A DNA stretch of 64,000 bases from Actinomadura syzygii (GTDB taxonomy: Bacteria; Actinomycetota; Actinomycetes; Streptosporangiales; Streptosporangiaceae): positions 248,001 through 312,000 of the forward strand of contig NZ_VSFF01000011.1 in NCBI RefSeq assembly GCF_008085905.1, in the 5' to 3' direction. The position numbers and the translations under genes were made by a program. The notes beneath the pieces are model-generated. The model searched no databases and had not been told where the DNA came from. It was given only the letters and a program-made list of their open reading frames with translations. Below are positions 1 through 64,000 of the stretch, one piece after another (positions within the stretch are counted from its first letter, which is position 1; every line of letters starts with the position of its first letter).

Positions 1-794
1 GTCTCCGGGCCGTACTCGCGCAGCGCCCGGCACACCGCGCCGCCGTACCGGCTCGGCCGCTGCGGCAGCAGCTCCTCCGCGAGGTCCAGCAGCGCCATCG
101 TCCGCCGCCTGCCCAGCTCGAAGATCGCCGCGATCGCGCCCTCCCCGCGCCGCCGCGCCAGATCGAGCAGCTCGTCCTCGCTCTGCCGGTCCCGGCCCGG
201 CGCCGCGACCATCGCCCGGCGCGCCGCCCGGCCCGCCTCCCGGTGCCGCGCCAGCGCCTCCGCGATCCGCGGCTGCCGCGCCGCCCACGTCTCGATCACC
301 GGATTGCGATGGGACGGGATCAGCATCTCCAGATCGCCCTCGTCGCACCGCGCGGCGACGAGATCGTCCAACCCGACCGTCAGCGACGGATCCTCAAGGT
401 CGATCAACTCCTCAACGGCGTCGAACCACTGCGCGCCCTCCTCGGCGTACCGGCGCAGCGGCACCGCCGCCTCCCGCCTGCTCAGCCGCACGAGGTCCGC
501 CAGCACGCCCAACGCCAGATCGACCCGCCACTCGTCCGCGTCCGCGTGGTCCGCCGGATCGAACAGATGGGCCGCCACCGGCCCCGCCGGCAACTCCAGA
601 TCGACCATCAACCGGGCGTAGTACAACCTCCGCGACTCGCACTGCGGGTCCCACCGCGGATCGCGCCGCACGCAGTCGTACACGTACTCGCCCGCGCCCC
701 GGCGGTCCGCCGCGCGCCGCGCGGCCCTCCCGAGCCCCCGCTGCATCTGACCGTGCAGCGTACCCGCCGATTCCAACACGACCTCGTTATTCAC
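1..794 (-). CDS. HEAT-repeat-like protein, C-terminus beyond the window (partial)
   Basis: An open minus-strand frame runs from a GTG at 794 to the window edge (about 264 codons with no stop). It encodes a helical, Leu/Ala/Arg/Glu-rich protein with short repeated helix pairs such as LLDLAEELLP and ADLVRLSRREAAVPLRRYAEEG. That pattern suggests a HEAT/ARM-like solenoid, but I do not recognise a named family and no catalytic motif is visible. The start is uncertain: the GTG sits inside a perfect inverted repeat (CCTCGT-TATTC-ACGAGG, 782-798) that may be an operator or a chance dyad, and no good ribosome-binding site precedes it. The minus-strand ABC exporter lies upstream but is separated by a structured repeat element, so co-transcription is doubtful. 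Confidence 0.6.
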   Translation of the reverse strand, partial: MNNEVVLESAGTLHGQMQRGLGRAARRAADRRGAGEYVYDCVRRDPRWDPQCESRRLYYARLMVDLELPAGPVAAHLFDPADHADADEWRVDLALGVLADLVRLSRREAAVPLRRYAEEGAQWFDAVEELIDLEDPSLTVGLDDLVAARCDEGDLEMLIPSHRNPVIETWAARQPRIAEALARHREAGRAARRAMVAAPGRDRQSEDELLDLARRRGEGAIAAIFELGRRRTMALLDLAEELLPQRPSRYGGAVCRALREYGPE

Positions 795-847
795 GAGGCC
801 AGAATGCGCACGCGACCAGATAACGGGCAAGTGTTTTAGAGGCTGTG

Positions 848-989
848 TTTGCCCAGGGGGGCGACCCCCTGGAACCCCCGTTGCTCGCGGCGGGCCGCTT
901 CTCGTTCCGCGTTCGCGGCCCGGGAAGCGGCCCGCCGCTCGGCGGGTCGTGCGGCCTCCGGCGCTGGGGCGCCTCCGGCCGCACGACCC
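848..989 (+). repeat. Structured intergenic repeat element, copy A (three hairpins)
   Basis: Three consecutive perfect hairpins are visible. Hairpin I is CCAGGGGG-GCGA-CCCCCTGG (853-872), with a GNRA-type loop. Hairpin II pairs CGGGCCGCTTC (891-901) with GAAGCGGCCCG (924-934) around an inner CCGCG-TT-CGCGG (907-918). Hairpin III pairs GGGTCGTGCGGCC (944-956) with GGCCGCACGACCC (977-989). The same architecture recurs near 23.83-24.02, 41.21-41.29 and 55.62-55.69 kb. It fills the gap between the exporter stop (1007) and the next minus-strand gene. Open frames reading through it look spurious. Confidence 0.8.
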
Positions 990-1006
990 GTGGGGCCGGT
1001 CAGCGG

Positions 1007-2788
1007 TTAGAGGGTTCGTTGGGCTATCCAGGAGGCGTGGAGGTCGGCGTAGACGCCGGGTTGGGCCACCAGGTCCGCGTGGGGGCCTCGTTGGACTATG
1101 CGGCCCGCGTCGAAGACGATCACCTCGTCGGCCGACTCGGCGGTGGAGAGGCGGTGGGCGATGGAGATGGCGGTTCGGCCGCGGGTCGCGCCGTCCAGGG
1201 CGCGCTGGATGCGGACCTCCGTCGCCGGGTCCACGGCCGAGGTCGCCTCGTCCAGGACCAGGAGGTCCGGGTCGGCGACGTAGGCGCGGGCCAAGGCCAC
1301 GAGCTGGCGCTCGCCAGCCGAGAGGGACTCGCCGCGCTGGCCGACCGGGGTGTCCAGGCCGCTGGGGAGGCCGTCCAGCCAGTCGGCGAGGCCCAGCTCC
1401 GTCAGGGCGAGGACGAGGTCGGCGTCGGACGCCTCCGGACGCCCGTACCGGACGTTGTCGCCCAGGGAGGCGTCGAACAGGAAGCCGTCCTGGGGGACCA
1501 TGACGATCCGCTCCCGCAGGGACGAGAACCGGACCCGGTCGAGCGGCACCCCGTCCACCAGGACGCGGCCCGACACCGGGTCCATGAGGCGGGTGAGGAG
1601 CTTCGCGAACGTCGTCTTGCCCGAGCCCGTCTCCCCGACGACCGCGACCCGGCTGCGCGGCGCGATGTCGACCGTGACGTCGTGCAGGACGGGCGGCCCG
1701 CCCGGATACGCGAACCCCACCGACTCGAACCGGACCTCGATCGGACCGCGCGGCAGGGTCTCGCCGTCCGCGCCGGGGTCGGCGACGTCGGGGACGGTGT
1801 CCAGCACGCCGAGCACTCGCCGCCATCCGGCGATCGCGTTCTGCGCCTGGTTGAACACCTCCGTCGCGGTCTGCATCGGGCTGACGAACAGCGTCACGAG
1901 GAACAGGAACGCGATGAGCTCGCCCGCCGTCAGGTGGCCGCCGATGCCGAGCAGCGTCCCGGCGATGACGACCGCCGCCGTCGCGGCGGCGGCGACCAGC
2001 TCGCTGACCGGGAACGTCAGCGCGACCATGGCCTGGGCGCGGGACTGGGCGTCGCGGTGCGCGTCGACGGTCTCGTCCACCCGGCGGCCGGTCCGCTCCT
2101 CGGACGCGTACGCGCGGATCACCGGGGCGCCGACGACGGACTCGCTGACCGCCGCCAGCAGGTCGCCCATCCGCTCCCGCACCCCCATGTAGGCGGTGGA
2201 CAGGATCCGCTGGAAGCGCCGCAGCGCCCACCCGAGCGGCACGAACGCCACCCACACCAGCAGCGCGAGCTGCCACGAGTAGACGAGCATCAGCACGCTC
2301 GCGACGATCAGCTGCCCGATCGACACGATGAACATCAGCCCGCCCGACTGCATGAACTGGCTGATCTGGTCGACGTCGCCCGTGACCCGCGACACCAGCG
2401 AGCCGCGCTTCTCGCTGCTCTGGCTGAGCATCGACAGGTCGTGGACGTGCCGGAACGCCTTCGTCCGCAGCGCGGCGAGGCCGCCCTCCGACGTCCGGTA
2501 CAGCCGGACGTTCATCAGGTACGCGCACACGGCCGTCACCAGGACGGCCGCCGCGCAGAGGAGCACCGCCGTCCGGATGAAGGCGAGGTCGGGGCCGTCC
2601 GTCCCGCCGAGGCCCTTGTCGATCGTCTGCTGGACGGCGATCGGCACGACCACCCGTCCGGCCGTGGACACGAGCGCGAGCCCGAGCGTCCCGGCCAGCC
2701 CGGCGGTGAACTCCGGGCTCATCCGGATCCCGCGGCGCAGCGTGCTGAGGGCGCCGTCGGAGGTCCCCGTCTCGATCGTCATGCTCAT
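1007..2788 (-). CDS. ABC exporter half-transporter, second subunit (MdlB-like, permease-ATPase fusion)
   Basis: This 593-residue type IV ABC half-transporter has six predicted N-terminal membrane helices (about residues 20-310) followed by a nucleotide-binding domain. The domain shows Walker A GETGSGKTT, signature LSAGE, Walker B LLVLDEATSAVD with the catalytic Glu, and an H-loop IAHRLS. It should couple ATP hydrolysis to export of an unknown, probably hydrophobic, substrate. The ATG at 2788 overlaps the upstream subunit's TGA in an ATGA (2785-2788), so the two are translationally coupled and very likely form a heterodimer. The intact catalytic Glu here, against Asp in the partner, is the usual arrangement of heterodimeric exporters with one degenerate ATP site. 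The substrate cannot be told from sequence. Confidence 0.93.
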   Translation of the reverse strand: MSMTIETGTSDGALSTLRRGIRMSPEFTAGLAGTLGLALVSTAGRVVVPIAVQQTIDKGLGGTDGPDLAFIRTAVLLCAAAVLVTAVCAYLMNVRLYRTSEGGLAALRTKAFRHVHDLSMLSQSSEKRGSLVSRVTGDVDQISQFMQSGGLMFIVSIGQLIVASVLMLVYSWQLALLVWVAFVPLGWALRRFQRILSTAYMGVRERMGDLLAAVSESVVGAPVIRAYASEERTGRRVDETVDAHRDAQSRAQAMVALTFPVSELVAAAATAAVVIAGTLLGIGGHLTAGELIAFLFLVTLFVSPMQTATEVFNQAQNAIAGWRRVLGVLDTVPDVADPGADGETLPRGPIEVRFESVGFAYPGGPPVLHDVTVDIAPRSRVAVVGETGSGKTTFAKLLTRLMDPVSGRVLVDGVPLDRVRFSSLRERIVMVPQDGFLFDASLGDNVRYGRPEASDADLVLALTELGLADWLDGLPSGLDTPVGQRGESLSAGERQLVALARAYVADPDLLVLDEATSAVDPATEVRIQRALDGATRGRTAISIAHRLSTAESADEVIVFDAGRIVQRGPHADLVAQPGVYADLHASWIAQRTL

Positions 2789-4629
2789 GCCAGTGCCTCC
2801 TCGCCGCCCTCGACGGCCTGCCGGTCCGCGTCCGCCCGCTCGTAGGCGTTGACCAGGTTGCGGTAGCCCTCGGACCGCTCCAACAGCTCCGGGTGCGCCC
2901 CGCGCGCCTCGACCCGGCCGTGCTCCAGGTAGACGACCTCGTCCGCGAGGGCGATGGTGGCCTTGCGGTAGGCGACGACCACGACGGTCGCGTCCCCGGA
3001 CCGCGCCTCCCGCAGGCCCTGGAGGATGCGGGCCTCCACCTGCGGGTCGACGCTGGACGTCGCGTCGTCCAGGACGAGCAGCCGCGGCCGCCGGACCAGC
3101 GCCCGCGCCAGCGCGAGCCGCTGCCGCTGCCCGCCGGACAGCGTCGCCCCGCGCTCGCCGACGCGGGTGTCGAGCCCGGCGTCGAGCGCCGCGACGAACC
3201 CCTCCGCCTGGGCGAGGCGCAGCGCCTCCCAGACCCGCTCGTCGGGGACGTCCAGCCCGAGCGTCACGTTGCCCCGGACGGTGTCGTCGAACAGGAACGT
3301 CTGCTGCGGGACGAGCGCCGCCGTCTCGGCGACCCCGCCGCGCCGCACGTCCCGCAGGTCGACGCCGTCGAGGAGCACCGCCCCGTCCGCCGGGTCGACG
3401 AGCCTGACGAGCAGCGAGGTGAGCGTCGACTTGCCGGAGCCGGTCGGGCCGACCACGGCGATCGTCCGGCCGGGGGACGCCGCGAACGTCACGTCGCGCA
3501 GGACGTCCCGCTCCGCGGCGGCGGGCGCTTCCGGCGCCGGTTCGTACCCGAACCGGACGTGCCTGACCTCCAGCGCGGACGCCTTCCCGCCGCCGTCCAG
3601 CCCGCCGTCGCCGTAGGGGAGGGAGCCGGTCGCGTCCAGGACGGCCCGGACCCGCTCCCAGCCGACGACGCTGCGCGGCACCTCGCCGAGCACCCAGCCG
3701 AGCGCCCTGATCGGCCAGGACAGCAGCGTGAACAGGTACGCGACGTTCACGAGGTCGCCCGGCGACATGGCGCCGGAGTCCAGCCGCACCGACCCGATCA
3801 GCAGGACGGCGAGGACGCCGAGGTTCGGCAGCGCCTCCAGCACCGGGTCGAACAGCCCGCGGATCCGGCCGACGGCGACGTTCGCGTCCCGCAGCGCCTC
3901 GGTACGCTCGGCGAACCGCGCCGTCTCGGCCTCCTCGCGGCCGAGGGTCTTGACGACCAGCCCGCCCTCGAAGCTCTCGTGCGCCACCTCGCTGACCTCC
4001 GCGCGCAACTGCTGCGCGCGGGTCGCGACCGGCGACAGCCGCCGCTGGTACAGGACGTTGATCAGCGCGATCGCGGGGAAGACGAGGAACCCGACCCCGG
4101 CCACGACCACGTCGGTGACCACGATCGAGACCGCCGCGATCAGCAGCATGAACACCACGCCGACCGCCATCGGCAGCGGCGCGATCGGCGCCCACACCGC
4201 CTCGACGTCGGCGTTTGCGTTGGACAGGAGCTGCCCGGTCGGGTGCCGGTGGTGCCAGGCGAGCGGCAGCCGCAGGTACTGGCGGGTCACGGCGCGGCGG
4301 TACTCGGCCTGGAGGCGGTACTGCATGACGCCCGCGTAGTAGCGGCGGCCCGCCACGCCGATCGCCTTCAGCAGCGCGACGCCGACGACGGCGAGCGCGG
4401 CGCCGGACAGCGCCCCGGCGGTCGTGTGCCCGGACTCGAACGCCGGGAGCACCACCGTCTCCGTCGCCCAGCCGAGCACCCGCGCGGTCGCCACGGTCAT
4501 CGCCGCGTAGAGCGCGCTCGCGAGCACCGACAGGGCGAAGACCCGGGGTTCCGCCCGCACCGCGACCCTCAGCACGCCGAGCCCCTCCCGAAGGACGTGC
4601 GGGCTGACCCGTTTGGACGCAGGTGGCAT
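2785..4629 (-). CDS. ABC exporter half-transporter, first subunit (MdlA-like, permease-ATPase fusion)
   Basis: This 614-residue half-transporter has an N-terminal six-helix exporter domain and a C-terminal ATPase with Walker A GPTGSGKST, signature LSGGQ and Walker B LLVLDDATSSVD. The residue after the Walker B Asp is Asp rather than the usual catalytic Glu, so the composite site built on this Walker B is predicted to be hydrolytically weak. The H-loop position reads VVVAYRKAT, so the usual switch His also appears to be absent. Both changes fit the non-canonical half of a heterodimer with the downstream subunit, which it overlaps by 4 nt. The ATG at 4629 has a GAGGAG ribosome-binding site five bases upstream. 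Confidence 0.93.
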   Translation of the reverse strand: MPPASKRVSPHVLREGLGVLRVAVRAEPRVFALSVLASALYAAMTVATARVLGWATETVVLPAFESGHTTAGALSGAALAVVGVALLKAIGVAGRRYYAGVMQYRLQAEYRRAVTRQYLRLPLAWHHRHPTGQLLSNANADVEAVWAPIAPLPMAVGVVFMLLIAAVSIVVTDVVVAGVGFLVFPAIALINVLYQRRLSPVATRAQQLRAEVSEVAHESFEGGLVVKTLGREEAETARFAERTEALRDANVAVGRIRGLFDPVLEALPNLGVLAVLLIGSVRLDSGAMSPGDLVNVAYLFTLLSWPIRALGWVLGEVPRSVVGWERVRAVLDATGSLPYGDGGLDGGGKASALEVRHVRFGYEPAPEAPAAAERDVLRDVTFAASPGRTIAVVGPTGSGKSTLTSLLVRLVDPADGAVLLDGVDLRDVRRGGVAETAALVPQQTFLFDDTVRGNVTLGLDVPDERVWEALRLAQAEGFVAALDAGLDTRVGERGATLSGGQRQRLALARALVRRPRLLVLDDATSSVDPQVEARILQGLREARSGDATVVVVAYRKATIALADEVVYLEHGRVEARGAHPELLERSEGYRNLVNAYERADADRQAVEGGEEALA

Positions 4630-4762
4630 GGCGACTCCTCGACACGGCGGCGTGGTGCCCGGGAATTGCCCCCTGCTAGCGGGGTATGGGGGGATTTGCG
4701 GGCTCGGATACTCCCTACCATGAGCGGCCCTCGCTTATTCCCGGCCGACCGGCCGGGGCCTA

Positions 4763-4790
4763 CGATCAGGCGATGAGGATCAGGCGATGA
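4763..4790 (+). repeat. 14-nt tandem microduplication over a start codon, with mini-ORF
   Basis: Two copies of a 14-mer (cGATCAGGCGATGA at 4763-4776 and gGATCAGGCGATGA at 4777-4790) lie end to end. Each carries an ATG. A TACGAT -10-like hexamer (4761-4766) sits six bases before the first ATG (4773), which opens a 5-codon frame (M-R-I-R-R-stop). Its TGA overlaps the ATG (4787) of the real gene as ATGA. The duplication therefore seems to have placed a leaderless mini-ORF in front of a formerly leaderless gene. Confidence 0.65.
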
Positions 4791-5440
4791 GCACCTCCGA
4801 CCGCGGCCCGGACCCGGTGCGCGCCGAGCGGCTGCTGCTCGCCGACGCGCTGCGCGACGCCGGGCCGGACGCCGGCACCAAGTGCGCCGGGTGGAGCGCC
4901 CGCGATCTGGCGGCGCATCTCGTCGTCCGGGAAGGGCGTCCGGACGCGGCGCCGGGAATACTGCTTCCGCCGTTGTCCTTCTATACCGAGCGCGTGCGGC
5001 GCCGCGCGGCCAAGACCGTCCCGTTCGACCGACTGGTAGAACGGTTTCGGGAGGGACCGCCGAAGTTCTCGCCGTACGCGCTTCCGGGCGTGGACAGAAA
5101 CGCGAACGGCGTCGAGTTCTTTGTTCACCATGAGGACATCCGCCGCGCGAGTGCCGACTGGGAGCCGCGGGAGATCTCTCCGGAACTCGAGGAACTGCTC
5201 TGGCGGCGGATAAGAATTGCCCGCTTTGTCCTAAGAAAAGTTCATGTTCAGGTAACGCTCGTCCAACCGGACGGGCGGGCCGCCCGGGTGTCGGGACGTG
5301 GCCGCGGAGCCGTCCGCGTGCACGGCCCCGTCGGCGAACTCGTCCTCTGGGCGCTGGGCCGCCGCGACGTCGCGAACGTCCGGCTCACGGGGGCGACGGA
5401 CGCTGTCAAGAGCCTGACCGAGACGGGTTGGAGTCTTTAA
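4787..5440 (+). CDS. TIGR03085-like metal-binding protein (DinB / mycothiol maleylpyruvate-isomerase fold)
   Basis: This 217-residue protein has the N-terminal signature of the actinobacterial TIGR03085 group: an early helix, then CAGWSARDLAAHLVVRE (about residues 29-45), and a second conserved block, NGVEFFVHHEDIRRA (about 104-118). The histidines in AAHL, FVHHED and nearby match the three-His metal site of the DinB/mycothiol-dependent isomerase superfamily. The enzymatic activity of this group is not established; a mycothiol-linked or other thiol-transfer role is inference from the fold. It stands alone, divergent from the ABC exporter. The ATG at 4787 is the second of two duplicated ATGs and gives the N-terminus expected for the family. 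Confidence 0.85.
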   Translation: MSTSDRGPDPVRAERLLLADALRDAGPDAGTKCAGWSARDLAAHLVVREGRPDAAPGILLPPLSFYTERVRRRAAKTVPFDRLVERFREGPPKFSPYALPGVDRNANGVEFFVHHEDIRRASADWEPREISPELEELLWRRIRIARFVLRKVHVQVTLVQPDGRAARVSGRGRGAVRVHGPVGELVLWALGRRDVANVRLTGATDAVKSLTETGWSL

Positions 5441-5562
5441 CGGCCAGGTAACGGCACGGTTCGCGGAGGGAAGAATCGGAAGGCTTGCGGCTCCTCCGCT
5501 TTACGCGGAACCGGTGATACGGTGGGGCGGTCGGTTGCAGTCGTGGTTCTCGATCGTTCAAG

Positions 5563-5600
5563 ACGCCCGCGGACTGATGGCAGCGGGCGTTTTGGCTTTT
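5563..5600 (+). terminator. Intrinsic-terminator-like hairpin upstream of the cold-shock gene
   Basis: ACGCCCGC (5563-5570) pairs perfectly with GCGGGCGT (5583-5590), followed by the T-rich TTTGGCTTTT (5591-5600). It lies 123 nt after the preceding stop codon and 88 nt before the csp start. It could terminate the upstream gene or act inside the long csp 5' leader. Confidence 0.65.
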
Positions 5601-5688
5601 CCGGGACCGTACCGGGGGCGAGAGCGTTCCGCAGCGACCGCACGGGCCCGCGAGGTGTGGGCCCAGGTTTTGCCGCAAGGAGAAAGAC

Positions 5689-5895
5689 ATGCCCCAGCAG
5701 GGCACCGTGAAGTGGTTCAACGCCGAGAAGGGCTTCGGCTTCATCGCCGTGGACGGCGGCGGGCCGGACGTCTTCGTGCACTACTCGGCTATCCAGACCT
5801 CCGGATACCGCACCCTGGACGAGAACCAGCGCGTTCAGTTCGAGGTGACGCAGGGTAACCGGGGTCCCCAGGCAGACCAGGTCGTCCCCCTGTAA
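5689..5895 (+). CDS. Cold-shock domain protein (CspA family)
   Basis: A complete 68-residue cold-shock domain carrying both RNA-binding motifs: [12 protein letters not shown] (RNP1, about residues 9-20) and DVFVHYSAI (RNP2, about 28-36). These OB-fold proteins bind single-stranded RNA or DNA and act as RNA chaperones. The ATG at 5689 follows a strong AAGGAG site. It is monocistronic: a terminator-like hairpin lies 88 nt upstream and another lies just downstream. The length is normal for the family. Its leader (about 5600-5688) may carry cold-responsive structure, but I see no classical cold-box consensus. Confidence 0.97.
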
Positions 5896-5913
5896 CGCCA
5901 GTAGTCGTACGTC

Positions 5914-5951
5914 AGGGCCCGTCCCTCCGCCTCGGGGGAACGGGTCCTTTC
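5914..5951 (+). terminator. Terminator of the cold-shock gene
   Basis: GGGCCCGT (5915-5922) pairs with ACGGGTCC (5940-5947), with one G-U wobble, and is followed by TTTCGTGTTT. It starts 19 nt after the csp stop codon. Confidence 0.75.
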
Positions 5952-6085
5952 GTGTTTCTTATCGCATTTCCCACTTCTTTCCGGTGTTTTTCCGGCGATA
6001 GATGAGTGCTCGCCGGAACGGGTGCGGTCGGACTCCGGGCGGGGGCGGTGCGGCGGCCCGGCGGGGAGCCTGCACAATGGACGGC

Positions 6086-6124
6086 ATGTCCGTCCGACCG
6101 TCCGACCCGAACCCCGCCCCGTGA
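6086..6124 (+). CDS. 12-codon leader ORF coupled to the trp-associated membrane protein
   Basis: An ATG at 6086 opens a 12-residue frame (MSVRPSDPNPAP). Its TGA (6122-6124) overlaps the GTG start (6121) of the next gene as GTGA. A -10-like CACAAT (6073-6078) lies seven bases before the ATG, the spacing expected of a leaderless mRNA. The peptide has no Trp codon, so ribosome-stalling attenuation is unlikely; its role may only be to deliver ribosomes to the GTG. An alternative in-frame ATG at 6077 would add three codons. This is an inferred gene with no homology evidence. Confidence 0.4.
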   Translation: MSVRPSDPNPAP

Positions 6125-6720
6125 CGCCGGGGCGTGAGCGGGGGATCGCGGCGCTGCTCTGCGCCGCCGGGGCCGGGCTCGCCCTCCTCGCCGCCGGACG
6201 CACCTGGGCCTCCGTCAAGGCCGAGCACGCCATCACGCCGTTCGCGCAGAACCTCGGCGGCGGCGATCTCGGCGGCGCGCCGGGCGCGCTCGGGTGGGCC
6301 GGGCTCGCCGGGCTCGCCGCCCTCTTCGCCACCAGCGGCCGCGTGCGCGCGGGCGTCGGCGTCCTCGTCGCCCTGTTCGGCGTGGGGATCGCCTACGCCT
6401 CCGCGACCGCCGTCCGCCGCTCGAACGTGCTGTCCGCCGCCGGGGACAAGAGCGCGCTGCTGAAACTCGGCGCCGACCCCTCCGTGGACGTGAACCTGTG
6501 GTGGACGGTCTCACTCGCCGGAGGCGTCCTCCTCGCCGCCGCCGGTCTCGTCACCGTGCTGCGCGGCGCGCGATGGCCCCGCATGTCCGCCCGCTACGAG
6601 CGCGCCGCCACCGCGCCGAAGGCGAGCGCAGCCCCCGCCGACCCCGCCGACCCGTCGTCCATGTGGAAGTCCCTCGACCGCGGCGAGGACCCGACCGCCC
6701 ACCGGAACGGACGTCCGTGA
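6121..6720 (+). CDS. Trp-biosynthesis-associated membrane protein (TIGR02234 / Trp_oprn_chp)
   Basis: This 199-residue integral membrane protein has four predicted helices: GIAALLCAAGAGLALLAAG near the N-terminus, GWAGLAGLAALFATSG, VGVLVALFGVGIAYASA, and WWTVSLAGGVLLAAAGLVTV. The extracytoplasmic loops and the SSMWKSLDRGEDPT tail are typical of the actinobacterial family found in trp gene neighbourhoods (TIGR02234). Its biochemical role is not known; a link to aromatic amino-acid metabolism is inferred from the conserved neighbourhood. The GTG at 6121 overlaps a small upstream ORF, and the stop overlaps the following response-regulator start (GTGA at 6717-6720), so it is translated as part of a cluster. 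trpE, often a close neighbour, is absent here. Confidence 0.85.
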   Translation: MTPGRERGIAALLCAAGAGLALLAAGRTWASVKAEHAITPFAQNLGGGDLGGAPGALGWAGLAGLAALFATSGRVRAGVGVLVALFGVGIAYASATAVRRSNVLSAAGDKSALLKLGADPSVDVNLWWTVSLAGGVLLAAAGLVTVLRGARWPRMSARYERAATAPKASAAPADPADPSSMWKSLDRGEDPTAHRNGRP

Positions 6721-7382
6721 GCGGCGACGGCGGCGGGCTCGTCCTCGTCGTCGAGCACGACCCAGCGGTCGCCGAGCTCCAGCGCCGCTACCTCGCCCGC
6801 GAGGGCTTCGACGTCGAGATCGAGGCCGACCCCGCGAAGGGACCCGCCGCCGCCGGGCGCAGCCGTCCCGCCGCCGTCGTCCTCGACCTGTCCATCTCCG
6901 CGCTGCCCGCCGACCTGTACCGGCGGGTCGCCGAGGCCGCCTGCCCCGCCCCCGTCATCGCCGTCACCGGGCCCCTCGACCCGCTCGTCGCCCGCGCGGT
7001 CGGGGACCGCCGGGTGGACCGGCCGTTCAGCCCCCGCGTCCTCGTCGGCGCCGTCGCGGACGCGCTCCGCCGCGGCGCCCCCGCCGAGGCCCCGGGACCC
7101 CTGCGGGCCGGAGCCGTCGCCCTCGACCCGGGAGAGCGCACCGCCGTCATCGGCGACCGCCGCGTCACCCTCACCGTCACCGAGTTCGACCTCCTCGAAT
7201 TCCTCATGGGCAACCCCGGCCGCGTCTTCACCCGCGAGCAGCTCCTCGACGCCGCCTGGGGGCCCGGCGCGGGCGCGGGCAGCCGCACCGTCGACGTCCA
7301 TGTGGCCCAGCTCCGCGCGAAACTCGGCCAGGGCAACCCCATCAGGACGGTCCGCGGAGTGGGCTACGTCCTGGACGGATAG
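6717..7382 (+). CDS. OmpR-family response regulator with atypical receiver
   Basis: 221 residues: an N-terminal receiver (about 1-115) and a C-terminal winged-helix DNA-binding domain (about 125-221) with the typical TVTEFDLLEFL, GRVFTREQLLDAAWG and TVDVHVAQLRAKL motifs. The receiver is unusual. The acidic pair (VVEHDP), the Asp in VVLDLS and the Thr in VIAVTG are present, but the invariant Lys of the KPF motif is Arg (VDRPFSP), and the loop after the Asp is shortened and lacks the usual MPxxDG. Phosphorylation may be weak or replaced by another input. No histidine kinase is adjacent. The GTG start overlaps the upstream stop by 4 nt. Confidence 0.9.
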   Translation: MSGDGGGLVLVVEHDPAVAELQRRYLAREGFDVEIEADPAKGPAAAGRSRPAAVVLDLSISALPADLYRRVAEAACPAPVIAVTGPLDPLVARAVGDRRVDRPFSPRVLVGAVADALRRGAPAEAPGPLRAGAVALDPGERTAVIGDRRVTLTVTEFDLLEFLMGNPGRVFTREQLLDAAWGPGAGAGSRTVDVHVAQLRAKLGQGNPIRTVRGVGYVLDG

Positions 7383-7433
7383 TCCCGCACGTCTGGGAGG
7401 CGGCCCCGTGGAGGGCGTTCTATGGTTGGGCGT

Positions 7434-7868
7434 GTGACCGAGGCATCCGTCGACTCGCAGAGGCGTGGGTTCGCCTGGCGGAGTCTGGTGGGGCCGGGGG
7501 CCGTGCTCGGCGGTGTCGTCGCGGGATCGCTGATCGTGGCGTTCCGGGACCCGAACGAGGCCGGGCACTACCCGACGTGCCCGTTCCTGCTGATGACCGG
7601 CTACTACTGCCCGGGGTGCGGGATGATGCGGCTCGTTCACGCTCTTACGCACGGCGACGTCGGGACGGCGTTCGGCTTCAACCCGCTGCTGTTCCTCCTG
7701 CTGCCGGTGTTCGGTTACCTGTACGTGCGGTGGACGGTCCTCGCCGCGCGGGGGCTGCCGATGCGTTCCGCTCTGTTCAGGCCGGTGGTGGCGTACGCGT
7801 TCCTCGGCCTTCTCATCGTCTACTGGGTCGTCCGCAACCTGCCGTTCGGGCAGGCCCTGGCCCCCTAG
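7434..7868 (+). CDS. DUF2752 membrane protein
   Basis: A small membrane protein (144 residues from the GTG at 7434) with the DUF2752 signature YPTCPF..TGYYCPGCGMMR around residues 40-65: a Cys-rich loop between membrane helices that could bind metal or form disulfides. Three to four hydrophobic helices are predicted (VLGGVVAGSLIVAF, NPLLFLLLPVFGYLYV, PVVAYAFLGLLIVYWVV). The function of the family is unknown. Start choice: a TATGGT (7421-7426) seven bases before GTG 7434 suggests a leaderless mRNA, whereas an ATG at 7422 with GGAGGG six bases upstream would serve readthrough from the regulator gene. Both are in frame. The family often sits near trpC in actinomycetes. Confidence 0.85.
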   Translation: MTEASVDSQRRGFAWRSLVGPGAVLGGVVAGSLIVAFRDPNEAGHYPTCPFLLMTGYYCPGCGMMRLVHALTHGDVGTAFGFNPLLFLLLPVFGYLYVRWTVLAARGLPMRSALFRPVVAYAFLGLLIVYWVVRNLPFGQALAP

Positions 7869-7970
7869 AGCGCGCGAGGCGCCCGCGACGGGCCGCCCGG
7901 TTGCGGGCGCCGTCCGAGGGGGCGGCTACGATCGGTGCACGGAACGACCTGAAATAGGGGGCCTGCGACC

Positions 7971-8777
7971 TTGAGCGTTTTGGACGAGATCGTGGAGGGC
8001 GTCCGGGCCGATCTCGCCGAAAGGCAGCGGGACGTCCCGCTCGGCGCCCTGAAGGAGAAGGCCGCGGCGGCCGAGGCCCCGCGGGACGCGCTCGCCGCGC
8101 TGCGCGGCCCCGGCGTCACCGTGATCGCCGAGGTCAAGCGGAGCAGCCCGTCCAAGGGCGCGCTCGCCGCCATCGCCGACCCCGCCGCGCTCGCCCGCGA
8201 CTACGAGTCCGGCGGCGCGAAGGTGATCAGCGTGCTGACCGAGCGGCGCCGGTTCGGCGGCAGCCTGGACGACCTCGCCGCCGTCCGCGCCAACGTCGGC
8301 GTCTGCGTCCTGCGCAAGGACTTCATCGTCACCTCCTACCAGCTGTGGGAGGCGCGCGCGCACGGCGCCGACATGGCCCTGCTGATCGTCGCCGCCCTGG
8401 AGCAGGACGCCCTCGTCTCGCTGGTGGAGCGAGCCGAGTCGATCGGGCTCGTCCCGCTCGTCGAGGTCCACACCGAGGACGAGGTGGCCCGCGCCGTCGA
8501 CGCCGGCGCCAAGGTCATCGGCGTGAACGCCCGCGACCTGCGGACGCTGAAGGTCGACCGCGAGGTGTTCGCCCGGGTCGCGCCGCTCATCCCGAAGAAC
8601 GTCGTGAAGATCGCCGAGTCCGGCGTGCGCGGCCCGCACGACCTGCTCGCCTACGCCTCCAACGGCGCCGACGCCGTGCTGGTCGGCGAGAGCCTCGTGA
8701 TCGGCCGCGACCCGCGGTCCGCCGTCGCCGACCTCGTCGCCGCCGGAGCGCACCCGGCGCTGCGGCAGAGCGGCTAA
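7971..8777 (+). CDS. trpC: Indole-3-glycerol-phosphate synthase
   Basis: A 268-residue TIM barrel catalysing ring closure of CdRP to indole-3-glycerol phosphate in Trp synthesis. Diagnostic motifs are present: [14 protein letters not shown] (catalytic Lys and phosphate contacts), [45 protein letters not shown], and [20 protein letters not shown]. The start appears to be TTG at 7971, 7 nt after a GGGGG run, giving the normal N-terminus [20 protein letters not shown] -10-like hexamer (7926-7931) could drive a transcript with a leader of about 35 nt. trpB and trpA follow. Confidence 0.97.
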
Positions 8778-8787
8778 GGTCTCAGAC

Positions 8788-8850
8788 ATGCAGGCCGAGC
8801 CGCTCCGGGAGCGATGGCGGGGCTGATCCGTACCCCGAGACCGATCAGCC
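8788..8850 (+). promoter_or_regulatory. Short ORF with a Trp codon plus stem-loop between trpC and trpB
   Basis: The 102-nt trpC-trpB gap contains an ATG-initiated 12-codon frame (8788-8826; [12 protein letters not shown]) with a single TGG. It is followed by a perfect stem-loop, GGCTGATC (8821-8828) with GATCAGCC (8843-8850), 14-nt loop. A second small hairpin, CGCTCC/GGAGCG, overlaps the ORF. The arrangement resembles a leader-peptide attenuator or a remnant of the small trpM/trpX-type gene seen between trpC and trpB in streptomycetes, but one Trp codon is weak evidence. Confidence 0.35.
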
Positions 8851-8879
8851 GCTCTTCGCATGACAGGACGCGTTTACCC

Positions 8880-10103
8880 ATGACCATCGACACCGCGCGC
8901 GGTGCGCTGCCCGACGCCACCGGCCACTTCGGATCGTTCGGCGGGCGCTTCGCCCCCGAGGCGCTGATGGCGGCGCTCGACGAACTGACCCGCGAGTTCG
9001 AGACCGCCAAGCACGACCCCGCGTTCACCGGGGAACTGAACGAACTCCTCGCGAACTACGCGGGGCGCCCCAGCCTGCTGACGGAGGCCGGGCGCTTCTC
9101 CGAGCACGCGGGCGCCCGCGTGCTGCTGAAGCGCGAGGACCTCAACCACACCGGCTCGCACAAGATCAACAACGTGCTCGGCCAGGCGCTGCTCACCCGC
9201 CGGATGGGCAAGACCCGGGTGATCGCCGAGACGGGCGCGGGCCAGCACGGCGTCGCCACCGCCACGGCCGCCGCCCTGCTCGGCCTCGACTGCGTCGTCT
9301 ACATGGGCGAGGTCGACACCGAGCGGCAGGCGCTGAACGTCGCGCGGATGCGGATGCTCGGCGCCGAGGTCATTCCGGTGAAGAACGGCAGCCGCACCCT
9401 CAAGGACGCCTGCAACGAGGCGTTCCGCGACTGGGTCGCCACCGTCGACGACACCCACTACTGCATCGGGTCCACGATGGGCCCGCACCCGTTCCCGATG
9501 ATGGTCCGCGACTTCCAGCGGATCATCGGGGTCGAGGCCAGGCGGCAGTGCCTGGAGCTCACCGGGTCCCTGCCGGACGCCGTCGTCGCCTGCGTCGGCG
9601 GCGGCTCCAACGCGATCGGCGCGTTCCACGCCTTCGTCCCCGACGAGTCCGTCAAGCTGTACGGGTTCGAGGCGGGCGGCGACGGCGTCGGCACCGGGCG
9701 GCACGCCGCGACGCTGGTCGGCGGCTCGCTCGGCGTCATCCACGGCATGCGCACCTACCTGCTCCAGGACGACGACGGCCAGACCCAGGAGACCCACTCG
9801 ATCTCCGCGGGCCTCGACTACCCCGGCGTCGGCCCCGAGCACTCCTGGCTGCGCGACTCCGGCCGCGCCGAGTACCGCGCGATCACCGACGCCGAGGCGA
9901 TGGACGCCTTCTCCCTGCTCTGCCGCACCGAGGGGATCATCCCGGCCATCGAGTCCGCGCACGCGCTCGCCGGCGCGCTCAAGGTCGGCCCCGAGCTCGG
10001 CCCGGACGCCACGCTCGTGGTGTGCCTGTCCGGACGCGGCGACAAGGACATGCACACGGCCGCCGGGTTCTTCGGCCTGATGCCCGAGGGAGACGGCGAA
10101 TGA
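8880..10103 (+). CDS. trpB: Tryptophan synthase beta chain
   Basis: A 407-residue PLP enzyme that condenses indole with serine to make Trp, working as an alpha2-beta2 complex with TrpA. Family motifs: [14 protein letters not shown], the PLP Lys in HTGSHKINN (about residue 98), [19 protein letters not shown], the phosphate-binding [22 protein letters not shown], and the C-terminal [11 protein letters not shown]. The ATG at 8880 gives the expected N-terminus; an in-frame ATG at 8814 would add an atypical 22-residue extension. The TGA overlaps the trpA ATG (ATGA at 10100), so subunit synthesis is coupled. Confidence 0.98.
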
Positions 10104-10912
10104 CCGCTCAGACCGCCTACGACAAGGCCAAGGCGGAGGGGCGCGCCGCGCTCGTCGGCTACCTGCCCGCCGGGTTCCCGACCCGCGAGGGCTCGATCGA
10201 CGCGCTGAAGACGATGGTCGACGCGGGCTGCGACGTCATCGAGATCGGCCTGCCCTACACCGACCCGATGATGGACGGCCCCGTCATCCAGGACGCCGTC
10301 CACCAGGCGCTGGTCGGCGGCGCCCGCGTCGCCGACGTGTTCGCGACGGTCGAGGCCGTCGCCGCCACCGGCGTCCCCACCCTCGTCATGACCTACTGGA
10401 ACCCGGTCGACCACTACGGCGTCGACCGGTTCGCCCGCGACCTCGCCTCCGCCGGCGGCGCCGGGCTGATCACGCCCGACCTCACGCCGGAGGAGGGCGG
10501 CGCGTGGCTCGCGGCGTCCGACGAGCACGGCCTCGACCGGGTGTTCCTCGTCGCGCTCAGCTCCACCGACGAGCGGATCGAGAAGATCACCGGGGTGTCC
10601 CGCGGGTTCGTGTACGCGGCGTCCCTGATGGGCGTGACCGGCGACCGCTCCGCCGTCGACACCGGTGCGCCCCGGCTCGTGGAGCGCACCCGCGCGTTCA
10701 TCGAGAAGGGCGGCGCGCCGCTGCCGGTCGGGCTCGGGCTCGGCGTCGGGACCGGCGCGCAGGCCGCCGAGGTCGCCGGGTTCGCCGACGGGGTGATCGT
10801 CGGGTCGGCGTTCGTCCGGCGGCTGCTGGAGGCGCCCGACCTCGCGTCCGGGCTGACCGGGCTCCGCGCGCTCACCGAGGAACTCGCGGCGGGAGTCCGC
10901 GGCGGTCGCTGA
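10100..10912 (+). CDS. trpA: Tryptophan synthase alpha chain
   Basis: A 270-residue TIM barrel that cleaves indole-3-glycerol phosphate and channels indole to TrpB. Key motifs: [10 protein letters not shown], the catalytic Glu in [20 protein letters not shown], catalytic Asp in [27 protein letters not shown], and the phosphate-binding [29 protein letters not shown] region. The ATG overlaps the trpB stop by 4 nt. It is the last gene of the cluster; a perfect 14-bp hairpin follows 73 nt after the stop. Confidence 0.98.
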
Positions 10913-10985
10913 CCGTCACGGGCGACGACCGCCGCGCAGGCGTCCGCCTACTGCGAGGACGTCGCCGCTGATTAAGTCCGCGGCC

Positions 10986-11017
10986 GTCCGGCGGCGGGTT
11001 CCGACCCGCCGCCGGAC
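10986..11017 (+). terminator. GC-rich hairpin terminating the trp cluster
   Basis: GTCCGGCGGCGGGT (10986-10999), a TCCG loop, then ACCCGCCGCCGGAC (11004-11017): a perfect 14-bp stem 73 nt after the trpA stop. There is no U tract, as is common in actinomycete terminators. Confidence 0.7.
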
Positions 11018-11066
11018 GTGCCGGGAGGCGCCCGGGAACTCCCGGACGGTGCCTCCGAGTTGATGC

Positions 11067-11094
11067 TTGTGGTATCGCCGGTCTCCCGTAAGGT
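11067..11094 (+). promoter_or_regulatory. Candidate promoter of the VKOR-DsbA pair
   Basis: TTGTGG (11067-11072), a 16-nt spacer and TAAGGT (11089-11094) resemble the -35/-10 of a principal sigma-factor promoter. Transcription would begin near 11101, leaving a short leader with GGAAGG before the VKOR start. Confidence 0.5.
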
Positions 11095-11127
11095 GTGTTC
11101 GCCGGGTGTGGCGGTCCTGGAAGGATC

Positions 11128-11628
11128 ATGATCACGATGACGCAAGAGATGACGGCGAAGGGCCGTGCCAAGACGGCCGCTCCGCCGCTGCCCCCCGCCT
11201 GGTTCCAGGCGGTGGCCTGGCTCCTGACGATCGCCGGGTTCGGGATATCGGTCTATCTGACGATCACGCACTACGACGACGGCGCGCTGGTGTGCTCGGC
11301 GTCCAAGACCGTCGACTGCCACGCGGTCACGACGAGCGAGTACTCCACCCTGCTCGGCATCCCCATGCCCCTGCTGGGGCTGGCGTTCTTCGTGGCGTTC
11401 GCCGCGCTGATCACGCCGTGGGCGCTGCGCTCGACGTGGCCGCCCATCCGCTGGGGACGGATCGCGAGCGTCTCGGTCGGCGTGCTGTTCGTCGTCTACC
11501 TCGTGACCGTGGAGTTCGCCATCCTGCACAAGATCTGCCTCTGGTGCAGCGGGGTCCACGTGGTCACCGTCCTGCTGTTCCTGCTCGTCTTGATCGACGA
11601 ATTCCGGCGGATCGGTCAAGTCGACTAG
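11128..11628 (+). CDS. Vitamin K epoxide reductase family (VKOR) membrane protein
   Basis: A 166-residue, four-helix bacterial VKOR homolog. The conserved Cys pair in VCSASKTVDCHAV (first loop) and the active-site CLWC near the C-terminus are both present, with the TTSEYSTLLGIPMPLLGL segment typical of the family. Such proteins pass electrons from DsbA-type thiol oxidases to quinone and so sustain disulfide formation outside the membrane. The next gene, 57 nt downstream, encodes a DsbA-like protein with CPIC, which strongly supports this pairing. Start: ATG 11128 is followed by an in-frame ATG at 11137; a GGAAGG lies just before the first, and its spacing favours neither clearly. Confidence 0.94.
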   Translation: MITMTQEMTAKGRAKTAAPPLPPAWFQAVAWLLTIAGFGISVYLTITHYDDGALVCSASKTVDCHAVTTSEYSTLLGIPMPLLGLAFFVAFAALITPWALRSTWPPIRWGRIASVSVGVLFVVYLVTVEFAILHKICLWCSGVHVVTVLLFLLVLIDEFRRIGQVD

Positions 11629-11685
11629 TCTCGCCGTGACCGCGCCGCACGGTGGCGGTGCGGCCCCCACGCAATAGGAGAACCA

Positions 11686-12462
11686 ATGAGCAAGGCCGCA
11701 CGAGAGCGTTCCGCGAGGGAGCGCCTGGCCGCCGACCGGAAGAAGCAGGCGGCGCGTGCGAAGCAGCGGCGGCTGCTCGCCATCGTCATCGGATCGGTGG
11801 TGGCGGTGGCGGTGATCGTGGTCGGGGCCGTCCTGATCGTCGATCACCAGAGCAAGAACGGCAAGGCCGCGGTCCACCAGGGCGCGGTCGCCCCGCTCAG
11901 CCGGCAGGGCGACGGCTCCATCGTGATGGCGCAGAACGGCGTGTCCAAGCCCGAGCTGGAGATCTTCGAGGACTTCCAGTGCCCGATCTGCAAGCAGTTC
12001 GAGCAGAGCAGCGGCAAGACGATCATCGAACTGGCCCAGCAGGGCAAGGTCAAGGTCGTCTACCGGCCGTTCCACCTGTTCGGCCAGCAGAAGGACCCGG
12101 TCAAGATCAACTCGCTGCGCTCGGCCGAGGCGGCGCTCTGCGTGCCCGCCGACAAGTGGATCTCCTACCACGACGCGCTCTTCAAGTTCCAGCCGACCGA
12201 GGGCGAGAAGGGCTTCTCGCCCGACGACCTCGTCAAGTGGGGCAAGGACATCGGCATCTCCGACCCGACCTTCGAGAAGTGCGTGCGGGACGAGCAGAAG
12301 AAGTCCGTGGTCGACTCGATGACCAAGTACGCCCTCCAGGACCGCGGCGTCGACGGCACGCCCACCGTGTTCCTGGACGGCAAGAAGCTCGACCAGTCGC
12401 AGTTCATGAACCCGGGCGCGCTGCGGGCGACGATCGACGCCGCCAAGGCCGCCGGGAAGTGA
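11686..12462 (+). CDS. Membrane-anchored DsbA-like thiol oxidoreductase
   Basis: 258 residues: a basic cytoplasmic N-terminus (about 1-28), one membrane anchor (LLAIVIGSVVAVAVIVVGAVLIV, about 30-52), then an exported thioredoxin fold of the DsbA/Thioredoxin_4 type with redox motif FEDFQCPICKQF (about 93-104) and the cis-Pro loop GVDGTPTVFLDGK. A second Cys pair (ALCVPA and EKCVRD) may form a structural disulfide. It likely introduces or isomerises disulfides in secreted proteins and is reoxidised by the VKOR encoded immediately upstream. The ATG has a clear AGGAG site. A very strong terminator follows. Confidence 0.95.
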   Translation: MSKAARERSARERLAADRKKQAARAKQRRLLAIVIGSVVAVAVIVVGAVLIVDHQSKNGKAAVHQGAVAPLSRQGDGSIVMAQNGVSKPELEIFEDFQCPICKQFEQSSGKTIIELAQQGKVKVVYRPFHLFGQQKDPVKINSLRSAEAALCVPADKWISYHDALFKFQPTEGEKGFSPDDLVKWGKDIGISDPTFEKCVRDEQKKSVVDSMTKYALQDRGVDGTPTVFLDGKKLDQSQFMNPGALRATIDAAKAAGK

Positions 12463-12501
12463 CCGCTCCGCCGAGCTGAGTCTTCGCGGGCGCCCGCCCG
12501 C

Positions 12502-12549
12502 CGCCGCGCCGCGCCGTCCCCGCCGGGGACGGCGCGGCGCGGCGTTTTT
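12502..12549 (+). terminator. Strong intrinsic terminator after the first DsbA-like gene
   Basis: A perfect 20-bp stem (left arm 12502-12521, right arm 12525-12544) with a 3-nt GCC loop is followed by TTTTT (12545-12549). It ends the VKOR-DsbA transcript and separates it from the second DsbA-like gene. Confidence 0.95.
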
Positions 12550-12623
12550 CCCCGGCCCCGGCGACCCGTCCCCGCTACGCTCGTGGACGCACGCAATCAC
12601 GTACCGTGCCGATCGGGGGATCG

Positions 12624-13442
12624 ATGAGCGAGCAGGGCAGGGGGCCGCGGACTCCCGCGGACGACCGGACGCGCACCGAGGCCAGGGAGCGGCGGCGGCG
12701 CCTGCTGGTGGTCGTCCTCGGCGGGGTCGCCGCGGCGGCGGTCGCGGTCGCGGTGGTCGTCGTGGCCGTCGGCCGCCACGACGGGGACGGAACGCTGGAG
12801 AGCAGCTACGACGGCCCGCTGGCGCCGACGGCGCGGGAGCAGTACGGCGCCGTCGCGATGGCGCGGCCCGGCGTCGCGACGCCCGTCCTCGACCTGTACG
12901 AGGACTTCCAGTGCCCCGCCTGCCGGGCGCTGGAGCGGCGGATCGGCGGGACGCTCAAGCAGCTCGCCGCCGAGGGCCGGGCCAGGGTCGTCTACCGGCC
13001 GTTCCAGCTCTTCCAGCAGGAGCCGCTGATGTCGAACTCGCGGCGGGCGGCGAACGCCGCCGCCTGCTTCCCGGCCGGCGCGTGGGTGCGCTACCACGAC
13101 AAGCTCTACGGCGAGCAGCCGCCGGAGGGCGACGTCGGCTTCCGCAACCAGGACCTCATCGCCTGGGGGAGGCGGCTCGGCGCCACCGGCCCCGAGTTCG
13201 CCGACTGCGTCGACCGCTCCCGGCAGATCGACCAGGTCGAGAAGGCGAGCTCCCAGGCCGGGCGGGCGGGCGTCGACGCCACCCCGTTCCTCGCGCTGAA
13301 CGGCAGGAGGGTCGACGACGACGTCCTCGGCTCGCCGGACGAGCTGCGCAAGGCCGTCGCGGCGGTCGGCGGGGGGCGCCGCGCCCCCGGCGGCGCCCGC
13401 GCCACGGGAGTGGCGACAGGCCGCCACCAGGCGCGCCCGTAG
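12624..13442 (+). CDS. Second membrane-anchored DsbA-like thiol oxidoreductase
   Basis: A 272-residue paralog of the preceding DsbA-like protein: basic N-terminus, anchor LLVVVLGGVAAAAVAVAVVVVAV (about 26-48), then a DsbA-like domain with EDFQCPACRAL in place of CPIC and cis-Pro loop GVDATPFLALNG. Both share the YRPFxLF and SxRxA blocks, so they look like products of an old duplication. The changed CxxC dipeptide should alter redox potential. It has its own transcription unit: the preceding terminator is strong and a TACGCT -10-like hexamer lies near 12574. The ATG at 12624 (after GGGGGA) is preferred over an in-frame GTG at 12606. The C-terminus is Arg/Gly-rich and poorly conserved in style. 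Confidence 0.92.
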   Translation: MSEQGRGPRTPADDRTRTEARERRRRLLVVVLGGVAAAAVAVAVVVVAVGRHDGDGTLESSYDGPLAPTAREQYGAVAMARPGVATPVLDLYEDFQCPACRALERRIGGTLKQLAAEGRARVVYRPFQLFQQEPLMSNSRRAANAAACFPAGAWVRYHDKLYGEQPPEGDVGFRNQDLIAWGRRLGATGPEFADCVDRSRQIDQVEKASSQAGRAGVDATPFLALNGRRVDDDVLGSPDELRKAVAAVGGGRRAPGGARATGVATGRHQARP

Positions 13443-13485
13443 AGATCGCGGCGCACCGCGCCGGGTAGGGGTACCCTCATCGGTC

Positions 13486-14661
13486 ATGCACCCGCTGGCA
13501 TACATCCCGAGTCCCTCGCAGGGCGTCTGGCACCTCGGGCCCATCCCGATCCGCGCCTACGCCGTCATGATCATCCTTGGCATCGTCGTCGCGGTCTGGC
13601 TGGGCGAACGGCGCTGGGCCGCGCGGGGCGGCACGCCGGGCGTGGTCATCGACGTCGCCGTGTGGGCGGTGCCGTTCGGCCTCGTCGGCGGGCGCCTCTA
13701 CCACGTCCTCACCGACTACCAGCGCTACTTCGGGTCCGACGGCGACCCAGTCAGGGCGCTGGAGATCTGGCGGGGCGGCCTCGGCGTCTGGGGCGCGATC
13801 GGGCTCGGCGCGGTCGGCGCGATCATCGGCTGCCGGCGGCGCGGGATCTCCACGCTGGCGCTCGCCGACGCGGTCGCGCCGGGGATCGTCCTCGCGCAGG
13901 GCATCGGCCGCTGGGGCAACTACTGGAACCAGGAGCTGTACGGCCGCCCGCTGGACGCCTTCTGGGCCATCAAGATCGATGAGAACCACCGCCCGGTGCT
14001 GGACGGCGGGCCCGCGCTCGACCCGAAGTACGCCGACGTCGCGACCTACCACCCGACGTTCCTGTACGAGTTCCTGTGGTGCCTCGGCGTCGCGGTCCTG
14101 GTGATCTGGGCCGAGCGCCGCTACAAGCTGACGCACGGCCGCGCGTTCGCGCTGTACGTCGCCGCCTACACGGTCGGACGCGGCTGGATCGAGGCGCTGC
14201 GCATCGACGAGGCCCACCACGTCCTCGGCCTGCGGCTCAACGACTGGACGTCGCTCATCCTGCTGCTCGGCGCGATCGGCTACATCTACTGGGCGCGCAA
14301 CAGGGACGAGCCGCTGAACGTCGTCGTCGCGATGGCGGAGGGCGCCTCCGACGGCCCGTCCGGTGATGCTCCCGCCGACGCCGAGCCGGACACCTCCGAG
14401 GACGCGGTAGACCTCGCGAAGGAGCCCGAGTCCAAGGACGAGAGCGGGGACGAGGACGGGGACGGGGACGAGGGCGGGGACGACCGGCCCGCTGAGGACG
14501 CCGCTGCCGAGACCGAGGACCCCGGCGACGAGACCGCCGCCGCGTCCGACGAAGATGGGGACGAGCCGAACGCCGCCGACGCCGAGACCGCGGCGGCCGA
14601 CCCCGAGGCCGAGGCGGCCGAGGAGCCCAAGAAGGCCGAGCCCGTCACGGACGGGAAGTAG
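13486..14661 (+). CDS. lgt: Prolipoprotein diacylglyceryl transferase with long acidic C-terminal tail
   Basis: Residues 1-280 are a typical seven-helix Lgt, which transfers diacylglycerol from phosphatidylglycerol to the lipobox Cys of prolipoproteins. Signatures: IPIRAYAVMIILGI, GGRLYHVLTD, and GRWGNYWNQELYG (the Lgt signature with essential Arg/Asn), plus YHPTFLYEFLW and GRGWIEALRIDEA. Residues about 285-391 form an Asp/Glu/Ala-rich, probably disordered cytoplasmic tail of about 105 residues, rich in GDEDGDGDEGGDD-like stretches; such tails occur on some actinobacterial Lgt proteins but the role is unknown. A TACCCT lies eight bases before the ATG. Lipoprotein clients in this window include the liv binding protein and the lipoprotein at 37.1 kb. 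Confidence 0.96.
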   Translation: MHPLAYIPSPSQGVWHLGPIPIRAYAVMIILGIVVAVWLGERRWAARGGTPGVVIDVAVWAVPFGLVGGRLYHVLTDYQRYFGSDGDPVRALEIWRGGLGVWGAIGLGAVGAIIGCRRRGISTLALADAVAPGIVLAQGIGRWGNYWNQELYGRPLDAFWAIKIDENHRPVLDGGPALDPKYADVATYHPTFLYEFLWCLGVAVLVIWAERRYKLTHGRAFALYVAAYTVGRGWIEALRIDEAHHVLGLRLNDWTSLILLLGAIGYIYWARNRDEPLNVVVAMAEGASDGPSGDAPADAEPDTSEDAVDLAKEPESKDESGDEDGDGDEGGDDRPAEDAAAETEDPGDETAAASDEDGDEPNAADAETAAADPEAEAAEEPKKAEPVTDGK

Positions 14662-14686
14662 GTCCGAGAGCACCGGTGCGGAGGAG

Positions 14687-15400
14687 ATGACCAGCGGGAG
14701 GACGGGCGCGCCGCCGGAGCGCCATCACCAGCACCGCGACGTCACCGGCGGCTGGCTGCGTCCGGCCGTGTTCGGCGCGATGGACGGCCTGGTCTCCAAC
14801 TTCGCGCTGATCGCCGGCATCGCGGGCGGACAGGCGTCGGCGAAGGTCGTCCTGCTGGCGGGGCTCGCGGGCCTCGCCGCCGGGGCGTTCTCGATGGCGG
14901 CGGGGGAGTACATCTCGGTCGCGTCGCAGTCGGAGCTGGCGGAGGCGGAGATCGAGGTCGAGCGGCGGGAGCTCGCCCGGCATCCGGCGGCCGAGGAGCG
15001 GGAGCTGGCCGGGGTGTTCGAGGCGCGCGGCGTCGACCCGGAGACGGCGGCGGAGGTCGCGCGGCAGCTCTCCCGCGACCCGGACGAGGCCCTCCAGGTC
15101 CACACCCGGGAGGAGCTCGGCGTGACGCCGGGCGACCTGCCGTCCCCGCTGCTCGCGGCGGGCTCGTCGTTCCTGTCGTTCGCGGTCGGGGCGCTGCTGC
15201 CGGTGCTGCCGTACCTGCTCGGCGCGTCCAGCCTGTGGCCCGCGGCGGGGATCGCCGGGCTCGGCCTGTTCACGGCGGGCGCGCTGGTGTCGAAGGTGAC
15301 GACCCGCGCCTGGTGGTTCGGCGGGACGCGGCAGCTCCTGTTCGGCGCGGCCGCCGCCGCGATCACCTACGGCGTGGGCGCCCTCATCGGAACCGGCTGA
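14687..15400 (+). CDS. VIT1/CCC1-family Fe2+/Mn2+ transporter-like protein
   Basis: A 237-residue membrane protein of the VIT1/CCC1 family. The N-terminal helix carries LRPAVFGAMDGLVSNFALIAG, the signature of the family, followed by a helix with AAGAFSMAAGEYISVASQSE (metal-coordinating Met/Glu region). A cytoplasmic Glu-rich domain (about 85-150), corresponding to the metal-binding domain of plant VIT1, precedes three further helices. The family moves Fe2+ or Mn2+ out of the cytosol, usually by H+ antiport. The ATG at 14687 has a GGAGGAG site directly upstream and the gene follows lgt by 25 nt, so co-transcription is likely without implying a shared function. Confidence 0.93.
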   Translation: MTSGRTGAPPERHHQHRDVTGGWLRPAVFGAMDGLVSNFALIAGIAGGQASAKVVLLAGLAGLAAGAFSMAAGEYISVASQSELAEAEIEVERRELARHPAAEERELAGVFEARGVDPETAAEVARQLSRDPDEALQVHTREELGVTPGDLPSPLLAAGSSFLSFAVGALLPVLPYLLGASSLWPAAGIAGLGLFTAGALVSKVTTRAWWFGGTRQLLFGAAAAAITYGVGALIGTG

Positions 15401-15485
15401 CCCCGCCGCCGGCCGGGGCCGGTGGAAACTGGATGAAACGCCCTTTTGGCCACGCGGCGGCACCCGGGCCGCTAAGCTCCGGGAC

Positions 15486-16280
15486 GTGATCGAGGCTCGT
15501 GACACAGGCTCCCCCGAAGCCGGGCCCGAGGGCCGCGGAAAGGACTTCTGGCCGGACGAGAAGCCAGGCCGCCGCCGCCCCGCCCCGAAGCTCCTGTTCG
15601 GCGCGGCCGCCGCGCTGGTCGTGCTGATCGCCGCCGTGGCGGCGGTCGTCGTGCTGACCGGCGGCGGCGACGACGAGGCCGCCCCGCGGAAGGTGACCCC
15701 GGTCGCCTACACGCCGGACTACAACGGCGAGGGGTTCAAGGCGATCGCGAACCGGACCGCGGACGCCCGCGCGATCACCGAGGGCGAGGCGTTCGCCGCG
15801 AAGGACCTGAAGTCCGGCTCGTACGTCTTCACGCTCGCCGCGAAGGACCTCGCGTCCGACTGCAAGACCGCGACCTGGGGCGCCCGGTTGCAGGGCGACC
15901 TCGCGAAGCTCGGCTGCACGCAGGTCGTCCGGGCCGCGTACGTGAGCGCCGACAAGAAGTACACCGGCCAGTTCATCGTGATCAACATGGCGGGCCAGGA
16001 GGGCGTCGAGCAGGTCCTGCGCGACCTCGACCCGCAGACCGACGCGGGCTGGGTACTGCCGCTGAAGATGCCGGGCGTCCCCGCGTTCGGGGCCGGGTTC
16101 AGCGCCGCCTACGCCAAGACCTACGGCCACTACGCGGTGATCACGGCGGTGGAGCGGACCGGCGGGAAGCGCCCCGACTCGCTGAACGAGATGATCGACG
16201 TGAGCCTGGTCATCGAGAACGCGGCCGACTTCCTGTACGGGCGGATGGACCTCGCCTCCACCGGAAGGCCGGGCCAGTGA
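15486..16280 (+). CDS. Membrane-anchored protein of unknown function (paralog 1)
   Basis: I do not recognise the family. 264 residues: a short cytoplasmic basic/Pro-rich segment, one transmembrane helix (about 35-58), then an exported domain of about 200 residues. The most marked feature is DCKTATWGARLQGDLAKLGC (about residues 123-142), where two Cys lie 18 residues apart and could form a disulfide; the block is repeated in the next gene (DCAAAAWGATVVETLGKGGC), along with a G-x-G-F-x-x-x-x-A...GHxAV stretch near the C-terminus. The GTG at 15486 follows a TAAGCT by seven bases (leaderless arrangement). The stop lies in a 15-nt tandem repeat. An extracytoplasmic sensor or cell-surface role is possible but unproven. 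Confidence 0.85.
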   Translation: MIEARDTGSPEAGPEGRGKDFWPDEKPGRRRPAPKLLFGAAAALVVLIAAVAAVVVLTGGGDDEAAPRKVTPVAYTPDYNGEGFKAIANRTADARAITEGEAFAAKDLKSGSYVFTLAAKDLASDCKTATWGARLQGDLAKLGCTQVVRAAYVSADKKYTGQFIVINMAGQEGVEQVLRDLDPQTDAGWVLPLKMPGVPAFGAGFSAAYAKTYGHYAVITAVERTGGKRPDSLNEMIDVSLVIENAADFLYGRMDLASTGRPGQ

Positions 16281-16319
16281 CGGACGCGACAGTGACGGAT
16301 GCGACAGTGGCGCGCGGGA
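16275..16319 (+). repeat. 15-nt tandem triplication over a stop codon
   Basis: Three imperfect 15-mers (CAGTGACGGACGCGA, CAGTGACGGATGCGA, CAGTGGCGCGCGGGA) begin at 16275, 16290 and 16305, and a fourth CAGT follows. The first contains the TGA stop of the preceding gene. Because the unit is five codons long, the second copy repeats the same CAG-TGA in frame, giving a tandem stop. Confidence 0.75.
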
Positions 16320-16377
16320 CAGTCATGAGGGGGCGCGCGGGCGTGTCACCTCTCGCCGGGCAGTAGTCTCCCCGGTC

Positions 16378-17466
16378 GTGGACCCCGACGAACCCCGCCG
16401 CGGCGGCGGCCCCCGGCGGACGCCGCCGTCGAGCCGCGCGGGCCGCGGCCGCCCCGCCGCCCGCCGGACGAGCGCGGGCGGTCCGCGCCGGACCGGCGCG
16501 TCCCGCCGCCCGGCGCCGCGTCCCGGCCGTCCCGTCCCGCCGCCGCGCCCGCCCTACGAGGACGAACCGCAGTACAACGAGCCGCAGTACGGCGAGCAGC
16601 ATTACGAGGGGCCGCCGCACGACGACGCCGTGGCCCCGCCTCCCGGCCCCGGCCGGAAGCCGAAGGGGCGCAAGCGGCGCGGCGCGAAACCGGCCGCCGC
16701 ACGGCGACCGCCCGGGAAGAGTGGGAAGGGCGGGTTCGGCCCGAAGCTGTACTTCGGCGCGGCGGCGGCGCTGGCCGTGCTCGTGCTGCTCGGCCTGGCC
16801 GCCGTCACGGTCCTGGACGGCGGCGCCGCCCACCCCCGCGACACCTCCGCCGCGAAGATCGGGAAGCCCGCCGGGAACGGCCTGTCGCCCGACTCCTACT
16901 CCAGCTCCCCGTCGTCCGCCGCGTACGCGGGCATCGTGTCGCGGAGCGCCGATCCGAAGCCGCTGACGATCGAGGAGGCGTTCCCGGCCTCGGCCGCGGC
17001 GCTGTCGGTCCCGGACGGCGACGTCAAGGTGAAGCTGCGCGCCAAGCGCCTGGACGCCGACTGCGCCGCCGCCGCGTGGGGCGCGACCGTGGTGGAGACG
17101 CTCGGCAAGGGCGGCTGCACGCAGGCGGCGCGCGGGATCTACGCGGGCCCGAAGGGCGGCTACGGCCTCGCCGTCGCGGTGTTCAACCTGGCCGGGTCGG
17201 CGGACGCGGACCGGTTCGTCGCGACGCTGGAGCACACGATCGGCGCGGGGTTCGTCCGGCCGCTGGAGGCGCCCGCGCCGCTGGACGGGTTCGGGCGCGG
17301 CTTCGGCATGGCCCGCGGGCTCGCCATGGGCCACTTCGCCGTGGTCACGTGGGCGCAGCGGCTGGACGGCACGGGCGACGAGAAGGACGCGGCGCTGCTG
17401 TCCCTCCTCATCGAGGGCGGCAAGGCCCCGGCGGTGCTCGGCCGTGCGGCGCGCACCACTCAGTAG
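16378..17466 (+). CDS. Membrane-anchored protein of unknown function (paralog 2)
   Basis: 362 residues: a long, Arg/Pro-rich, low-complexity cytoplasmic region (about 1-120) containing a DEPQYNEPQYGEQHYEG stretch, a single transmembrane helix (YFGAAAALAVLVLLGLAAVTVL, about 128-149), and an exported domain homologous to the preceding gene. Shared blocks include the Cys-paired DCAAAAWGATVVETLGKGGC and GFGMARGLAMGHFAVVTWAQR. The tandem arrangement suggests local duplication followed by gain of the cytoplasmic extension in this copy. The GTG at 16378 lies eight bases after TAGTCT. Function unknown; a signalling protein with variable cytoplasmic tails is one idea. Confidence 0.85.
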   Translation: MDPDEPRRGGGPRRTPPSSRAGRGRPAARRTSAGGPRRTGASRRPAPRPGRPVPPPRPPYEDEPQYNEPQYGEQHYEGPPHDDAVAPPPGPGRKPKGRKRRGAKPAAARRPPGKSGKGGFGPKLYFGAAAALAVLVLLGLAAVTVLDGGAAHPRDTSAAKIGKPAGNGLSPDSYSSSPSSAAYAGIVSRSADPKPLTIEEAFPASAAALSVPDGDVKVKLRAKRLDADCAAAAWGATVVETLGKGGCTQAARGIYAGPKGGYGLAVAVFNLAGSADADRFVATLEHTIGAGFVRPLEAPAPLDGFGRGFGMARGLAMGHFAVVTWAQRLDGTGDEKDAALLSLLIEGGKAPAVLGRAARTTQ

Positions 17467-17488
17467 CGACTTCCCGACGAGGGTCAAG

Positions 17489-17504
17489 GTTTCCGGCAAG
17501 TAAC
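17489..17504 (-). promoter_or_regulatory. GlnR-type box upstream of gltB
   Basis: Read on the minus strand, the 16-mer is GTTAC-TTGCCG-GAAAC, an exact match to the published actinomycete GlnR pattern GTnAC-n6-GAAAC. Only one a-b pair is visible. It lies about 90 nt upstream of the candidate gltB -10 hexamer. Regulation by GlnR is inferred from the motif and the nitrogen-assimilation role of the downstream genes. Confidence 0.5.
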
Positions 17505-17582
17505 GTAAAGAGGGCCATAAACCTCGGCTCCCGGTGATGATTTTCACCGAGGTCAGGGCACTTCCTTCCAAGATCGGACGGC

Positions 17583-17601
17583 TACGCTGGTCTAAACCAT
17601 T
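17583..17601 (+). promoter_or_regulatory. Candidate gltB -10 hexamer overlapped by a DasR dre-like site
   Basis: TACGCT (17583-17588) fits the actinomycete -10 pattern TANNNT. GCTGGTCTAAACCATT (17586-17601) matches the DasR operator consensus A(C/G)TGGTCTAGACCA(C/G)T at 13 of 16 positions. It overlaps the -10 and the predicted start of transcription (near 17595), a position suited to repression. A second, better match lies upstream of pyk (29100-29115). Confidence 0.45.
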
Positions 17602-17690
17602 GTGAGATGACCCGGGTCGATCTGCGCGGAGAAGTTTCGCGATCCGGTCAGGTCGGGCATGTTCCCGACAGTGATGTAATGTCATCTCAC
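17602..17690 (+). ncRNA. Candidate structured gltB leader (three-way junction)
   Basis: GTGAGATGAC (17602-17611) pairs perfectly with GTCATCTCAC (17681-17690) to close an 89-nt domain. Inside lie two hairpins: GATC-t-GCG (17619-17626) with CGC-GATC (17638-17644), and GTCGGG (17652-17657) with CCCGAC (17664-17669), loop CATGTT. Together they form a three-way junction of riboswitch-like size in the 5' leader of gltB, about 75 nt before the ATG. Another small hairpin (CACTG/CAGTG) follows. A competing 10-bp palindrome, GACCCGGGTC, at 17609-17618 and an extended -10-like TGATGTAATGT inside the domain leave a DNA-operator interpretation open. Confidence 0.4.
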
Positions 17691-17765
17691 CGCAGCAGGG
17701 CCAACGTCGTCCCGAGCCTGCACTGACACAGAAGCAGTGACGACACGACGACGACGGGAGGGTTG

Positions 17766-20700
17766 ATGGCTGCTGCTGCCCTCACACCTGCTGCCCGCAC
17801 TCCGGACGCGGTAGGCCGCGCGCGCCCCCAGGGCCTGTACGACCCCGCCAACGAGCACGACGCCTGCGGTGTCGGCATGGTCGCCGACATGCGCGGACGC
17901 AAGAGCCACGACATCGTGCAGAAGGCCCTGACGGTCCTGAAGAACCTCGACCACCGCGGGGCGGTCGGCGCCGAGCCCGACGACGGCGACGGCGTCGGCA
18001 TCCTCGTCCAGATCCCGGACGCCTTCTTCCGCGAGGTCTGCGACTTCCCGCTCCCCGAGCCCGGCGCGTACGCCGCGGGCATCGCGTTCCTTCCGTCCGA
18101 CGGCGACGAGCGCGCCGCCGTGACCGCGCACGTCGAGGCGCTCTGCGCGGACGAGGGCCTCACCGTCCTCGGCTGGCGCGAGCTGCCGCACGACCCGGGC
18201 TTCACCGGCCCCGCCGCGCGCCGCGTCATGCCGCACTTCGCGCAGCTGTTCGTCGCCCCGGCGGCGGGCGGCCCGCACGACGGCAGGACGGGCCTGGAGC
18301 TGGACCGTGCCGTGTTCTGCATGCGCGAACGCGCCGAGCAGGACGTCGCGGTCTACTTCCCGAGCCTGTCCAGCCGGACGATCGTCTACAAGGGGATGCT
18401 GACGACCCCGCAACTGGAGCCGTTCTTCCCCGACCTGTCCGACCGCCGGTTCAGCAGCGCGATCGCGCTCGTCCACTCGCGGTTCTCGACCAACACGTTC
18501 CCGGCCTGGGAGCTGGCCCACCCGTACCGGTTCATCGCGCACAACGGCGAGATCAACACGGTGAAGGGCAACCGGAACTGGATGCGGGCCCGCGAGGCGC
18601 TGCTGAAGTCCGACCTGATCCCGGGCGAGCTGTCCCGGATCTACCCGGTGATCGACATCGAGGCCAGCGACACCGCCTCGTTCGACGAGTGCCTGGAGCT
18701 GCTGCACCTCGGCGGCCGCTCGCTGCCGCACGCCGTGCTGATGATGATCCCGGAGGCGTGGGAGAACCACGCCGAGATGGACGCCGAGCGCCGCGCGTTC
18801 TACGAGTTCCACTCCACGCTCATGGAGGCGTGGGACGGCCCCGCCAGCGTCAGCTTCACCGACGGGACCGTCGTCGGCGCCGTCCTCGACCGGAACGGGC
18901 TGCGCCCCGGCCGGTACTGGGTGACCGCCGACGGCCTGGTGGTGCTCGCCAGCGAGGCGGGCGTGCTCGACATCCCGGCCGCGGACGTCGTCCGGAAGGG
19001 GCGGCTGCAGCCCGGCAAGATCTTCCTGGTGGACACGGCCGCCGGGCGGATCGTCGAGGACGACGAGGTCAAGGCCGAGCTGGCCGCCGAGCACCCGTAC
19101 GGCGAGTGGCTGCACGAGGGCCTCGTCCGGTTCGAGGAGCTGCCGCACCGCGAGCGGGAGATCCCGACCCACGAGACGCTGGTCCGGCGGCAGCAGACGT
19201 TCGGGTACACGCTCGAAGAGCAGCGGATCATCCTGTCGCCGATGGCGAAGAGCGGCGCGGAGCCGATCGGGTCGATGGGCACCGACACCCCGATCGCCGT
19301 CCTGTCGGAGCGGCCGCGGCTGCTGTTCGACTACTTCAAGCAACTGTTCGCGCAGGTCACGAACCCGCCGCTGGACGCGATCCGCGAGGAGCTCGTCACC
19401 TCGCTGCAGTCCACGCTCGGGCCCGAGGGCAACCTCCTGGAGCCGGGCCCCGACTCGTGCCGGCGGCTCGTCCTGCCGACCCCGATCCTGGACAACGACG
19501 AACTCTCCAAGATCATCCACATCGACGACGAGGGGTCGCTGCCGCACCTGCACGCGCACGTCGTCCACGGCCTGTACGAGGTCGCGGGCGGGGGAGCGGC
19601 GCTGGAGGCGCGGCTCGCGGAGATCAACGCCGAGGTGAGCCGGGCCATCGACGGCGGCGCGCGGATCATCGTGCTGTCCGACCGGGGCGCGGACGCCGCG
19701 CGGGCCGCGGTCCCGGCGCTGCTGCTGACCGGGTCCGTCCACCACCACCTGATCCGGGAGAAGACCCGGACGCGGGTCGGGCTCGTGATCGAGACCGGCG
19801 AGGCCCGCGAGTGCCACCACATGGCGCTGCTCATCGGGTACGGCGCGTCCGCGATCAACCCCTACCTCGCGATCGAGACCGTCGAGGACCTCGTCCGCGG
19901 CGGCGTGATCGAGGGCGTGGACGCCGCCGCGGCCGTACGGAACCTCGTCAAGGCGTACGGCAAGGGCGTCCTGAAGGTCATGTCGAAGATGGGCGTGTCG
20001 ACGGTCGCGTCCTACACCGGCGCGCAGATCTTCGAGGCGATCGGGCTCGGCGCGGACGTCGTGGACCGCTGCTTCACCGGCACCACGTCCCGGCTCGGCG
20101 GCGTCGGCTTCGACGTGCTGGCCCGCGAGGTCGCCCGCCGGCACGCGCACGCCTACCCGCCCGGCGGCAACGACCTCGCCCACCGGACCCTCCAGGTCGG
20201 CGGCGAGTACCAGTGGCGCCGCGAGGGCGAGCCGCACCTGTTCGACCCGGAGACGGTGTTCAAGCTCCAGCACGCCACCCGCACCCGCCGCTACGAGATC
20301 TTCAAGGAGTACACGGCGCGGGTCGACTCGCAGGCCGAGCGGCTGATGACCCTGCGCGGCCTGTTCCGGCTCCGCGACGGCGAGCGGCGGCCCGTCCCGA
20401 TCGACGAGGTCGAGCCGGTGTCGGAGATCGTCAAGCGGTTCTCCACCGGCGCGATGTCCTACGGCTCCATCTCCGCCGAGGCGCACGAGACCCTCGCGAT
20501 CGCGATGAACCGGCTCGGCGCCAAGTCCAACACCGGCGAGGGCGGCGAGGACCCGATCCGCTTCGCCCCGGACCCGAACGGCGACCTGCGGCGCAGCGCG
20601 ATCAAGCAGGTGGCGTCCGGACGGTTCGGCGTGACGTCGGAGTACCTCACCAACTCCGACGACATCCAGATCAAGATGGCGCAGGGCGCGAAGCCCGGCG

Positions 20701-22346
20701 AAGGCGGCCAGCTGCCCGGCCACAAGGTGTACCCGTGGATCGCCAAGACCCGGCACTCCACGCCCGGCGTCGGCCTCATCTCGCCGCCGCCGCACCACGA
20801 CATCTACTCCATCGAGGACCTCGCGCAGCTCATCCACGACCTGAAGAACGCCAACCCGGCGGCGCGGGTGCACGTCAAGCTCGTCGCCGAGGTCGGCGTC
20901 GGGACGGTCGCGGCCGGCGTGTCCAAGGCGCACGCCGACGTCGTGCTGATCTCCGGCCACGACGGCGGGACCGGCGCGTCCCCGCTGACCTCGCTGAAGC
21001 ACGCGGGCGCGCCGTGGGAGCTCGGCCTCGCCGAGACGCAGCAGACGCTGCTGCTCAACGGGCTGCGCGACCGGATCGTCGTGCAGACCGACGGGCAGAT
21101 GAAGACCGGCCGGGACGTCGTCGTCGCCGCGCTGCTCGGCGCGGAGGAGTACGGCTTCGCGACCGCGCCGCTCGTCGTGTCGGGCTGCGTGATGATGCGG
21201 GTCTGCCACCTCGACACCTGCCCCGTCGGCGTCGCCACCCAGAACCCGGTCCTGCGGGAGCGGTTCGCCGGGAAGCCCGAGTTCGTCGTGAACTTCTTCG
21301 AGTTCATCGCCGAGGAGGTCCGCGAGCACCTCGCGGCCCTCGGGTTCCGGTCGCTGGACGAGGCGATCGGCCACGTCGAGATGATCGACGCGCGGCGGGC
21401 CGTCGAGCACTGGAAGGCCGCCGGGCTCGACCTCACGCCGGTCCTGCACCGGCCGGACGTCCCGGACGGCGCGGCGCTGCGCCGGACCACCGTCCAGGAC
21501 CACGGGCTGGAGAAGGCCCTCGACAACACGCTGATCCAGCTCTCCGAGGGAGCGGTCTCCTTCGGGGACGCGGTCACGCTGGAGCTGCCGATCCGCAACG
21601 TCAACCGGACGGTCGGCACCATGCTCGGCCACGAGGTCACCAAGCGGCACGGCGGGAACGGCCTGCCGGACGACACCATCGACGTGACCTTCACCGGCTC
21701 GGCGGGGAACTCGTTCGGCGCGTTCGTCCCGCGCGGCGTCACGCTGCGGCTGGTCGGCGACGCCAACGACTACGTCGGCAAGGGCCTGTCCGGCGGGCGG
21801 CTGACGCTGCGTCCGCCGGCCGACGCCGGGTTCGCCGCCGAGGAGCAGATCATCGGCGGCAACGTGATCCTCTACGGGGCCACGTCCGGCGAGCTGTTCG
21901 CGCGCGGCGTCGTGGGCGAGCGGTTCTGCGTCCGCAACTCCGGTGCGACCGCCGTGGTGGAGGGCGTCGGCGACCACGCCTGCGAGTACATGACCGGCGG
22001 CCGCGCGGTCGTCCTCGGCCGGACCGGGCGCAACCTCGCGGCCGGGATGTCCGGCGGCATCGCCTACGTCCTCGACCTGGTGCCCGAGCGGGTCAACGGC
22101 GAGATGGTGACCCTGGAGCCGCTCGACGACGCCGACCTGGAGTTCGTCCGGACGCTCGTCGGCCGGCACCACGCCGAGACCGGCTCGGCGGTCGCCCGCC
22201 GCCTGCTGGACGACTGGGACGCCGCCGCGGCCCGCTTCACCAAGATCATGCCGCGGGACTACCGGCGCGTCCTCGACGCCATGGCGCGGGCCGAGGCCGA
22301 GGGACGCGACGTCGACGAGGCCGTCATGGCCGCCGCGCAGAGCTGA
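17766..22346 (+). CDS. gltB: Glutamate synthase (NADPH) large subunit
   Basis: 1,526 residues. The catalytic N-terminal Cys of the amidotransferase domain is in [12 protein letters not shown] (Cys34), so a propeptide of about 33 residues must be removed. It hydrolyses glutamine and channels ammonia to the FMN/3Fe-4S synthase domain, where 2-oxoglutarate becomes glutamate. Visible landmarks: the GATase region [28 protein letters not shown], the synthase region [26 protein letters not shown], a Cys cluster [22 protein letters not shown] for the 3Fe-4S centre, and a C-terminal GXGXG beta-helix. The ATG at 17766 follows GGGAGGG; a TTG directly before it is less likely. gltD follows after 18 nt. 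Confidence 0.98.
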
Positions 22347-22364
22347 GAGGGGGACTTCCCGAAC

Positions 22365-23824
<1,460 letters not shown>

Positions 23825-23825
<1 letters not shown>

Positions 23826-24016
23826 CCCAGGGGGGCGACCCCCTGGAACCCCCGTTGCTCGCGAGGGGCCGTGTTTGCCCAGGGGGGCGACCCCCTGGAA
23901 CCCCCGTCACTCGCGAGGGTCCGTTTCCCGAGTCCGCGTTCGCGGCTCGGGAAACGGCCCCTCGCTCGGCGGTTCGTGCGGCCTCCGGCGCTGGGGCGCC
24001 TCCGGCCGCACGAACC
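23825..24016 (+). repeat. Structured intergenic repeat element, copy B (with duplicated first hairpin)
   Basis: Hairpin I occurs twice with a 52-nt period: CCAGGGGG-GCGA-CCCCCTGG at 23827-23846 and 23879-23898. Hairpin II pairs CCGTTTCCCGAG (23921-23932) with CTCGGGAAACGG (23946-23957) around the same CCGCG-TT-CGCGG core as copy A. Hairpin III pairs GGTTCGTGCGGCC (23971-23983) with GGCCGCACGAACC (24004-24016). Stem bases differ from copy A with both sides changed together. It begins at the gltD stop codon and could serve as its terminator. Confidence 0.85.
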
Positions 24017-24079
24017 GTGGCCCCGGGTCAGGTTCGATGCCAGGGTCCTTTCGTCGGTGCCATGTGTCAGCATCGGGGG

Positions 24080-24499
24080 ATGGGAAGCGGGGTGTCGGTG
24101 CAGGACACCGAGGTGCTGCGGCGGATGCGGGTGGCGCGGGACGCCATGGACCGCGACTGGGGCGAGCCGCTGGACGTGGCCGCCGTCGCCGCCCGCGCGG
24201 GCTACTCGCCGTACCATTTCGTCCGGCTGTTCGGGGAGGTGTACGGGGAGACGCCCGGACGGTACCTCGCGCGGCGGCGCATCGAGCGCGCCCAGGACCT
24301 GCTGCGCACCGCGAACCTCACCGTCACCGAGATCTGCATGCTGGTCGGCTTCACGAGCCTCGGCACGTTCTGCACGCGGTTCAAGCGGCAGGTGGGCATG
24401 ACGCCGACCGAGTTCCGCAGGCGCGCCCGGTCCGGTGGCGCGTCGGCCATTCCGGGCTGCTTCGTGCTGCTCTGGGCCGGTGGCTTCAGCGGGGAGTGA
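24080..24499 (+). CDS. AraC-family transcriptional regulator (DNA-binding domain only)
   Basis: A short, 139-residue AraC-type protein consisting almost only of the two helix-turn-helix motifs: EPLDVAAVAARAGYSPYHFVRLF (first) and LTVTEICMLVGFTSLGTFCTRFKRQVGMTPTEFRRR (second). No ligand-binding domain is present. Such short AraC proteins are often encoded just before a VOC-family protein, as here (88 nt downstream), and probably control it. The ATG at 24080 follows CGGGGG; an in-frame ATG at 24062 is an alternative. The C-terminus ends in a hydrophobic GCFVLLWAGGFSGE tail. Confidence 0.92.
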   Translation: MGSGVSVQDTEVLRRMRVARDAMDRDWGEPLDVAAVAARAGYSPYHFVRLFGEVYGETPGRYLARRRIERAQDLLRTANLTVTEICMLVGFTSLGTFCTRFKRQVGMTPTEFRRRARSGGASAIPGCFVLLWAGGFSGE

Positions 24500-24587
24500 C
24501 CGCTTCGCAATTATCGAGAAGCCCGCAGGTCCGGGGGCCTCCTAGCGTGGAAGCGGTTCGCAGACGCATCGACTGGGAGGCGCTGAA

Positions 24588-25040
24588 ATGATCACGAGAC
24601 TGGGGCTCGCCACCGTGTGGGTCCTCGACCAGGACTCGGCCATCGAGTTCTTCACCGGGAAGCTCGGCCTGGAGCTGCGCGACGACATGACGCTCGGCGA
24701 GGGCGGCATGCGCTGGGTCACCGTCGGCGCGAAGGACCAGCCGGAGCTGAGCCTCGCGCTCATGGTCCCCGGCCCGCCGACCATGGACCCCGAGTCCGCC
24801 GAGCGGATGCGGGCGCTCATCGCGAAGGGCGTCCTCGGCGCCGGGGCGTTCAACACCGACGACTGCCAGGCCGACTACGAGCGGCTCTCCGCCGCGGGCG
24901 TCGAGTTCGTCCAGAAGCCGGAGAAGCGGCCCTACGGCGTCGAGGCCGTGTTCCGCGACGACTCGGGCTGCTGGTACAGCCTCACGCAGCCGTTCGAGGA
25001 ACTGGACGAGAGCCTCGGCTGGGACCACTGCTCGGCCTGA
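24588..25040 (+). CDS. VOC (glyoxalase/bleomycin-resistance) family protein
   Basis: A 150-residue single-chain VOC protein with two beta-alpha-beta-beta-beta units: TRLGLATVWVLDQDSAIEFFTGKLGLELRDD (about 2-33) and the second unit ending in AVFRDDSGCWYSLTQPF (about 115-132). The metal positions seem incomplete (no clear His at the first strand), so it may be a binding protein rather than a lyase or dioxygenase. The ATG has a GGGAGG site; a TAGCGT near 24543 may be its -10. Likely regulated by the AraC-type protein upstream. It ends 7 nt from the stop of the converging decarboxylase gene. Confidence 0.92.
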   Translation: MITRLGLATVWVLDQDSAIEFFTGKLGLELRDDMTLGEGGMRWVTVGAKDQPELSLALMVPGPPTMDPESAERMRALIAKGVLGAGAFNTDDCQADYERLSAAGVEFVQKPEKRPYGVEAVFRDDSGCWYSLTQPFEELDESLGWDHCSA

Positions 25041-25047
25041 CGGCTGC

Positions 25048-26475
25048 TCAGCCGCGGACGCCGGGGGCCAGTTCGTGCAGGACGTCCACGAGGAGTTCCA
25101 CGTCGGCCTTCGTCGTCCGCCAGTTCACCAGGGCGGGGCGGAACACCGTCATGCCCCGGTAGGTGCTGGTGCCCGCGAACACGCGGCCGTCCGCGATCAG
25201 CGCCTCGCCGAGGCGCGCGTTCAGGTCGTCGAGACGGCTCTCCGAAACGCCCTCCGGGCGGTAACGGAAGCACACGATGCAGAGCTGGACCGGCGCGAGC
25301 AGCTCCAGGTCCGGGGACGCCTCGACCAGCTCGCCCAGGTGCCGCGCGACGTCGAGGTGCCGCTCGACCATCTCGCGGTAGCCGTCCCGCCCGTAGGCGC
25401 GGAGCGTCGCCCAGATCGGCAGCGCCCGCGCCCGCCGGGACGACTCCGGGCCGAGCATGTTGTAGTTGATCCGCTCGTCGTCCTCGTCCGGCAGGTACGC
25501 CGCGCCCCACGCGCCGAACGAGCGGCTCAGCAGCGACCGGTCGCGGACGAACGAGAACCCGCTCTCGTAGGGGACGTTCAGCCACTTGTGCCCGTCCGCC
25601 GTCACCGAATCGGCACGTTCCACACCGCGTGCCAGGTGCTCGGTGCGCGGCGACAGCGCGGCGAACATCCCGAACGCGCCGTCCACGTGCAGCCAGGCGC
25701 CGTGCCGTTCGGCGAGGTCGGCGAGGTCGTCGATCGGGTCGGAGTCGCCGGTGTTCACCTCGCCCAGGTTCGCCACGATCACCGCGTGGCCGTCCACGCG
25801 GGACAGGGCCGCGTCCATCGCGTCGAGGTCGACGCGGCCCGCGTCGTCGCGCGCGAACGTGCGGAGCGTGTCGCGTCCGCAGCCGAGGATCTGCAGCGCC
25901 TTCCGGGTGCTGACGTGCACCAGCCCGCTGCTGAACACCGGCATCTGCGGCAGGCCCGCGAGGCCGCGGGACGTGACGTCCACGCCGTAGCCGTCCGCCC
26001 ACCAGTACCGGGCGCAGGCGAGGCCCGCCACGTGCGCGAGCGTCGCGCTCGGCGTGAGCACGCCGCCGAACTCGGCGGGCAGCCCGAACAGCTCCTTCAG
26101 CCAGCGCAGCGCGACGGTCTCCGCGCGGGCCGCGAACGGCGACAGCACCCACAGGCCCGCGCCCTGGTCGAGCAGCGACGTCGTCCAGTCGCCCGCCATC
26201 GCCGCCGGCGTCGACCCGCCCACCACGAAGTGGAAGCAGCGCGGCCCGGACGAGTGCGTCGCCGCGGCCGTCCCGACGCGCAGCAGCCGCTCCACCGCGG
26301 CGACGGACCCGTCGCCCTCGGCGGGAAGGGGGCCGTCCAACTCGTCGAGCAGCGCGTCCCGCGACGGGTCGTGGACCGGACGCTCGGCCAGCCCGCCGAG
26401 ATACGGCGCCGCCGCCCCCGCCACCAGCGCGAGCGGGTCGCCCGCGACGTCACGTTCGTCCAGTGGATCACTCAT
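25048..26475 (-). CDS. Pyridoxal-phosphate-dependent decarboxylase (group II amino-acid decarboxylase family)
   Basis: A 475-residue fold-type I PLP enzyme of the aromatic-L-amino-acid/glutamate decarboxylase superfamily. Features: FVVGGSTPAAMAGDW, TPSATLAHVAGLACARYWW, the cofactor-ring Asp/Ala region in HVDGAFGMFAALS, and the PLP Lys in DSVTADGHKWLNVPYESGF. The substrate is not predictable: aromatic amino acids, diaminobutyrate or others are possible. The ATG at 26475 gives a normal N-terminus; longer upstream frames are implausible. A 6-bp inverted repeat, GACCAC-AAAC-GTGGTC (26487-26502), sits directly upstream and could be an operator. It converges on the VOC gene. Confidence 0.92.
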   Translation of the reverse strand: MSDPLDERDVAGDPLALVAGAAAPYLGGLAERPVHDPSRDALLDELDGPLPAEGDGSVAAVERLLRVGTAAATHSSGPRCFHFVVGGSTPAAMAGDWTTSLLDQGAGLWVLSPFAARAETVALRWLKELFGLPAEFGGVLTPSATLAHVAGLACARYWWADGYGVDVTSRGLAGLPQMPVFSSGLVHVSTRKALQILGCGRDTLRTFARDDAGRVDLDAMDAALSRVDGHAVIVANLGEVNTGDSDPIDDLADLAERHGAWLHVDGAFGMFAALSPRTEHLARGVERADSVTADGHKWLNVPYESGFSFVRDRSLLSRSFGAWGAAYLPDEDDERINYNMLGPESSRRARALPIWATLRAYGRDGYREMVERHLDVARHLGELVEASPDLELLAPVQLCIVCFRYRPEGVSESRLDDLNARLGEALIADGRVFAGTSTYRGMTVFRPALVNWRTTKADVELLVDVLHELAPGVRG

Positions 26476-26745
26476 GCCGGACAGCAGACCACAAACGTGG
26501 TCCGTCCGGAAAACGGCCGTCCGGCAGGGGGCGGACGAACCGATCGTCGTCACGCTTCGCATACCGTCTGCCACTTGTGCACTTCCGGCCCGTCGGCTAC
26601 CGTCCCGCCAAGGTCCGCGACGCGGCCGCGGTACGGCCCGAGCCCGTCCGAGCGGTGGCGGACCACCCGCTCCCGCACCCCGCACGCGGGACATCGAGGG
26701 CCCGGCCACTCACCGCTGGGGTGGTCGGGCCCACCGCGTCATCCG
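26476..26745. other. Intergenic region with hairpins, no convincing gene
   Basis: It contains a dyad GACCAC-AAAC-GTGGTC (26487-26502) near the decarboxylase start, and a 12-bp stem with one G-U pair: GGGCCCGGCCAC (26698-26709) with GTGGTCGGGCCC (26721-26732). The latter looks like a terminator, yet no gene on either strand ends here. Reading frames through it have no coding character. Confidence 0.5.
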
Positions 26746-26790
26746 TTTCCTGCGTGTCCGTTTCCTTCGTGTCCGTTTCTTGCAAGACCG
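26746..26790 (+). repeat. Three 15-nt tandem repeats upstream of the cyclase-like gene
   Basis: TTTCCTGCGTGTCCG, TTTCCTTCGTGTCCG and TTTCTTGCAAGACCG occupy 26746-26790 end to end. The last contains a perfect 10-bp palindrome, TCTTGCAAGA (26779-26788). They end 18 nt before the candidate -10 (TAGCGT, 26808-26813) and may be iterated regulator sites. Confidence 0.6.
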
Positions 26791-26820
26791 GCCGGAAGCG
26801 GCCGCCCTAGCGTGGACGGC

Positions 26821-27699
26821 ATGAGAGTCCTGCACGGCACCGGCCTCGACCGCGCCGCCGAGTTCATGCGCCTCAACGGCCGCCTCATCGACCGCCGCCG
26901 GTTCGCCCTCCACTTCCGCGGCGGACGCCCCGGACCGGTCGTCGCGGCCCTGCGCGGCTACGAGAACCCGGACGGCGGCTACGGCCACGCCCTCGAACCC
27001 GACCTGCGCGGCGAGGCGAGCCAGCCCGTCCCCGCGCAGCACGCCCTCGACGTCCTCCACCAGGCGGGGGCCGACGCCGACCCCGCGGTGGACCGGATCG
27101 GCGACTACCTGGCGTCGATCACCGGCGCGGACGGGGGAGCGCCGTTCGTGCTGCCGTCCGTCCGGGACGCGCCGCACGGGCCCTGGTGGCGGGCGGCGGA
27201 CGAGCCGTCCGGCGCGATCAACCCGACCGGCAGCCTCGCCGGGAGGCTCTACCGGGCGGGCTCCTCGCACCCCTGGACCGGCCCCGCCACCGACTTCTGC
27301 TGGCGCCACCTGGAGGACGCCGACATCGAGCCGGGGCCCTACGACGCCCTGTCCATCCTGACCTTCCTCGACCACGTCCCCGACCGCGAGCGGGCCGAGG
27401 CCGCCTTCGCCCGCGTCCGCGACGCGCTCGCCGCGCCCGTCTCACTCGACCCGCACGCGGCCGGTGCCCGGCATCTCCCGCTCGACTTCGCGCCGTTCCC
27501 CGGCGGGTTCGGGCGGCGGCTGTTCGCGGACGACGTCATCGACGCCCACCTGGACGCGCTGATCGACGCGCAGGACGACGACGGCGGCTGGGACATCGGC
27601 TTCCTCGTCTGGACGCCGATCACCCGTCCCGAATGGCGCGGCTTCGTCACCGTCGAGAGCCTCCGGACACTCCGCGCCTACGGAAGGCTCAAGCCCTGA
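26821..27699 (+). CDS. Terpene-cyclase/prenyltransferase-like alpha-alpha barrel protein
   Basis: 292 residues with repeated helix-GxG-W/Y motifs like those of squalene-cyclase and prenyltransferase alpha-toroids: GYENPDGGYGHALEPD, a central GPWW...GAINPTGSLAG, and AQDDDGGWDIGFLVWTP. The catalytic DxDD motif of class II cyclases is not evident (DDDGG is part of a QW-like repeat), so I would not claim cyclase activity. It is a conserved-hypothetical in style. The ATG at 26821 lies seven bases after TAGCGT, as in other leaderless genes of this window. It converges on the AraC-type gene 13 nt away. Confidence 0.8.
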   Translation: MRVLHGTGLDRAAEFMRLNGRLIDRRRFALHFRGGRPGPVVAALRGYENPDGGYGHALEPDLRGEASQPVPAQHALDVLHQAGADADPAVDRIGDYLASITGADGGAPFVLPSVRDAPHGPWWRAADEPSGAINPTGSLAGRLYRAGSSHPWTGPATDFCWRHLEDADIEPGPYDALSILTFLDHVPDRERAEAAFARVRDALAAPVSLDPHAAGARHLPLDFAPFPGGFGRRLFADDVIDAHLDALIDAQDDDGGWDIGFLVWTPITRPEWRGFVTVESLRTLRAYGRLKP

Positions 27700-27712
27700 C
27701 CGGCGCCCTCGC

Positions 27713-28402
27713 CTAGGCGGCGAGCAGCTTCCGGACGGGCTCGCCCGCCAGGTCCCGCACCTCGTGCGCGAAGTGCGCCTGGTCGGCGTAGCCCGCCGCG
27801 AACGCCGCGCCCGCGAGCGGCTCGCCCGCCCGCGCCAGCGCCAGCGCCCGCTGGAAGCGCAGCACCCGCTGCAGCGTCTTCGGCCCGTACCCGAACGCCG
27901 CCAGCGACCGCCGCCGGAGCTGCCGCTCGCTGAGGCCGAGGTCGTCGGCCACGTCCCGGACCGACCCTCCGGCGAGCCCGGCCAGCACCGCCGGGACGAT
28001 CGGGTCCGCCGGACGGATCCGCGCGCGGACGGCCGCGACGAGCGTGCCGAGCGGGTCGTCCGCCGCCGCGACCGCGTCGGCGAGCCGGTCGGCCTCGTCG
28101 CCCCACAGGTCGCGCAGCGGGAGCCGAGCGTCGCGGATCGCGTCGGCCGGGACGCCGAGCACGGGCGGGGCCGTCCCCGGCCCGAACCGCACCGCCGCGA
28201 CCGTGTGGCCCGGCGGCATGACCGCCGGGATGGGCCCCGTGTCAGGGCCCGCCACGAGAATCCCGGACGGGGACCACATGACGTCCACGCAGCCGTCCGG
28301 AACGACGCGCTGCGTGAACGGCTCCGCGTCCGCCGGGAGGGCCGCCGTCCAGGCGCAGGCCAGCCCCGGCGCCGGGAGCTCGCGGTATCCGGTGGGATTC
28401 AC
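27713..28402 (-). CDS. AraC-family regulator with DUF6597-like N-terminal domain
   Basis: 229 residues. The N-terminal part (about 1-140) shows the pattern of DUF6597 sensor domains: PFTQRVVPDGCVDVMWSPSG and GPIPAVMPPGHTVAAVRFGPGTAPPVLGVPADAI. The C-terminal AraC HTH has LSERQLRRRSLAAFGYGPKTLQRVLRFQRALALA. The start is taken as the GTG at 28402; a GGAGG lies too close to it for normal spacing. It is divergent from the DJ-1/PfpI gene across 67 bp that include an imperfect dyad TGGTAAGCCTTAACCA, so it may control that gene. Confidence 0.9.
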   Translation of the reverse strand: MNPTGYRELPAPGLACAWTAALPADAEPFTQRVVPDGCVDVMWSPSGILVAGPDTGPIPAVMPPGHTVAAVRFGPGTAPPVLGVPADAIRDARLPLRDLWGDEADRLADAVAAADDPLGTLVAAVRARIRPADPIVPAVLAGLAGGSVRDVADDLGLSERQLRRRSLAAFGYGPKTLQRVLRFQRALALARAGEPLAGAAFAAGYADQAHFAHEVRDLAGEPVRKLLAA

Positions 28403-28469
28403 GCCTCCTGCATACCACCCCTCCTCGCGGGCAAGGCCATTGGTAAGCCTTAACCACAAGGAGGGCAAT

Positions 28470-29027
28470 ATGCCGAACAACGATCTCCAAGGCCGCACCA
28501 TCGCCTTCCTCTGCGCCCCGGAGGGCACCGAGCAGGTCGAGCTGACCGAGCCCTGGCAGGCGGTCGAGCGGGCCGGGGGCACGCCGCGGCTCGTGTCCAC
28601 CCAGTCCGGGCGGCTCCAGGCGTTCGACCACCTCGACAAGGCCGACACCTTCCCCGTCGACACCACCGTGGACGTCTCGGACCACACCGAGTTCGACGGC
28701 CTCCTCCTCCCCGGCGGCGTCGCCAACCCCGACTTCCTGCGCACGCAGCCGAACGCCGTCGCGTTCGCCAGGTCGTTCTTCGACGCGGGCAAGCCGGTCG
28801 CGGTCATCTGCCACGGCCCGTGGACGCTGATCGAGGCGGACGCCGTCCGCGGCCGCACCCTCACGTCCTGGCCGAGTCTCCAGACCGATCTGCGCAACGC
28901 GGGTGCGACGTGGGTGGACGAGGAGGTACACATCTGCGACCAGGGGCCGAACATCCTCGTCAGCAGCCGCAAGCCGGACGACCTCAAGGCGTTCTCGCAG
29001 GCCGCCGTCGACGCCTTCAAGCCCTGA
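28470..29027 (+). CDS. DJ-1/PfpI family protein (type 1 glutamine-amidotransferase-like)
   Basis: A 185-residue DJ-1/PfpI superfamily protein. The nucleophile elbow is VAVICHGPWTLIEA (Cys about residue 112), with the early Glu in CAPEGTEQVELTEPW and the LLLPGGVANPDFLR strand typical of PfpI/YhbO-type members. Such proteins have been described as stress-response proteases or glyoxalase/deglycase-type enzymes; which applies here is unknown. Excellent AAGGAGGG ribosome-binding site before the ATG at 28470. Divergent neighbour: an AraC-type regulator. Confidence 0.95.
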   Translation: MPNNDLQGRTIAFLCAPEGTEQVELTEPWQAVERAGGTPRLVSTQSGRLQAFDHLDKADTFPVDTTVDVSDHTEFDGLLLPGGVANPDFLRTQPNAVAFARSFFDAGKPVAVICHGPWTLIEADAVRGRTLTSWPSLQTDLRNAGATWVDEEVHICDQGPNILVSSRKPDDLKAFSQAAVDAFKP

Positions 29028-29099
29028 CCGGACGGCCCGGCGGCCCAGGTGACGGGGCTCGGGCGGTGCTCGGCGGGGTTCAACGGTGCGGCGGCCAGA

Positions 29100-29115
29100 T
29101 GTGGTCTAGACCTCT
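29100..29115 (+). promoter_or_regulatory. DasR-type dre site upstream of pyk
   Basis: TGTGGTCTAGACCTCT matches the DasR consensus A(C/G)TGGTCTAGACCA(C/G)T at 14 of 16 positions. It contains the perfect palindrome GGTCTAGACC, and TGGTCTA is repeated inverted as TAGACCA at 29120-29126. It lies 84 nt before the pyk GTG, upstream of the predicted -10 (TACCGT, 29186-29191). DasR senses GlcN-6-P in streptomycetes; a link to glycolysis control is inference. Confidence 0.55.
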
Positions 29116-29198
29116 GAGCTAGACCAATCGGTGAACCGGGGACGACCATATCCTGCACGAATATCGGTACCGACGAGTAACTAAGTACCGTTGTTGCC

Positions 29199-30629
29199 GT
29201 GACGCGTCGAGCCAAGATTGTCAGCACCATCGGTCCCGCCTGCTCCAGCGCGGAGCAGATCACCGCTCTCGTCGAGGCGGGCATCGACGTCGCCCGGCTC
29301 AACATGAGCCACGGCGACTACGCCGTCCACGAGGAGGTCTACCACCGGGTCCGGGCCGCCGCCGAGGCGACCGGGCGCGGCGTCGGCGTCCTCGCCGACC
29401 TCCAGGGCCCCAAGATCCGCATCGGCCGCTTCCCGGACGGCCCCGTACGGCTCACGCTCGGCGACGAGTTCACCGTCACGACCGAGGACGTCCCCGGCAC
29501 CCGCCGCGAGGTGTCGACCACCTACCAGGGGCTGCCCGGCGACGTCGGGCCCGGCGACTCGATCCTCATCGACGACGGCCGCGTCGCCCTCAAGGTCACG
29601 TCCGTCGAGGGCCCCCGCGTGCACACCACGGTGACCGTCGGCGGCATGGTGTCCGACAACAAGGGGCTGAACCTCCCCGGCGTGCCGGTCAGCGTCCCGG
29701 CCCTCACCGAGAAGGACGAGCGCGACCTGCGCTGGGCCCTGCGGCTCGGCGTCGACCTCGTCGCGCTGTCGTTCGTCCGCACCCCGGCCGACGCCGACAT
29801 CTGCTACCAGATCATGGAGGAGGAGGGCGTCCGCGTCCCCCTCATCGGCAAGATCGAGAAGCCGCAGGCGGTGGAGCGGCTGCCCGAGATCGTCGCCGCC
29901 TTCGACGGGATCATGGTCGCCCGCGGCGACCTCGGCGTCGAGCTGCCGCTCGAACAGGTCCCGATCGTGCAGAAGCGCGCGATCGAGCTGTGCCGCGAGA
30001 AGGCCCGGCCGGTGATCGTCGCCACCCAGATGCTGGAGTCGATGATCTCCTCGCCGCGGCCCACCCGCGCCGAGACCTCCGACGTCGCGAACGCCGTGTT
30101 CGAGGGCGCCGACGCCGTGATGCTCTCCGGCGAGACGAGCGTCGGGCAGTACCCGATCGAGTCCGTCCTGACGATGAGCCGGATCGTGCAGACCGCCGAG
30201 CAGGCCGCGCTGCAGGCCACCCACACGCTGCAGCGGATGCCGGAGACGGTCGGCGGCGCCATCGCCCGCGCCGCCGCCGAGGTCGGCGCGATCGTCGGCG
30301 CGGAGGCCCTCGCGGCGTTCACGATGTCCGGCGAGACGGCGCGGCGGCTGTCGCGCTACCGGTCGCCGATCCCGCTGCTGGCGTTCACGTCGGTGCCCGC
30401 CGTCCGGGGGCGGCTCGCGCACGTGTGGGGGGTGGAGACGTTCGTCGTCCCGCACGCCGACCACACCGACGCCATGTTCGGGCAGGTCGAGCAGGCGCTC
30501 CTCGAACTCGGCCGGTGCCAGAAGGGCGACAAGGTCGTCGTGGTGGCGGGCTCGCCGCCCGGCACCCACGGCTCGACCAACGCGCTGCGCGTCCACGCCC
30601 TCGGCGACGCGATCGGCATCCAGCACTGA
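29199..30629 (+). CDS. pyk: Pyruvate kinase
   Basis: 476 residues with the full pyruvate kinase layout: TKIVSTIGPA-type N-terminus (AKIVSTIGPACSS), MSHGD, the B-domain cap, the active-site signature LIGKIEKPQAVERL (catalytic Lys), DGIMVARGDLGVELPLEQVP, ATQMLESMISSPRPTRAETSDVANAVFEGADAVMLSGETSVG region, and a C-terminal effector domain. It converts PEP and ADP to pyruvate and ATP, the final step of glycolysis. The GTG at 29199 sits seven bases after TACCGT, implying a leaderless mRNA. A dre-like operator lies upstream and a 16-nt tandem repeat covers the stop codon. Confidence 0.98.
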   Translation: MTRRAKIVSTIGPACSSAEQITALVEAGIDVARLNMSHGDYAVHEEVYHRVRAAAEATGRGVGVLADLQGPKIRIGRFPDGPVRLTLGDEFTVTTEDVPGTRREVSTTYQGLPGDVGPGDSILIDDGRVALKVTSVEGPRVHTTVTVGGMVSDNKGLNLPGVPVSVPALTEKDERDLRWALRLGVDLVALSFVRTPADADICYQIMEEEGVRVPLIGKIEKPQAVERLPEIVAAFDGIMVARGDLGVELPLEQVPIVQKRAIELCREKARPVIVATQMLESMISSPRPTRAETSDVANAVFEGADAVMLSGETSVGQYPIESVLTMSRIVQTAEQAALQATHTLQRMPETVGGAIARAAAEVGAIVGAEALAAFTMSGETARRLSRYRSPIPLLAFTSVPAVRGRLAHVWGVETFVVPHADHTDAMFGQVEQALLELGRCQKGDKVVVVAGSPPGTHGSTNALRVHALGDAIGIQH

Positions 30630-30664
30630 CGAGATCCAGCACTGACGGGATCCGGCACTGGCGG
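30617..30664 (+). repeat. 16-nt tandem triplication over the pyk stop codon
   Basis: catccagcactgacga (30617-30632), gatccagcactgacgg (30633-30648) and gatccggcactggcgg (30649-30664) follow one another. The first includes the pyk TGA (30627-30629). Confidence 0.75.
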
Positions 30665-30910
30665 CCGGACACCGACCATCGGCGGCGCTGACGCCGCCCG
30701 CCCCGGGCCTTCCCCGCTCCGCCTTGCGAAAATTGCGCACCGCGCAGGGATCACCGGCCGGTCTCAATTCCCTTTCGCTCCGGAAAAGCGAGCGACGCCG
30801 ACACGCCTGAGCTAACTCACGAAGGGGGTGCGGCGCCCGGGCGTCCACGACCATGGAGGCGTCCACGGGACGGATGAGCCGGGCCGCGAAGCGGCGGACG
30901 CGGAGAAAAG

Positions 30911-30983
30911 TGCCCCGAGTGGGATTCGAACCCACACTTGATGGTGTTTGAGACCATTTCCTCTGCCGTTGGGATATCGGGGC
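30911..30983 (-). tRNA. tRNA with CAA anticodon (Leu) but class I shape
   Basis: Minus strand, 73 nt without encoded CCA. Acceptor GCCCCGA/TCGGGGC, D-arm with a 3-bp stem and GG in the loop, anticodon stem ATGGT/ACCAT with loop CTCAAAC (anticodon CAA, UUG codon), variable loop CAAGT of only 5 nt, T-arm GTGGG-TTCGAAT-CCCAC, discriminator A. Leu tRNAs normally have a long variable arm, so the identity of this tRNA is uncertain. A perfect hairpin GTCCGG-ATAAA-CCGGAC (30988-31004) lies just upstream in its transcription direction. Confidence 0.85.
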
Positions 30984-31084
30984 TCAGGTCCGGATAAACC
31001 GGACATCTGTGTTGCGTCGGCCTTGCGGTGCCGTGGCAGGGGCGGCTCCGGACCAGGGTAGCGGGTTTCGATAGGCTCATGCGC

Positions 31085-31699
31085 GTGGAGAGCGCTCGGC
31101 GAGTTGTCATCGCGGAAGACGAGGCCCTGATCCGGCTCGACCTGAAGGAGATGCTCCAGGAGGACGGCTACGACGTCGTCGGTGAGGCGGGGGACGGCGA
31201 GACGGCCGTGCGGCTCGCCGCCGAGCGCCGTCCCGACCTCGTGATCCTCGACGTCAAGATGCCCGTCCTGGACGGGATCTCCGCGGCCGAGCGGATCTCC
31301 GCCGACCGGATCGCCCCGGTGGTGATCCTCACGGCGTTCTCGCAGCGCGAGCTCGTCCAGCGGGCGACGGACGCGGGCGCGATGGCCTACCTCGTCAAGC
31401 CGTTCTCCAAGGCCGACCTCGCGCCCGCCATCGAGATGGCGGTCAGCCGGTACACCGAGCTGCGCGCGCTGGAGGCCGAGGTCGCGGGCCTCCAGGAGCG
31501 GCTGGAGACGCGCAAGGTCGTCGACCGCGCGAAGGGGCTGCTGCAGGAGGCGCACGGCTGGTCCGAGCCGGAGGCGTTCCGGTGGATCCAGAAGACCTCC
31601 ATGGACCGCAGGCTCACGATGCGGGCCGTCGCGGAGGCGGTCGTCGCGGGCGCGACCGGGGGCTCCTCCCCGGGCCGGGACGAGCCCGCCGCGGGCTGA
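31085..31699 (+). CDS. ANTAR-domain response regulator (PdtaR-like)
   Basis: 204 residues: an N-terminal receiver (VVIAEDEALIRLDL, phospho-acceptor Asp in LVILDVKMPVLDG, Thr in VVILTAFSQ, Lys in AYLVKPFSKADL), a coiled-coil linker (about 125-150), and a C-terminal ANTAR domain (VVDRAKGLLQEAHGWSEPEAFRWIQKTSMDRRLTMRAVAEAVV). ANTAR proteins bind dual-hairpin RNAs and act as antiterminators; the closest known type is mycobacterial PdtaR, phosphorylated by PdtaS. No kinase gene is adjacent. TAGGCT (31072-31077) lies seven bases before the GTG at 31085, so a leaderless start is preferred over the ATG at 31079, which lies only one base beyond that hexamer. I saw no obvious ANTAR target hairpin pair in this window. 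Confidence 0.96.
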   Translation: MESARRVVIAEDEALIRLDLKEMLQEDGYDVVGEAGDGETAVRLAAERRPDLVILDVKMPVLDGISAAERISADRIAPVVILTAFSQRELVQRATDAGAMAYLVKPFSKADLAPAIEMAVSRYTELRALEAEVAGLQERLETRKVVDRAKGLLQEAHGWSEPEAFRWIQKTSMDRRLTMRAVAEAVVAGATGGSSPGRDEPAAG

Positions 31700-31998
31700 C
31701 CGCGGGTTGACCCCATATCGCTGTCATCCGGCCCGTTGTCAAGGCCCATTCCCGACATCCCAGACTGGCCCGGAATGCTTACTCTGGGTAATCATGCCTG
31801 GCAACGCCGGGAATGGGATGAGCACAGGGGAGTAACGAACGAGTAACCCTTCTATCCGGGGGGCCTGCTCTGAGGCGGGTCAACGGTGTACGACATAGCT
31901 GATCCCCGAGTGACCGATTTCTCCATCCGAGGGCGTCGGCGTCGGGGCATGACTCGTACCCGATCCTCTCCCGGATCCGGATGGAAAGGTTGGGCACC
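31700..31998 (+). other. Long non-coding region before livJ (promoter/leader)
   Basis: About 300 nt of less GC-rich sequence without a credible gene. It contains possible -10 hexamers (TACTCT near 31778 and TAATCA near 31789) and ends with GAAAGG before the livJ start. I could not define a single promoter or a convincing RNA structure. Confidence 0.45.
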
Positions 31999-33180
31999 TT
32001 GCGGCGCAACAAGATGAGGATCACCGGCGCGCTGGCGGTGAGCGCGGTTCTCGCGCTGAGCGCCGTGGCTTGTGGCGGAGACGACAAGGACTCCGGCGGC
32101 GGCGGTGGCAACGAGGTCACCATCGGGTTCATGGGCGACCTGACCGGTGAGAACTCGGGCCTCGTGATCCCGCCCTGGCAGGGCGCGCAGCTGGCCGTCG
32201 AGCAGTACAACGCGACGAACCCCAAGGTCAAGATCAAGCTCAAGAAGTACGACAGCCAGGGCAAGCCGGAGCAGGCGACGACGCTGGCGCAGGGCGCGGT
32301 CAAGAACGACAAGATCGTGGGCCTGATCGGCCCGGCCTTCTCGGGTGAGTCGCAGAGCGTCGCGCCGATCCTCGAAGAGGCGAAGATCCCGAGCGTCACG
32401 CCGTCCGCGACGAACGTGACGCTGGCGGAGAAGGGCTGGAAGTACTGGCACCGCGTGGTCGCCGACGACGCCGTGCAGAGCGCCGGCGCCGCGAACTTCC
32501 TGACCAAGGCGGCCGCGGCGAAGAAGATCTTCACCGTGTCCGACAACCAGGACTACGGCAAGGGCCTCGCCGACGCCATCGCGAAGGCGGCCGGCGGCGC
32601 GGGCGCGCAGACCCAGTCCGACGCGGTCGACGACAAGGCGACGGACTACTCCTCCACCGTCAACAAGATCAACCAGTTCAAGCCGGACGCGGTCTACTTC
32701 GGCGGCTACTACGCGGTCGCGGGACGCCTCTTCAAGCAGCTCCGCGAGGGCGGCTACAAGGGCAAGATGATGTCCGGCGACGGCTCGCTCGCCACCGGCC
32801 TGATCGAGGGCGCGGGCGAGAAGAACGCGCAGGGCGCGCTGCTGAGCTGCGGCTGCCTCATCGACGCCGAGGGCAAGACGAACGAGAAGGCCAAGAAGTT
32901 CGCCACCGACTACAAGGCGAAGTTCGGCTCCGACGTCGCGATCTACTCGACCGAGGGCTTCGACGCGGCCAGCACGTTCATCGAGGCGCTCAAGGCCGGC
33001 AAGTCCGAGCCCGAGGACATCAACGCCTTCCTGAAGACCGTGGACTTCCAGGGCGTCGGGAAGCAGATCAAGTTCGACGCCAACGGCGAGCTCGCCGCGC
33101 AGGACATCTTCATCTACGAGGTGAAGGGCAACCTCCTGCCGCTGCTCGGCAACAGCAACGAGGCCAAGCCGACCGCGTAG
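31999..33180 (+). CDS. livJ: Branched-chain amino-acid ABC transporter, substrate-binding lipoprotein
   Basis: About 393 residues. A lipoprotein signal peptide (basic start, then ITGALAVSAVLALSAVAC with the modified Cys) is followed by a Gly/Ser linker and a type I periplasmic binding fold (Peripla_BP_6): VTIGFMGDLTGENSG, GLIGPAFSGESQSVAPILEEAKIPSVTPSAT, and FDAASTFIEALK. It captures Leu/Ile/Val or related amino acids or amides outside the membrane for the LivHMGF permease encoded next. The TTG at 31999 with GAAAGG nine bases upstream is preferred; an ATG at 31981 is in frame but lacks a site. A strong hairpin after the stop probably sets this gene's expression above that of the permease genes. 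Confidence 0.94.
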   Translation: MRRNKMRITGALAVSAVLALSAVACGGDDKDSGGGGGNEVTIGFMGDLTGENSGLVIPPWQGAQLAVEQYNATNPKVKIKLKKYDSQGKPEQATTLAQGAVKNDKIVGLIGPAFSGESQSVAPILEEAKIPSVTPSATNVTLAEKGWKYWHRVVADDAVQSAGAANFLTKAAAAKKIFTVSDNQDYGKGLADAIAKAAGGAGAQTQSDAVDDKATDYSSTVNKINQFKPDAVYFGGYYAVAGRLFKQLREGGYKGKMMSGDGSLATGLIEGAGEKNAQGALLSCGCLIDAEGKTNEKAKKFATDYKAKFGSDVAIYSTEGFDAASTFIEALKAGKSEPEDINAFLKTVDFQGVGKQIKFDANGELAAQDIFIYEVKGNLLPLLGNSNEAKPTA

Positions 33181-33235
33181 GCGTCACGGACGCCCACGAC
33201 GAACCGTCCCCGTTCCGGGGGCCCCTGATGGCGCG

Positions 33236-33269
33236 GGAGCGGGAGCGCTACAGCGCTCCCGCTCCTTTT
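33236..33269 (+). terminator. Strong hairpin with T tract between livJ and livH
   Basis: GGAGCGGGAGCGC (33236-33248), loop TACA, GCGCTCCCGCTCC (33253-33265), then TTTT: a perfect 13-bp intrinsic terminator 56 nt after the livJ stop and 17 nt before the livH start. It probably lets only part of transcription continue into the permease genes, and may also protect the livJ 3' end. Confidence 0.9.
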
Positions 33270-33286
33270 CACAAAGGCGACCGAAG

Positions 33287-34252
33287 GTGCTCGACGACTT
33301 CATCAATCAATTCTGGCCGTCGACCATCGACGGGCTTGCGCTGGGCGCGATCTACGCCCTGCTTGCCCTGGGCTACACGATGGTCTACGGCGTCCTCCGC
33401 CTGATCAACTTCGCACATGCCGACGTCTTCATGGTCGGGACTTTCGCGGCGCTCTGGTCCGTCCGGACCCTCGGCGTCTCCGACGTGGGCGGCTTCGCCC
33501 TGATCGGCGTGGTGGTGCTCATGGCGGTCGTCGCCGGCGCCGTCGCGGGCGGCGGCGCGATGCTCCTGGAGGTGACGGCCTACCGGCCGCTCCGCAAACG
33601 GGGGGCGTCGCGACTCGCGGCGCTGATCTCCGCCATCGGCGCGTCGATCTTCATCCAGCAGCTCATGGGCGCGGTCGTGGTCCACCGGGTGTTCGGCACC
33701 TCGAAGGAGGGCGGGAAGCTCGACGTCAACGAGCATTTCAAGAAGCTCTCCGACGTGGTGGACGTCGGCCCGATCCTCATCCGCAACGACCAGCTCCTCG
33801 TCTTCGTCGGCGCGGTGCTGATGATGGTCGCGCTGGACCAGTTCGTGAACCGGACGAAACTCGGCCGCGGCATCCGCTCCACCGCCCAGGACCCGGAGAC
33901 CGCGGTCCTCATGGGCGTCAACATCGACCGCGTCGTGTCCACGACGTTCCTCGTCGGCGGCATCATGGCGGGCGTCGCCGCGGCGCTGTACTTCCTGCGC
34001 TTCGAGAGCACCAACTACTTCGTCGGGTTCCTGCTCGGCATCAAGGCGTTCACGGCCGCGGTGCTCGGCGGCATCGGCAACATCCGCGGCGCCCTGGTCG
34101 GCGGCTTCACGCTCGGGCTGCTGGAGATGTACGGGTCGAGCCTGTTCGGGTCGCAGTGGCGCGACGTCGTCGCCTTCTCCTTGCTGATCCTCGTCCTGAT
34201 GTTCCGTCCCACCGGCATCCTCGGTGAGTCCCTCCAGCAGGCGCGCGCATGA
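33287..34252 (+). CDS. livH: Branched-chain amino-acid ABC transporter permease LivH
   Basis: A 321-residue integral membrane protein of the BPD_transp_2 family with about eight helices. Typical LivH segments: GLALGAIYALLALGYTMVYGVLRLINFAHADVFM at the N-terminus, the EAA-like cytoplasmic loop RGIRSTAQDPETAVLMGVN that contacts the ATPase, and GIKAFTAAVLGGIGNIRGALVGGFTLGLLE near the end. It forms the translocation pore with LivM. A long loop (about 130-160) is charged. The GTG at 33287 follows GAAGG. Its stop overlaps the livM ATG (ATGA). Confidence 0.96.
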   Translation: MLDDFINQFWPSTIDGLALGAIYALLALGYTMVYGVLRLINFAHADVFMVGTFAALWSVRTLGVSDVGGFALIGVVVLMAVVAGAVAGGGAMLLEVTAYRPLRKRGASRLAALISAIGASIFIQQLMGAVVVHRVFGTSKEGGKLDVNEHFKKLSDVVDVGPILIRNDQLLVFVGAVLMMVALDQFVNRTKLGRGIRSTAQDPETAVLMGVNIDRVVSTTFLVGGIMAGVAAALYFLRFESTNYFVGFLLGIKAFTAAVLGGIGNIRGALVGGFTLGLLEMYGSSLFGSQWRDVVAFSLLILVLMFRPTGILGESLQQARA

Positions 34253-35418
34253 ACCTCACGAAGAACGGAAACGGAAACGACGGTCCGGGCGGCCTCCGGG
34301 CGGCCCGCGACAGACTGTCCCTCGACCCGCTCCGCAACGCGTGGTCGACCGCTCCCGGCCCGGTCCGCTGGGCCGTGTACCTCCTGCTCGTCATCGGCGG
34401 GCTGCTCCTGCCGAACCAGGCGATCGGCGAGTTCATGGCGCCGAGCGGCAGCGACTGGCCGTCCATGCTCAGCAACCAGATCGCGATCTACGTGCTCCTC
34501 GCCCTCGGCCTGAACGTGGTGGTCGGCATGGCCGGCCTCCTCGACCTCGGGTACGTGGCGTTCTACGCGGTCGGCGGCTACACGATGGCGATCTTCGCCA
34601 CGAAGTACGGCTGGTCGTTCTGGGAGTCGCTCTTCCTCGCGATCGCGTTCGCGGGCCTGTCCGGGCTGATCCTCGGCGCGCCGACGCTGCGGCTGCGCGG
34701 CGACTACCTGGCGATCGTCACGCTCGGCTTCGGTGAGATCGTCAAGCGGACGGCGAACAACAGCTCCTACGTGAACGGTCCGCGCGGCGTGCAGGGCATC
34801 CCGCACCCGCCGACCCTGTCGGAGTTCGAGATCTTCGGCGTCCAGCCGCTCAAGTACGGGCTGCTGGACTCGCGGCCGTACTACTACCTGCTCCTGCTGT
34901 TCATCATCATCGCGATCATCTTCGTGAAGCGGCTCGAGCGGTCCAGGGTGGGCCGCGCGTGGGCCTCGATCCGCGAGGACGAGGACGCGGCCGAGCTGAT
35001 GGGCGTCCCGACGTTCAAGTTCAAGCTGGCCGCGTTCGCGATCGGCGCGGCGATCGGCGGCAGCGGCGGCGTCGTGTTCGCCTCGCAGCAGACGTCGATC
35101 AACCCGCAGAACTTCGAGTTCCTCGTGTCGGCGCTGATCCTCGCCGGCGTCGTGCTCGGCGGCTCCGGCAACATCCCCGGCGTCATGCTCGGCGCCGCGG
35201 TGCTCGCCTGGCTCCCCGAGCGGTTCCGCGGCCTGTCCGACTACCGGATGCTGATCTTCGGCGCCGCGCTGGTGCTCATGATGATCTTCCGTCCGGAGGG
35301 CCTGTGGCCGTCCCGGCAGCGCAAGGCCGAGCTGGCCGAGGGCACCGGCGGCATGGGCAGCATGGGAGCCGAGGTGGCCGGGCCCGGTCAGACCGTCACG
35401 GCGGAGGAGGGCAAGTGA
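34249..35418 (+). CDS. livM: Branched-chain amino-acid ABC transporter permease LivM
   Basis: A 389-residue partner permease. After a hydrophilic start, membrane helices begin near residue 40. The LivM signature LGLNVVVGMAGLLDLGYVAFYAVGGY is followed by GAPTLRLRGDYLAIVTLGFGEIVK, the EAA-like loop VGRAWASIREDEDAAELMGVPTFKFKL, and GVVLGGSGNIPGVMLGA. The C-terminal residues (about 355-389) are a Gly/Met/Glu-rich cytoplasmic tail. It overlaps livH by 4 nt at the start and livG by 4 nt (GTGA) at the end. Confidence 0.96.
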   Translation: MNLTKNGNGNDGPGGLRAARDRLSLDPLRNAWSTAPGPVRWAVYLLLVIGGLLLPNQAIGEFMAPSGSDWPSMLSNQIAIYVLLALGLNVVVGMAGLLDLGYVAFYAVGGYTMAIFATKYGWSFWESLFLAIAFAGLSGLILGAPTLRLRGDYLAIVTLGFGEIVKRTANNSSYVNGPRGVQGIPHPPTLSEFEIFGVQPLKYGLLDSRPYYYLLLLFIIIAIIFVKRLERSRVGRAWASIREDEDAAELMGVPTFKFKLAAFAIGAAIGGSGGVVFASQQTSINPQNFEFLVSALILAGVVLGGSGNIPGVMLGAAVLAWLPERFRGLSDYRMLIFGAALVLMMIFRPEGLWPSRQRKAELAEGTGGMGSMGAEVAGPGQTVTAEEGK

Positions 35419-36242
35419 GCCTGGACAAGGGCGCCGCGGCGGGCGCCGGGACCGGCGCCGGGAAGGCCGCCGCGCCCGTGCTGGAGCTGCGGGACGTCGT
35501 CATGCGGTTCGGCGGCGTCGTCGCGCTCAACAAGGTGAACCTCACGATCGGCCAGGGCGACATCTTCGCGCTGATCGGCCCGAACGGGGCCGGGAAGACG
35601 ACGGTGTTCAACGTCACCACCGGCGTGTACAAGCCGACCGAGGGCGAGGTCGTCTTCGGCGGCAAGCGCATCGACGGCAAGAAGCGGTACGCCGTCACGA
35701 AGCTCGGGGTGGCGCGGACGTTCCAGAACGTCCGGCTGTTCCACAACATGACGGCGGTCGAGAACGTCCTCGTCGGAACGGACGCCCACCACCGGACGGG
35801 CTTCGTCGGCGCGGCGCTCGGCCTGCCCTGGCACCGCAAGGAGGAGCGCCAGGGCCGGGAGAAGGCCCGCGAGCTGCTGGAGCTCGTGGGCATCCCGCAC
35901 CGCGGCGAGGAGGCGGCGAAGAACCTCCCGTACGGCGACCAGCGGCGGCTGGAGATCGCGCGGGCGCTCGCCACCGATCCGCGGCTGCTGCTGCTGGACG
36001 AGCCCGCCGCCGGCATGAACCCGGCGGAGAAGGTCGCCCTGCAGGAGCTCATCCGCAAGATCCGCGACACGGGCGTGACGGTCCTGCTGATCGAGCACGA
36101 CATGAGCCTCGTGATGGGGATCAGCGACCGGGTCGCGGTCCTGGACTTCGGCCAGAAGATCGCGGACGGGCTGCCCGCCGAGGTGCAGAACGACCCGCGC
36201 GTCATCGAGGCGTACCTGGGGGCTCCCGCCGATGCTTCTTGA
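35415..36242 (+). CDS. livG: Branched-chain amino-acid ABC transporter ATP-binding protein LivG
   Basis: 275 residues. A Gly/Ala-rich leader (about 1-22) precedes the ATPase: Walker A GPNGAGKTT, Q-loop TFQNVRLFHNMTAVENVLVG, signature in the LPYGDQRRLEIARAL position (LSxGQ replaced by PYGDQ, typical of LivG), Walker B LLLLDEPAAGMNP, and H-loop LLIEHDM. It pairs with LivF to energise LivHM. The GTG at 35415 overlaps the livM stop, and its own end overlaps livF by 11 nt. Confidence 0.97.
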   Translation: MSLDKGAAAGAGTGAGKAAAPVLELRDVVMRFGGVVALNKVNLTIGQGDIFALIGPNGAGKTTVFNVTTGVYKPTEGEVVFGGKRIDGKKRYAVTKLGVARTFQNVRLFHNMTAVENVLVGTDAHHRTGFVGAALGLPWHRKEERQGREKARELLELVGIPHRGEEAAKNLPYGDQRRLEIARALATDPRLLLLDEPAAGMNPAEKVALQELIRKIRDTGVTVLLIEHDMSLVMGISDRVAVLDFGQKIADGLPAEVQNDPRVIEAYLGAPADAS

Positions 36243-36990
36243 GATCAAGGACATCCACGTCCACTACGGAAAGATCGCGGCGATCAAGGGCATCTCCGCG
36301 TCGGTCGACCAGGGTGAGATCGTCACGCTGATCGGCGCGAACGGCGCGGGGAAGACGACGACGCTGAAGACGATCTCCGGGCTGCGCTCGCTGTCGCGCG
36401 GGTCGATCCACTTCGACGGTCGCGACATCAGCGGCATGCAGGGGCACAAGCGCGTGCGCGTCGGCATCGGGCAGGCGCCCGAGGGACGCGGCGTCTTCCC
36501 CGGCATGACCGTCGAGGAGAACCTCCTCATGGGCGCCTACGCCCGCAAGGACGACCCGTCCAAGGAACTGGCCGAGGCGTACGAGCTGTTCCCGCGGCTC
36601 GCCGAGCGCCGCAGGCAGGCCGGCGGCACCATGTCCGGGGGCGAGCAGCAGATGCTCGCCATCGGCCGGGCGCTGATGGCCAAGCCCAAGGTGCTCCTGC
36701 TGGACGAGCCGTCCATGGGGCTCGCGCCCATGCTCGTCCAGCAGATCTTCACGATCATCCAGGAGATCAACCGGCGCGGCACGACGGTGCTGCTGGTGGA
36801 GCAGAACGCCCAGCAGGCGCTCCAGATCGCGCACCGCGCGTACGTGCTGGAGACCGGCCGGGTGGTGAAGTCGGCGCCCGCCGCCGAGCTGCTCGACGAC
36901 CCGCAGGTCCGCGCCGCGTACCTGGGCGGCGACCTGGGCGACGCCGCGGGCGCGCCCGCCGAGGACGCGCCGCCGGAGGACGCCGGATAG
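36232..36990 (+). CDS. livF: Branched-chain amino-acid ABC transporter ATP-binding protein LivF
   Basis: 252 residues. Walker A GANGAGKTT, the LivF-typical GQAPEGRGVFPGMTVEENLLMG, signature TMSGGEQQMLAIGRALM, Walker B VLLLDEPSMGLAP, and H-loop LLVEQNA. A short acidic/Ala-rich tail (DAAGAPAEDAPPEDAG) follows. It starts inside the last codons of livG and completes the operon; a perfect 42-nt palindrome terminates it. Confidence 0.97.
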   Translation: MLLEIKDIHVHYGKIAAIKGISASVDQGEIVTLIGANGAGKTTTLKTISGLRSLSRGSIHFDGRDISGMQGHKRVRVGIGQAPEGRGVFPGMTVEENLLMGAYARKDDPSKELAEAYELFPRLAERRRQAGGTMSGGEQQMLAIGRALMAKPKVLLLDEPSMGLAPMLVQQIFTIIQEINRRGTTVLLVEQNAQQALQIAHRAYVLETGRVVKSAPAAELLDDPQVRAAYLGGDLGDAAGAPAEDAPPEDAG

Positions 36991-36999
36991 CCGTTCGCC

Positions 37000-37044
37000 G
37001 CGCGCGCCCGCCGGATCCACGTGGATCCGGCGGGCGCGCGCTTT
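37000..37044 (+). terminator. 42-nt perfect palindrome terminating the liv operon
   Basis: Left arm 37000-37020 (GCGCGCGCCC...GGATCCAC) is followed directly by its exact reverse complement 37021-37041, then TTT. It lies 10 nt after the livF stop. In the opposite direction it may also terminate the lipoprotein gene that ends at 37071. Confidence 0.92.
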
Positions 37045-37070
37045 CCCGCGTCTTCTCGCGTCTCCGCGCC

Positions 37071-37670
37071 CTAGGGCAGCTCGATCTCGGCGGGCGCGGG
37101 CTGGCTGACCGCGCCGACCGGCGGCGAGCCGTAGAGCCGGACGGCCTTCGCCTTCGCGCCGCGCGGGACGTCGAACCACAGGTCGAACTCGACGCGCATG
37201 GACGCCCCGACCGACAGCCGCTCCGGCTGCCGTTTGATCATCGTGGCGTTGACGTCGGGGGAGTGGACCTTGCCGTCGGCGGTGACGAGCCGCTGCTTCC
37301 AGGTGTCGAAGACCTGGATGTCGCGCCCGGTGTTGACCGCGAGGAGGCGGATGCGGGTGAAGGCGCCCTTGGCGTCCATCGCGGCGTGGGTGCCCATCAC
37401 GTCCGTCATGCCCTGCCGGAAGCCGATGACGGTGAAGCTCGTGTCGGCGCTGCGTCCCGTCCTGCCCTCGGGGACGGCCTCGCCCTCGCGGGCCGTCTCG
37501 GCCGGGATCCTGTAGGCGGGCGGCGCCTTGGCGTGCCCGGACCCCGAGCAGCCCGCCAGGGCCGCGGCGAGGCCGAGCGCGAGTGCGAGTGCGAAGGCGA
37601 GTGCGAGCGCGGCGGGTGCGCGGCCGGCGCGTGGCCGTGTCCCGAGGACGTGCGTGCTACGGGAGGGCAT
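37071..37670 (-). CDS. Lipoprotein with DUF4352-like domain
   Basis: 199 residues. A signal peptide rich in alternating Leu-Ala (LALAFALALALGLAAALAGC) ends in lipobox LAGC, so the protein is lipid-anchored by Lgt/Lsp. The mature part (about 60-199) has the extracellular Ig-like pattern of DUF4352/telokin-like proteins: AFTRIRLLAVNTGRDIQVFD, LVTADGKVHSPDVNAT, and FDLWFDVPRGAKAKAVRLYG. Function unknown. The signal-peptide coding DNA (about 37570-37612) is a run of GCGAGT-like hexamers and may be length-variable. The ATG at 37670 follows a GGACATG context with no strong binding site. Confidence 0.88.
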   Translation of the reverse strand: MPSRSTHVLGTRPRAGRAPAALALAFALALALGLAAALAGCSGSGHAKAPPAYRIPAETAREGEAVPEGRTGRSADTSFTVIGFRQGMTDVMGTHAAMDAKGAFTRIRLLAVNTGRDIQVFDTWKQRLVTADGKVHSPDVNATMIKRQPERLSVGASMRVEFDLWFDVPRGAKAKAVRLYGSPPVGAVSQPAPAEIELP

Positions 37671-37805
37671 GTCCGGAACGTACGGCGGAACGCGGCACGG
37701 GTGAACGCGGCGGGGCGTTTCGCAACGCAACCGCAACCACTGTCGGCCTTACACCGGTGTCGGCATGTCTGGCGTCCGGCGCGTCCGGGCCCGGACATGC
37801 GTTGA

Positions 37806-37874
37806 CCCGGGATCACCTTTGGGGCCGTACGAACCTTCCCCGGGCGCGTACGTTGTCTACTCGGTGATCCCGGG
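37806..37874. repeat. 12-bp perfect inverted repeat in a divergent intergenic region
   Basis: CCCGGGATCACC (37806-37817) and GGTGATCCCGGG (37863-37874) are exact reverse complements separated by 45 nt. They lie in a gene-free stretch (37671-37969) upstream of the lipoprotein gene and beyond the thioesterase stop. They could be two half-sites for a DNA-looping regulator or the base of a long RNA stem. No other signal in the stretch was convincing. Confidence 0.6.
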
Positions 37875-37969
37875 CCGTTCCGTGCCACGCTACAGACCTC
37901 GGGCGGCGCATCGCAAAGAAAGTCCGGATCGTACCGTTTCAACCCGATCGGTCGTCCGGACCGGTCCGG

Positions 37970-38407
37970 TCAGCCGCCGGGGGCGTCGCGGAGCATGCAG
38001 GTCAGGCGGGCGGTGCAGATCCGCCGGTCCCGGTCGTCGGTGAGGACGATCTCGTAGGTGGCGAGCGTCCGGCCGCCGTGCGTGCGGGTCGCGACGCCCG
38101 TCACGTGCCCCTCGGTCGCCGACCGGTGGTGGGTGGCGTTGATCTCGACGCCGACCGCGATCCGCCCCGGGCCCGCGTGCAGCGCTGCGCCGAGGGACCC
38201 GAGCGACTCCGCGAGGACGCACGACGCGCCCCCGTGCAGCAGCCCGTACGGCTGGGTGTTGCCCTTCACCGGCATCCGTCCGACGACCCGCTCCGGGGAC
38301 GCCTCCAGGACCTCGACCCCCATGGTCTTCGCCAGGTCGCCGTACTGGTCGGCCCCGGCGTTCGTCGCGGCGCCGTCCCGGGGGGCCGCGCCGTCCGTCT
38401 CAGTCAC
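37970..38407 (-). CDS. PaaI-like hotdog-fold acyl-CoA thioesterase
   Basis: A 145-residue hotdog protein with the PaaI/thioesterase II signature QPYGLLHGGASCVLAESLGSLGA (catalytic region, about 53-75) and the CoA-contact strand AVGVEINATHHRSATEGHVTGVA. It probably hydrolyses aromatic or other acyl-CoAs; the physiological substrate cannot be inferred. GTG start at 38407 with an AGGCAGGG site. Divergent from polA with about 90 bp between starts, a region that also holds a degenerate GGGG-GCGA-CCCC hairpin related to the structured repeat family. Confidence 0.94.
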   Translation of the reverse strand: MTETDGAAPRDGAATNAGADQYGDLAKTMGVEVLEASPERVVGRMPVKGNTQPYGLLHGGASCVLAESLGSLGAALHAGPGRIAVGVEINATHHRSATEGHVTGVATRTHGGRTLATYEIVLTDDRDRRICTARLTCMLRDAPGG

Positions 38408-38497
38408 TTACACCCTGCCTTTCCTGGGGGGCGACCCCGGAGGCCGGGAGACACCGGCCTCAGCGAAACTGTCGTGGTCGCAGACTAGAGTCCTCGT

Positions 38498-41188
<2,691 letters not shown>

Positions 41189-41207
41189 CCCAGGACAACC
41201 GCCGAAA

Positions 41208-41290
41208 GACGGGCCGTTTCCCGAGCCGCGAACGCGGACCGGGAAACGGCCCGTCGTGCGCCACGGGGGTTCCAGAGGGTGCCCGCCTGG
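41208..41290 (-). repeat. Structured intergenic repeat element, copy C (reverse orientation)
   Basis: On the forward strand GACGGGCCGTTTCCCG (41208-41223) pairs perfectly over 16 bp with CGGGAAACGGCCCGTC (41240-41255), enclosing CCGCG-AA-CGCGG, the same core as in copies A and B read on the other strand. A degenerate hairpin I, CCAG-a-GGG-tg-CCC-gc-CTGG (41272-41290), follows, and between them runs the complement of the GGAACCCCCGT spacer. It starts 19 nt after the polA stop. Confidence 0.8.
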
Positions 41291-41410
41291 GTGTATTCAC
41301 CTCCCTGGATAAACAACCATCTTGGGGGTAGGCGAGCGGGTGTCCGTGGATGTCCGGAGGGTCGTACGCTGTCCACCGGGTCCTGTCAGGTCGCTCGGCG
41401 GGGGGGTAGC

Positions 41411-42538
41411 GTGCCTCTGCTTCACAAGATCGCTGGAGTCGTGGTTGTCTGGGCGGTGATCCTGGGGCTCACTCTCCCCGGGCATCGGCGGGACAAGGAG
41501 CAGAGCGCTCAGCGGGCCGGTGCGGCCGTGAAAGCGCCTGCCGCTGCCCACGCGGCCAAGGCGACGGGGAAAGCCGTACCGGGTGCCTCAGGGGCGTCTG
41601 GGAGTCCTTTGCCGTCTGCGACGCCGACCGCGCCGATTCCGGCGGCGGCGCCGGGAGCGGTGGCGGTCAAGGCGAACGAGCTGGGGCAGGTCCCGGTGCT
41701 GATGTACCACCGGATCGTCCCGAAGCCGGAGATGTCGCTCGACCGGTCGACGAAGGAGCTGTACGACGAGCTGACGCGGCTCGCCAAGGGCGGCTACGTG
41801 CCGGTCACGGCGGCGGAGTTCGTCAACGGGGTGTTCAACGTCCCGGCGGGCAGGCACCCGGTGGTGCTGACCTTCGACGACAGCACGCCCGGCCATTTCG
41901 CGCTCGACGCGGCGGGCAACCCGAAGCCGGACACGGCGGTCGCGATCATCCTGCGGGTCGCGCAGGAGAACCCCGGGTTCCGTCCGACGGCGACGTTCTA
42001 CCTGAACAAGGAGCTGTTCGGGATGGACGACACACAGGCCCCGGCCGGGCTGAACTGGCTGCGCCGGCACGGGTTCGAGCTGGGCAACCACACGGTGTCC
42101 CACCCGAGCCTCGCCGGGATGCCCGAGAAGCGGGTGCAGGACGAGATCGGCGGCATGGAGGACCGGATCGTCCGGCTGACGGGCGCCCACACGACGACGT
42201 TCGCCTACCCGTTCGGGGCCGTCCCGAGGAAGAAGGCGTGGGCCGAGAAGGAGAACGGCCGGTACGCCTTCCAGGGGATCTTCCTCGCCGGGTGGCGGCC
42301 GTCCATCTCGCCGTTCGACGAGGACTTCGACCGGTGGAACATCGACCGGGTCCGCTCCGAGGGCAAGATCAAGGAGAACGACTGCACCCGGTACTGCTCG
42401 ACCGCGTGGTTGGAATATCTGGACAAGAACCCGGATGAGCGGTACACATCTGACGGCGATCCGAACACCGTGACGTTTCCGAGGACCGCCGAGGACCGGC
42501 TGGCCAAGGGATTCCGCGGTCGGGCGCGCGCCTACTGA
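41411..42538 (+). CDS. Polysaccharide deacetylase (NodB-domain), exported
   Basis: 375 residues: a signal anchor (KIAGVVVVWAVILGLTLPG, about 5-23), an Ala/Pro/Lys-rich linker (about 30-85), then a carbohydrate-esterase-4/NodB domain with VLMYHRI, TFDDS (general base Asp plus metal Asp), GNHTVSHPSL (metal His pair) and FAYPFGAVPRKKAW. A metal-dependent N-deacetylase of cell-wall or surface glycans is expected, acting outside the membrane. A Cys pair near the C-terminus (NDCTRYCST) may form a disulfide. The GTG at 41411 follows a GGGGGG run; upstream in-frame sequence is part of the repeat region. Confidence 0.93.
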   Translation: MPLLHKIAGVVVVWAVILGLTLPGHRRDKEQSAQRAGAAVKAPAAAHAAKATGKAVPGASGASGSPLPSATPTAPIPAAAPGAVAVKANELGQVPVLMYHRIVPKPEMSLDRSTKELYDELTRLAKGGYVPVTAAEFVNGVFNVPAGRHPVVLTFDDSTPGHFALDAAGNPKPDTAVAIILRVAQENPGFRPTATFYLNKELFGMDDTQAPAGLNWLRRHGFELGNHTVSHPSLAGMPEKRVQDEIGGMEDRIVRLTGAHTTTFAYPFGAVPRKKAWAEKENGRYAFQGIFLAGWRPSISPFDEDFDRWNIDRVRSEGKIKENDCTRYCSTAWLEYLDKNPDERYTSDGDPNTVTFPRTAEDRLAKGFRGRARAY

Positions 42539-42559
42539 GCCGACGCGCGCCGAACCGGA

Positions 42560-42588
42560 TTGACCACGCGCGGCTGGTCCCATATCCT
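42560..42588 (+). promoter_or_regulatory. rpsA promoter
   Basis: TTGACC (42560-42565), an exact 17-nt spacer and TATCCT (42583-42588) form the best consensus promoter in the window. Transcription from near 42595 would leave a leader of about 180 nt before the rpsA ATG. Confidence 0.8.
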
Positions 42589-42594
42589 GATCGC

Positions 42595-42773
42595 TGCGCT
42601 GTGGGCCTGCGCGCCTCGGACGGAGCAGGCTCGCGCTCGGTCAGGTCGGCGACCTCGGTTCGGTTCACTGACGCGGCAGCGACCGCGTCCCATTCCGGTC
42701 TTCGGCAGGGCGGTACCGGCCCTCCGCGCATAACCCATACGACTTCCATGTCCGTACCGGAGCCAGCCGACAC
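42595..42773 (+). promoter_or_regulatory. Long rpsA 5' leader with stem-loops
   Basis: The predicted leader contains GACGCGG-CAGCGA-CCGCGTC (42670-42689) and a smaller AGGGC/GCCCT stem near 42710. No ribosome-binding site is obvious right before the ATG. Ribosomal-protein leaders are often autoregulated; that this one is regulated is inference. Confidence 0.45.
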
Positions 42774-44258
42774 ATGACGAGCAGCACCGAGGCCACCTCG
42801 ACCACCCCGCAGGTAGCGGTCAACGACATCGGGTCCGAGGAAGCCTTCCTCGCCGCGATCGACGAGACCATCAAGTACTTCAACGACGGCGACATTGTCG
42901 AAGGCACTGTCGTCAAGGTCGATCGTGACGAGGTCCTCCTCGACATCGGCTACAAGACCGAGGGCGTCATTCCCTCGCGTGAGCTGTCCATCAAGCACGA
43001 TGTCGACCCCAACGAGGTCGTCTCCGTGGGAGACCACGTCGAGGCGCTCGTCCTCCAGAAGGAGGACAAGGAGGGGCGACTGATCCTGTCCAAGAAGCGC
43101 GCTCAGTACGAGCGCGCCTGGGGCACGATCGAGAAGATCAAGGACGAGGACGGCATCGTCACGGGCACGGTCATCGAGGTCGTCAAGGGCGGCCTCATCC
43201 TCGACATCGGGCTGCGCGGCTTCCTGCCGGCGTCCCTGGTCGAGATGCGCCGCGTCCGCGACCTGCAGCCCTACGTGGGCCGCGAGCTCGAAGCCAAGAT
43301 CATCGAGCTGGACAAGAACCGCAACAACGTGGTCCTGTCCCGCCGCGCCTGGCTGGAGCAGACGCAGAGCGAGGTCCGCCAGACCTTCCTCAACACCCTG
43401 CAGAAGGGCCAGGTCCGCAAGGGCGTCGTGTCCTCGATCGTCAACTTCGGCGCCTTCGTCGACCTCGGCGGCGTGGACGGGCTCGTGCACGTCTCCGAAC
43501 TGTCCTGGAAGCACATCGACCACCCGTCCGAGGTGGTCGAGGTCGGCCAGGAGGTCACGGTCGAGGTCCTGGACGTCGACATGGAGCGCGAGCGGGTCTC
43601 GCTGTCGCTCAAGGCGACGCAGGAAGACCCGTGGCAGCAGTTCGCCCGCACCCACCAGATCGGGCAGGTCGTGCCCGGGCGCGTCACCAAGCTGGTGCCG
43701 TTCGGCGCGTTCGTCCGCGTCGAGGAGGGCATCGAGGGCCTGGTGCACATCTCCGAGCTGGCCGAGCGCCACGTGGAGATCCCCGAGCAGGTCGTCCAGG
43801 TCGGCGACGAGATCTTCGTGAAGATCATCGACATCGACCTCGACCGGCGCCGGATCAGCCTGTCGCTCAAGCAGGCCAACGAGGGCGCCGCCGGGATCGA
43901 GGAAGAGGACTTCGACCCGACCCTGTACGGCATGCCCGCCGAGTACGACGAGCAGGGGAACTACAAGTACCCCGAGGGCTTCGACGCCGAGACCGGCGAA
44001 TGGCTGGACGGCTTCGACGAGCAGCGCGAGACCTGGGAGCGGCAGTACGCCGAGGCCCGGTCCCGCTTCGACGCCCACCGGCGGCAGATCGAGGAGGCCC
44101 GCAAGGCCGAGGCCGAGGCGGGCGCCGAGCCCGCGTCCGGCGGCGGCGGCGGGGGCGAGACCTCCTACTCCGGCGGCGGGGAGAGCGAGTCCGGTGGCGC
44201 CCTCGCCACCGACGAGGCGCTCGCCGCGCTGCGGGAGAAGCTCTCCGGCGGCCAGTGA
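42774..44258 (+). CDS. rpsA: 30S ribosomal protein S1
   Basis: 494 residues with four S1/OB domains: GDIVEGTVVKVDRDEVLLDIGYKTEGVIP (about 39-105), GIVTGTVIEVVKGGLILDIGLRGFLP (about 125-190), GQVRKGVVSSIVNFGAFVDLGGVDGLVH (about 210-280) and GQVVPGRVTKLVPFGAFVRVEEGIEGLVH (about 297-365). The C-terminal about 125 residues are charged and Gly/Ser-rich (PEYDEQGNYKYPEGFD type, then GGGGGGETSYSGGG), typical of actinobacterial S1. It delivers structured or leadered mRNAs to the 30S subunit. Driven by a near-consensus promoter with a long leader; a strong hairpin follows. Confidence 0.98.
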   Translation: MTSSTEATSTTPQVAVNDIGSEEAFLAAIDETIKYFNDGDIVEGTVVKVDRDEVLLDIGYKTEGVIPSRELSIKHDVDPNEVVSVGDHVEALVLQKEDKEGRLILSKKRAQYERAWGTIEKIKDEDGIVTGTVIEVVKGGLILDIGLRGFLPASLVEMRRVRDLQPYVGRELEAKIIELDKNRNNVVLSRRAWLEQTQSEVRQTFLNTLQKGQVRKGVVSSIVNFGAFVDLGGVDGLVHVSELSWKHIDHPSEVVEVGQEVTVEVLDVDMERERVSLSLKATQEDPWQQFARTHQIGQVVPGRVTKLVPFGAFVRVEEGIEGLVHISELAERHVEIPEQVVQVGDEIFVKIIDIDLDRRRISLSLKQANEGAAGIEEEDFDPTLYGMPAEYDEQGNYKYPEGFDAETGEWLDGFDEQRETWERQYAEARSRFDAHRRQIEEARKAEAEAGAEPASGGGGGGETSYSGGGESESGGALATDEALAALREKLSGGQ

Positions 44259-44267
44259 CGGAACCGT

Positions 44268-44306
44268 CGACCACCGCCGCGCAGCTCCATCGCGCGGCGG
44301 TGGTCG
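44268..44306 (+). terminator. rpsA terminator
   Basis: CGACCACCGCCGCGC (44268-44282) and GCGCGGCGGTGGTCG (44292-44306) form a perfect 15-bp stem with a 9-nt loop, 10 nt after the rpsA stop. Confidence 0.85.
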
Positions 44307-44444
44307 CGTTCCACCGGTGATCCAGCGGCCACGGCCGGAGGACGATCCGACCGGATCGCGCTCCGGCCGTGCTCGGCTGCGCCGGGTCCGATAGCTTTGC
44401 CGTCGTCCCCGAAGGTCCGCCCGTCCCCCGGAGCTCTCGTTCAA

Positions 44445-46403
44445 TTGGCCAGCACAGACGCCGACGTCGGCACGAGGACCGGCGGCCCCGCCGCGGCCGG
44501 GCCGTCCATCGTCCCGCAGGGGCCGGCGCGGCTCGCGCTGATCGCGGTCACCGTCGCGGTCCTCGCGCAGACCCTGCGGTTCTCCCTACCCCAGTTCGAC
44601 CACTTCGCCGACGACGCCGGGGTCGGCGCCGCCGGCGCCGCCATCCTCGCCGTGTACCTGGTGGGGTTCGCCGCGCCGCTGATCCGCCGCGCCGCGGGCC
44701 CGCGCGGGCTGCTCGCCACCGGGATCGGCGGGCTGCTCGCCGTCCGGCTGCTGGCGCAGGCGATCGACCCGCGCACCTGGCTGGCCTTCGTGGGCACCGC
44801 GGTCGGCATGATCGCGATCGCGGCGCTGTACGAGGGCGCCCGCGGCCTGTCCGGCGTCGGGTTCGCCACGGCCACCGTCGCCGGGCTGTCGATCGACACC
44901 GCGGTGCGGATGTGCTTCGCCACCTGGGACCCGGTCTGGCGCGACGGCCTCGGCCCGTGGCTCGCCTGCCTGGCGTTCGTCGGCCTCGGCGCCGCCGCGC
45001 TGTACCGCGAGCTCGCGTCCGGGCCGGTCACAGCGCCCGGGATCTCCTGGCGGGACGCGCTCGGCGCCGCCGCCTTCGGACCGTTCCTCGCCCTCCAGGT
45101 GCTGGTGCTCTCCAGCCCGGCGTTCGTGGCGTCGTCCGGCTGGCAGTCGCTGACCGGGGCGCACGTCGCGATCGTCATCGGGCAGGGGCTCGCGCTGGCG
45201 TTCCTCGCGTCCGGGCTCGCCGTCCGGGCCGTCCCGGGCGGGGTGTGCGTGCTCGGCGGGACGGTCCTCGGGGTCGGCGCGGGCGCCGCCGCCGGGACCT
45301 ACGCGATCTCCGGCATCGAGATCGTCCCGATCGTGATCGTCGGGCAGGTGCTGGCCGCGTGGCTGCTCGCGGTGGCGTGCCGCGCGCCGCTGCGCCGCGC
45401 CGGGACCGGCGGGCCCGTCCGGCGGGTCGACGCGGGCGCCGCGCTCGGCGGCCTGCTGATCGTCGTGGTGCTCGTCCCGTACCAGGTCAGCGCCGTGTCG
45501 CCGCTGCCGTTCCCGAACAACCTGCTGCCCGGCCTCGCCGGGATCCTGCTCGGCGGGCTCGCCGCGATCACGGCCGCCCGCGGCGGTCCGCTGCCCGCCC
45601 GCGCGCCGGTGCGCGCCGCCGGGGCGGGGGCCGCCGCGCTCCTGCTGCTGTCCGGGACGGTCGTGTTCACCCTGGCCGCGCCGGACGGCAAGGCGCAGGC
45701 CGCGCCCGTCCCCGGCCAGGTGCGGGTGCTCAGCTACAACATCCACGACGCGGTCGACCAGTCCGGGCGGCTCGACCCCGAGGGCATCGCGCGGGTCATC
45801 GAGGGGCAGCGGGCGCAGGTCGTCCTGCTGCAGGAGGCCGGGCGCGGGTCGCTGCTGTCCGGCACCACCGACGTCGGCGTGTGGCTGTCGCGGCGCCTCG
45901 GCATGAAGCTCATCTGGGGCCCGGCCGCCGACGGCCAGTTCGGCAACGCGATCCTGACGTCGCTGCCGGTGCGCAGCTCCGGGACGGGCCGGATGCCGCG
46001 CGGCGACTGGTCGCAGATCCGCGGCTACGTGTGGGCGCGGCTCGCGGTCGGCGCGACCACCATGGACGTGTGGTCCACGCACCTTGAGGGCGGCGACGAC
46101 CGGGCGGACGAGCGCCGCCGCGAGGTCGCGGCGCTGCTGCGCGCCTGGGGCGGCGCGCCGCGCACGCTGATCGGCGGCGACTTCAACGCCGGTCCCGGCA
46201 GCCGGGAGATCGCCGCGCTGACCGACGGCACCGACCTGCGCAGCGTCGCGATCGGCGACGACTCGTCCCCGACCACGTCGGAGGGTGCCCGGGTCGACTG
46301 GATCTTCGGCTCGGACGGCGTCCTCGTCACCGACTACGACGTGCCGCGCTCGGACGCGTCCAACCACTATCCGGTGGCCGTGACGGTCAGGATCGGCCGC
46401 TGA
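44445..46403 (+). CDS. Polytopic membrane protein fused to an endonuclease/exonuclease/phosphatase (EEP) domain
   Basis: About 652 residues. The N-terminal half has roughly ten hydrophobic helices (about 30-400), resembling a small-molecule transporter or scaffold domain without a recognised signature. The C-terminal part (about 425-652) is a complete EEP domain: VLSYNIHDAVDQSG, VVLLQEAGRGS, FGNAILTSLPV, WSTHLEGG, GGDFNAGPGS and a final SNHYPV catalytic His. Likely a membrane-tethered phosphodiesterase or phosphatase facing outward; substrate unknown. The start is uncertain: TTG 44445 is chosen because TAGCTT (44392-44397) implies transcription from about 44404; an in-frame TTG at 44397 would add 16 odd residues. 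Confidence 0.88.
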   Translation: MASTDADVGTRTGGPAAAGPSIVPQGPARLALIAVTVAVLAQTLRFSLPQFDHFADDAGVGAAGAAILAVYLVGFAAPLIRRAAGPRGLLATGIGGLLAVRLLAQAIDPRTWLAFVGTAVGMIAIAALYEGARGLSGVGFATATVAGLSIDTAVRMCFATWDPVWRDGLGPWLACLAFVGLGAAALYRELASGPVTAPGISWRDALGAAAFGPFLALQVLVLSSPAFVASSGWQSLTGAHVAIVIGQGLALAFLASGLAVRAVPGGVCVLGGTVLGVGAGAAAGTYAISGIEIVPIVIVGQVLAAWLLAVACRAPLRRAGTGGPVRRVDAGAALGGLLIVVVLVPYQVSAVSPLPFPNNLLPGLAGILLGGLAAITAARGGPLPARAPVRAAGAGAAALLLLSGTVVFTLAAPDGKAQAAPVPGQVRVLSYNIHDAVDQSGRLDPEGIARVIEGQRAQVVLLQEAGRGSLLSGTTDVGVWLSRRLGMKLIWGPAADGQFGNAILTSLPVRSSGTGRMPRGDWSQIRGYVWARLAVGATTMDVWSTHLEGGDDRADERRREVAALLRAWGGAPRTLIGGDFNAGPGSREIAALTDGTDLRSVAIGDDSSPTTSEGARVDWIFGSDGVLVTDYDVPRSDASNHYPVAVTVRIGR

Positions 46404-46439
46404 CCGGACCCGCCCCGATTCCGCCGCTAGGGTCGAGCC

Positions 46440-46931
46440 ATGAGTGAACCGACGGTCGCGATAGAGCGCGCCGGGCCGGACGACGCCGGTGAGCTGCTGA
46501 CCGTCCAGCGCGCCGCCTACGTCTCGGAGGCGCAGCTGTACGGCGACCCGTTCATCCCCCCGCTGGTCGAGTCGATCGAGCAGCTCCAGAAGGTGCTCGC
46601 GGGGGACGCGGTGGTGCTGAAGGCGGTCCGGGGCACGCGGATGGTCGGGGCCGTCCGCGCGCAGTTCAGCGACCACACGTGCCTGGTGGGGCGGCTGGTC
46701 GTCGTCCCGGACATGCAGCGCCGGGGGATCGGCAGGCGGCTTCTCGTCGCGCTGGAGGACGAGGTCGCGGGCCGCGCCGACGCCTGCGTGCTGTTCACGG
46801 GCCACCTGAGCGACTCGAACCTGGGCCTGTACCGCAAGCTCGGCTACGCCGAGACGCACCGGGAGCGGGTCGCGGCGCATCTGACGCTCGTCCACATGCG
46901 CAAACCCCTCGTCCCGGCGGAGACGGCCTGA
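46440..46931 (+). CDS. GNAT-family N-acetyltransferase
   Basis: A 163-residue GNAT fold. Acetyl-CoA-binding motif A reads LVGRLVVVPDMQRRGIGRRLLVALEDEV (R/Q-x-x-G-x-G/A: RRGIGR), followed by VLFTGHLSDSNLGLYRKLGYAETH, the motif B region. The substrate is not predictable. TAGGGT (46428-46433) lies six bases before the ATG (leaderless). It lies 16 nt upstream of coaE, which has its own TAGGGT. Confidence 0.94.
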   Translation: MSEPTVAIERAGPDDAGELLTVQRAAYVSEAQLYGDPFIPPLVESIEQLQKVLAGDAVVLKAVRGTRMVGAVRAQFSDHTCLVGRLVVVPDMQRRGIGRRLLVALEDEVAGRADACVLFTGHLSDSNLGLYRKLGYAETHRERVAAHLTLVHMRKPLVPAETA

Positions 46932-46947
46932 CGGCTAGGGTGAGCCC

Positions 46948-47541
46948 GTGCTGAAAGTGGGACTGACCGGCGGGATCGGCTCGGGCAAGAGCGAGGTGTC
47001 GGCCCTCCTGCGCGCACGCGGAGCCGTGGTCATCGACGCCGACCGGATCGCCCGCGAGGTGGTGGAGCCGGGCACGCCGGGCCTCGCCGCCGTCGTCGCG
47101 GAGTTCGGCGAGGACGTGCTGCTGCCGTCCGGCGGCCTCGACCGGGAGAGGCTCGGCCGGATCGTGTTCGCCGACCCGGAGCGGCTCGCGGCGCTGAACG
47201 CGATCGTCCATCCGCTGGTGGGGGAGCGGACGGAGGAGCTGATGGCCGCCGCTCCCGCCGGCGCCGTCGTGGTCTACGACGTGCCGCTCCTCGCGGAGAA
47301 CGGGCTGGCGTCCATGTACGACGAGGTCGTGGTCGTGGACGCGCCCGAGGAGGTGCGGCTCGACCGGCTGGTGGCGCGGCGCGGCATGACCGAGGAAGAC
47401 GCCCGCGCCCGGATGGCGAACCAGGCGTCCCCAGAGGAGCGACGCGCCGTAGCGACCCGCCTCATCGACAACTCCGGCACCCTGGACGACCTGAAGAAGC
47501 AGGTCGACGCCCTCTGGGAGTCCCTGACCCGCTCCACCTGA
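46948..47541 (+). CDS. coaE: Dephospho-CoA kinase
   Basis: A 197-residue P-loop kinase that phosphorylates dephospho-CoA in the last step of CoA synthesis. Motifs: [18 protein letters not shown] (P-loop), [30 protein letters not shown] and the lid [15 protein letters not shown]. The length matches the core enzyme; the extra C-terminal GrpB domain seen in some actinobacterial CoaE is absent. TAGGGT (46936-46941) lies six bases before the GTG at 46948. The stop sits in a 14-nt tandem repeat. Confidence 0.97.
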
Positions 47542-47563
47542 CCCGCTCCACCTGACCGGTTCC
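47526..47563 (+). repeat. 14-nt tandem repeat over the coaE stop codon
   Basis: GACCCGCTCCACCT occurs at 47526-47539 and again at 47540-47553, followed by a partial third copy, GACCGGTTCC. The coaE TGA (47539-47541) spans the junction. Confidence 0.75.
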
Positions 47564-47578
47564 GGATGCGGCGGCCCC

Positions 47579-50500
47579 CTAGAAGGGGGCGTCCATGGGC
47601 AACTGGTGGACTTCGCGTAGGTAGACGTCGAGTTCCCCCGGCTCGAAGCGGCACATGGCGACGGCGTACCAGAACTCGGCGGTCGCGTTGCCCTCCCACT
47701 TGTAGCGCCCGTCGGGGGCGAACGCCGCCCAGCCCTCGGCGAGGCCCAGCAGGGTCGCGCGGCGGACGGGGGCGGCGCGGTCGGTGACGTCCCAGAGGAT
47801 GATGGCGCCGTCGTCCCCGGCGGTGGCGAGGAGGGCGCCGTCCGGGCTGAACGCGGCCGACCAGACGCGGCGCGTGTGCCCGCCGGTGAGGGTGTGCAGG
47901 AGACGTCCGCTGGACGGGTCCCAGAGCCGGACGACTGTGTCGTCCCCGGCGCTGGCGAGCAGTTCCCCTGACGGGTGGAACGCGGTGCTCCAGAGGCGGC
48001 CGGTATGGCCGGTGAGGGTGTGGAGTGCCTCTCCAGTCGTCGGGTTCCAGAGCCGGACGGTGCCGTCGTTGCTCGCACTGGCGAGAGTCTCCCCGGACGG
48101 CGAGAACACCACCCGGTACACGCGGTCGCTGTGGCCGCTTAGGACCGACACCAGTTCCCCTGTGCGCGGGTGCCACAGCCGGACGAGGCCGTCGTCGCAC
48201 CCGGTGGCGACCAAGGCCCCGGACGGTGCGAAGTCGATGGAGCGGACCCGGCCCTTGTGGTCGGCCAGGTTGACGATCTCGCGTCCGGTCGTCCAGTACC
48301 AGAGCCGGACGGAGTCGTCGTCGTTAGCCGTGGCGAGGACGTCTCCGGCGGGCGCGAACGCCTGCGCCCACACGTGGTCGGTCTCCGCGTTGAGTTCGCG
48401 TTGGAACTCGCCCGTCCCGGCCTGCCAGAGGTGGACGCCGCCGTCGTTGGTGGCGGTGGCGAGCTGGGAGTGGCGGGTGTTGAACGCGGCGGACGTCAGG
48501 TTGTCGGCCACGCCGCGCAGTTCGCGGACCATCCGGCCGGTCCGCGGGTCCCACAGCCGGACGAGGCCGTCGTTGCCGCTGCTGGCGAGGGTGCCGCCGT
48601 CCGGGCTGAACGTGACGCCGGTGACGCGGCGGCCGTGCCCGCGCAGGACGACGCGGCACTGCCCGGTCTCGGCGTCCCAGAGCCGCGCCGTCCCGTCGTT
48701 GCTGCTGGTGGCGAGCTGGGCGCCGTCCGGGCGGAACGCGAACGGCCACACCGCGCCGCGGTGCCCGGACAGTTCGAGGCGCTGCCGCCCGTTCGCCGGG
48801 TCCCACAGGCGGACGGACCCGGCGCTGTCGGCGGTGGCGAGCCTGCTCCCGTCCGGGCTGAACGCGGCCTGGTAGATGCCGCCGCCGTGGCCCGACAGGG
48901 TGCGGCGGTGGAGGCCGTCCTCCCAGATGCGGACGGAACCGTCGGTGTCGCCTGTCACGAGGACGTTGCCGTCCTTGTGGTAGGCGATCGCGTAGATGCG
49001 CCCGGTGTGCCCGAGGAGCTCCTGCCTGATCTCGCCTGTGCGGATGTCCCAGAGACGGATGACGCCCGCCTGGTCCCCCGCGGCGAGGAGGGAGCCGTCC
49101 GGGTGGAACACCGCGCGGAACACCGAGCCGCGGTGTCCGGTGAGTTCGCGTATGAGGGAGCCGGTGGCGAGGTCCCAGACGCGGAGGGTGCCGCCCGCGT
49201 CGCCCGTCACCATGAGCGAACCCGCCGGGTCGAACACCGCCGTGAACACGGGCGCGGTGTGCCCGGAGAGTTCGTGCAGTAGCTCGCCGGACACGATGTC
49301 CCAGACGCGGATGGTGCCGTCGGCCGCGCCCGCCGCGACGAAGTTCGCGCCGGACGGGGAACGTCCGCCCACGACTACTGGCCAGACCCCTTCCGGGTGG
49401 ACGGTGAACGTGTGCGAGGTGTGGCCCGTGGCCAAGTCCCACAGCCGGACCGTCCCGTCCGCCGAGCCGCTCGCGAGGATGTTGCCGGGGGAGTCGAACG
49501 CGACCGCGTAGGCGCGGTCGGTGTGGCCTTGGAGGGTGCGCAGGGGAGTGCCCGTGATGGCGTCGCACATGAGGACGCCGCCGTCCTCGCTCCCCACGGC
49601 GAGGACCGATCCGCCCGGACTGTAGGCGAGCGGCTGGGGCAGGCGGCTCGTCTGGAAGTGGAACCCGTAGGGGACGCCGACCGCGGCGGGGGCGACCTGG
49701 ATGTCGATGGGGCGGCCCGGCACGATCGCCGCCTCGCGCAGTTCGGGCGCGTCGGCGACGCGCGCGGGCAGGGCGGCGTCGACGAGGGCGGCGCGGGTCC
49801 AGTGGCTGCCGTCGACGGTGACGTCGCGCAGGTCGGCGCGGGCGAGCCGGGCCCGCGACAGGTCCGCGCCGCGGAGGTCGGCGCCGGTCAGCTTGGCCTC
49901 GTCCAGGCGGGCTCCGGCGAGGGACGCGTCGCGCAGCACGGCCCGCGACAGGTTCGCGCCGACGAGCTGCGCGTCGGTGAGGTCGGCGCCCGTCAGGTCC
50001 ACTTCCTGGAGGTCGCGGTAGGAGAGGTCCTCGCCCTGGAGCCGTGCGCCGCGCAGATCGGTGCGCGCGGGGGTGCGCAGCCGTGTCGTGATGCGGATCG
50101 CGTTGGCGCGCTCGGTGTCGTCCGCGTCGGGGTCGGCGAGGACCCGTGCCGCCCAGTCCTGGCAGGTGCGGGTGTCGGCGAGGTCGCAGAGGAAGTCGAC
50201 GGTGAGCTGGGTGAGCGCGCGCCTGCCCAGGGCGGACGGGGCCGCGCCGGTGGCGAACTCGTCCGCGATGTGGCGCGCGACGAGCCACTCCATCACCGAT
50301 GTGTGGATGAACCCGAAGAGGCCCTCGTCGGTGCGGACGAGCAGGCTTCCGGCGCCGACCGCGTGGGTCACCTGGTGCGGCGACATGCGCCCTCCGGTGA
50401 GGCCGGTGAGGGTGTCGGCGACGTCCGCCAGCTCGGCGAGGCGCAGGAACTGCTCGTTGCCCTCCCACAGCCGCAGCGCGAGCGTGCCCACGGCGCGCCA

Positions 50501-53440
50501 CATGTCGTCCGCCCGCAGCCCGGACGGCCCGCCCGCCCCGGCGACCCGGTCGGCCTCGTACGCCAGCCAGGACCACAGGATCTCGTGGTAGAGGTCGGCG
50601 GGGCTGACCGCGCGGCGGGCCTGCGCGACCGCGCGGAGCCTGTCCTCGGGCAGGTCCGCGATGAACGACAGCATCCGCGGGTTGGACGTCAGGGCCAGCA
50701 GCTCCTCGATCCCCGTCAGGAGGCTGAGGCGCGCGTCGGCCGTGTCCTCGTCGCCGTACCGGTTCACCAGGTACGAGCGGACCTGGAGGGGCGAGAACTC
50801 TTCCAGACTGAGGACGCGCCGGTGCGGGAGGACGCCGACCTTCTCGCCGAGGGCGGTCAGCACCTGCGCCTGCGACTTGAAGTGCTGCGTCCGGCTCGCC
50901 ACCACGATCTTCGCCTTGTCCTGGGCGGCCTGGAGCAGAGTGTCGAGATGGTCGGCGGCCTGGTCGTAGGTGACGCGCGTGACCAGCTCGTCGAAGCCGT
51001 CGAACAGGAGGACGATGCGCCCCTGCCGCAGCATGTAGTGGAACGCCTTGAGGTCGATCAGCTCCTCGCCGTGGTTGGCCAGGTGTGCGGCGACGAGGCC
51101 GTCCACCGAGTGCGCCTTGTCCAGGGCACGCAGCTCGATGAGGATCGGGATGACGTGCGGCAGCTCCTCGGGGATGCGGCGGGCCAGCTCGCGCAGGGCG
51201 AACGTCTTGCCGCGTCCGAAGTCGCCCAGCAGCAGCAGGAACCGCCCGTGGTCGGCGGCGAGCAGCCGCAGCATCTCGCCGACGACGTCCTCGTGGACGT
51301 CCGTGGCCGAACGGCTCTCCTCACCGGACGGGGTCTCCGCACGGAAACGGTCGAGTTCCCGGTATCGCTGCGGGACGTACAGGGACGTCGGATAAAGGCC
51401 CCCGGCGGAGAGACGCCCCGTCTGGGACGTGACGTACTCCGACAGGTCGACCAGCCCCTGGAACTCGGTGAGGCTGCGTACTCGGATGCCGCGCCGTAGC
51501 GCGTCGTCGCGGACGGACCGCGCTGGGGCCGGACCCAGGTACACGAGTTCGGACCCGTGGTCGGTGCCGTCGGCGTGGACGTGGCGGACGAACGCGTCCA
51601 CGTCCTCTTCGGTCACCTGTCCCACGTGGGCACCGATGCGGTACTGGCGGACGAAACCGTCCTCCATGTGGGTGAGGAGCAAGTGCGGTGGGTCGGACCG
51701 GCCGTCCTCGCCCGGCGCGGGGACGATCCGCCGGATGGTCGCGCGCTCGAACCGCGTCTCGCACGCCTCGGTCAGCCGGTCGAGCAGTTGCCCGGTCGGG
51801 TCGGGGACGGGGTCGACGGATGCGTTCGCCCGCGGGCCCAGCTCCGGCGAGGGCGCAGCGGGCGGCGTCTCGGCGCGAAGCGCGGGGAACGTTCCCTGGG
51901 CCTTCGACCATTCGCGTTCGAGGCGCTCTGGGCCGCGTCGTTCCGCGTCCTCTGGGATCCATCGCTCCAGGCCGTCCCGCCGCAGTACGACGGTCTGGTG
52001 GCGGCCGGGACCGAGCGTCGGAATCGATGGGACGCCATTGCCGAGCAGCGGAATCGTGCCGTAGTCCGACTCCGTTCCCTGGAAGAACAGGTTGACGTGA
52101 CCGCCGAGCAGCGTCTCCACGGTCTCGGGGTCGCGCAGGGCTCTGGGCTCACCGGAAACGGGGGCGTGTTCGACCGCCGCCAGGCGCAGCCATCCCTCCT
52201 CCTCGAAATGACGCAGCCGTTCGTTGAACCAGGCGGCCTGCGCGCTGCCGACCCGTCCGTACCGGTCGGACTCGCGGTGGGTCTGCGGAAGGGTCGAGTT
52301 CAGCCCGGCGACGACGACGCGCAGGTCTGGGATGGGGAAGAGCGTCCACGGCTGGGCGCTGTCGAAGATGAGGGCGTCGATGCCCTGGTAGAACTCCTTG
52401 AACAATCCGGCGTAGTGACGCCATTTCGGCCAGTACGGGGGCTGCGGTTCGATGTCGTCTGCCTCGCAACTGGAGAAGTACGCCTGGCATGCCGCGCGCG
52501 TGACGTCGTGCGTGCCGGGGACGACGACCACTCGTTGCGCCTCCAGGCCGAGCAGGGCACGCAGGCTCGTGAGGAACGACAGCGCCTCGGCGAACTCCTT
52601 GCGGCTGCCCGAATGGGTGAGGTTCCCGGACACGACCAGCAGATCGGGACGCGGCACCCCGGAATCGGCGAGCCGCGTGACGTCGCTCCAGATGCGGTCC
52701 TGCAGTTCGACGGCCGTCGTGGGCTCGCCCGGCTCGGCGAGCGTCCGGCCGAACCGGGGCCCGGACACGTGCAGGACGCTGAGCCGCCCGCGCGGCGCGT
52801 CGGCGCCGTTCGCGGCCGGGTAGGCGGGCGCGGCCACCGGCGCCCGGCGGACGGGCCGCTCCCCGGTCGGCTCCGGCCGTCCCGACGAGCCCTCTCCGGG
52901 CCCCTCAGCGTCCTCCAGGCGGCCGGGCAGCGGGTCGCGGGACCCTGGGAGGGGGCGGCCCGCTCCGGGGAAGCCAGGGCCGTTCTGTGGGCGCGCGTGC
53001 CCGGCGAGCGCCTCGCCGATGCGCCGCATCAGCAGGCCGCGCGCCTCGTCCGGGTCGTCAATCCCCACCAGGTCGACGTAGGTGATCGTGGAGAGCAGGC
53101 CGTCGATCGGGCAGTCCTCGATGCGGACCGTGACGAGCTTGCGGGACGGGTCGTCCGGGTCGGCCCGCAGCGCCGCCATCCACTCCAGCCGCCCGTACCG
53201 CGAGCGCAGGTAGTTGCGGGACAGCACCGCGACCACCGCCTTGGCCTCCGACAAGCCGCGGTCCATGAAGTCGATGAAGTTGGTGCCGGGGACGAAGTCC
53301 CACGCCTGCATCATCGTGCGGTGCCCCGCGGCCTCCAGCTGCCAGGCGATCCACGACGCCCACCGCTCGTCCGCGGGCGAATAGCTGATGAAGAAGTCGG
53401 TCGGACGCTCCTGCCTGGTCTGGCCGCCGGGGGGTGTCAT
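47579..53440 (-). CDS. Giant TIR / degenerate metallophosphoesterase / NACHT / pentapeptide / WD40 STAND protein
   Basis: 1,953 residues. (1) TIR domain, about 13-145: DFFISYSPADERWASWIA start and Glu86 in RLEWMAA at the usual NADase position. (2) Calcineurin-like phosphoesterase fold, about 218-490, with most metal ligands replaced: DxH is GPR (227-229), GD is GN273, GNHD is GTHD (309-312), and GHxH is GTES (455-458); His425 (EHAPV) remains. (3) Linker, about 550-690, with a possible degenerate nuclease-like segment (SELVYLGPAPA). (4) NACHT NTPase, about 715-1060: Walker A GDFGRGKT (739-746), Walker B LLFDGFDE (811-818), SRT sensor. (5) Pentapeptide repeats, about 1126-1225. (6) About 15 WD40 units, about 1262-1895, enough for two seven-blade propellers, and a C-terminal GWAAFAPDGRYK block. 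It looks like an immune-type sensor with a TIR effector. GATACT lies six bases before the ATG (leaderless). Confidence 0.9.
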   Translation of the reverse strand: MTPPGGQTRQERPTDFFISYSPADERWASWIAWQLEAAGHRTMMQAWDFVPGTNFIDFMDRGLSEAKAVVAVLSRNYLRSRYGRLEWMAALRADPDDPSRKLVTVRIEDCPIDGLLSTITYVDLVGIDDPDEARGLLMRRIGEALAGHARPQNGPGFPGAGRPLPGSRDPLPGRLEDAEGPGEGSSGRPEPTGERPVRRAPVAAPAYPAANGADAPRGRLSVLHVSGPRFGRTLAEPGEPTTAVELQDRIWSDVTRLADSGVPRPDLLVVSGNLTHSGSRKEFAEALSFLTSLRALLGLEAQRVVVVPGTHDVTRAACQAYFSSCEADDIEPQPPYWPKWRHYAGLFKEFYQGIDALIFDSAQPWTLFPIPDLRVVVAGLNSTLPQTHRESDRYGRVGSAQAAWFNERLRHFEEEGWLRLAAVEHAPVSGEPRALRDPETVETLLGGHVNLFFQGTESDYGTIPLLGNGVPSIPTLGPGRHQTVVLRRDGLERWIPEDAERRGPERLEREWSKAQGTFPALRAETPPAAPSPELGPRANASVDPVPDPTGQLLDRLTEACETRFERATIRRIVPAPGEDGRSDPPHLLLTHMEDGFVRQYRIGAHVGQVTEEDVDAFVRHVHADGTDHGSELVYLGPAPARSVRDDALRRGIRVRSLTEFQGLVDLSEYVTSQTGRLSAGGLYPTSLYVPQRYRELDRFRAETPSGEESRSATDVHEDVVGEMLRLLAADHGRFLLLLGDFGRGKTFALRELARRIPEELPHVIPILIELRALDKAHSVDGLVAAHLANHGEELIDLKAFHYMLRQGRIVLLFDGFDELVTRVTYDQAADHLDTLLQAAQDKAKIVVASRTQHFKSQAQVLTALGEKVGVLPHRRVLSLEEFSPLQVRSYLVNRYGDEDTADARLSLLTGIEELLALTSNPRMLSFIADLPEDRLRAVAQARRAVSPADLYHEILWSWLAYEADRVAGAGGPSGLRADDMWRAVGTLALRLWEGNEQFLRLAELADVADTLTGLTGGRMSPHQVTHAVGAGSLLVRTDEGLFGFIHTSVMEWLVARHIADEFATGAAPSALGRRALTQLTVDFLCDLADTRTCQDWAARVLADPDADDTERANAIRITTRLRTPARTDLRGARLQGEDLSYRDLQEVDLTGADLTDAQLVGANLSRAVLRDASLAGARLDEAKLTGADLRGADLSRARLARADLRDVTVDGSHWTRAALVDAALPARVADAPELREAAIVPGRPIDIQVAPAAVGVPYGFHFQTSRLPQPLAYSPGGSVLAVGSEDGGVLMCDAITGTPLRTLQGHTDRAYAVAFDSPGNILASGSADGTVRLWDLATGHTSHTFTVHPEGVWPVVVGGRSPSGANFVAAGAADGTIRVWDIVSGELLHELSGHTAPVFTAVFDPAGSLMVTGDAGGTLRVWDLATGSLIRELTGHRGSVFRAVFHPDGSLLAAGDQAGVIRLWDIRTGEIRQELLGHTGRIYAIAYHKDGNVLVTGDTDGSVRIWEDGLHRRTLSGHGGGIYQAAFSPDGSRLATADSAGSVRLWDPANGRQRLELSGHRGAVWPFAFRPDGAQLATSSNDGTARLWDAETGQCRVVLRGHGRRVTGVTFSPDGGTLASSGNDGLVRLWDPRTGRMVRELRGVADNLTSAAFNTRHSQLATATNDGGVHLWQAGTGEFQRELNAETDHVWAQAFAPAGDVLATANDDDSVRLWYWTTGREIVNLADHKGRVRSIDFAPSGALVATGCDDGLVRLWHPRTGELVSVLSGHSDRVYRVVFSPSGETLASASNDGTVRLWNPTTGEALHTLTGHTGRLWSTAFHPSGELLASAGDDTVVRLWDPSSGRLLHTLTGGHTRRVWSAAFSPDGALLATAGDDGAIILWDVTDRAAPVRRATLLGLAEGWAAFAPDGRYKWEGNATAEFWYAVAMCRFEPGELDVYLREVHQLPMDAPF

Positions 53441-53498
53441 GCCGCCAGTATCGCGCGGCGCGGCCGGGAGGGCTGCCCGCCGTGCCGCCTATGGGATC

Positions 53499-54731
53499 AT
53501 GTCGCGCGTGCCATTCCGGACCGAGACGCTGCGCCGAGCGGCACGCTCCCTGGGCGTCCTCGACTGGATCCGCGTCGGCGTGCTCGTCCTCGGCCTCGTG
53601 TTCGTCGCGACCGGCCTGCTGCCCGCCGACACGGCGCGGGCCAGCGTGGGACGGATCGCGCCCCTGCTGCTCTTCCTGTTCAGCGTCATCGTCCTCGCCG
53701 AGCTGACCAAGGAGGCGGGCGTCTTCGACGCGATCGCGCAGCGGATGGCGCGGGCCGGACGGGGGAACTACGTCGCGCTGTTCCTGCTCTGCGTCGCGTT
53801 CGCGTCGGTCACCACCGTCTTCCTCAACCTGGACACGACTGCGGTACTGCTCACTCCGGTCATGCTCGCGTTGGCTGCGCGCGCGCGGATCGCGACCCTT
53901 CCGCTGGCCATGACGACCGTCTGGCTCGCCAACACGGCCAGCCTCCTGCTGCCGGTGTCGAATCTGACCAACCTGCTGGCCGCCGACCGGGTAGCGCTGG
54001 AGACTCGCGAGTTCGCGGCCCGTATGTGGGTGCCGCAACTGGCCGTCCTCGCCGTCACCATGGTCCTGTTGTGGGTGTTCTACTGGCGGCGGCGGATGCG
54101 CGGCGCGGACGCCTACGACCCGCCGGAGCCCGCGCCCATCCGGGACCGGGTCCTGTTCTCCGCGACCGGGCTCGCCTGCCTGCTCTTCATCGGGGCGATC
54201 CTCGCGGGCGTGCACACCGGGATCCAGCTCGGCATCGCCGCGACCATCCCGGCCGTCGTGGCGGTGGGCGTGTTCGCTGTCCGCGACAGGGCCGCCCTAA
54301 AGCCGGCACTGATTCCGTGGCAGCTCATGGTGTTCGTCACGGGACTGTTCCTGGTCGTCCCCACGCTGGAGCGGTTCGGGTTGGACGACGCCATGCACGC
54401 GCTGGTAGGCGGGGACGACGGCGTCGCGGGGGCGTACAGGGCCGCGTTCTCTGGGGCGGGGCTGTCGAACGTGCTCAACAACCTTCCCGCCTACGTCGCG
54501 GGGGAGTCGGCCGTACCGGCGTCGAACAAGGAGCAGCTTCTGTCACTGCTCGTCGGGACGAATGTGGGCCCGGTCATCACGCCGTGGGGGTCCCTCGCCA
54601 CGCTGCTGTGGTTCGAATGGTGCCGCCGGTGGGACGTCCGCGTCCCCATCCGCAAGTTCGTGCTCACGGGGACGGTACTGGCCGTCGCGGGCTGCGCGGC
54701 CACCGTCCCGGCGCTCCTGCTGACCGGCTGA
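53499..54731 (+). CDS. ArsB/NhaD-like (ion transporter superfamily) permease
   Basis: A 410-residue membrane protein with 10-12 helices of the SLC13/ArsB/NhaD superfamily. Two inverted halves are suggested by VFLNLDTTAVLLTPVMLALA and GLSNVLNNLPAYVAG (each with an Asn-rich re-entrant motif), plus WLANTASLLLPVSNLTNLLA and GTNVGPVITPWGSLATLLW. It might export arsenite or exchange Na+/H+ or an organic anion; no ars genes lie nearby. It is divergent from the TIR-NACHT gene across 58 bp, so shared regulation is possible. Its 3' end overlaps the converging phosphatase gene by 189 nt. The ATG at 53499 is chosen; GTG 53508 is an alternative. Confidence 0.92.
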   Translation: MSRVPFRTETLRRAARSLGVLDWIRVGVLVLGLVFVATGLLPADTARASVGRIAPLLLFLFSVIVLAELTKEAGVFDAIAQRMARAGRGNYVALFLLCVAFASVTTVFLNLDTTAVLLTPVMLALAARARIATLPLAMTTVWLANTASLLLPVSNLTNLLAADRVALETREFAARMWVPQLAVLAVTMVLLWVFYWRRRMRGADAYDPPEPAPIRDRVLFSATGLACLLFIGAILAGVHTGIQLGIAATIPAVVAVGVFAVRDRAALKPALIPWQLMVFVTGLFLVVPTLERFGLDDAMHALVGGDDGVAGAYRAAFSGAGLSNVLNNLPAYVAGESAVPASNKEQLLSLLVGTNVGPVITPWGSLATLLWFEWCRRWDVRVPIRKFVLTGTVLAVAGCAATVPALLLTG

Positions 54732-55607
54732 CCCGGTGGGGCGCGGGTCGGCGGCCGCGAACTCCGCCGTGGTCTCCAGGAGGCGGTCGAGCAGTTCCGG
54801 GCGCGCGGCCACGAAGCCCAGCTCGGACGGCGTCCGGTCGATGCCGAGCTCGTAGGGGCGCCCGTCCAGGCGGCGCAGTTCCGCGCCCGCCTCGGCGGCC
54901 AGCAGCGCGCCCGCGGGCAGGTCGACGATTTCGGGGAGGTAGCCGACGATCCCGTCGATGTCGCCTCGGGCGAGCATCGTCCATGCCACGAGCGGCGCCC
55001 AGAGCTGGAGCATCCGCGCGCACCGGCTCTCCAGCGCGGTGCGTAGGCCGCATGCCACCCGGTCGGTCGCGGTGACCTGGTGCCCTTGGGTCCACGCCAG
55101 GACGGGGTTGTTCTCCCGTCCCGGTCGTGGACGTTCGGCCAGGGTCACCGGGGTTCCCTCCGGGCCCAGGGCGCCCTCGCCGCGAACGGCGGACCACGTC
55201 CGTCCTGACACGGGGTCGTGGACGACGCCCAAGACGGGCTCTGCGCGCGCGCACAGCGCCAGGCCCACCGCGTAGACGGGCATGCCGATCGCCACGTTGT
55301 TGGTGCCGTCCAGCGGGTCGACGAGCCAGACCATCTCCTCGCCGGGTGCGCCGTCCAGGATCCCCGACTCCTCGGCGATGATGCGGTGACCCGGATACGC
55401 CGCGCGGATGCGCCCCAGGATCAGTTCCTCCGCGGCCGTGTCCAGCTCTGTCACGACGTCGCCGCCGGTGCCCTTGGGGCGTATCTCCAGCGGCCCGCCC
55501 ATACCGGCGCTGAGCAGCGCGCCAGCCGCCTCGGCGGCGTCCACCGCGACCCTGCGGGCGGCGGCGAGATCGACGGTGGGAGCCGGTGACGGGGGTATGG
55601 GTCTCAT
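54543..55607 (-). CDS. Inositol-monophosphatase-family phosphatase
   Basis: 354 residues. The IMPase/FBPase core (about 10-275) shows all metal-site motifs: GDVVTELDTAAEELIL, RIIAEESG, WLVDPLDGTNNVAIGMPVYAVGLAL and the C-terminal ARGDIDGIVGYLPEIVDLPAG. Members act on inositol phosphates, 3'-phosphoadenosine nucleotides or sugar phosphates; which applies here is unknown. The last about 60 residues are Arg/Gly/Asp-rich and are encoded opposite the permease gene (189-nt convergent overlap, 54543-54731), so the natural C-terminus may have been extended by loss of an earlier stop. Third enzyme-size gene of the minus-strand operon that starts with the two-TM protein. ATG at 55607. Confidence 0.92.
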   Translation of the reverse strand: MRPIPPSPAPTVDLAAARRVAVDAAEAAGALLSAGMGGPLEIRPKGTGGDVVTELDTAAEELILGRIRAAYPGHRIIAEESGILDGAPGEEMVWLVDPLDGTNNVAIGMPVYAVGLALCARAEPVLGVVHDPVSGRTWSAVRGEGALGPEGTPVTLAERPRPGRENNPVLAWTQGHQVTATDRVACGLRTALESRCARMLQLWAPLVAWTMLARGDIDGIVGYLPEIVDLPAGALLAAEAGAELRRLDGRPYELGIDRTPSELGFVAARPELLDRLLETTAEFAAADPRPTGSAGQQERRDGGRAARDGQYRPREHELADGDADVPPAAPFEPQQRGEGPPRRDDRAHIRPDEQ

Positions 55608-55620
55608 CAGGCTCTGCCTT

Positions 55621-55691
55621 TCTGGGGGACGACCCCCAGACCCCCGAGGGGGAGGCCCGAAGATCCTCGCTTCGCTGCGGTCATCGGGCCT
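55621..55691 (+). repeat. Structured intergenic repeat element, copy D
   Basis: TCTGGGGG-ACGA-CCCCCAGA (55621-55640) is hairpin I with loop ACGA. A CCCCCGAG spacer follows, then hairpin II AGGCCCGA (55653-55660) with TCGGGCCT (55684-55691). It separates the cupin stop (55681) from the phosphatase start (55607) in the minus-strand operon; the cupin stop codon lies in the loop of hairpin II. Confidence 0.65.
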
Positions 55692-56376
55692 CTTCGGTCG
55701 TCGCGGCGTGGGCGGGAGCCGCGTCGGCGATGCGGCGGGCGGAGCGCCGCAGGGCCGCCGCCATGGCGGCGTCGTCGGAACGTGAACGTCGCACGTGGTG
55801 CGAGGGCGTGTCCAGGGGGCCGAGGGACAGGTCGCCGCCGCCGGGCGTCTGCCGCCCCAGCGCGACGGTCGCCGCGTCCGGGCCCTCCTCGATGAGCGTG
55901 GTGTGGAAGACGCCCGCGGGAAGCGTGTAGGAATCGCCGGTCCGATGGGTGCTGGACGGGCCGGGGGAGTACTGGACGGCGCGTCCGGTGGCCCTTAACT
56001 CGTCCACCTCGCCTTGGCTGACCACCTCGAAGACCTGCTGGACGTCCCCGCCCGCTGGGCCGGGACCCTCCTGGACGTCCATCCGCACGTTCCGGACCGT
56101 CCCGTACAGGACGAAACTGAGCAGATCCCAGCTGTGGCAGTGCACGGCGGACGTGGTGAACGGGGCGGGGCCGACCTCGGGCGTCCAGATGTGAAGGCAC
56201 ACCCCGAAGTCGCCGCTTCGCTCCACGGGAAGGCACACGAAACCCAGGGGGTGGCGCATTGCCGGGACGGGGGAGCGCCCCGCGGCGACGTCGTCCAGGA
56301 CGCCTCCCGCCCAGGCGGGCAGCGTCCGCGGCGCCGTTCCGGCTCTGATCTCCTGGCGGATCTCCTCGTACCTCAC
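55681..56376 (-). CDS. Cupin-fold protein (putative metal-dependent dioxygenase-like)
   Basis: 231 residues. A single cupin with motif 1 HCHSWDLLSFVLYGTVRN (two His, the usual Glu replaced) and motif 2 GDSYTLPAGVFHTTLIEEG (third His), giving a three-His metal site like cysteine-dioxygenase-type enzymes. The N-terminal about 50 residues are helical; the C-terminus is Arg/Ala-rich. No substrate can be assigned. GTG 56376 starts four bases after the stop of a 32-codon peptide gene, so translation is probably coupled; a TTG at 56409 is an in-frame alternative. The phosphatase gene follows after a structured hairpin element. Confidence 0.82.
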   Translation of the reverse strand: MRYEEIRQEIRAGTAPRTLPAWAGGVLDDVAAGRSPVPAMRHPLGFVCLPVERSGDFGVCLHIWTPEVGPAPFTTSAVHCHSWDLLSFVLYGTVRNVRMDVQEGPGPAGGDVQQVFEVVSQGEVDELRATGRAVQYSPGPSSTHRTGDSYTLPAGVFHTTLIEEGPDAATVALGRQTPGGGDLSLGPLDTPSHHVRRSRSDDAAMAAALRRSARRIADAAPAHAATTEEAR

Positions 56377-56380
56377 TCGG

Positions 56381-56479
56381 TCACCAGTTCGCGGGAGCGG
56401 TTTCGGCAATGGTCTCGGCAGCGGGCTCGGTGGTGGTCTCGGTAGTGGTCTCGGCGGCGGGTTCGGTCTCGTCGCTCAC
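56381..56479 (-). CDS. 32-residue Glu/Thr-rich peptide (candidate precursor or coupling peptide)
   Basis: A GTG (56479) overlapping the TGA of the two-TM gene as GTGA opens a 32-codon frame ending in TGA at 56381-56383, four bases before the cupin GTG. The peptide starts MSDETEPAAET, carries a second EPAAET block, is made almost only of Glu, Thr, Ala and Pro, and ends ETAPANW with a C-terminal Trp. Its coupling on both sides and its length recall leader/precursor peptides of small modified-peptide operons, but no known modifying enzyme family is nearby apart from the cupin and phosphatase. It could also be a non-functional spacer. No homology evidence was available. Confidence 0.5.
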   Translation of the reverse strand: MSDETEPAAETTTETTTEPAAETIAETAPANW

Positions 56480-57489
56480 TCGTAGGGGTCTTTGGGGCGC
56501 AGCGCCTTACGGATGATCTCGATGACGTCGCGGTCGGTGTAGCCGTGCGCGAGGTCGATCCCGATCACCTCGAACAGCTTGCGGACCTCCTCGACCGTGG
56601 GCTCGTCGTCCAGCGGGGCAAGCCGCGCCTGCTCCATGGGGACGCGGCGGGCCTGGTCCAGGCTGGTCTGCAGTTCCGCGCTGACCCAGCTGTAATAGAA
56701 CTTGTTGTTGTCGATGACCAGCGCCTCACCGCGCGGGTCGTCCCGCGTGACCACGACCCGCGACGACGCCAGGTCGTACCGCAGCGTCGTCATCGTGCGG
56801 GACAGGCCGATGTCGATGTCGAGCATGGCGAACCGCTGCTTGTGCCAGCATGCCGCGAGGATCGTGGCGTACGCCTCCTTGCGGGTGCGCTCCAGCGTCC
56901 AGGGCTCGCCGGTGGCGTCCGGGCCGTCCGACACGGAGCGGCGGTGACGTGCGTACGCCTCGCAGACCTCCACGTTGGTGGGGTCGAGGATCTCCAGGCG
57001 GAACAGGAGCGTGCGCCGCTCCCTGCGCGCCGTCCCGACGCACTCGGGCAGTGTGCGCGCGCGGATGTAGGTTCCGGTGCCGCCCTTGAAGAACCACCGG
57101 TCGGTGTCGCGGCGGGCCTCTTCGAGCACGTGCGCCACCTGCGCGCCGCCGATGACCCGGACCACAGTGGTCTCGTCCAGCGCGCGCTTGGTCTCGGACA
57201 GCACGTTCTCGAAGCTCTCGATGTGGGTGAGCTTGCCGCTCAGGTCGTCCAGCGTGGACGAGGACGCGCGGAGCGTGTCCCGCACCTCGGCCTCGACGGG
57301 GATGCGGCGCCCCCGGTCGCGCAGCACGGACGTCGCGAGCAGGCCGATCACCGCGAGGATCGCGCTGTTGGTGATATCGGTCTCGTTCGGCAGCTTCACC
57401 CCGAGGCCGATCACCGCCACGGTGACGGCCAGCACCAGCGCGATCACGGCGTCGGCGTTCTTCGCGAGCCAGTTGGCGAAACGGGTCAT
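56476..57489 (-). CDS. Two-TM membrane protein with cytoplasmic domain, unknown function
   Basis: 337 residues. Two N-terminal helices (ADAVIALVLAVTVAVIGLGV, about 12-31, and NSAILAVIGLLATSVL, about 41-56) are joined by a short loop. A coiled-coil-like segment (about 65-105) and a soluble mixed alpha/beta domain with VVRVIGGAQVAHVLEEARRD, RRTLLFRLEILDPTNVEVCEAY and ALVIDNNKFYYSWVS follow. I do not recognise the family. The layout of two helices plus a cytoplasmic sensor resembles membrane effectors of nucleotide-signalled defence systems, which is only an analogy. The stop overlaps the start of the 32-residue peptide gene. The ATG at 57489 has no clear ribosome-binding site. Confidence 0.85.
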   Translation of the reverse strand: MTRFANWLAKNADAVIALVLAVTVAVIGLGVKLPNETDITNSAILAVIGLLATSVLRDRGRRIPVEAEVRDTLRASSSTLDDLSGKLTHIESFENVLSETKRALDETTVVRVIGGAQVAHVLEEARRDTDRWFFKGGTGTYIRARTLPECVGTARRERRTLLFRLEILDPTNVEVCEAYARHRRSVSDGPDATGEPWTLERTRKEAYATILAACWHKQRFAMLDIDIGLSRTMTTLRYDLASSRVVVTRDDPRGEALVIDNNKFYYSWVSAELQTSLDQARRVPMEQARLAPLDDEPTVEEVRKLFEVIGIDLAHGYTDRDVIEIIRKALRPKDPYE

Positions 57490-57736
57490 GGTCGGCGGCT
57501 ACCCCGTCCTGTGTCGGCGTCGCCGAGGGCGTTCCGGGGGCGCGCGGGGTGTCGTCCCCCCTTGGAGCACACGATCGGCGCCGTCATCGTAACCACAGGG
57601 CCTGGACGGCGGGGAAGCCCCATGGGCAGGGCGATTCGGGTGCCCTCGGAGGCTGCCGCCCATCACCCGCCGGCCCCCGCGGCCTTCCCGACTTGGACGA
57701 CCGTGGGTGTCGGCGGCCCGCTATAGGCTCGTCCGC
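57490..57736. other. Divergent intergenic region (two-TM operon / histidine kinase)
   Basis: 247 nt between divergent starts. It holds the kinase -10 (TAGGCT, 57724-57729). For the minus-strand operon I found only TAGCCG six bases before the ATG, which lacks the final T of TANNNT. No gene or strong hairpin was seen. Confidence 0.5.
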
Positions 57737-58888
57737 ATGCGCGTGCGGGGCTGGTGGGCGACGGCATGGCCGACGCGCCGTTCGCGTGCGCTCGACGTGG
57801 TCATCGCCGTGTCGCTGGCCGCGGGCGACGGCACGTTCATGTGGTTCGCCGAGCAGAAGTTCTGGCTTCCGCCGCCCGTCGTGGCCGCGTGCAGCGCCTT
57901 TCTCGGCCTCGCCGTGGTAACGCGGCGCGTCCACCCGGTCGCCCTCGCCCTGTTCACGCTCGTCTTCGGGACGGTCACCGGCGCGGGCGTCTTCGCCGTG
58001 CTGGTCATCATGTACTCGCTCGCCGCCTACACCGCGTCCCGCCCGACGGTGGTGACCATCGCGGTGGCCGGTTACGTCGCCTCGCTCGCGTTCCCCGGGC
58101 CCACGGCCGAGAACGGCTCGTTCCTCGCGCAGGCCATGTTCGGCATCGTGTTCGTGACCGTGCCCGTCCTGCTCGGCCTCTACATGAGGGCGCGCAAGCA
58201 GCTCGTCATCTCGCTCCAAGAGCGCGCCGCGCGTTTGGAACGTGAACAGCACCTCCTCGCAGAGCGCGCGCGGGGAGAGGAGCGCACCCGCATCGCGCGG
58301 GAGATGCACGACGTGGTCGCCAACAGGATCAGCGTCATGGTCGTGCACGCGGGGGCGCTCAAGGCCATCGCCGTTCGCGACCCCGTCCGGGCGGCGGAGA
58401 CCGCGACCGTCATAGGCGACATGGGGCGGCAGGCGCTGGAGGAGCTCCGCCACGTCATCGGGGTCCTGCGCCAGGGCGAGGAGGCCCTGCCCCAGGAGGC
58501 GGTGACGCTGGCGCACGTCCGCGAGCTGGTCGGGCAGTCGGGCGCGGCCGGACTGAAGGTCGAACTGGCGATCCGCGGCGAGGAGCAGCCCATGCCCGCC
58601 GCCGTCGGACGGACGGTCTACCGCCTCGTCCAGGAGGCGCTCACCAACGTGCACAAGCACGCCGGGGCCGCCGACACCCGCGTCGGCCTCGCCCTGCTGC
58701 CCGAGGCCGTCGAGGTCGAGGTGGCGAACGAGCCGCCCACCGCCCCGCCCGAGCACCGGCTGCCGAGCGGCGGGAACGGCCTGGTCGGGCTGCGCGAGCG
58801 GGTCACGGCCCTCGGCGGCAGCTTCGAGGCGGGGCCCCGCGCGGGCGGCTACGCCGTGCGGGCCCGGATCCCGCTGCCCGCGTCCTGA
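57737..58888 (+). CDS. Orphan sensor histidine kinase (NarL-type partner, HisKA_3)
   Basis: 383 residues: an N-terminal membrane region with five to six helices (about 20-150, e.g. [20 protein letters not shown] and [18 protein letters not shown]), a short coiled coil, a HisKA_3 dimerisation domain with the phospho-acceptor in [26 protein letters not shown], and a HATPase domain (N-box [15 protein letters not shown]-box [11 protein letters not shown]). It should phosphorylate a NarL/FixJ-type regulator, but none is adjacent; uvrB follows. TAGGCT (57724-57729) lies seven bases before the ATG, another leaderless arrangement. Confidence 0.95.
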
Positions 58889-58992
58889 CGGCGGGCCGGA
58901 AACCGGGTTCCGACCAGCGGGGACGCGGAATGTCGGTGGCCTTGCGTACTGTTGTGACGGCAGGGAGAAAGCCGTACCCAGGGGAGGCGACG

Positions 58993-61110
58993 ATGCGGCC
59001 GGTCACTGATCTTCGGCGCCGCGTGGCGCCGTTCGAGGTCGTCACCGAGATGACGCCGTCGGGCGACCAGCCGCAGGCGATAGCCGAGCTCGCCGTCCGC
59101 GTCGAGGGCGGCGAGAAGGACTCGGTGCTCCTCGGCGCCACCGGCACCGGCAAGACCGCCACGATCGCGTGGCTGGTCGAGAAGGTCCAGCGGCCCCTGC
59201 TGGTCATGCAGCCGAACAAGACCCTCGCCGCGCAGTTCGCCAACGAGCTGCGCGAGATGCTGCCGAACAACGCCGTCGAGTACTTCGTCTCGTACTACGA
59301 CTACTACCAGCCCGAGGCGTACATCCCGCAGACCGACACCTACATCGAGAAGGACTCCTCGATCAACGACGAGGTCGACCGGCTGCGGCACTCGGCGACC
59401 AACTCGCTGCTCACCCGCCGCGACACCGTGGTCGTCGCGTCGGTGTCGTGCATCTACGGCCTCGGCACCCCGCAGGAGTACGTCGACCGCATGGTGCGGC
59501 TGCGCGTCGGCCAGGAGATCGAGCGCGACGCCCTGCTCCGGCAGCTCGTCGGCATGCAGTACACGCGCAACGACCTCGCCTTCACCCGCGGGACGTTCCG
59601 CGTCCGCGGCGACACGATCGAGATCATCCCGCAGTACGAGGAGCTCGCCGTCCGCATCGAGATGTTCGGCGACGAGATCGAGAAGCTCGCCACCCTGCAC
59701 CCGCTCACCGGCGAGCTCATCACCGAGGACGAGGAGCTCTACGTCTTCCCCGCGTCCCACTACGTCGCCGGGCCGGAGCGCATGGAGCGGGCCATCGGCG
59801 CCATCGAGACCGAGCTGGCGGACGTCCTCGCCGTGATGGAGCGGCAGGGCAAGATGCTCGAGGCGCAGCGCCTGCGGATGCGCACCAGCTACGACATCGA
59901 GATGATGCGGCAGGTCGGCACCTGCTCCGGCATCGAGAACTACTCCCGCCACATCGACGGCCGCGGCCCCGGCACCGCCCCGAACACCCTCCTCGACTAC
60001 TTCCCCGAGGACTTCCTCCTCGTCGTCGACGAGTCGCACCAGACCGTCCCGCAGATCGGCGCGATGTACGAGGGCGACGCGTCCCGCAAGCGGATGCTGG
60101 TCGAGCACGGCTTCCGGCTGCCCTCCGCGATGGACAACCGCCCCCTCAAGTGGGAGGAGTTCCTCGACCGCATCGGCCAGACCGTGTACCTGTCCGCGAC
60201 GCCCGGCACGTACGAGATGAACCGCGTCAAGGGCGACGTCGTCGAGCAGGTCATCCGGCCCACCGGCCTGGTCGACCCGGAGGTCGTGGTCAAGCCGACC
60301 AAGGGCCAGATCGACGACCTCATCCACGAGATCCGCGAGCGCACCGAGCGGGACGAGCGCGTCCTCGTCACCACCCTCACCAAGAAGATGGCCGAGGACC
60401 TCACCGACTACCTCCTCGAACTCGGCATCCAGGTCCGCTACCTGCACAGCGAGGTCGACACGCTGCGCCGCGTCGAGCTGCTCCGCGAGCTGCGGGCCGG
60501 CGAGTACGACGTGCTGGTCGGCATCAACCTGCTCCGCGAGGGCCTCGACCTGCCCGAGGTGTCGCTCGTCGCGATCCTGGACGCCGACAAGGAGGGCTTC
60601 CTGCGCTCCGAGACGTCGCTCATCCAGACGATCGGCCGCGCGGCCCGCAACGTGTCCGGCCAGGTGCACATGTACGCCGACACGGTCACTCCGTCGATGG
60701 AGCGCGCGATCGACGAGACGAACCGGCGCCGCGCCAAGCAGGTCGCCTACAACGAGGAGCACGGCATCAAGCCGACGGCCCTGCGCAAGCGCATCGCCGA
60801 CATCCTCGACTCGCTCGCCCGCGAGGACGCCGACACCGAGACGCTGATCGGCGGCGCGGGCCGCCAGCAGAGCCGCGGCAAGGCGCCCGTTCCCGGGCTC
60901 GCGTCCCGTACCAGGGAGGTCGGACGGCACGCCGCCGACCTGGTCGGGGAGCGCCCGCGCGAGGAGCTCGAGGGCCTCATCGAGCAGATGACCGCCCAGA
61001 TGCACCAGGCCGCCGCCGACCTCCAGTTCGAGCTGGCCGCCCGCCTCCGCGACGAGACGAAGGAACTGAAACGCGAACTCCGCGAAATGAAGGAGGCGGG
61101 CGTCAAGTGA
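58993..61110 (+). CDS. uvrB: Excinuclease ABC subunit B
   Basis: 705 residues, the damage-verifying helicase-like subunit of nucleotide excision repair. Motifs: Walker A GATGTGKT, the beta-hairpin [23 protein letters not shown], DExx box VVDESH, motif IV-VI region ([37 protein letters not shown]) and a C-terminal UvrC-binding coiled coil ([27 protein letters not shown]). The ATG at 58993 follows GGGGAGG; a TACTGT near 58946 may be its -10. I saw no LexA box upstream. It converges on a GNAT gene 15 nt away. Confidence 0.98.
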
Positions 61111-61125
61111 TCGCCCCGCGCGGGG

Positions 61126-61959
61126 TCAGTTGAAGGTGAGGACCACCCGGTCCTCCACCGGGCGGAAGCCGAGCCGCTGATAGATGGCGTTGCTGGTCGG
61201 GTTCGCGAGGTCGGTGAAGAGCACGACGTGCACGGCGCCCGCGTCCTGTGCCTCGCGAGTGATCGCGGCGGTGACGGCGGCGCCGTAGCCGCGGCGGCGG
61301 TGCTCCGACGGCGTGTACACGTGCGCGACCCGCGTCATCCCGGCGACGGTCGGCGACCGCCCGGCCATCGCGACGGGACGTCCGTCCTCCTCCCACAGGG
61401 TGACGCAGCCCTTGGCGACGCGCCCCTCGACCACGGCCGGGTCGATCGTGGCGTGGCCGCCGTCCCAGCTGAACGCGCCGAACCACGTCAGTACGAGGTC
61501 CCAGTCGCCCGCGCCGGCGATACGCGGGGCGCCCGCAGGCGGCGGATCCGGGACGGTCAGCTCGTCCAGCCGGTAGAGCCGCTGCCGCATCGCCACCTCG
61601 CTCGCGGCTCCGGCCCTGCTCGTCCATGCCTCGGCGAACGGCCCGGCGACGGCCTGTGGGCAGTTGGTCTCGGAGACGGCGGCGGCACGTTCGGCGAGGG
61701 CGTTCGCCAGCTCCCGCGCCGCTCGCTCCGGCATCGCGCTCAGCATCGCCGGGTACGAGCCGGTGCGCAGGAAGGTGGCGGCGACCATCCCGGCGTGCGT
61801 CCACCAGCCGAACAGCACGTCACCACGGAGGCCGGGTCCCTGTCCGAGCAGGGTGTCGAGCACGGTGAGCGGCACGGTATGCGCCACGGGATCGCTGCGG
61901 AGGAACTCGTCGGTGTGGGTGCGGAACGCGTCCAGGTCGTCAGTCAGCGTCCAAGCCAT
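61126..61959 (-). CDS. GNAT-family N-acetyltransferase (two-domain)
   Basis: 277 residues. A C-terminal GNAT domain (about 145-277) with motif A VAHVYTPSEHRRRGYGAAVTAAITREAQ and motif B HVVLFTDLANPTSNAIYQRLGFRPVEDRVVLTF follows an N-terminal domain (about 1-135) that looks like a degenerate GNAT (GLRGDVLFGWW, VAATFLRTG), as in many actinobacterial tandem-GNAT proteins. Substrate unknown. The ATG at 61959 has no strong site visible. Convergent with uvrB. Confidence 0.92.
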   Translation of the reverse strand: MAWTLTDDLDAFRTHTDEFLRSDPVAHTVPLTVLDTLLGQGPGLRGDVLFGWWTHAGMVAATFLRTGSYPAMLSAMPERAARELANALAERAAAVSETNCPQAVAGPFAEAWTSRAGAASEVAMRQRLYRLDELTVPDPPPAGAPRIAGAGDWDLVLTWFGAFSWDGGHATIDPAVVEGRVAKGCVTLWEEDGRPVAMAGRSPTVAGMTRVAHVYTPSEHRRRGYGAAVTAAITREAQDAGAVHVVLFTDLANPTSNAIYQRLGFRPVEDRVVLTFN

Positions 61960-62084
61960 ACCTCAGCATGAACCGGGCCGCACCGCCCTGCACTCGGATT
62001 TCCGGCCGGTGAGCTGATCCATGGCTTCTCCGACCGTCGGTTTATCGGGAGGACGACTTTCGGTGGGCGGCCTACGATCATGGG

Positions 62085-62588
62085 GTGGACGTTGAGGTGC
62101 GGGATGCGCGGCCGAACGAGCTGCCGCTCCTGGCGGCGATCGAGAACTCCGGGGACGCGATGTTCGCCGAGATCGGCATCGTGTTCCCGCCGGGTCCGAC
62201 CGTGGCCGAGCTGGTGATCGACAAGGGCGGGGAGATCCTGGTGGCGGGCGACCCGCCGGTCGGGTTCGCGGTGCTCGGCGAGGTGGACGGCGCCGTCCAC
62301 CTGGAGCAGATCTCGGTGCGCGGCGACCTGACGGGGCGCGGGATCGGCGTCCGGCTGCTGGACGCGGTCAAGGCCCGCGCCGCCGGACGCGGATCGCCCG
62401 GCGTGAGCCTGCTGACGTTCCAGGACGTCCCGTGGAACGCCCCCTGGTACGCCGCGCACGGGTTCGAGGAGCTGCTCGAGGAGCGCTGGGGGCCGGGCAT
62501 CCGCGCGTACTGGGAGGCGGAGATCGAGGAGGGCCTCCACGTGCTCGGACCCAGGCTCGTCATGTGGGCTCCGACCCCCGCCCGTTAG
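62085..62588 (+). CDS. GNAT-family N-acetyltransferase
   Basis: A 167-residue single-domain GNAT: LEQISVRGDLTGRGIGVRLLDAVKARAAGRG (motif A, GRGIG) and LLTFQDVPWNAPWYAAHGFEELLEERWGPG (motif B). The FQDVPWNAPWY pattern is common in small GNATs annotated as acting on amines, but the substrate is unknown. TACGAT (62073-62078) lies six bases before the GTG at 62085, implying a leaderless mRNA. Confidence 0.93.
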   Translation: MDVEVRDARPNELPLLAAIENSGDAMFAEIGIVFPPGPTVAELVIDKGGEILVAGDPPVGFAVLGEVDGAVHLEQISVRGDLTGRGIGVRLLDAVKARAAGRGSPGVSLLTFQDVPWNAPWYAAHGFEELLEERWGPGIRAYWEAEIEEGLHVLGPRLVMWAPTPAR

Positions 62589-62661
62589 TGATCTACAACG
62601 TAAAGGCGGGAACCCGGATGCCGCCCGGAACGTCTCGCCCATGGACGGTACGAGGAGGATA

Positions 62662-63696
62662 ATGATCAACCCGGGGGCATGGGCGCGGGACCGCTTCGGC
62701 GAGCGGGGGCTCGCGCTCCTCCTGCTGGCGGGCCTGCTCGCGCTGGCGGTCGTGCCGCTGGTGGCGCTGCCCGCCACGCGGTGCAAGGTCTTCGGCGCGG
62801 GCTGTCCCGGGCCCGAGCCCGAGGTGATCGCCGATCCGGTCGCCGCGAAGCAGGCGCCGACGCCGCTGGAGGCGGCCACGAACGGCGCGTACGTGGCGCT
62901 CGGCGACTCCTACTCCGCGGGCGTCGGCGCGGAGGCGACCGTGGCCGACCGCAACCCGCTCAACCGGTGCCACCGGACGTCCAAGGCGTACTACCACGAG
63001 GTCTCCCAGGCGTTCCGGTTCGCGCGGGGCAGCGCGTTCTGGGCCTGCTCGGGCGCGACGATCCAGGACTTCCGCGGCGGGCGCGGCGGCGAGCCGTCCC
63101 AGCTCGGCCGCCTCGGCGCCGACACGAGCCTGGTCACGCTGAGCATCGGCGGCAACGACGTCGGGTTCGCCAAGGTCCTCGCCGGGTGCGTGGTCAGGCT
63201 GCCGTGGAGCAAGAGTTGCACCGGGCAGGGCGAGGACGTCGCCGGCCGCCTGGCCGCGCTCCGGCAGACACTGCCCGGCCTGCTGGACGACATCCGCGCC
63301 AGGGCGCCCCGCGCGAGGGTGATCGTGATGGGTTACCCGAAGGCGTTCTCCGAGGTCAACGGGGTGGGCGGGGACAACATCAGCGTGTCCGACCAGCGCT
63401 GGTTGAACGCGCGGGCCTACGACCTCGGACGGCTCGTCCAGCAGTCGGCGGCGGAGGCGGACGCGCGGATCGCCGCCCGCCACGGCCAGGGCAGCGTCGA
63501 GTACGTCGACGCCTACAGCGCGTTCGCCGGGCACGAGGTGGGCAGCGGCGCCCCGTACATGAACGGCCTGCTGCTGAACCTGTCGGCCCTCGAAGCCGAG
63601 CCGCGCAGCTACCACCCGACCGCCGCGGGGCAGCACGCGCTCGCCGAACTGTTCATCGAGCAGGTCAAGAAGGGGCCCGGCCGTCCTCTGACCTAG
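62662..63696 (+). CDS. Secreted SGNH/GDSL hydrolase
   Basis: 344 residues. A signal peptide or anchor (LALLLLAGLLALAVVPLVAL, about 17-36) precedes an SGNH esterase domain: block I YVALGDSYSAG (nucleophile Ser about 83), block III LSIGGNDVGFAK, and block V SYHPTAAGQ with the catalytic His. Six Cys in the mature part (e.g. NRCHRT, FWACSG, LAGCVVR, SKSCTGQ) suggest up to three disulfides, as in Streptomyces-type secreted lipases/esterases. The ATG at 62662 has a GAGGAGG site. Its last 32 nt overlap the converging TetR gene. Confidence 0.94.
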   Translation: MINPGAWARDRFGERGLALLLLAGLLALAVVPLVALPATRCKVFGAGCPGPEPEVIADPVAAKQAPTPLEAATNGAYVALGDSYSAGVGAEATVADRNPLNRCHRTSKAYYHEVSQAFRFARGSAFWACSGATIQDFRGGRGGEPSQLGRLGADTSLVTLSIGGNDVGFAKVLAGCVVRLPWSKSCTGQGEDVAGRLAALRQTLPGLLDDIRARAPRARVIVMGYPKAFSEVNGVGGDNISVSDQRWLNARAYDLGRLVQQSAAEADARIAARHGQGSVEYVDAYSAFAGHEVGSGAPYMNGLLLNLSALEAEPRSYHPTAAGQHALAELFIEQVKKGPGRPLT

Positions 63697-64000
63697 GGGC
63701 CGCGCGCGTGGCGTGCGCGGCGAAGGACGCCTCGACGTCGTCCTGGGTGATCTCGGGGCGCGGGATGCCGAGCGGGCCGTCGGCGGCGAGCGCGGTCACG
63801 AAGATCGCGATCTGCCGCTCGGCCGCCAGCGGCCGGTTCGGGCCGTGCGCCAGGGCCTGGGTGACGAGGGCGGAGAAGACGATGACGTCGGTGGCGTTGA
63901 CGTCCGTGCGGACGGTGCCGTCCGTCCGGCCGCGCGCGAGGAAGGCGTCCAGCAGCCGGTAGATCGTCCGGCGGGCGCGGACGGCCTCGGGGCTCGTCAG
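63665..64000 (-). CDS. TetR-family regulator, C-terminal part (partial)
   Basis: An open minus-strand frame of 112 codons enters from the window edge and stops at 63665. It encodes a helical ligand-binding domain of TetR type (TIYRLLDAFLARGRTDGTVRTD, VIVFSALVTQALAHG, QIAIFVTALAADG), consistent with the SbtR-like C-terminal class. The DNA-binding half lies outside the window. It overlaps the SGNH gene tail-to-tail by 32 nt. Likely complete in the genome. Confidence 0.75.
   Translation of the reverse strand: MTSPEAVRARRTIYRLLDAFLARGRTDGTVRTDVNATDVIVFSALVTQALAHGPNRPLAAERQIAIFVTALAADGPLGIPRPEITQDDVEASFAAHATRAAPRSEDGRAPS

Follow-up and report, generated by a model that had tools for sequence, protein, structure and literature searches.

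The 64,000-nt stretch of the Actinomadura genome analysed here (the window) carries three copies, A, B and C, of one intergenic element built around three hairpins. Copy A lies between two minus-strand genes and runs against both, copy B is co-directional behind a gltD-like gene, and copy C is reversed behind a DNA polymerase I gene; gene calls were made with a home-made script and identities were assigned by Pfam searches on six neighbour proteins. An initial annotation made from the letters alone had proposed four copies and a possible fifth, of which A, B and C are indeed versions of one three-hairpin element, but site D and the fifth site are not. The features are as follows.

842 to 1006, plus strand: copy A, with leader, hairpins I to III and tail (sequence and folding)
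842 to 851, plus strand: leader of copy A, GCTGTGTTTG (leader consensus of 187 contexts)
853 to 872, plus strand: hairpin I of copy A, CCAGGGGG-GCGA-CCCCCTGG, followed by AACCCCCG up to 880 (sequence and folding)
887 to 938, plus strand: hairpin II of copy A (folding)
942 to 991, plus strand: hairpin III of copy A (folding)
992 to 1006, plus strand: short tail of copy A, reaching the stop codon of a minus-strand ABC-transporter gene whose end is at 1007 (comparison of tails between copies)
23826 to 24018, plus strand: copy B overall, a cut unit and then a complete unit
23826 to 23869, plus strand: first unit of copy B, hairpin I plus an incomplete 5' arm of hairpin II, the unit being cut inside II
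23867 to 23877, plus strand: leader of the complete unit of copy B, GGCCGTGTTTG
23879 to 23898, plus strand: hairpin I of the complete unit of copy B
23913 to 23965, plus strand: hairpin II of copy B
23969 to 24018, plus strand: hairpin III of copy B
41199 to 41300, minus strand: copy C overall, degenerate
41208 to 41255, minus strand: hairpin II of copy C, behind the DNA polymerase I gene ending at 41188
41272 to 41290, minus strand: mutated hairpin I of copy C
55622 to 55646, plus strand: cousin hairpin at site D (CTGGGGGACGACCCCCAGACCCCCG), from a separate family that heads another element in loci L169 and L191

Copy B had been read as a single copy (23825-24016); the GGGGG-GCGA-CCCCC hairpin, the long hairpin II and hairpin III are all there, but they belong to two units, the first of which starts immediately 3' of the TAG (23823-23825) of the gltD-like gene. 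In copy C hairpin II is kept and hairpin I mutated, and III has left no recognisable trace. The similarity of site D (55621-55691) is limited to the look of its hairpin I (CTGGGGGACGACCCCCAGACCCCCG), and since D is absent both from the listed covariance-model matches and from the matches to the 26-mer of hairpin I, we rejected it as a family member and kept it as a cousin. In two other species (L169, L191) the cousin hairpin CTGGGGGRCGACCCCCAGACCCCCG stands at the head of another multi-hairpin element, which occupies one and the same gene end, that of DUF349. At the proposed degenerate fifth copy (38417-38440) neither the hairpin of the family nor that of the cousin was matched at three mismatches. 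Over the whole window the 26-mer has three matches at up to three mismatches, compared to none in 100 shuffles, and RNA folding of copy A gives z = -7.2 on either strand. In an Rfam search of the window the element reached no curated score, and a tRNA gene (30911-30983, minus strand) was the sole match above threshold.

The element family is non-coding. A unit of about 143-176 nt consists of a leader (GCTGTGTTkG), hairpin I, a long-armed hairpin II, the adjoining hairpin III and a short tail, which is often present after III and reads approximately GTG-N-GGCTGAGGTTC. The leader consensus over 187 contexts is GCtGTGTTkG, and hairpin I, CCAGGGGG-GCGA-CCCCCTGG followed by AACCCCCG, is nearly invariant. 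By inspection, the ends of units in tandem arrays are CTGTGTTkG and CGTG.

The family extends far beyond the window. The genome from which it comes (G000; 9.7 Mb, 27 contigs) holds 33 copies of hairpin I, 31 of them exact 26-mers and two with two mismatches, while forms with one or three mismatches number zero. A covariance model, for which 21 copies from G000 were used, re-found those 21 at full length and strong score together with some twelve weaker copies of variant or mosaic type, and matched 13 of 40 genomes (its own included), every one of them an Actinomadura. When up to two mismatches are allowed, the 26-mer occurs in 50 of 60 Actinomadura genomes, whose copy numbers range from 0 to 52 (reversed control: 0); among the matches listed, one-mismatch forms exist in other species, for example with an ACGA loop. 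In a phylum-wide sample the exact 26-mer occurred in one of 396 genomes, namely G000. A named scan for hairpin I returned at least 112 stretches, which comprise at least 102 from Actinomadura, at least seven from Frankia or Pseudofrankia and at least three from Streptosporangiaceae metagenome records. The 29-mer of hairpin I is also present in Frankia and Pseudofrankia (L070, L089, L090, L105, L107, L127 and also L080), and in the six Frankia-type records among the matches listed hairpin I is followed by other hairpins, e.g. GGGGGCTTCGCCCCC, not by the Actinomadura hairpins II and III. Viral contigs gave no exact 26-mer match and copy A was without match at E 1e-3 in plasmid and phage collections; carriage by phage or plasmid was rejected on the basis of these empty searches.

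The initial annotation had based its case on stems that differ between copies on both sides at once. Such covariation exceeds the expectation: 13 of 43 pairs show a double-sided change in the 21 copies from G000, compared to a shuffle mean of 5.3 (none of 500 shuffles reached 13) and to 1-4 in slid controls. In a wider set of 90 matches (82 distinct rows; 84 sources chosen from 252), whose model-fitted alignment leans towards the model, the count is 27 of 43 (shuffle mean 19.0, 0 of 500; slid controls 8-14). Double changes are absent from the pairs of hairpin I in both sets, and in hairpins II and III the sequence varies between copies while pairing persists. The arms of hairpin II had been called entirely different yet self-complementary; the paired differences were confirmed, but among A, B and C the arms are not entirely different (e.g. 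GCGGCGGGCCGC vs GCGAGGGTCCGT), and entirely different arms occur between species and subfamilies.

The kind of pairing matters for the interpretation. In 61 distinct arm pairs of the common-type hairpin II, taken from 126 parsed copies with a parser that discards copies whose arms are not mostly paired, Watson-Crick pairs fill 875 of 915 cells, six cells are G-T, ten are other and 24 are A-C, eight of which share one position in related sequences and are not independent. The longer type of hairpin II (nine arm pairs) has one G-T and two A-C, and 49 arm pairs of hairpin III contain 494 Watson-Crick cells out of 539, no G-T, 11 A-C and 34 other. G-T pairs are thus rarer than A-C mismatches, so that the wobble steps expected under selection on a top-strand RNA are scarce. 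The earlier statement that covariation shows selection on, or generation by, structure therefore needs to be narrowed: the compensatory changes are real, but because copies are replaced in blocks and G-T is rarer than A-C (6 vs 24 cells), they are no simple proof of RNA selection at each site.

Next to structure, the element is characterised by its position. From 188 fetched copies, six of which fall within a called gene, 148 were left after dropping Frankia and metagenome loci, duplicates and further array units, and 130 of these were usable, i.e. had genes called on both sides and lay outside genes. The 130 sites comprise 67 convergent ones, 45 tandem ones in which hairpin I is turned towards the upstream stop, 15 tandem ones in reverse and three divergent ones, compared to 7.6% convergent, 56.3% tandem and 36.1% divergent among the background intergenic bases of the same loci. 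In G000 alone (n=24) the respective numbers are 14, 5, 4 and 1. In 94 of 112 cases the distance from hairpin I to a stop codon is at most 25 nt. The position bias for which the initial annotation had looked to convergent sites and gene 3' ends is hence present at both. Its remark that copies occur in both orientations relative to flanking transcription is true, with A and C in the minority orientation, but orientation is not free, as tandem sites are polar (45 vs 15, p = 1.3e-4). The fact that 15 of 60 tandem copies, A included, are reversed indicates that ending the upstream gene is not the sole reason for placement. Opposite orientations were seen at the same convergent gene pair of different species, behind the uracil-DNA glycosylase gene (L009 vs L064) and at further pairs (L015 vs L072; L019 vs L162; L088 and L104 vs L094 and L155).

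The contact with the neighbouring genes sometimes reaches into their last codons. TAG stands directly before CCCAGG in 39 distinct genes, 11 of which end in cysteine (TGT-TAG) compared to 0.8% of 834 background genes, and on the side of hairpin III 12 of 79 converging genes end in threonine (background 3.6%). From the excess of these two gene ends we conclude that the element sometimes supplies the stop codon. With regard to the suggested bidirectional terminators, the positions (67 of 130 convergent, three of 130 divergent) and two exchanges against native hairpins, described below, speak in favour, but there is no T-tract around copy A, where a scan of window positions 600-1300 returned no terminator-like site. 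We consider the element a probable transcription terminator, which at convergent sites would serve both strands.

Comparison of G000 with a close relative (G010), whose matched stretches are mostly 92-97% identical (one stretch of 684 nt: 87%), revealed filled and empty sites. The element is present in one species only at 13 of 32 loci, 12 of the 32 having entered the comparison because it is present in both genomes. At 11 further sites of the relative, G000 has a whole, cut or decayed element at five and none at six (L230, where its sequence diverges immediately 3' of the stop, L232 plus, L241, L254, L256 and L258). At 12 further sites of G000, seven are empty in the relative, two are shared, one of them on the basis of only a few bases at the end of a contig, and three are without valid counterpart (L008, L014, L017). 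Four of the 13 empty counterparts contain a native hairpin with a perfect stem of 9-15 bp, which was reached by 0 of 300 shuffles at L266, L267 and L277 and by 13 of 300 at L275; the other nine are without a clear one. At L267 and L277, i.e. at two of the 13 one-sided loci, the strong native hairpin of the empty counterpart is missing from the filled site, at L275 the element junction lies inside the native hairpin, and at L266 the native hairpin is kept downstream. A target-site duplication was readable at none of the 13 one-sided sites, where most flanks are too different to tell. The DUF349 gene, present in 59 of 60 genomes searched, illustrates the patchiness across the genus: behind it the element occurs with an exact hairpin I in eight genomes and with a mutated one in five, and the cousin in two, while no element was seen in the remaining 44, one of which ends 27 nt past the stop. 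The eight exact copies all point the same way, and their first unit or piece is separated from the stop by 3-4 nt.

The copies of one genome resemble each other more than they resemble their counterparts. When hairpins II and III were compared, in 13 of 17 rows the nearest copy was one of the own genome, and in four it came from the other genome, once from the same locus and three times from elsewhere; without three rows that use truncated or wrongly cut copies, the own genome accounts for 12 of 14 and the same locus for one of 14. In rows of complete copies, elements at shared sites are 78-89% identical (II plus III, gaps counted). Stem II is moreover flanked by marks of the species, with TTGCTC or TCACTC before and TCGG after it in 12 of 24 copies of G000, and TTGGTC before and TCCT, TCCG or TC after it in six of 11 copies of the relative. 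In this one species pair, copies within a species thus appear to undergo concerted evolution. Three same-locus pairs have not been rewritten (L016/L237, L015/L260 and L020/L151). In L016/L237 (L016 5112-5255), which lies outside the 17-row count, stem II carries two double changes, both compensatory, and none on a single side, a pattern that would be in keeping with the use of one arm as template for the other; hairpin I is damaged, and hairpins I and III carry unpaired changes. The L015/L260 pair is also alike, with uncompensated changes in stem II.

Elements were also found layered upon each other. A piece cut inside hairpin I precedes 20 of 187 distinct contexts, and in 23 tandem pairs the upstream unit is cut between the linker of hairpin I and the end of II in nine and in III in two, the others being complete units head to tail with III directly or nearly abutting the next leader. 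Head-to-tail arrays of two or three units with a spacing of mostly 143-176 nt are seen at L077, L114, L158 and L100. This layering fits copying from the leader end that stalls at stems. We conclude that the three-hairpin family at gene ends is real, mobile and concertedly evolving. Among the papers listed by full-text searches of an open-access library, no description of the element was seen, and the 14-mer of hairpin I was not found there as text. Text searches find no Actinomadura in the RepRanger paper (PMC12306157) and no Actinobacteria, Frankia or Streptomyces in PMC3733652.

Two candidate movers were searched for. A linked RAYT-type transposase, for which the initial annotation had suggested a check, was not found: the Y1_Tnp domain has no match in G000 (5 of 14 control genomes were positive), and it is present in 16 of 60 Actinomadura genomes without correlation with copy number (rho -0.03, p 0.84), being not found in 12 of the 16 genomes with at least 20 copies (G000 and 11 others). 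RVT_1 matched in 22 of the 60 genomes, in 20 of them over the cut-off, and is likewise uncorrelated (rho -0.09, p 0.48) and not found in 11 of the 16 copy-rich genomes, G000 included; neither domain was found in nine of these 16, again including G000. Both the RAYT (Y1) transposase and a reverse transcriptase were thus rejected as movers. In view of the empty viral, phage and plasmid searches and of the missing link to Y1 and RVT_1, we tentatively favour re-copying by host replication or repair, with a transposase of another kind as the next candidate.

As a whole, we consider it probable that the family is a mobile, terminator-like element with insertion at 3' ends, copying from the leader end, re-invasion and joint rewriting. 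The element would copy itself into gene 3' ends, above all between convergent genes; copying would most likely start at the leader end and break off at the hairpins, which would yield the 3'-truncated units; and new copies would re-invade old sites, whereby the copies of one species would be rewritten together. That this copying is template switching or gene conversion by host enzymes, without a dedicated transposase, is a tentative proposal that we advance with some reserve. A more far-reaching version, which we regard as rather doubtful, is a transposase-free hairpin parasite, i.e. a portable gene ending that would bring stop codons for one or both sides together with a two-way terminator, displace native terminators and be copied leader-first by replication or repair, its stems being kept close to perfect through the use of one arm as template for the other. 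Each species would in this way recast dozens of its gene endings in a sequence of its own.

Several other explanations were weighed against the mobile terminator-like element. A MITE, i.e. a non-autonomous derivative of a DNA transposon whose transposase acts in trans, could account for the fairly conserved leader end, for insertion at otherwise empty sites and for the patchy distribution of 0 to 52 copies in 60 genomes, but it is unlikely in view of the varying 5' junctions, of the lack of a terminal inverted repeat by inspection and of a readable target duplication at one-sided sites, and of the fact that no autonomous copy was noticed in the loci examined. We consider it quite unlikely that the element is SINE-like and copied via RNA, with a bottom-strand transcript that would fold in the order III-II-I and whose reverse transcription into a gene end would start at the 3' end of the transcript, on the side of the leader, the enzyme dropping off at the hairpins and leaving 3'-truncated units. 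Cut units in the listed tandem pairs do start at the side of hairpin I and are without the side of III, and A-C, which is G-U in a bottom-strand RNA, exceeds G-T by 24 to 6 in the common hairpin II and by 11 to 0 in III. However, the wobble count was rejected as proof of such an RNA owing to the eight A-C cells at one position, which are not independent, and to the preference of the parser for paired arms, and RVT_1 shows no correlation and was not found, as given above, in 11 of the 16 copy-rich genomes, nine of which have neither RVT_1 nor Y1.

Ordinary terminators that are inherited vertically, with selection on RNA pairing at each site as the origin of the compensatory changes, would fit the placement at 3' ends and convergent sites and the two double changes without a single one in stem II of L016/L237. 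This reading is very unlikely, since close relatives differ in the presence of the element at 13 of 32 loci, copies are closer to those of their own genome than to the same locus, hairpin I hardly varies even though other stems would do as well, stem II arms show six G-T vs 24 A-C in 915 cells, and the same-locus pairs include unpaired changes (hairpins I and III of L016/L237) and uncompensated ones (stem II of L015/L260). Finally, a REP/BIME-type element that depends on a RAYT (Y1) transposase for its movement, whether still present or recently lost, is highly improbable despite intergenic palindromes in tens of copies, a conserved short leader before the hairpin and strand polarity, since Y1_Tnp was not found in 12 of 16 copy-rich genomes and is uncorrelated over 60 (rho -0.03), the GTAG tag is absent and the unit is about threefold too long.

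If the mobile terminator-like element is the right explanation, a copy-rich Actinomadura genome owes dozens of its gene 3' ends to a selfish repeat, not to locally evolved terminators, and a gene ending, sometimes including its stop codon, is swapped within the divergence time of close species. The element would also account for spurious short reading frames in Actinomadura, such as the peptides pointed out in the initial annotation.

Among known systems, Rho-independent and bidirectional terminators are stable hairpins right behind stop codons and are favoured between convergent genes. In contrast to these, the element is without a T-tract around copy A, has a sequence common to dozens of loci and is present or absent between close relatives. 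Bacterial MITEs are short, non-coding mobile repeats; the Actinomadura element differs from them in that it is without terminal inverted repeats (by inspection) or readable target duplications.

The initial annotation had also considered a REP-like mobile palindrome. According to the passages on REPs in PMC8266576, a REP is a palindrome of 20-50 nt after a conserved tetranucleotide, mostly GTAG, and the REP/BIME/REPIN elements with their TnpA-REP (RAYT) are, as described there, similar to ours in being many non-coding, intergenic, presumably non-autonomous and strand-polar DNA palindromes. Mobility held true, as judged by filled and empty sites, patchy distribution and concerted evolution, but a strict REP, with Y1 and a GTAG-tagged unit of 20-50 nt, did not. 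The Actinomadura element packs three hairpins into about 143-176 nt and bears no GTAG, and Y1 was not found in G000; it favours gene 3' ends, brings its own stop codons and evolves concertedly with changed arms. It is therefore outside the REPs by unit size, tag and Y1, and has in common with them the many intergenic copies. The GC clusters and the repetitive or double hairpin elements of mitochondria, as far as covered by the relevant parts of PMC4478555 and PMC2800124, are likewise gene-less mobile hairpins with merging and shuffling of clusters and tandem insertions. The likeness is one of analogy only, since our element resides on a bacterial chromosome, has a fixed order of three hairpins, one of them nearly invariant, and is tied to gene 3' ends. 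Taken together, the sites at which it is present, absent, layered or decayed provide a natural series that could reveal the movement of a hairpin element and the concerted change of its stems, questions that are likewise posed by REPs and by the hairpin elements of mitochondria.
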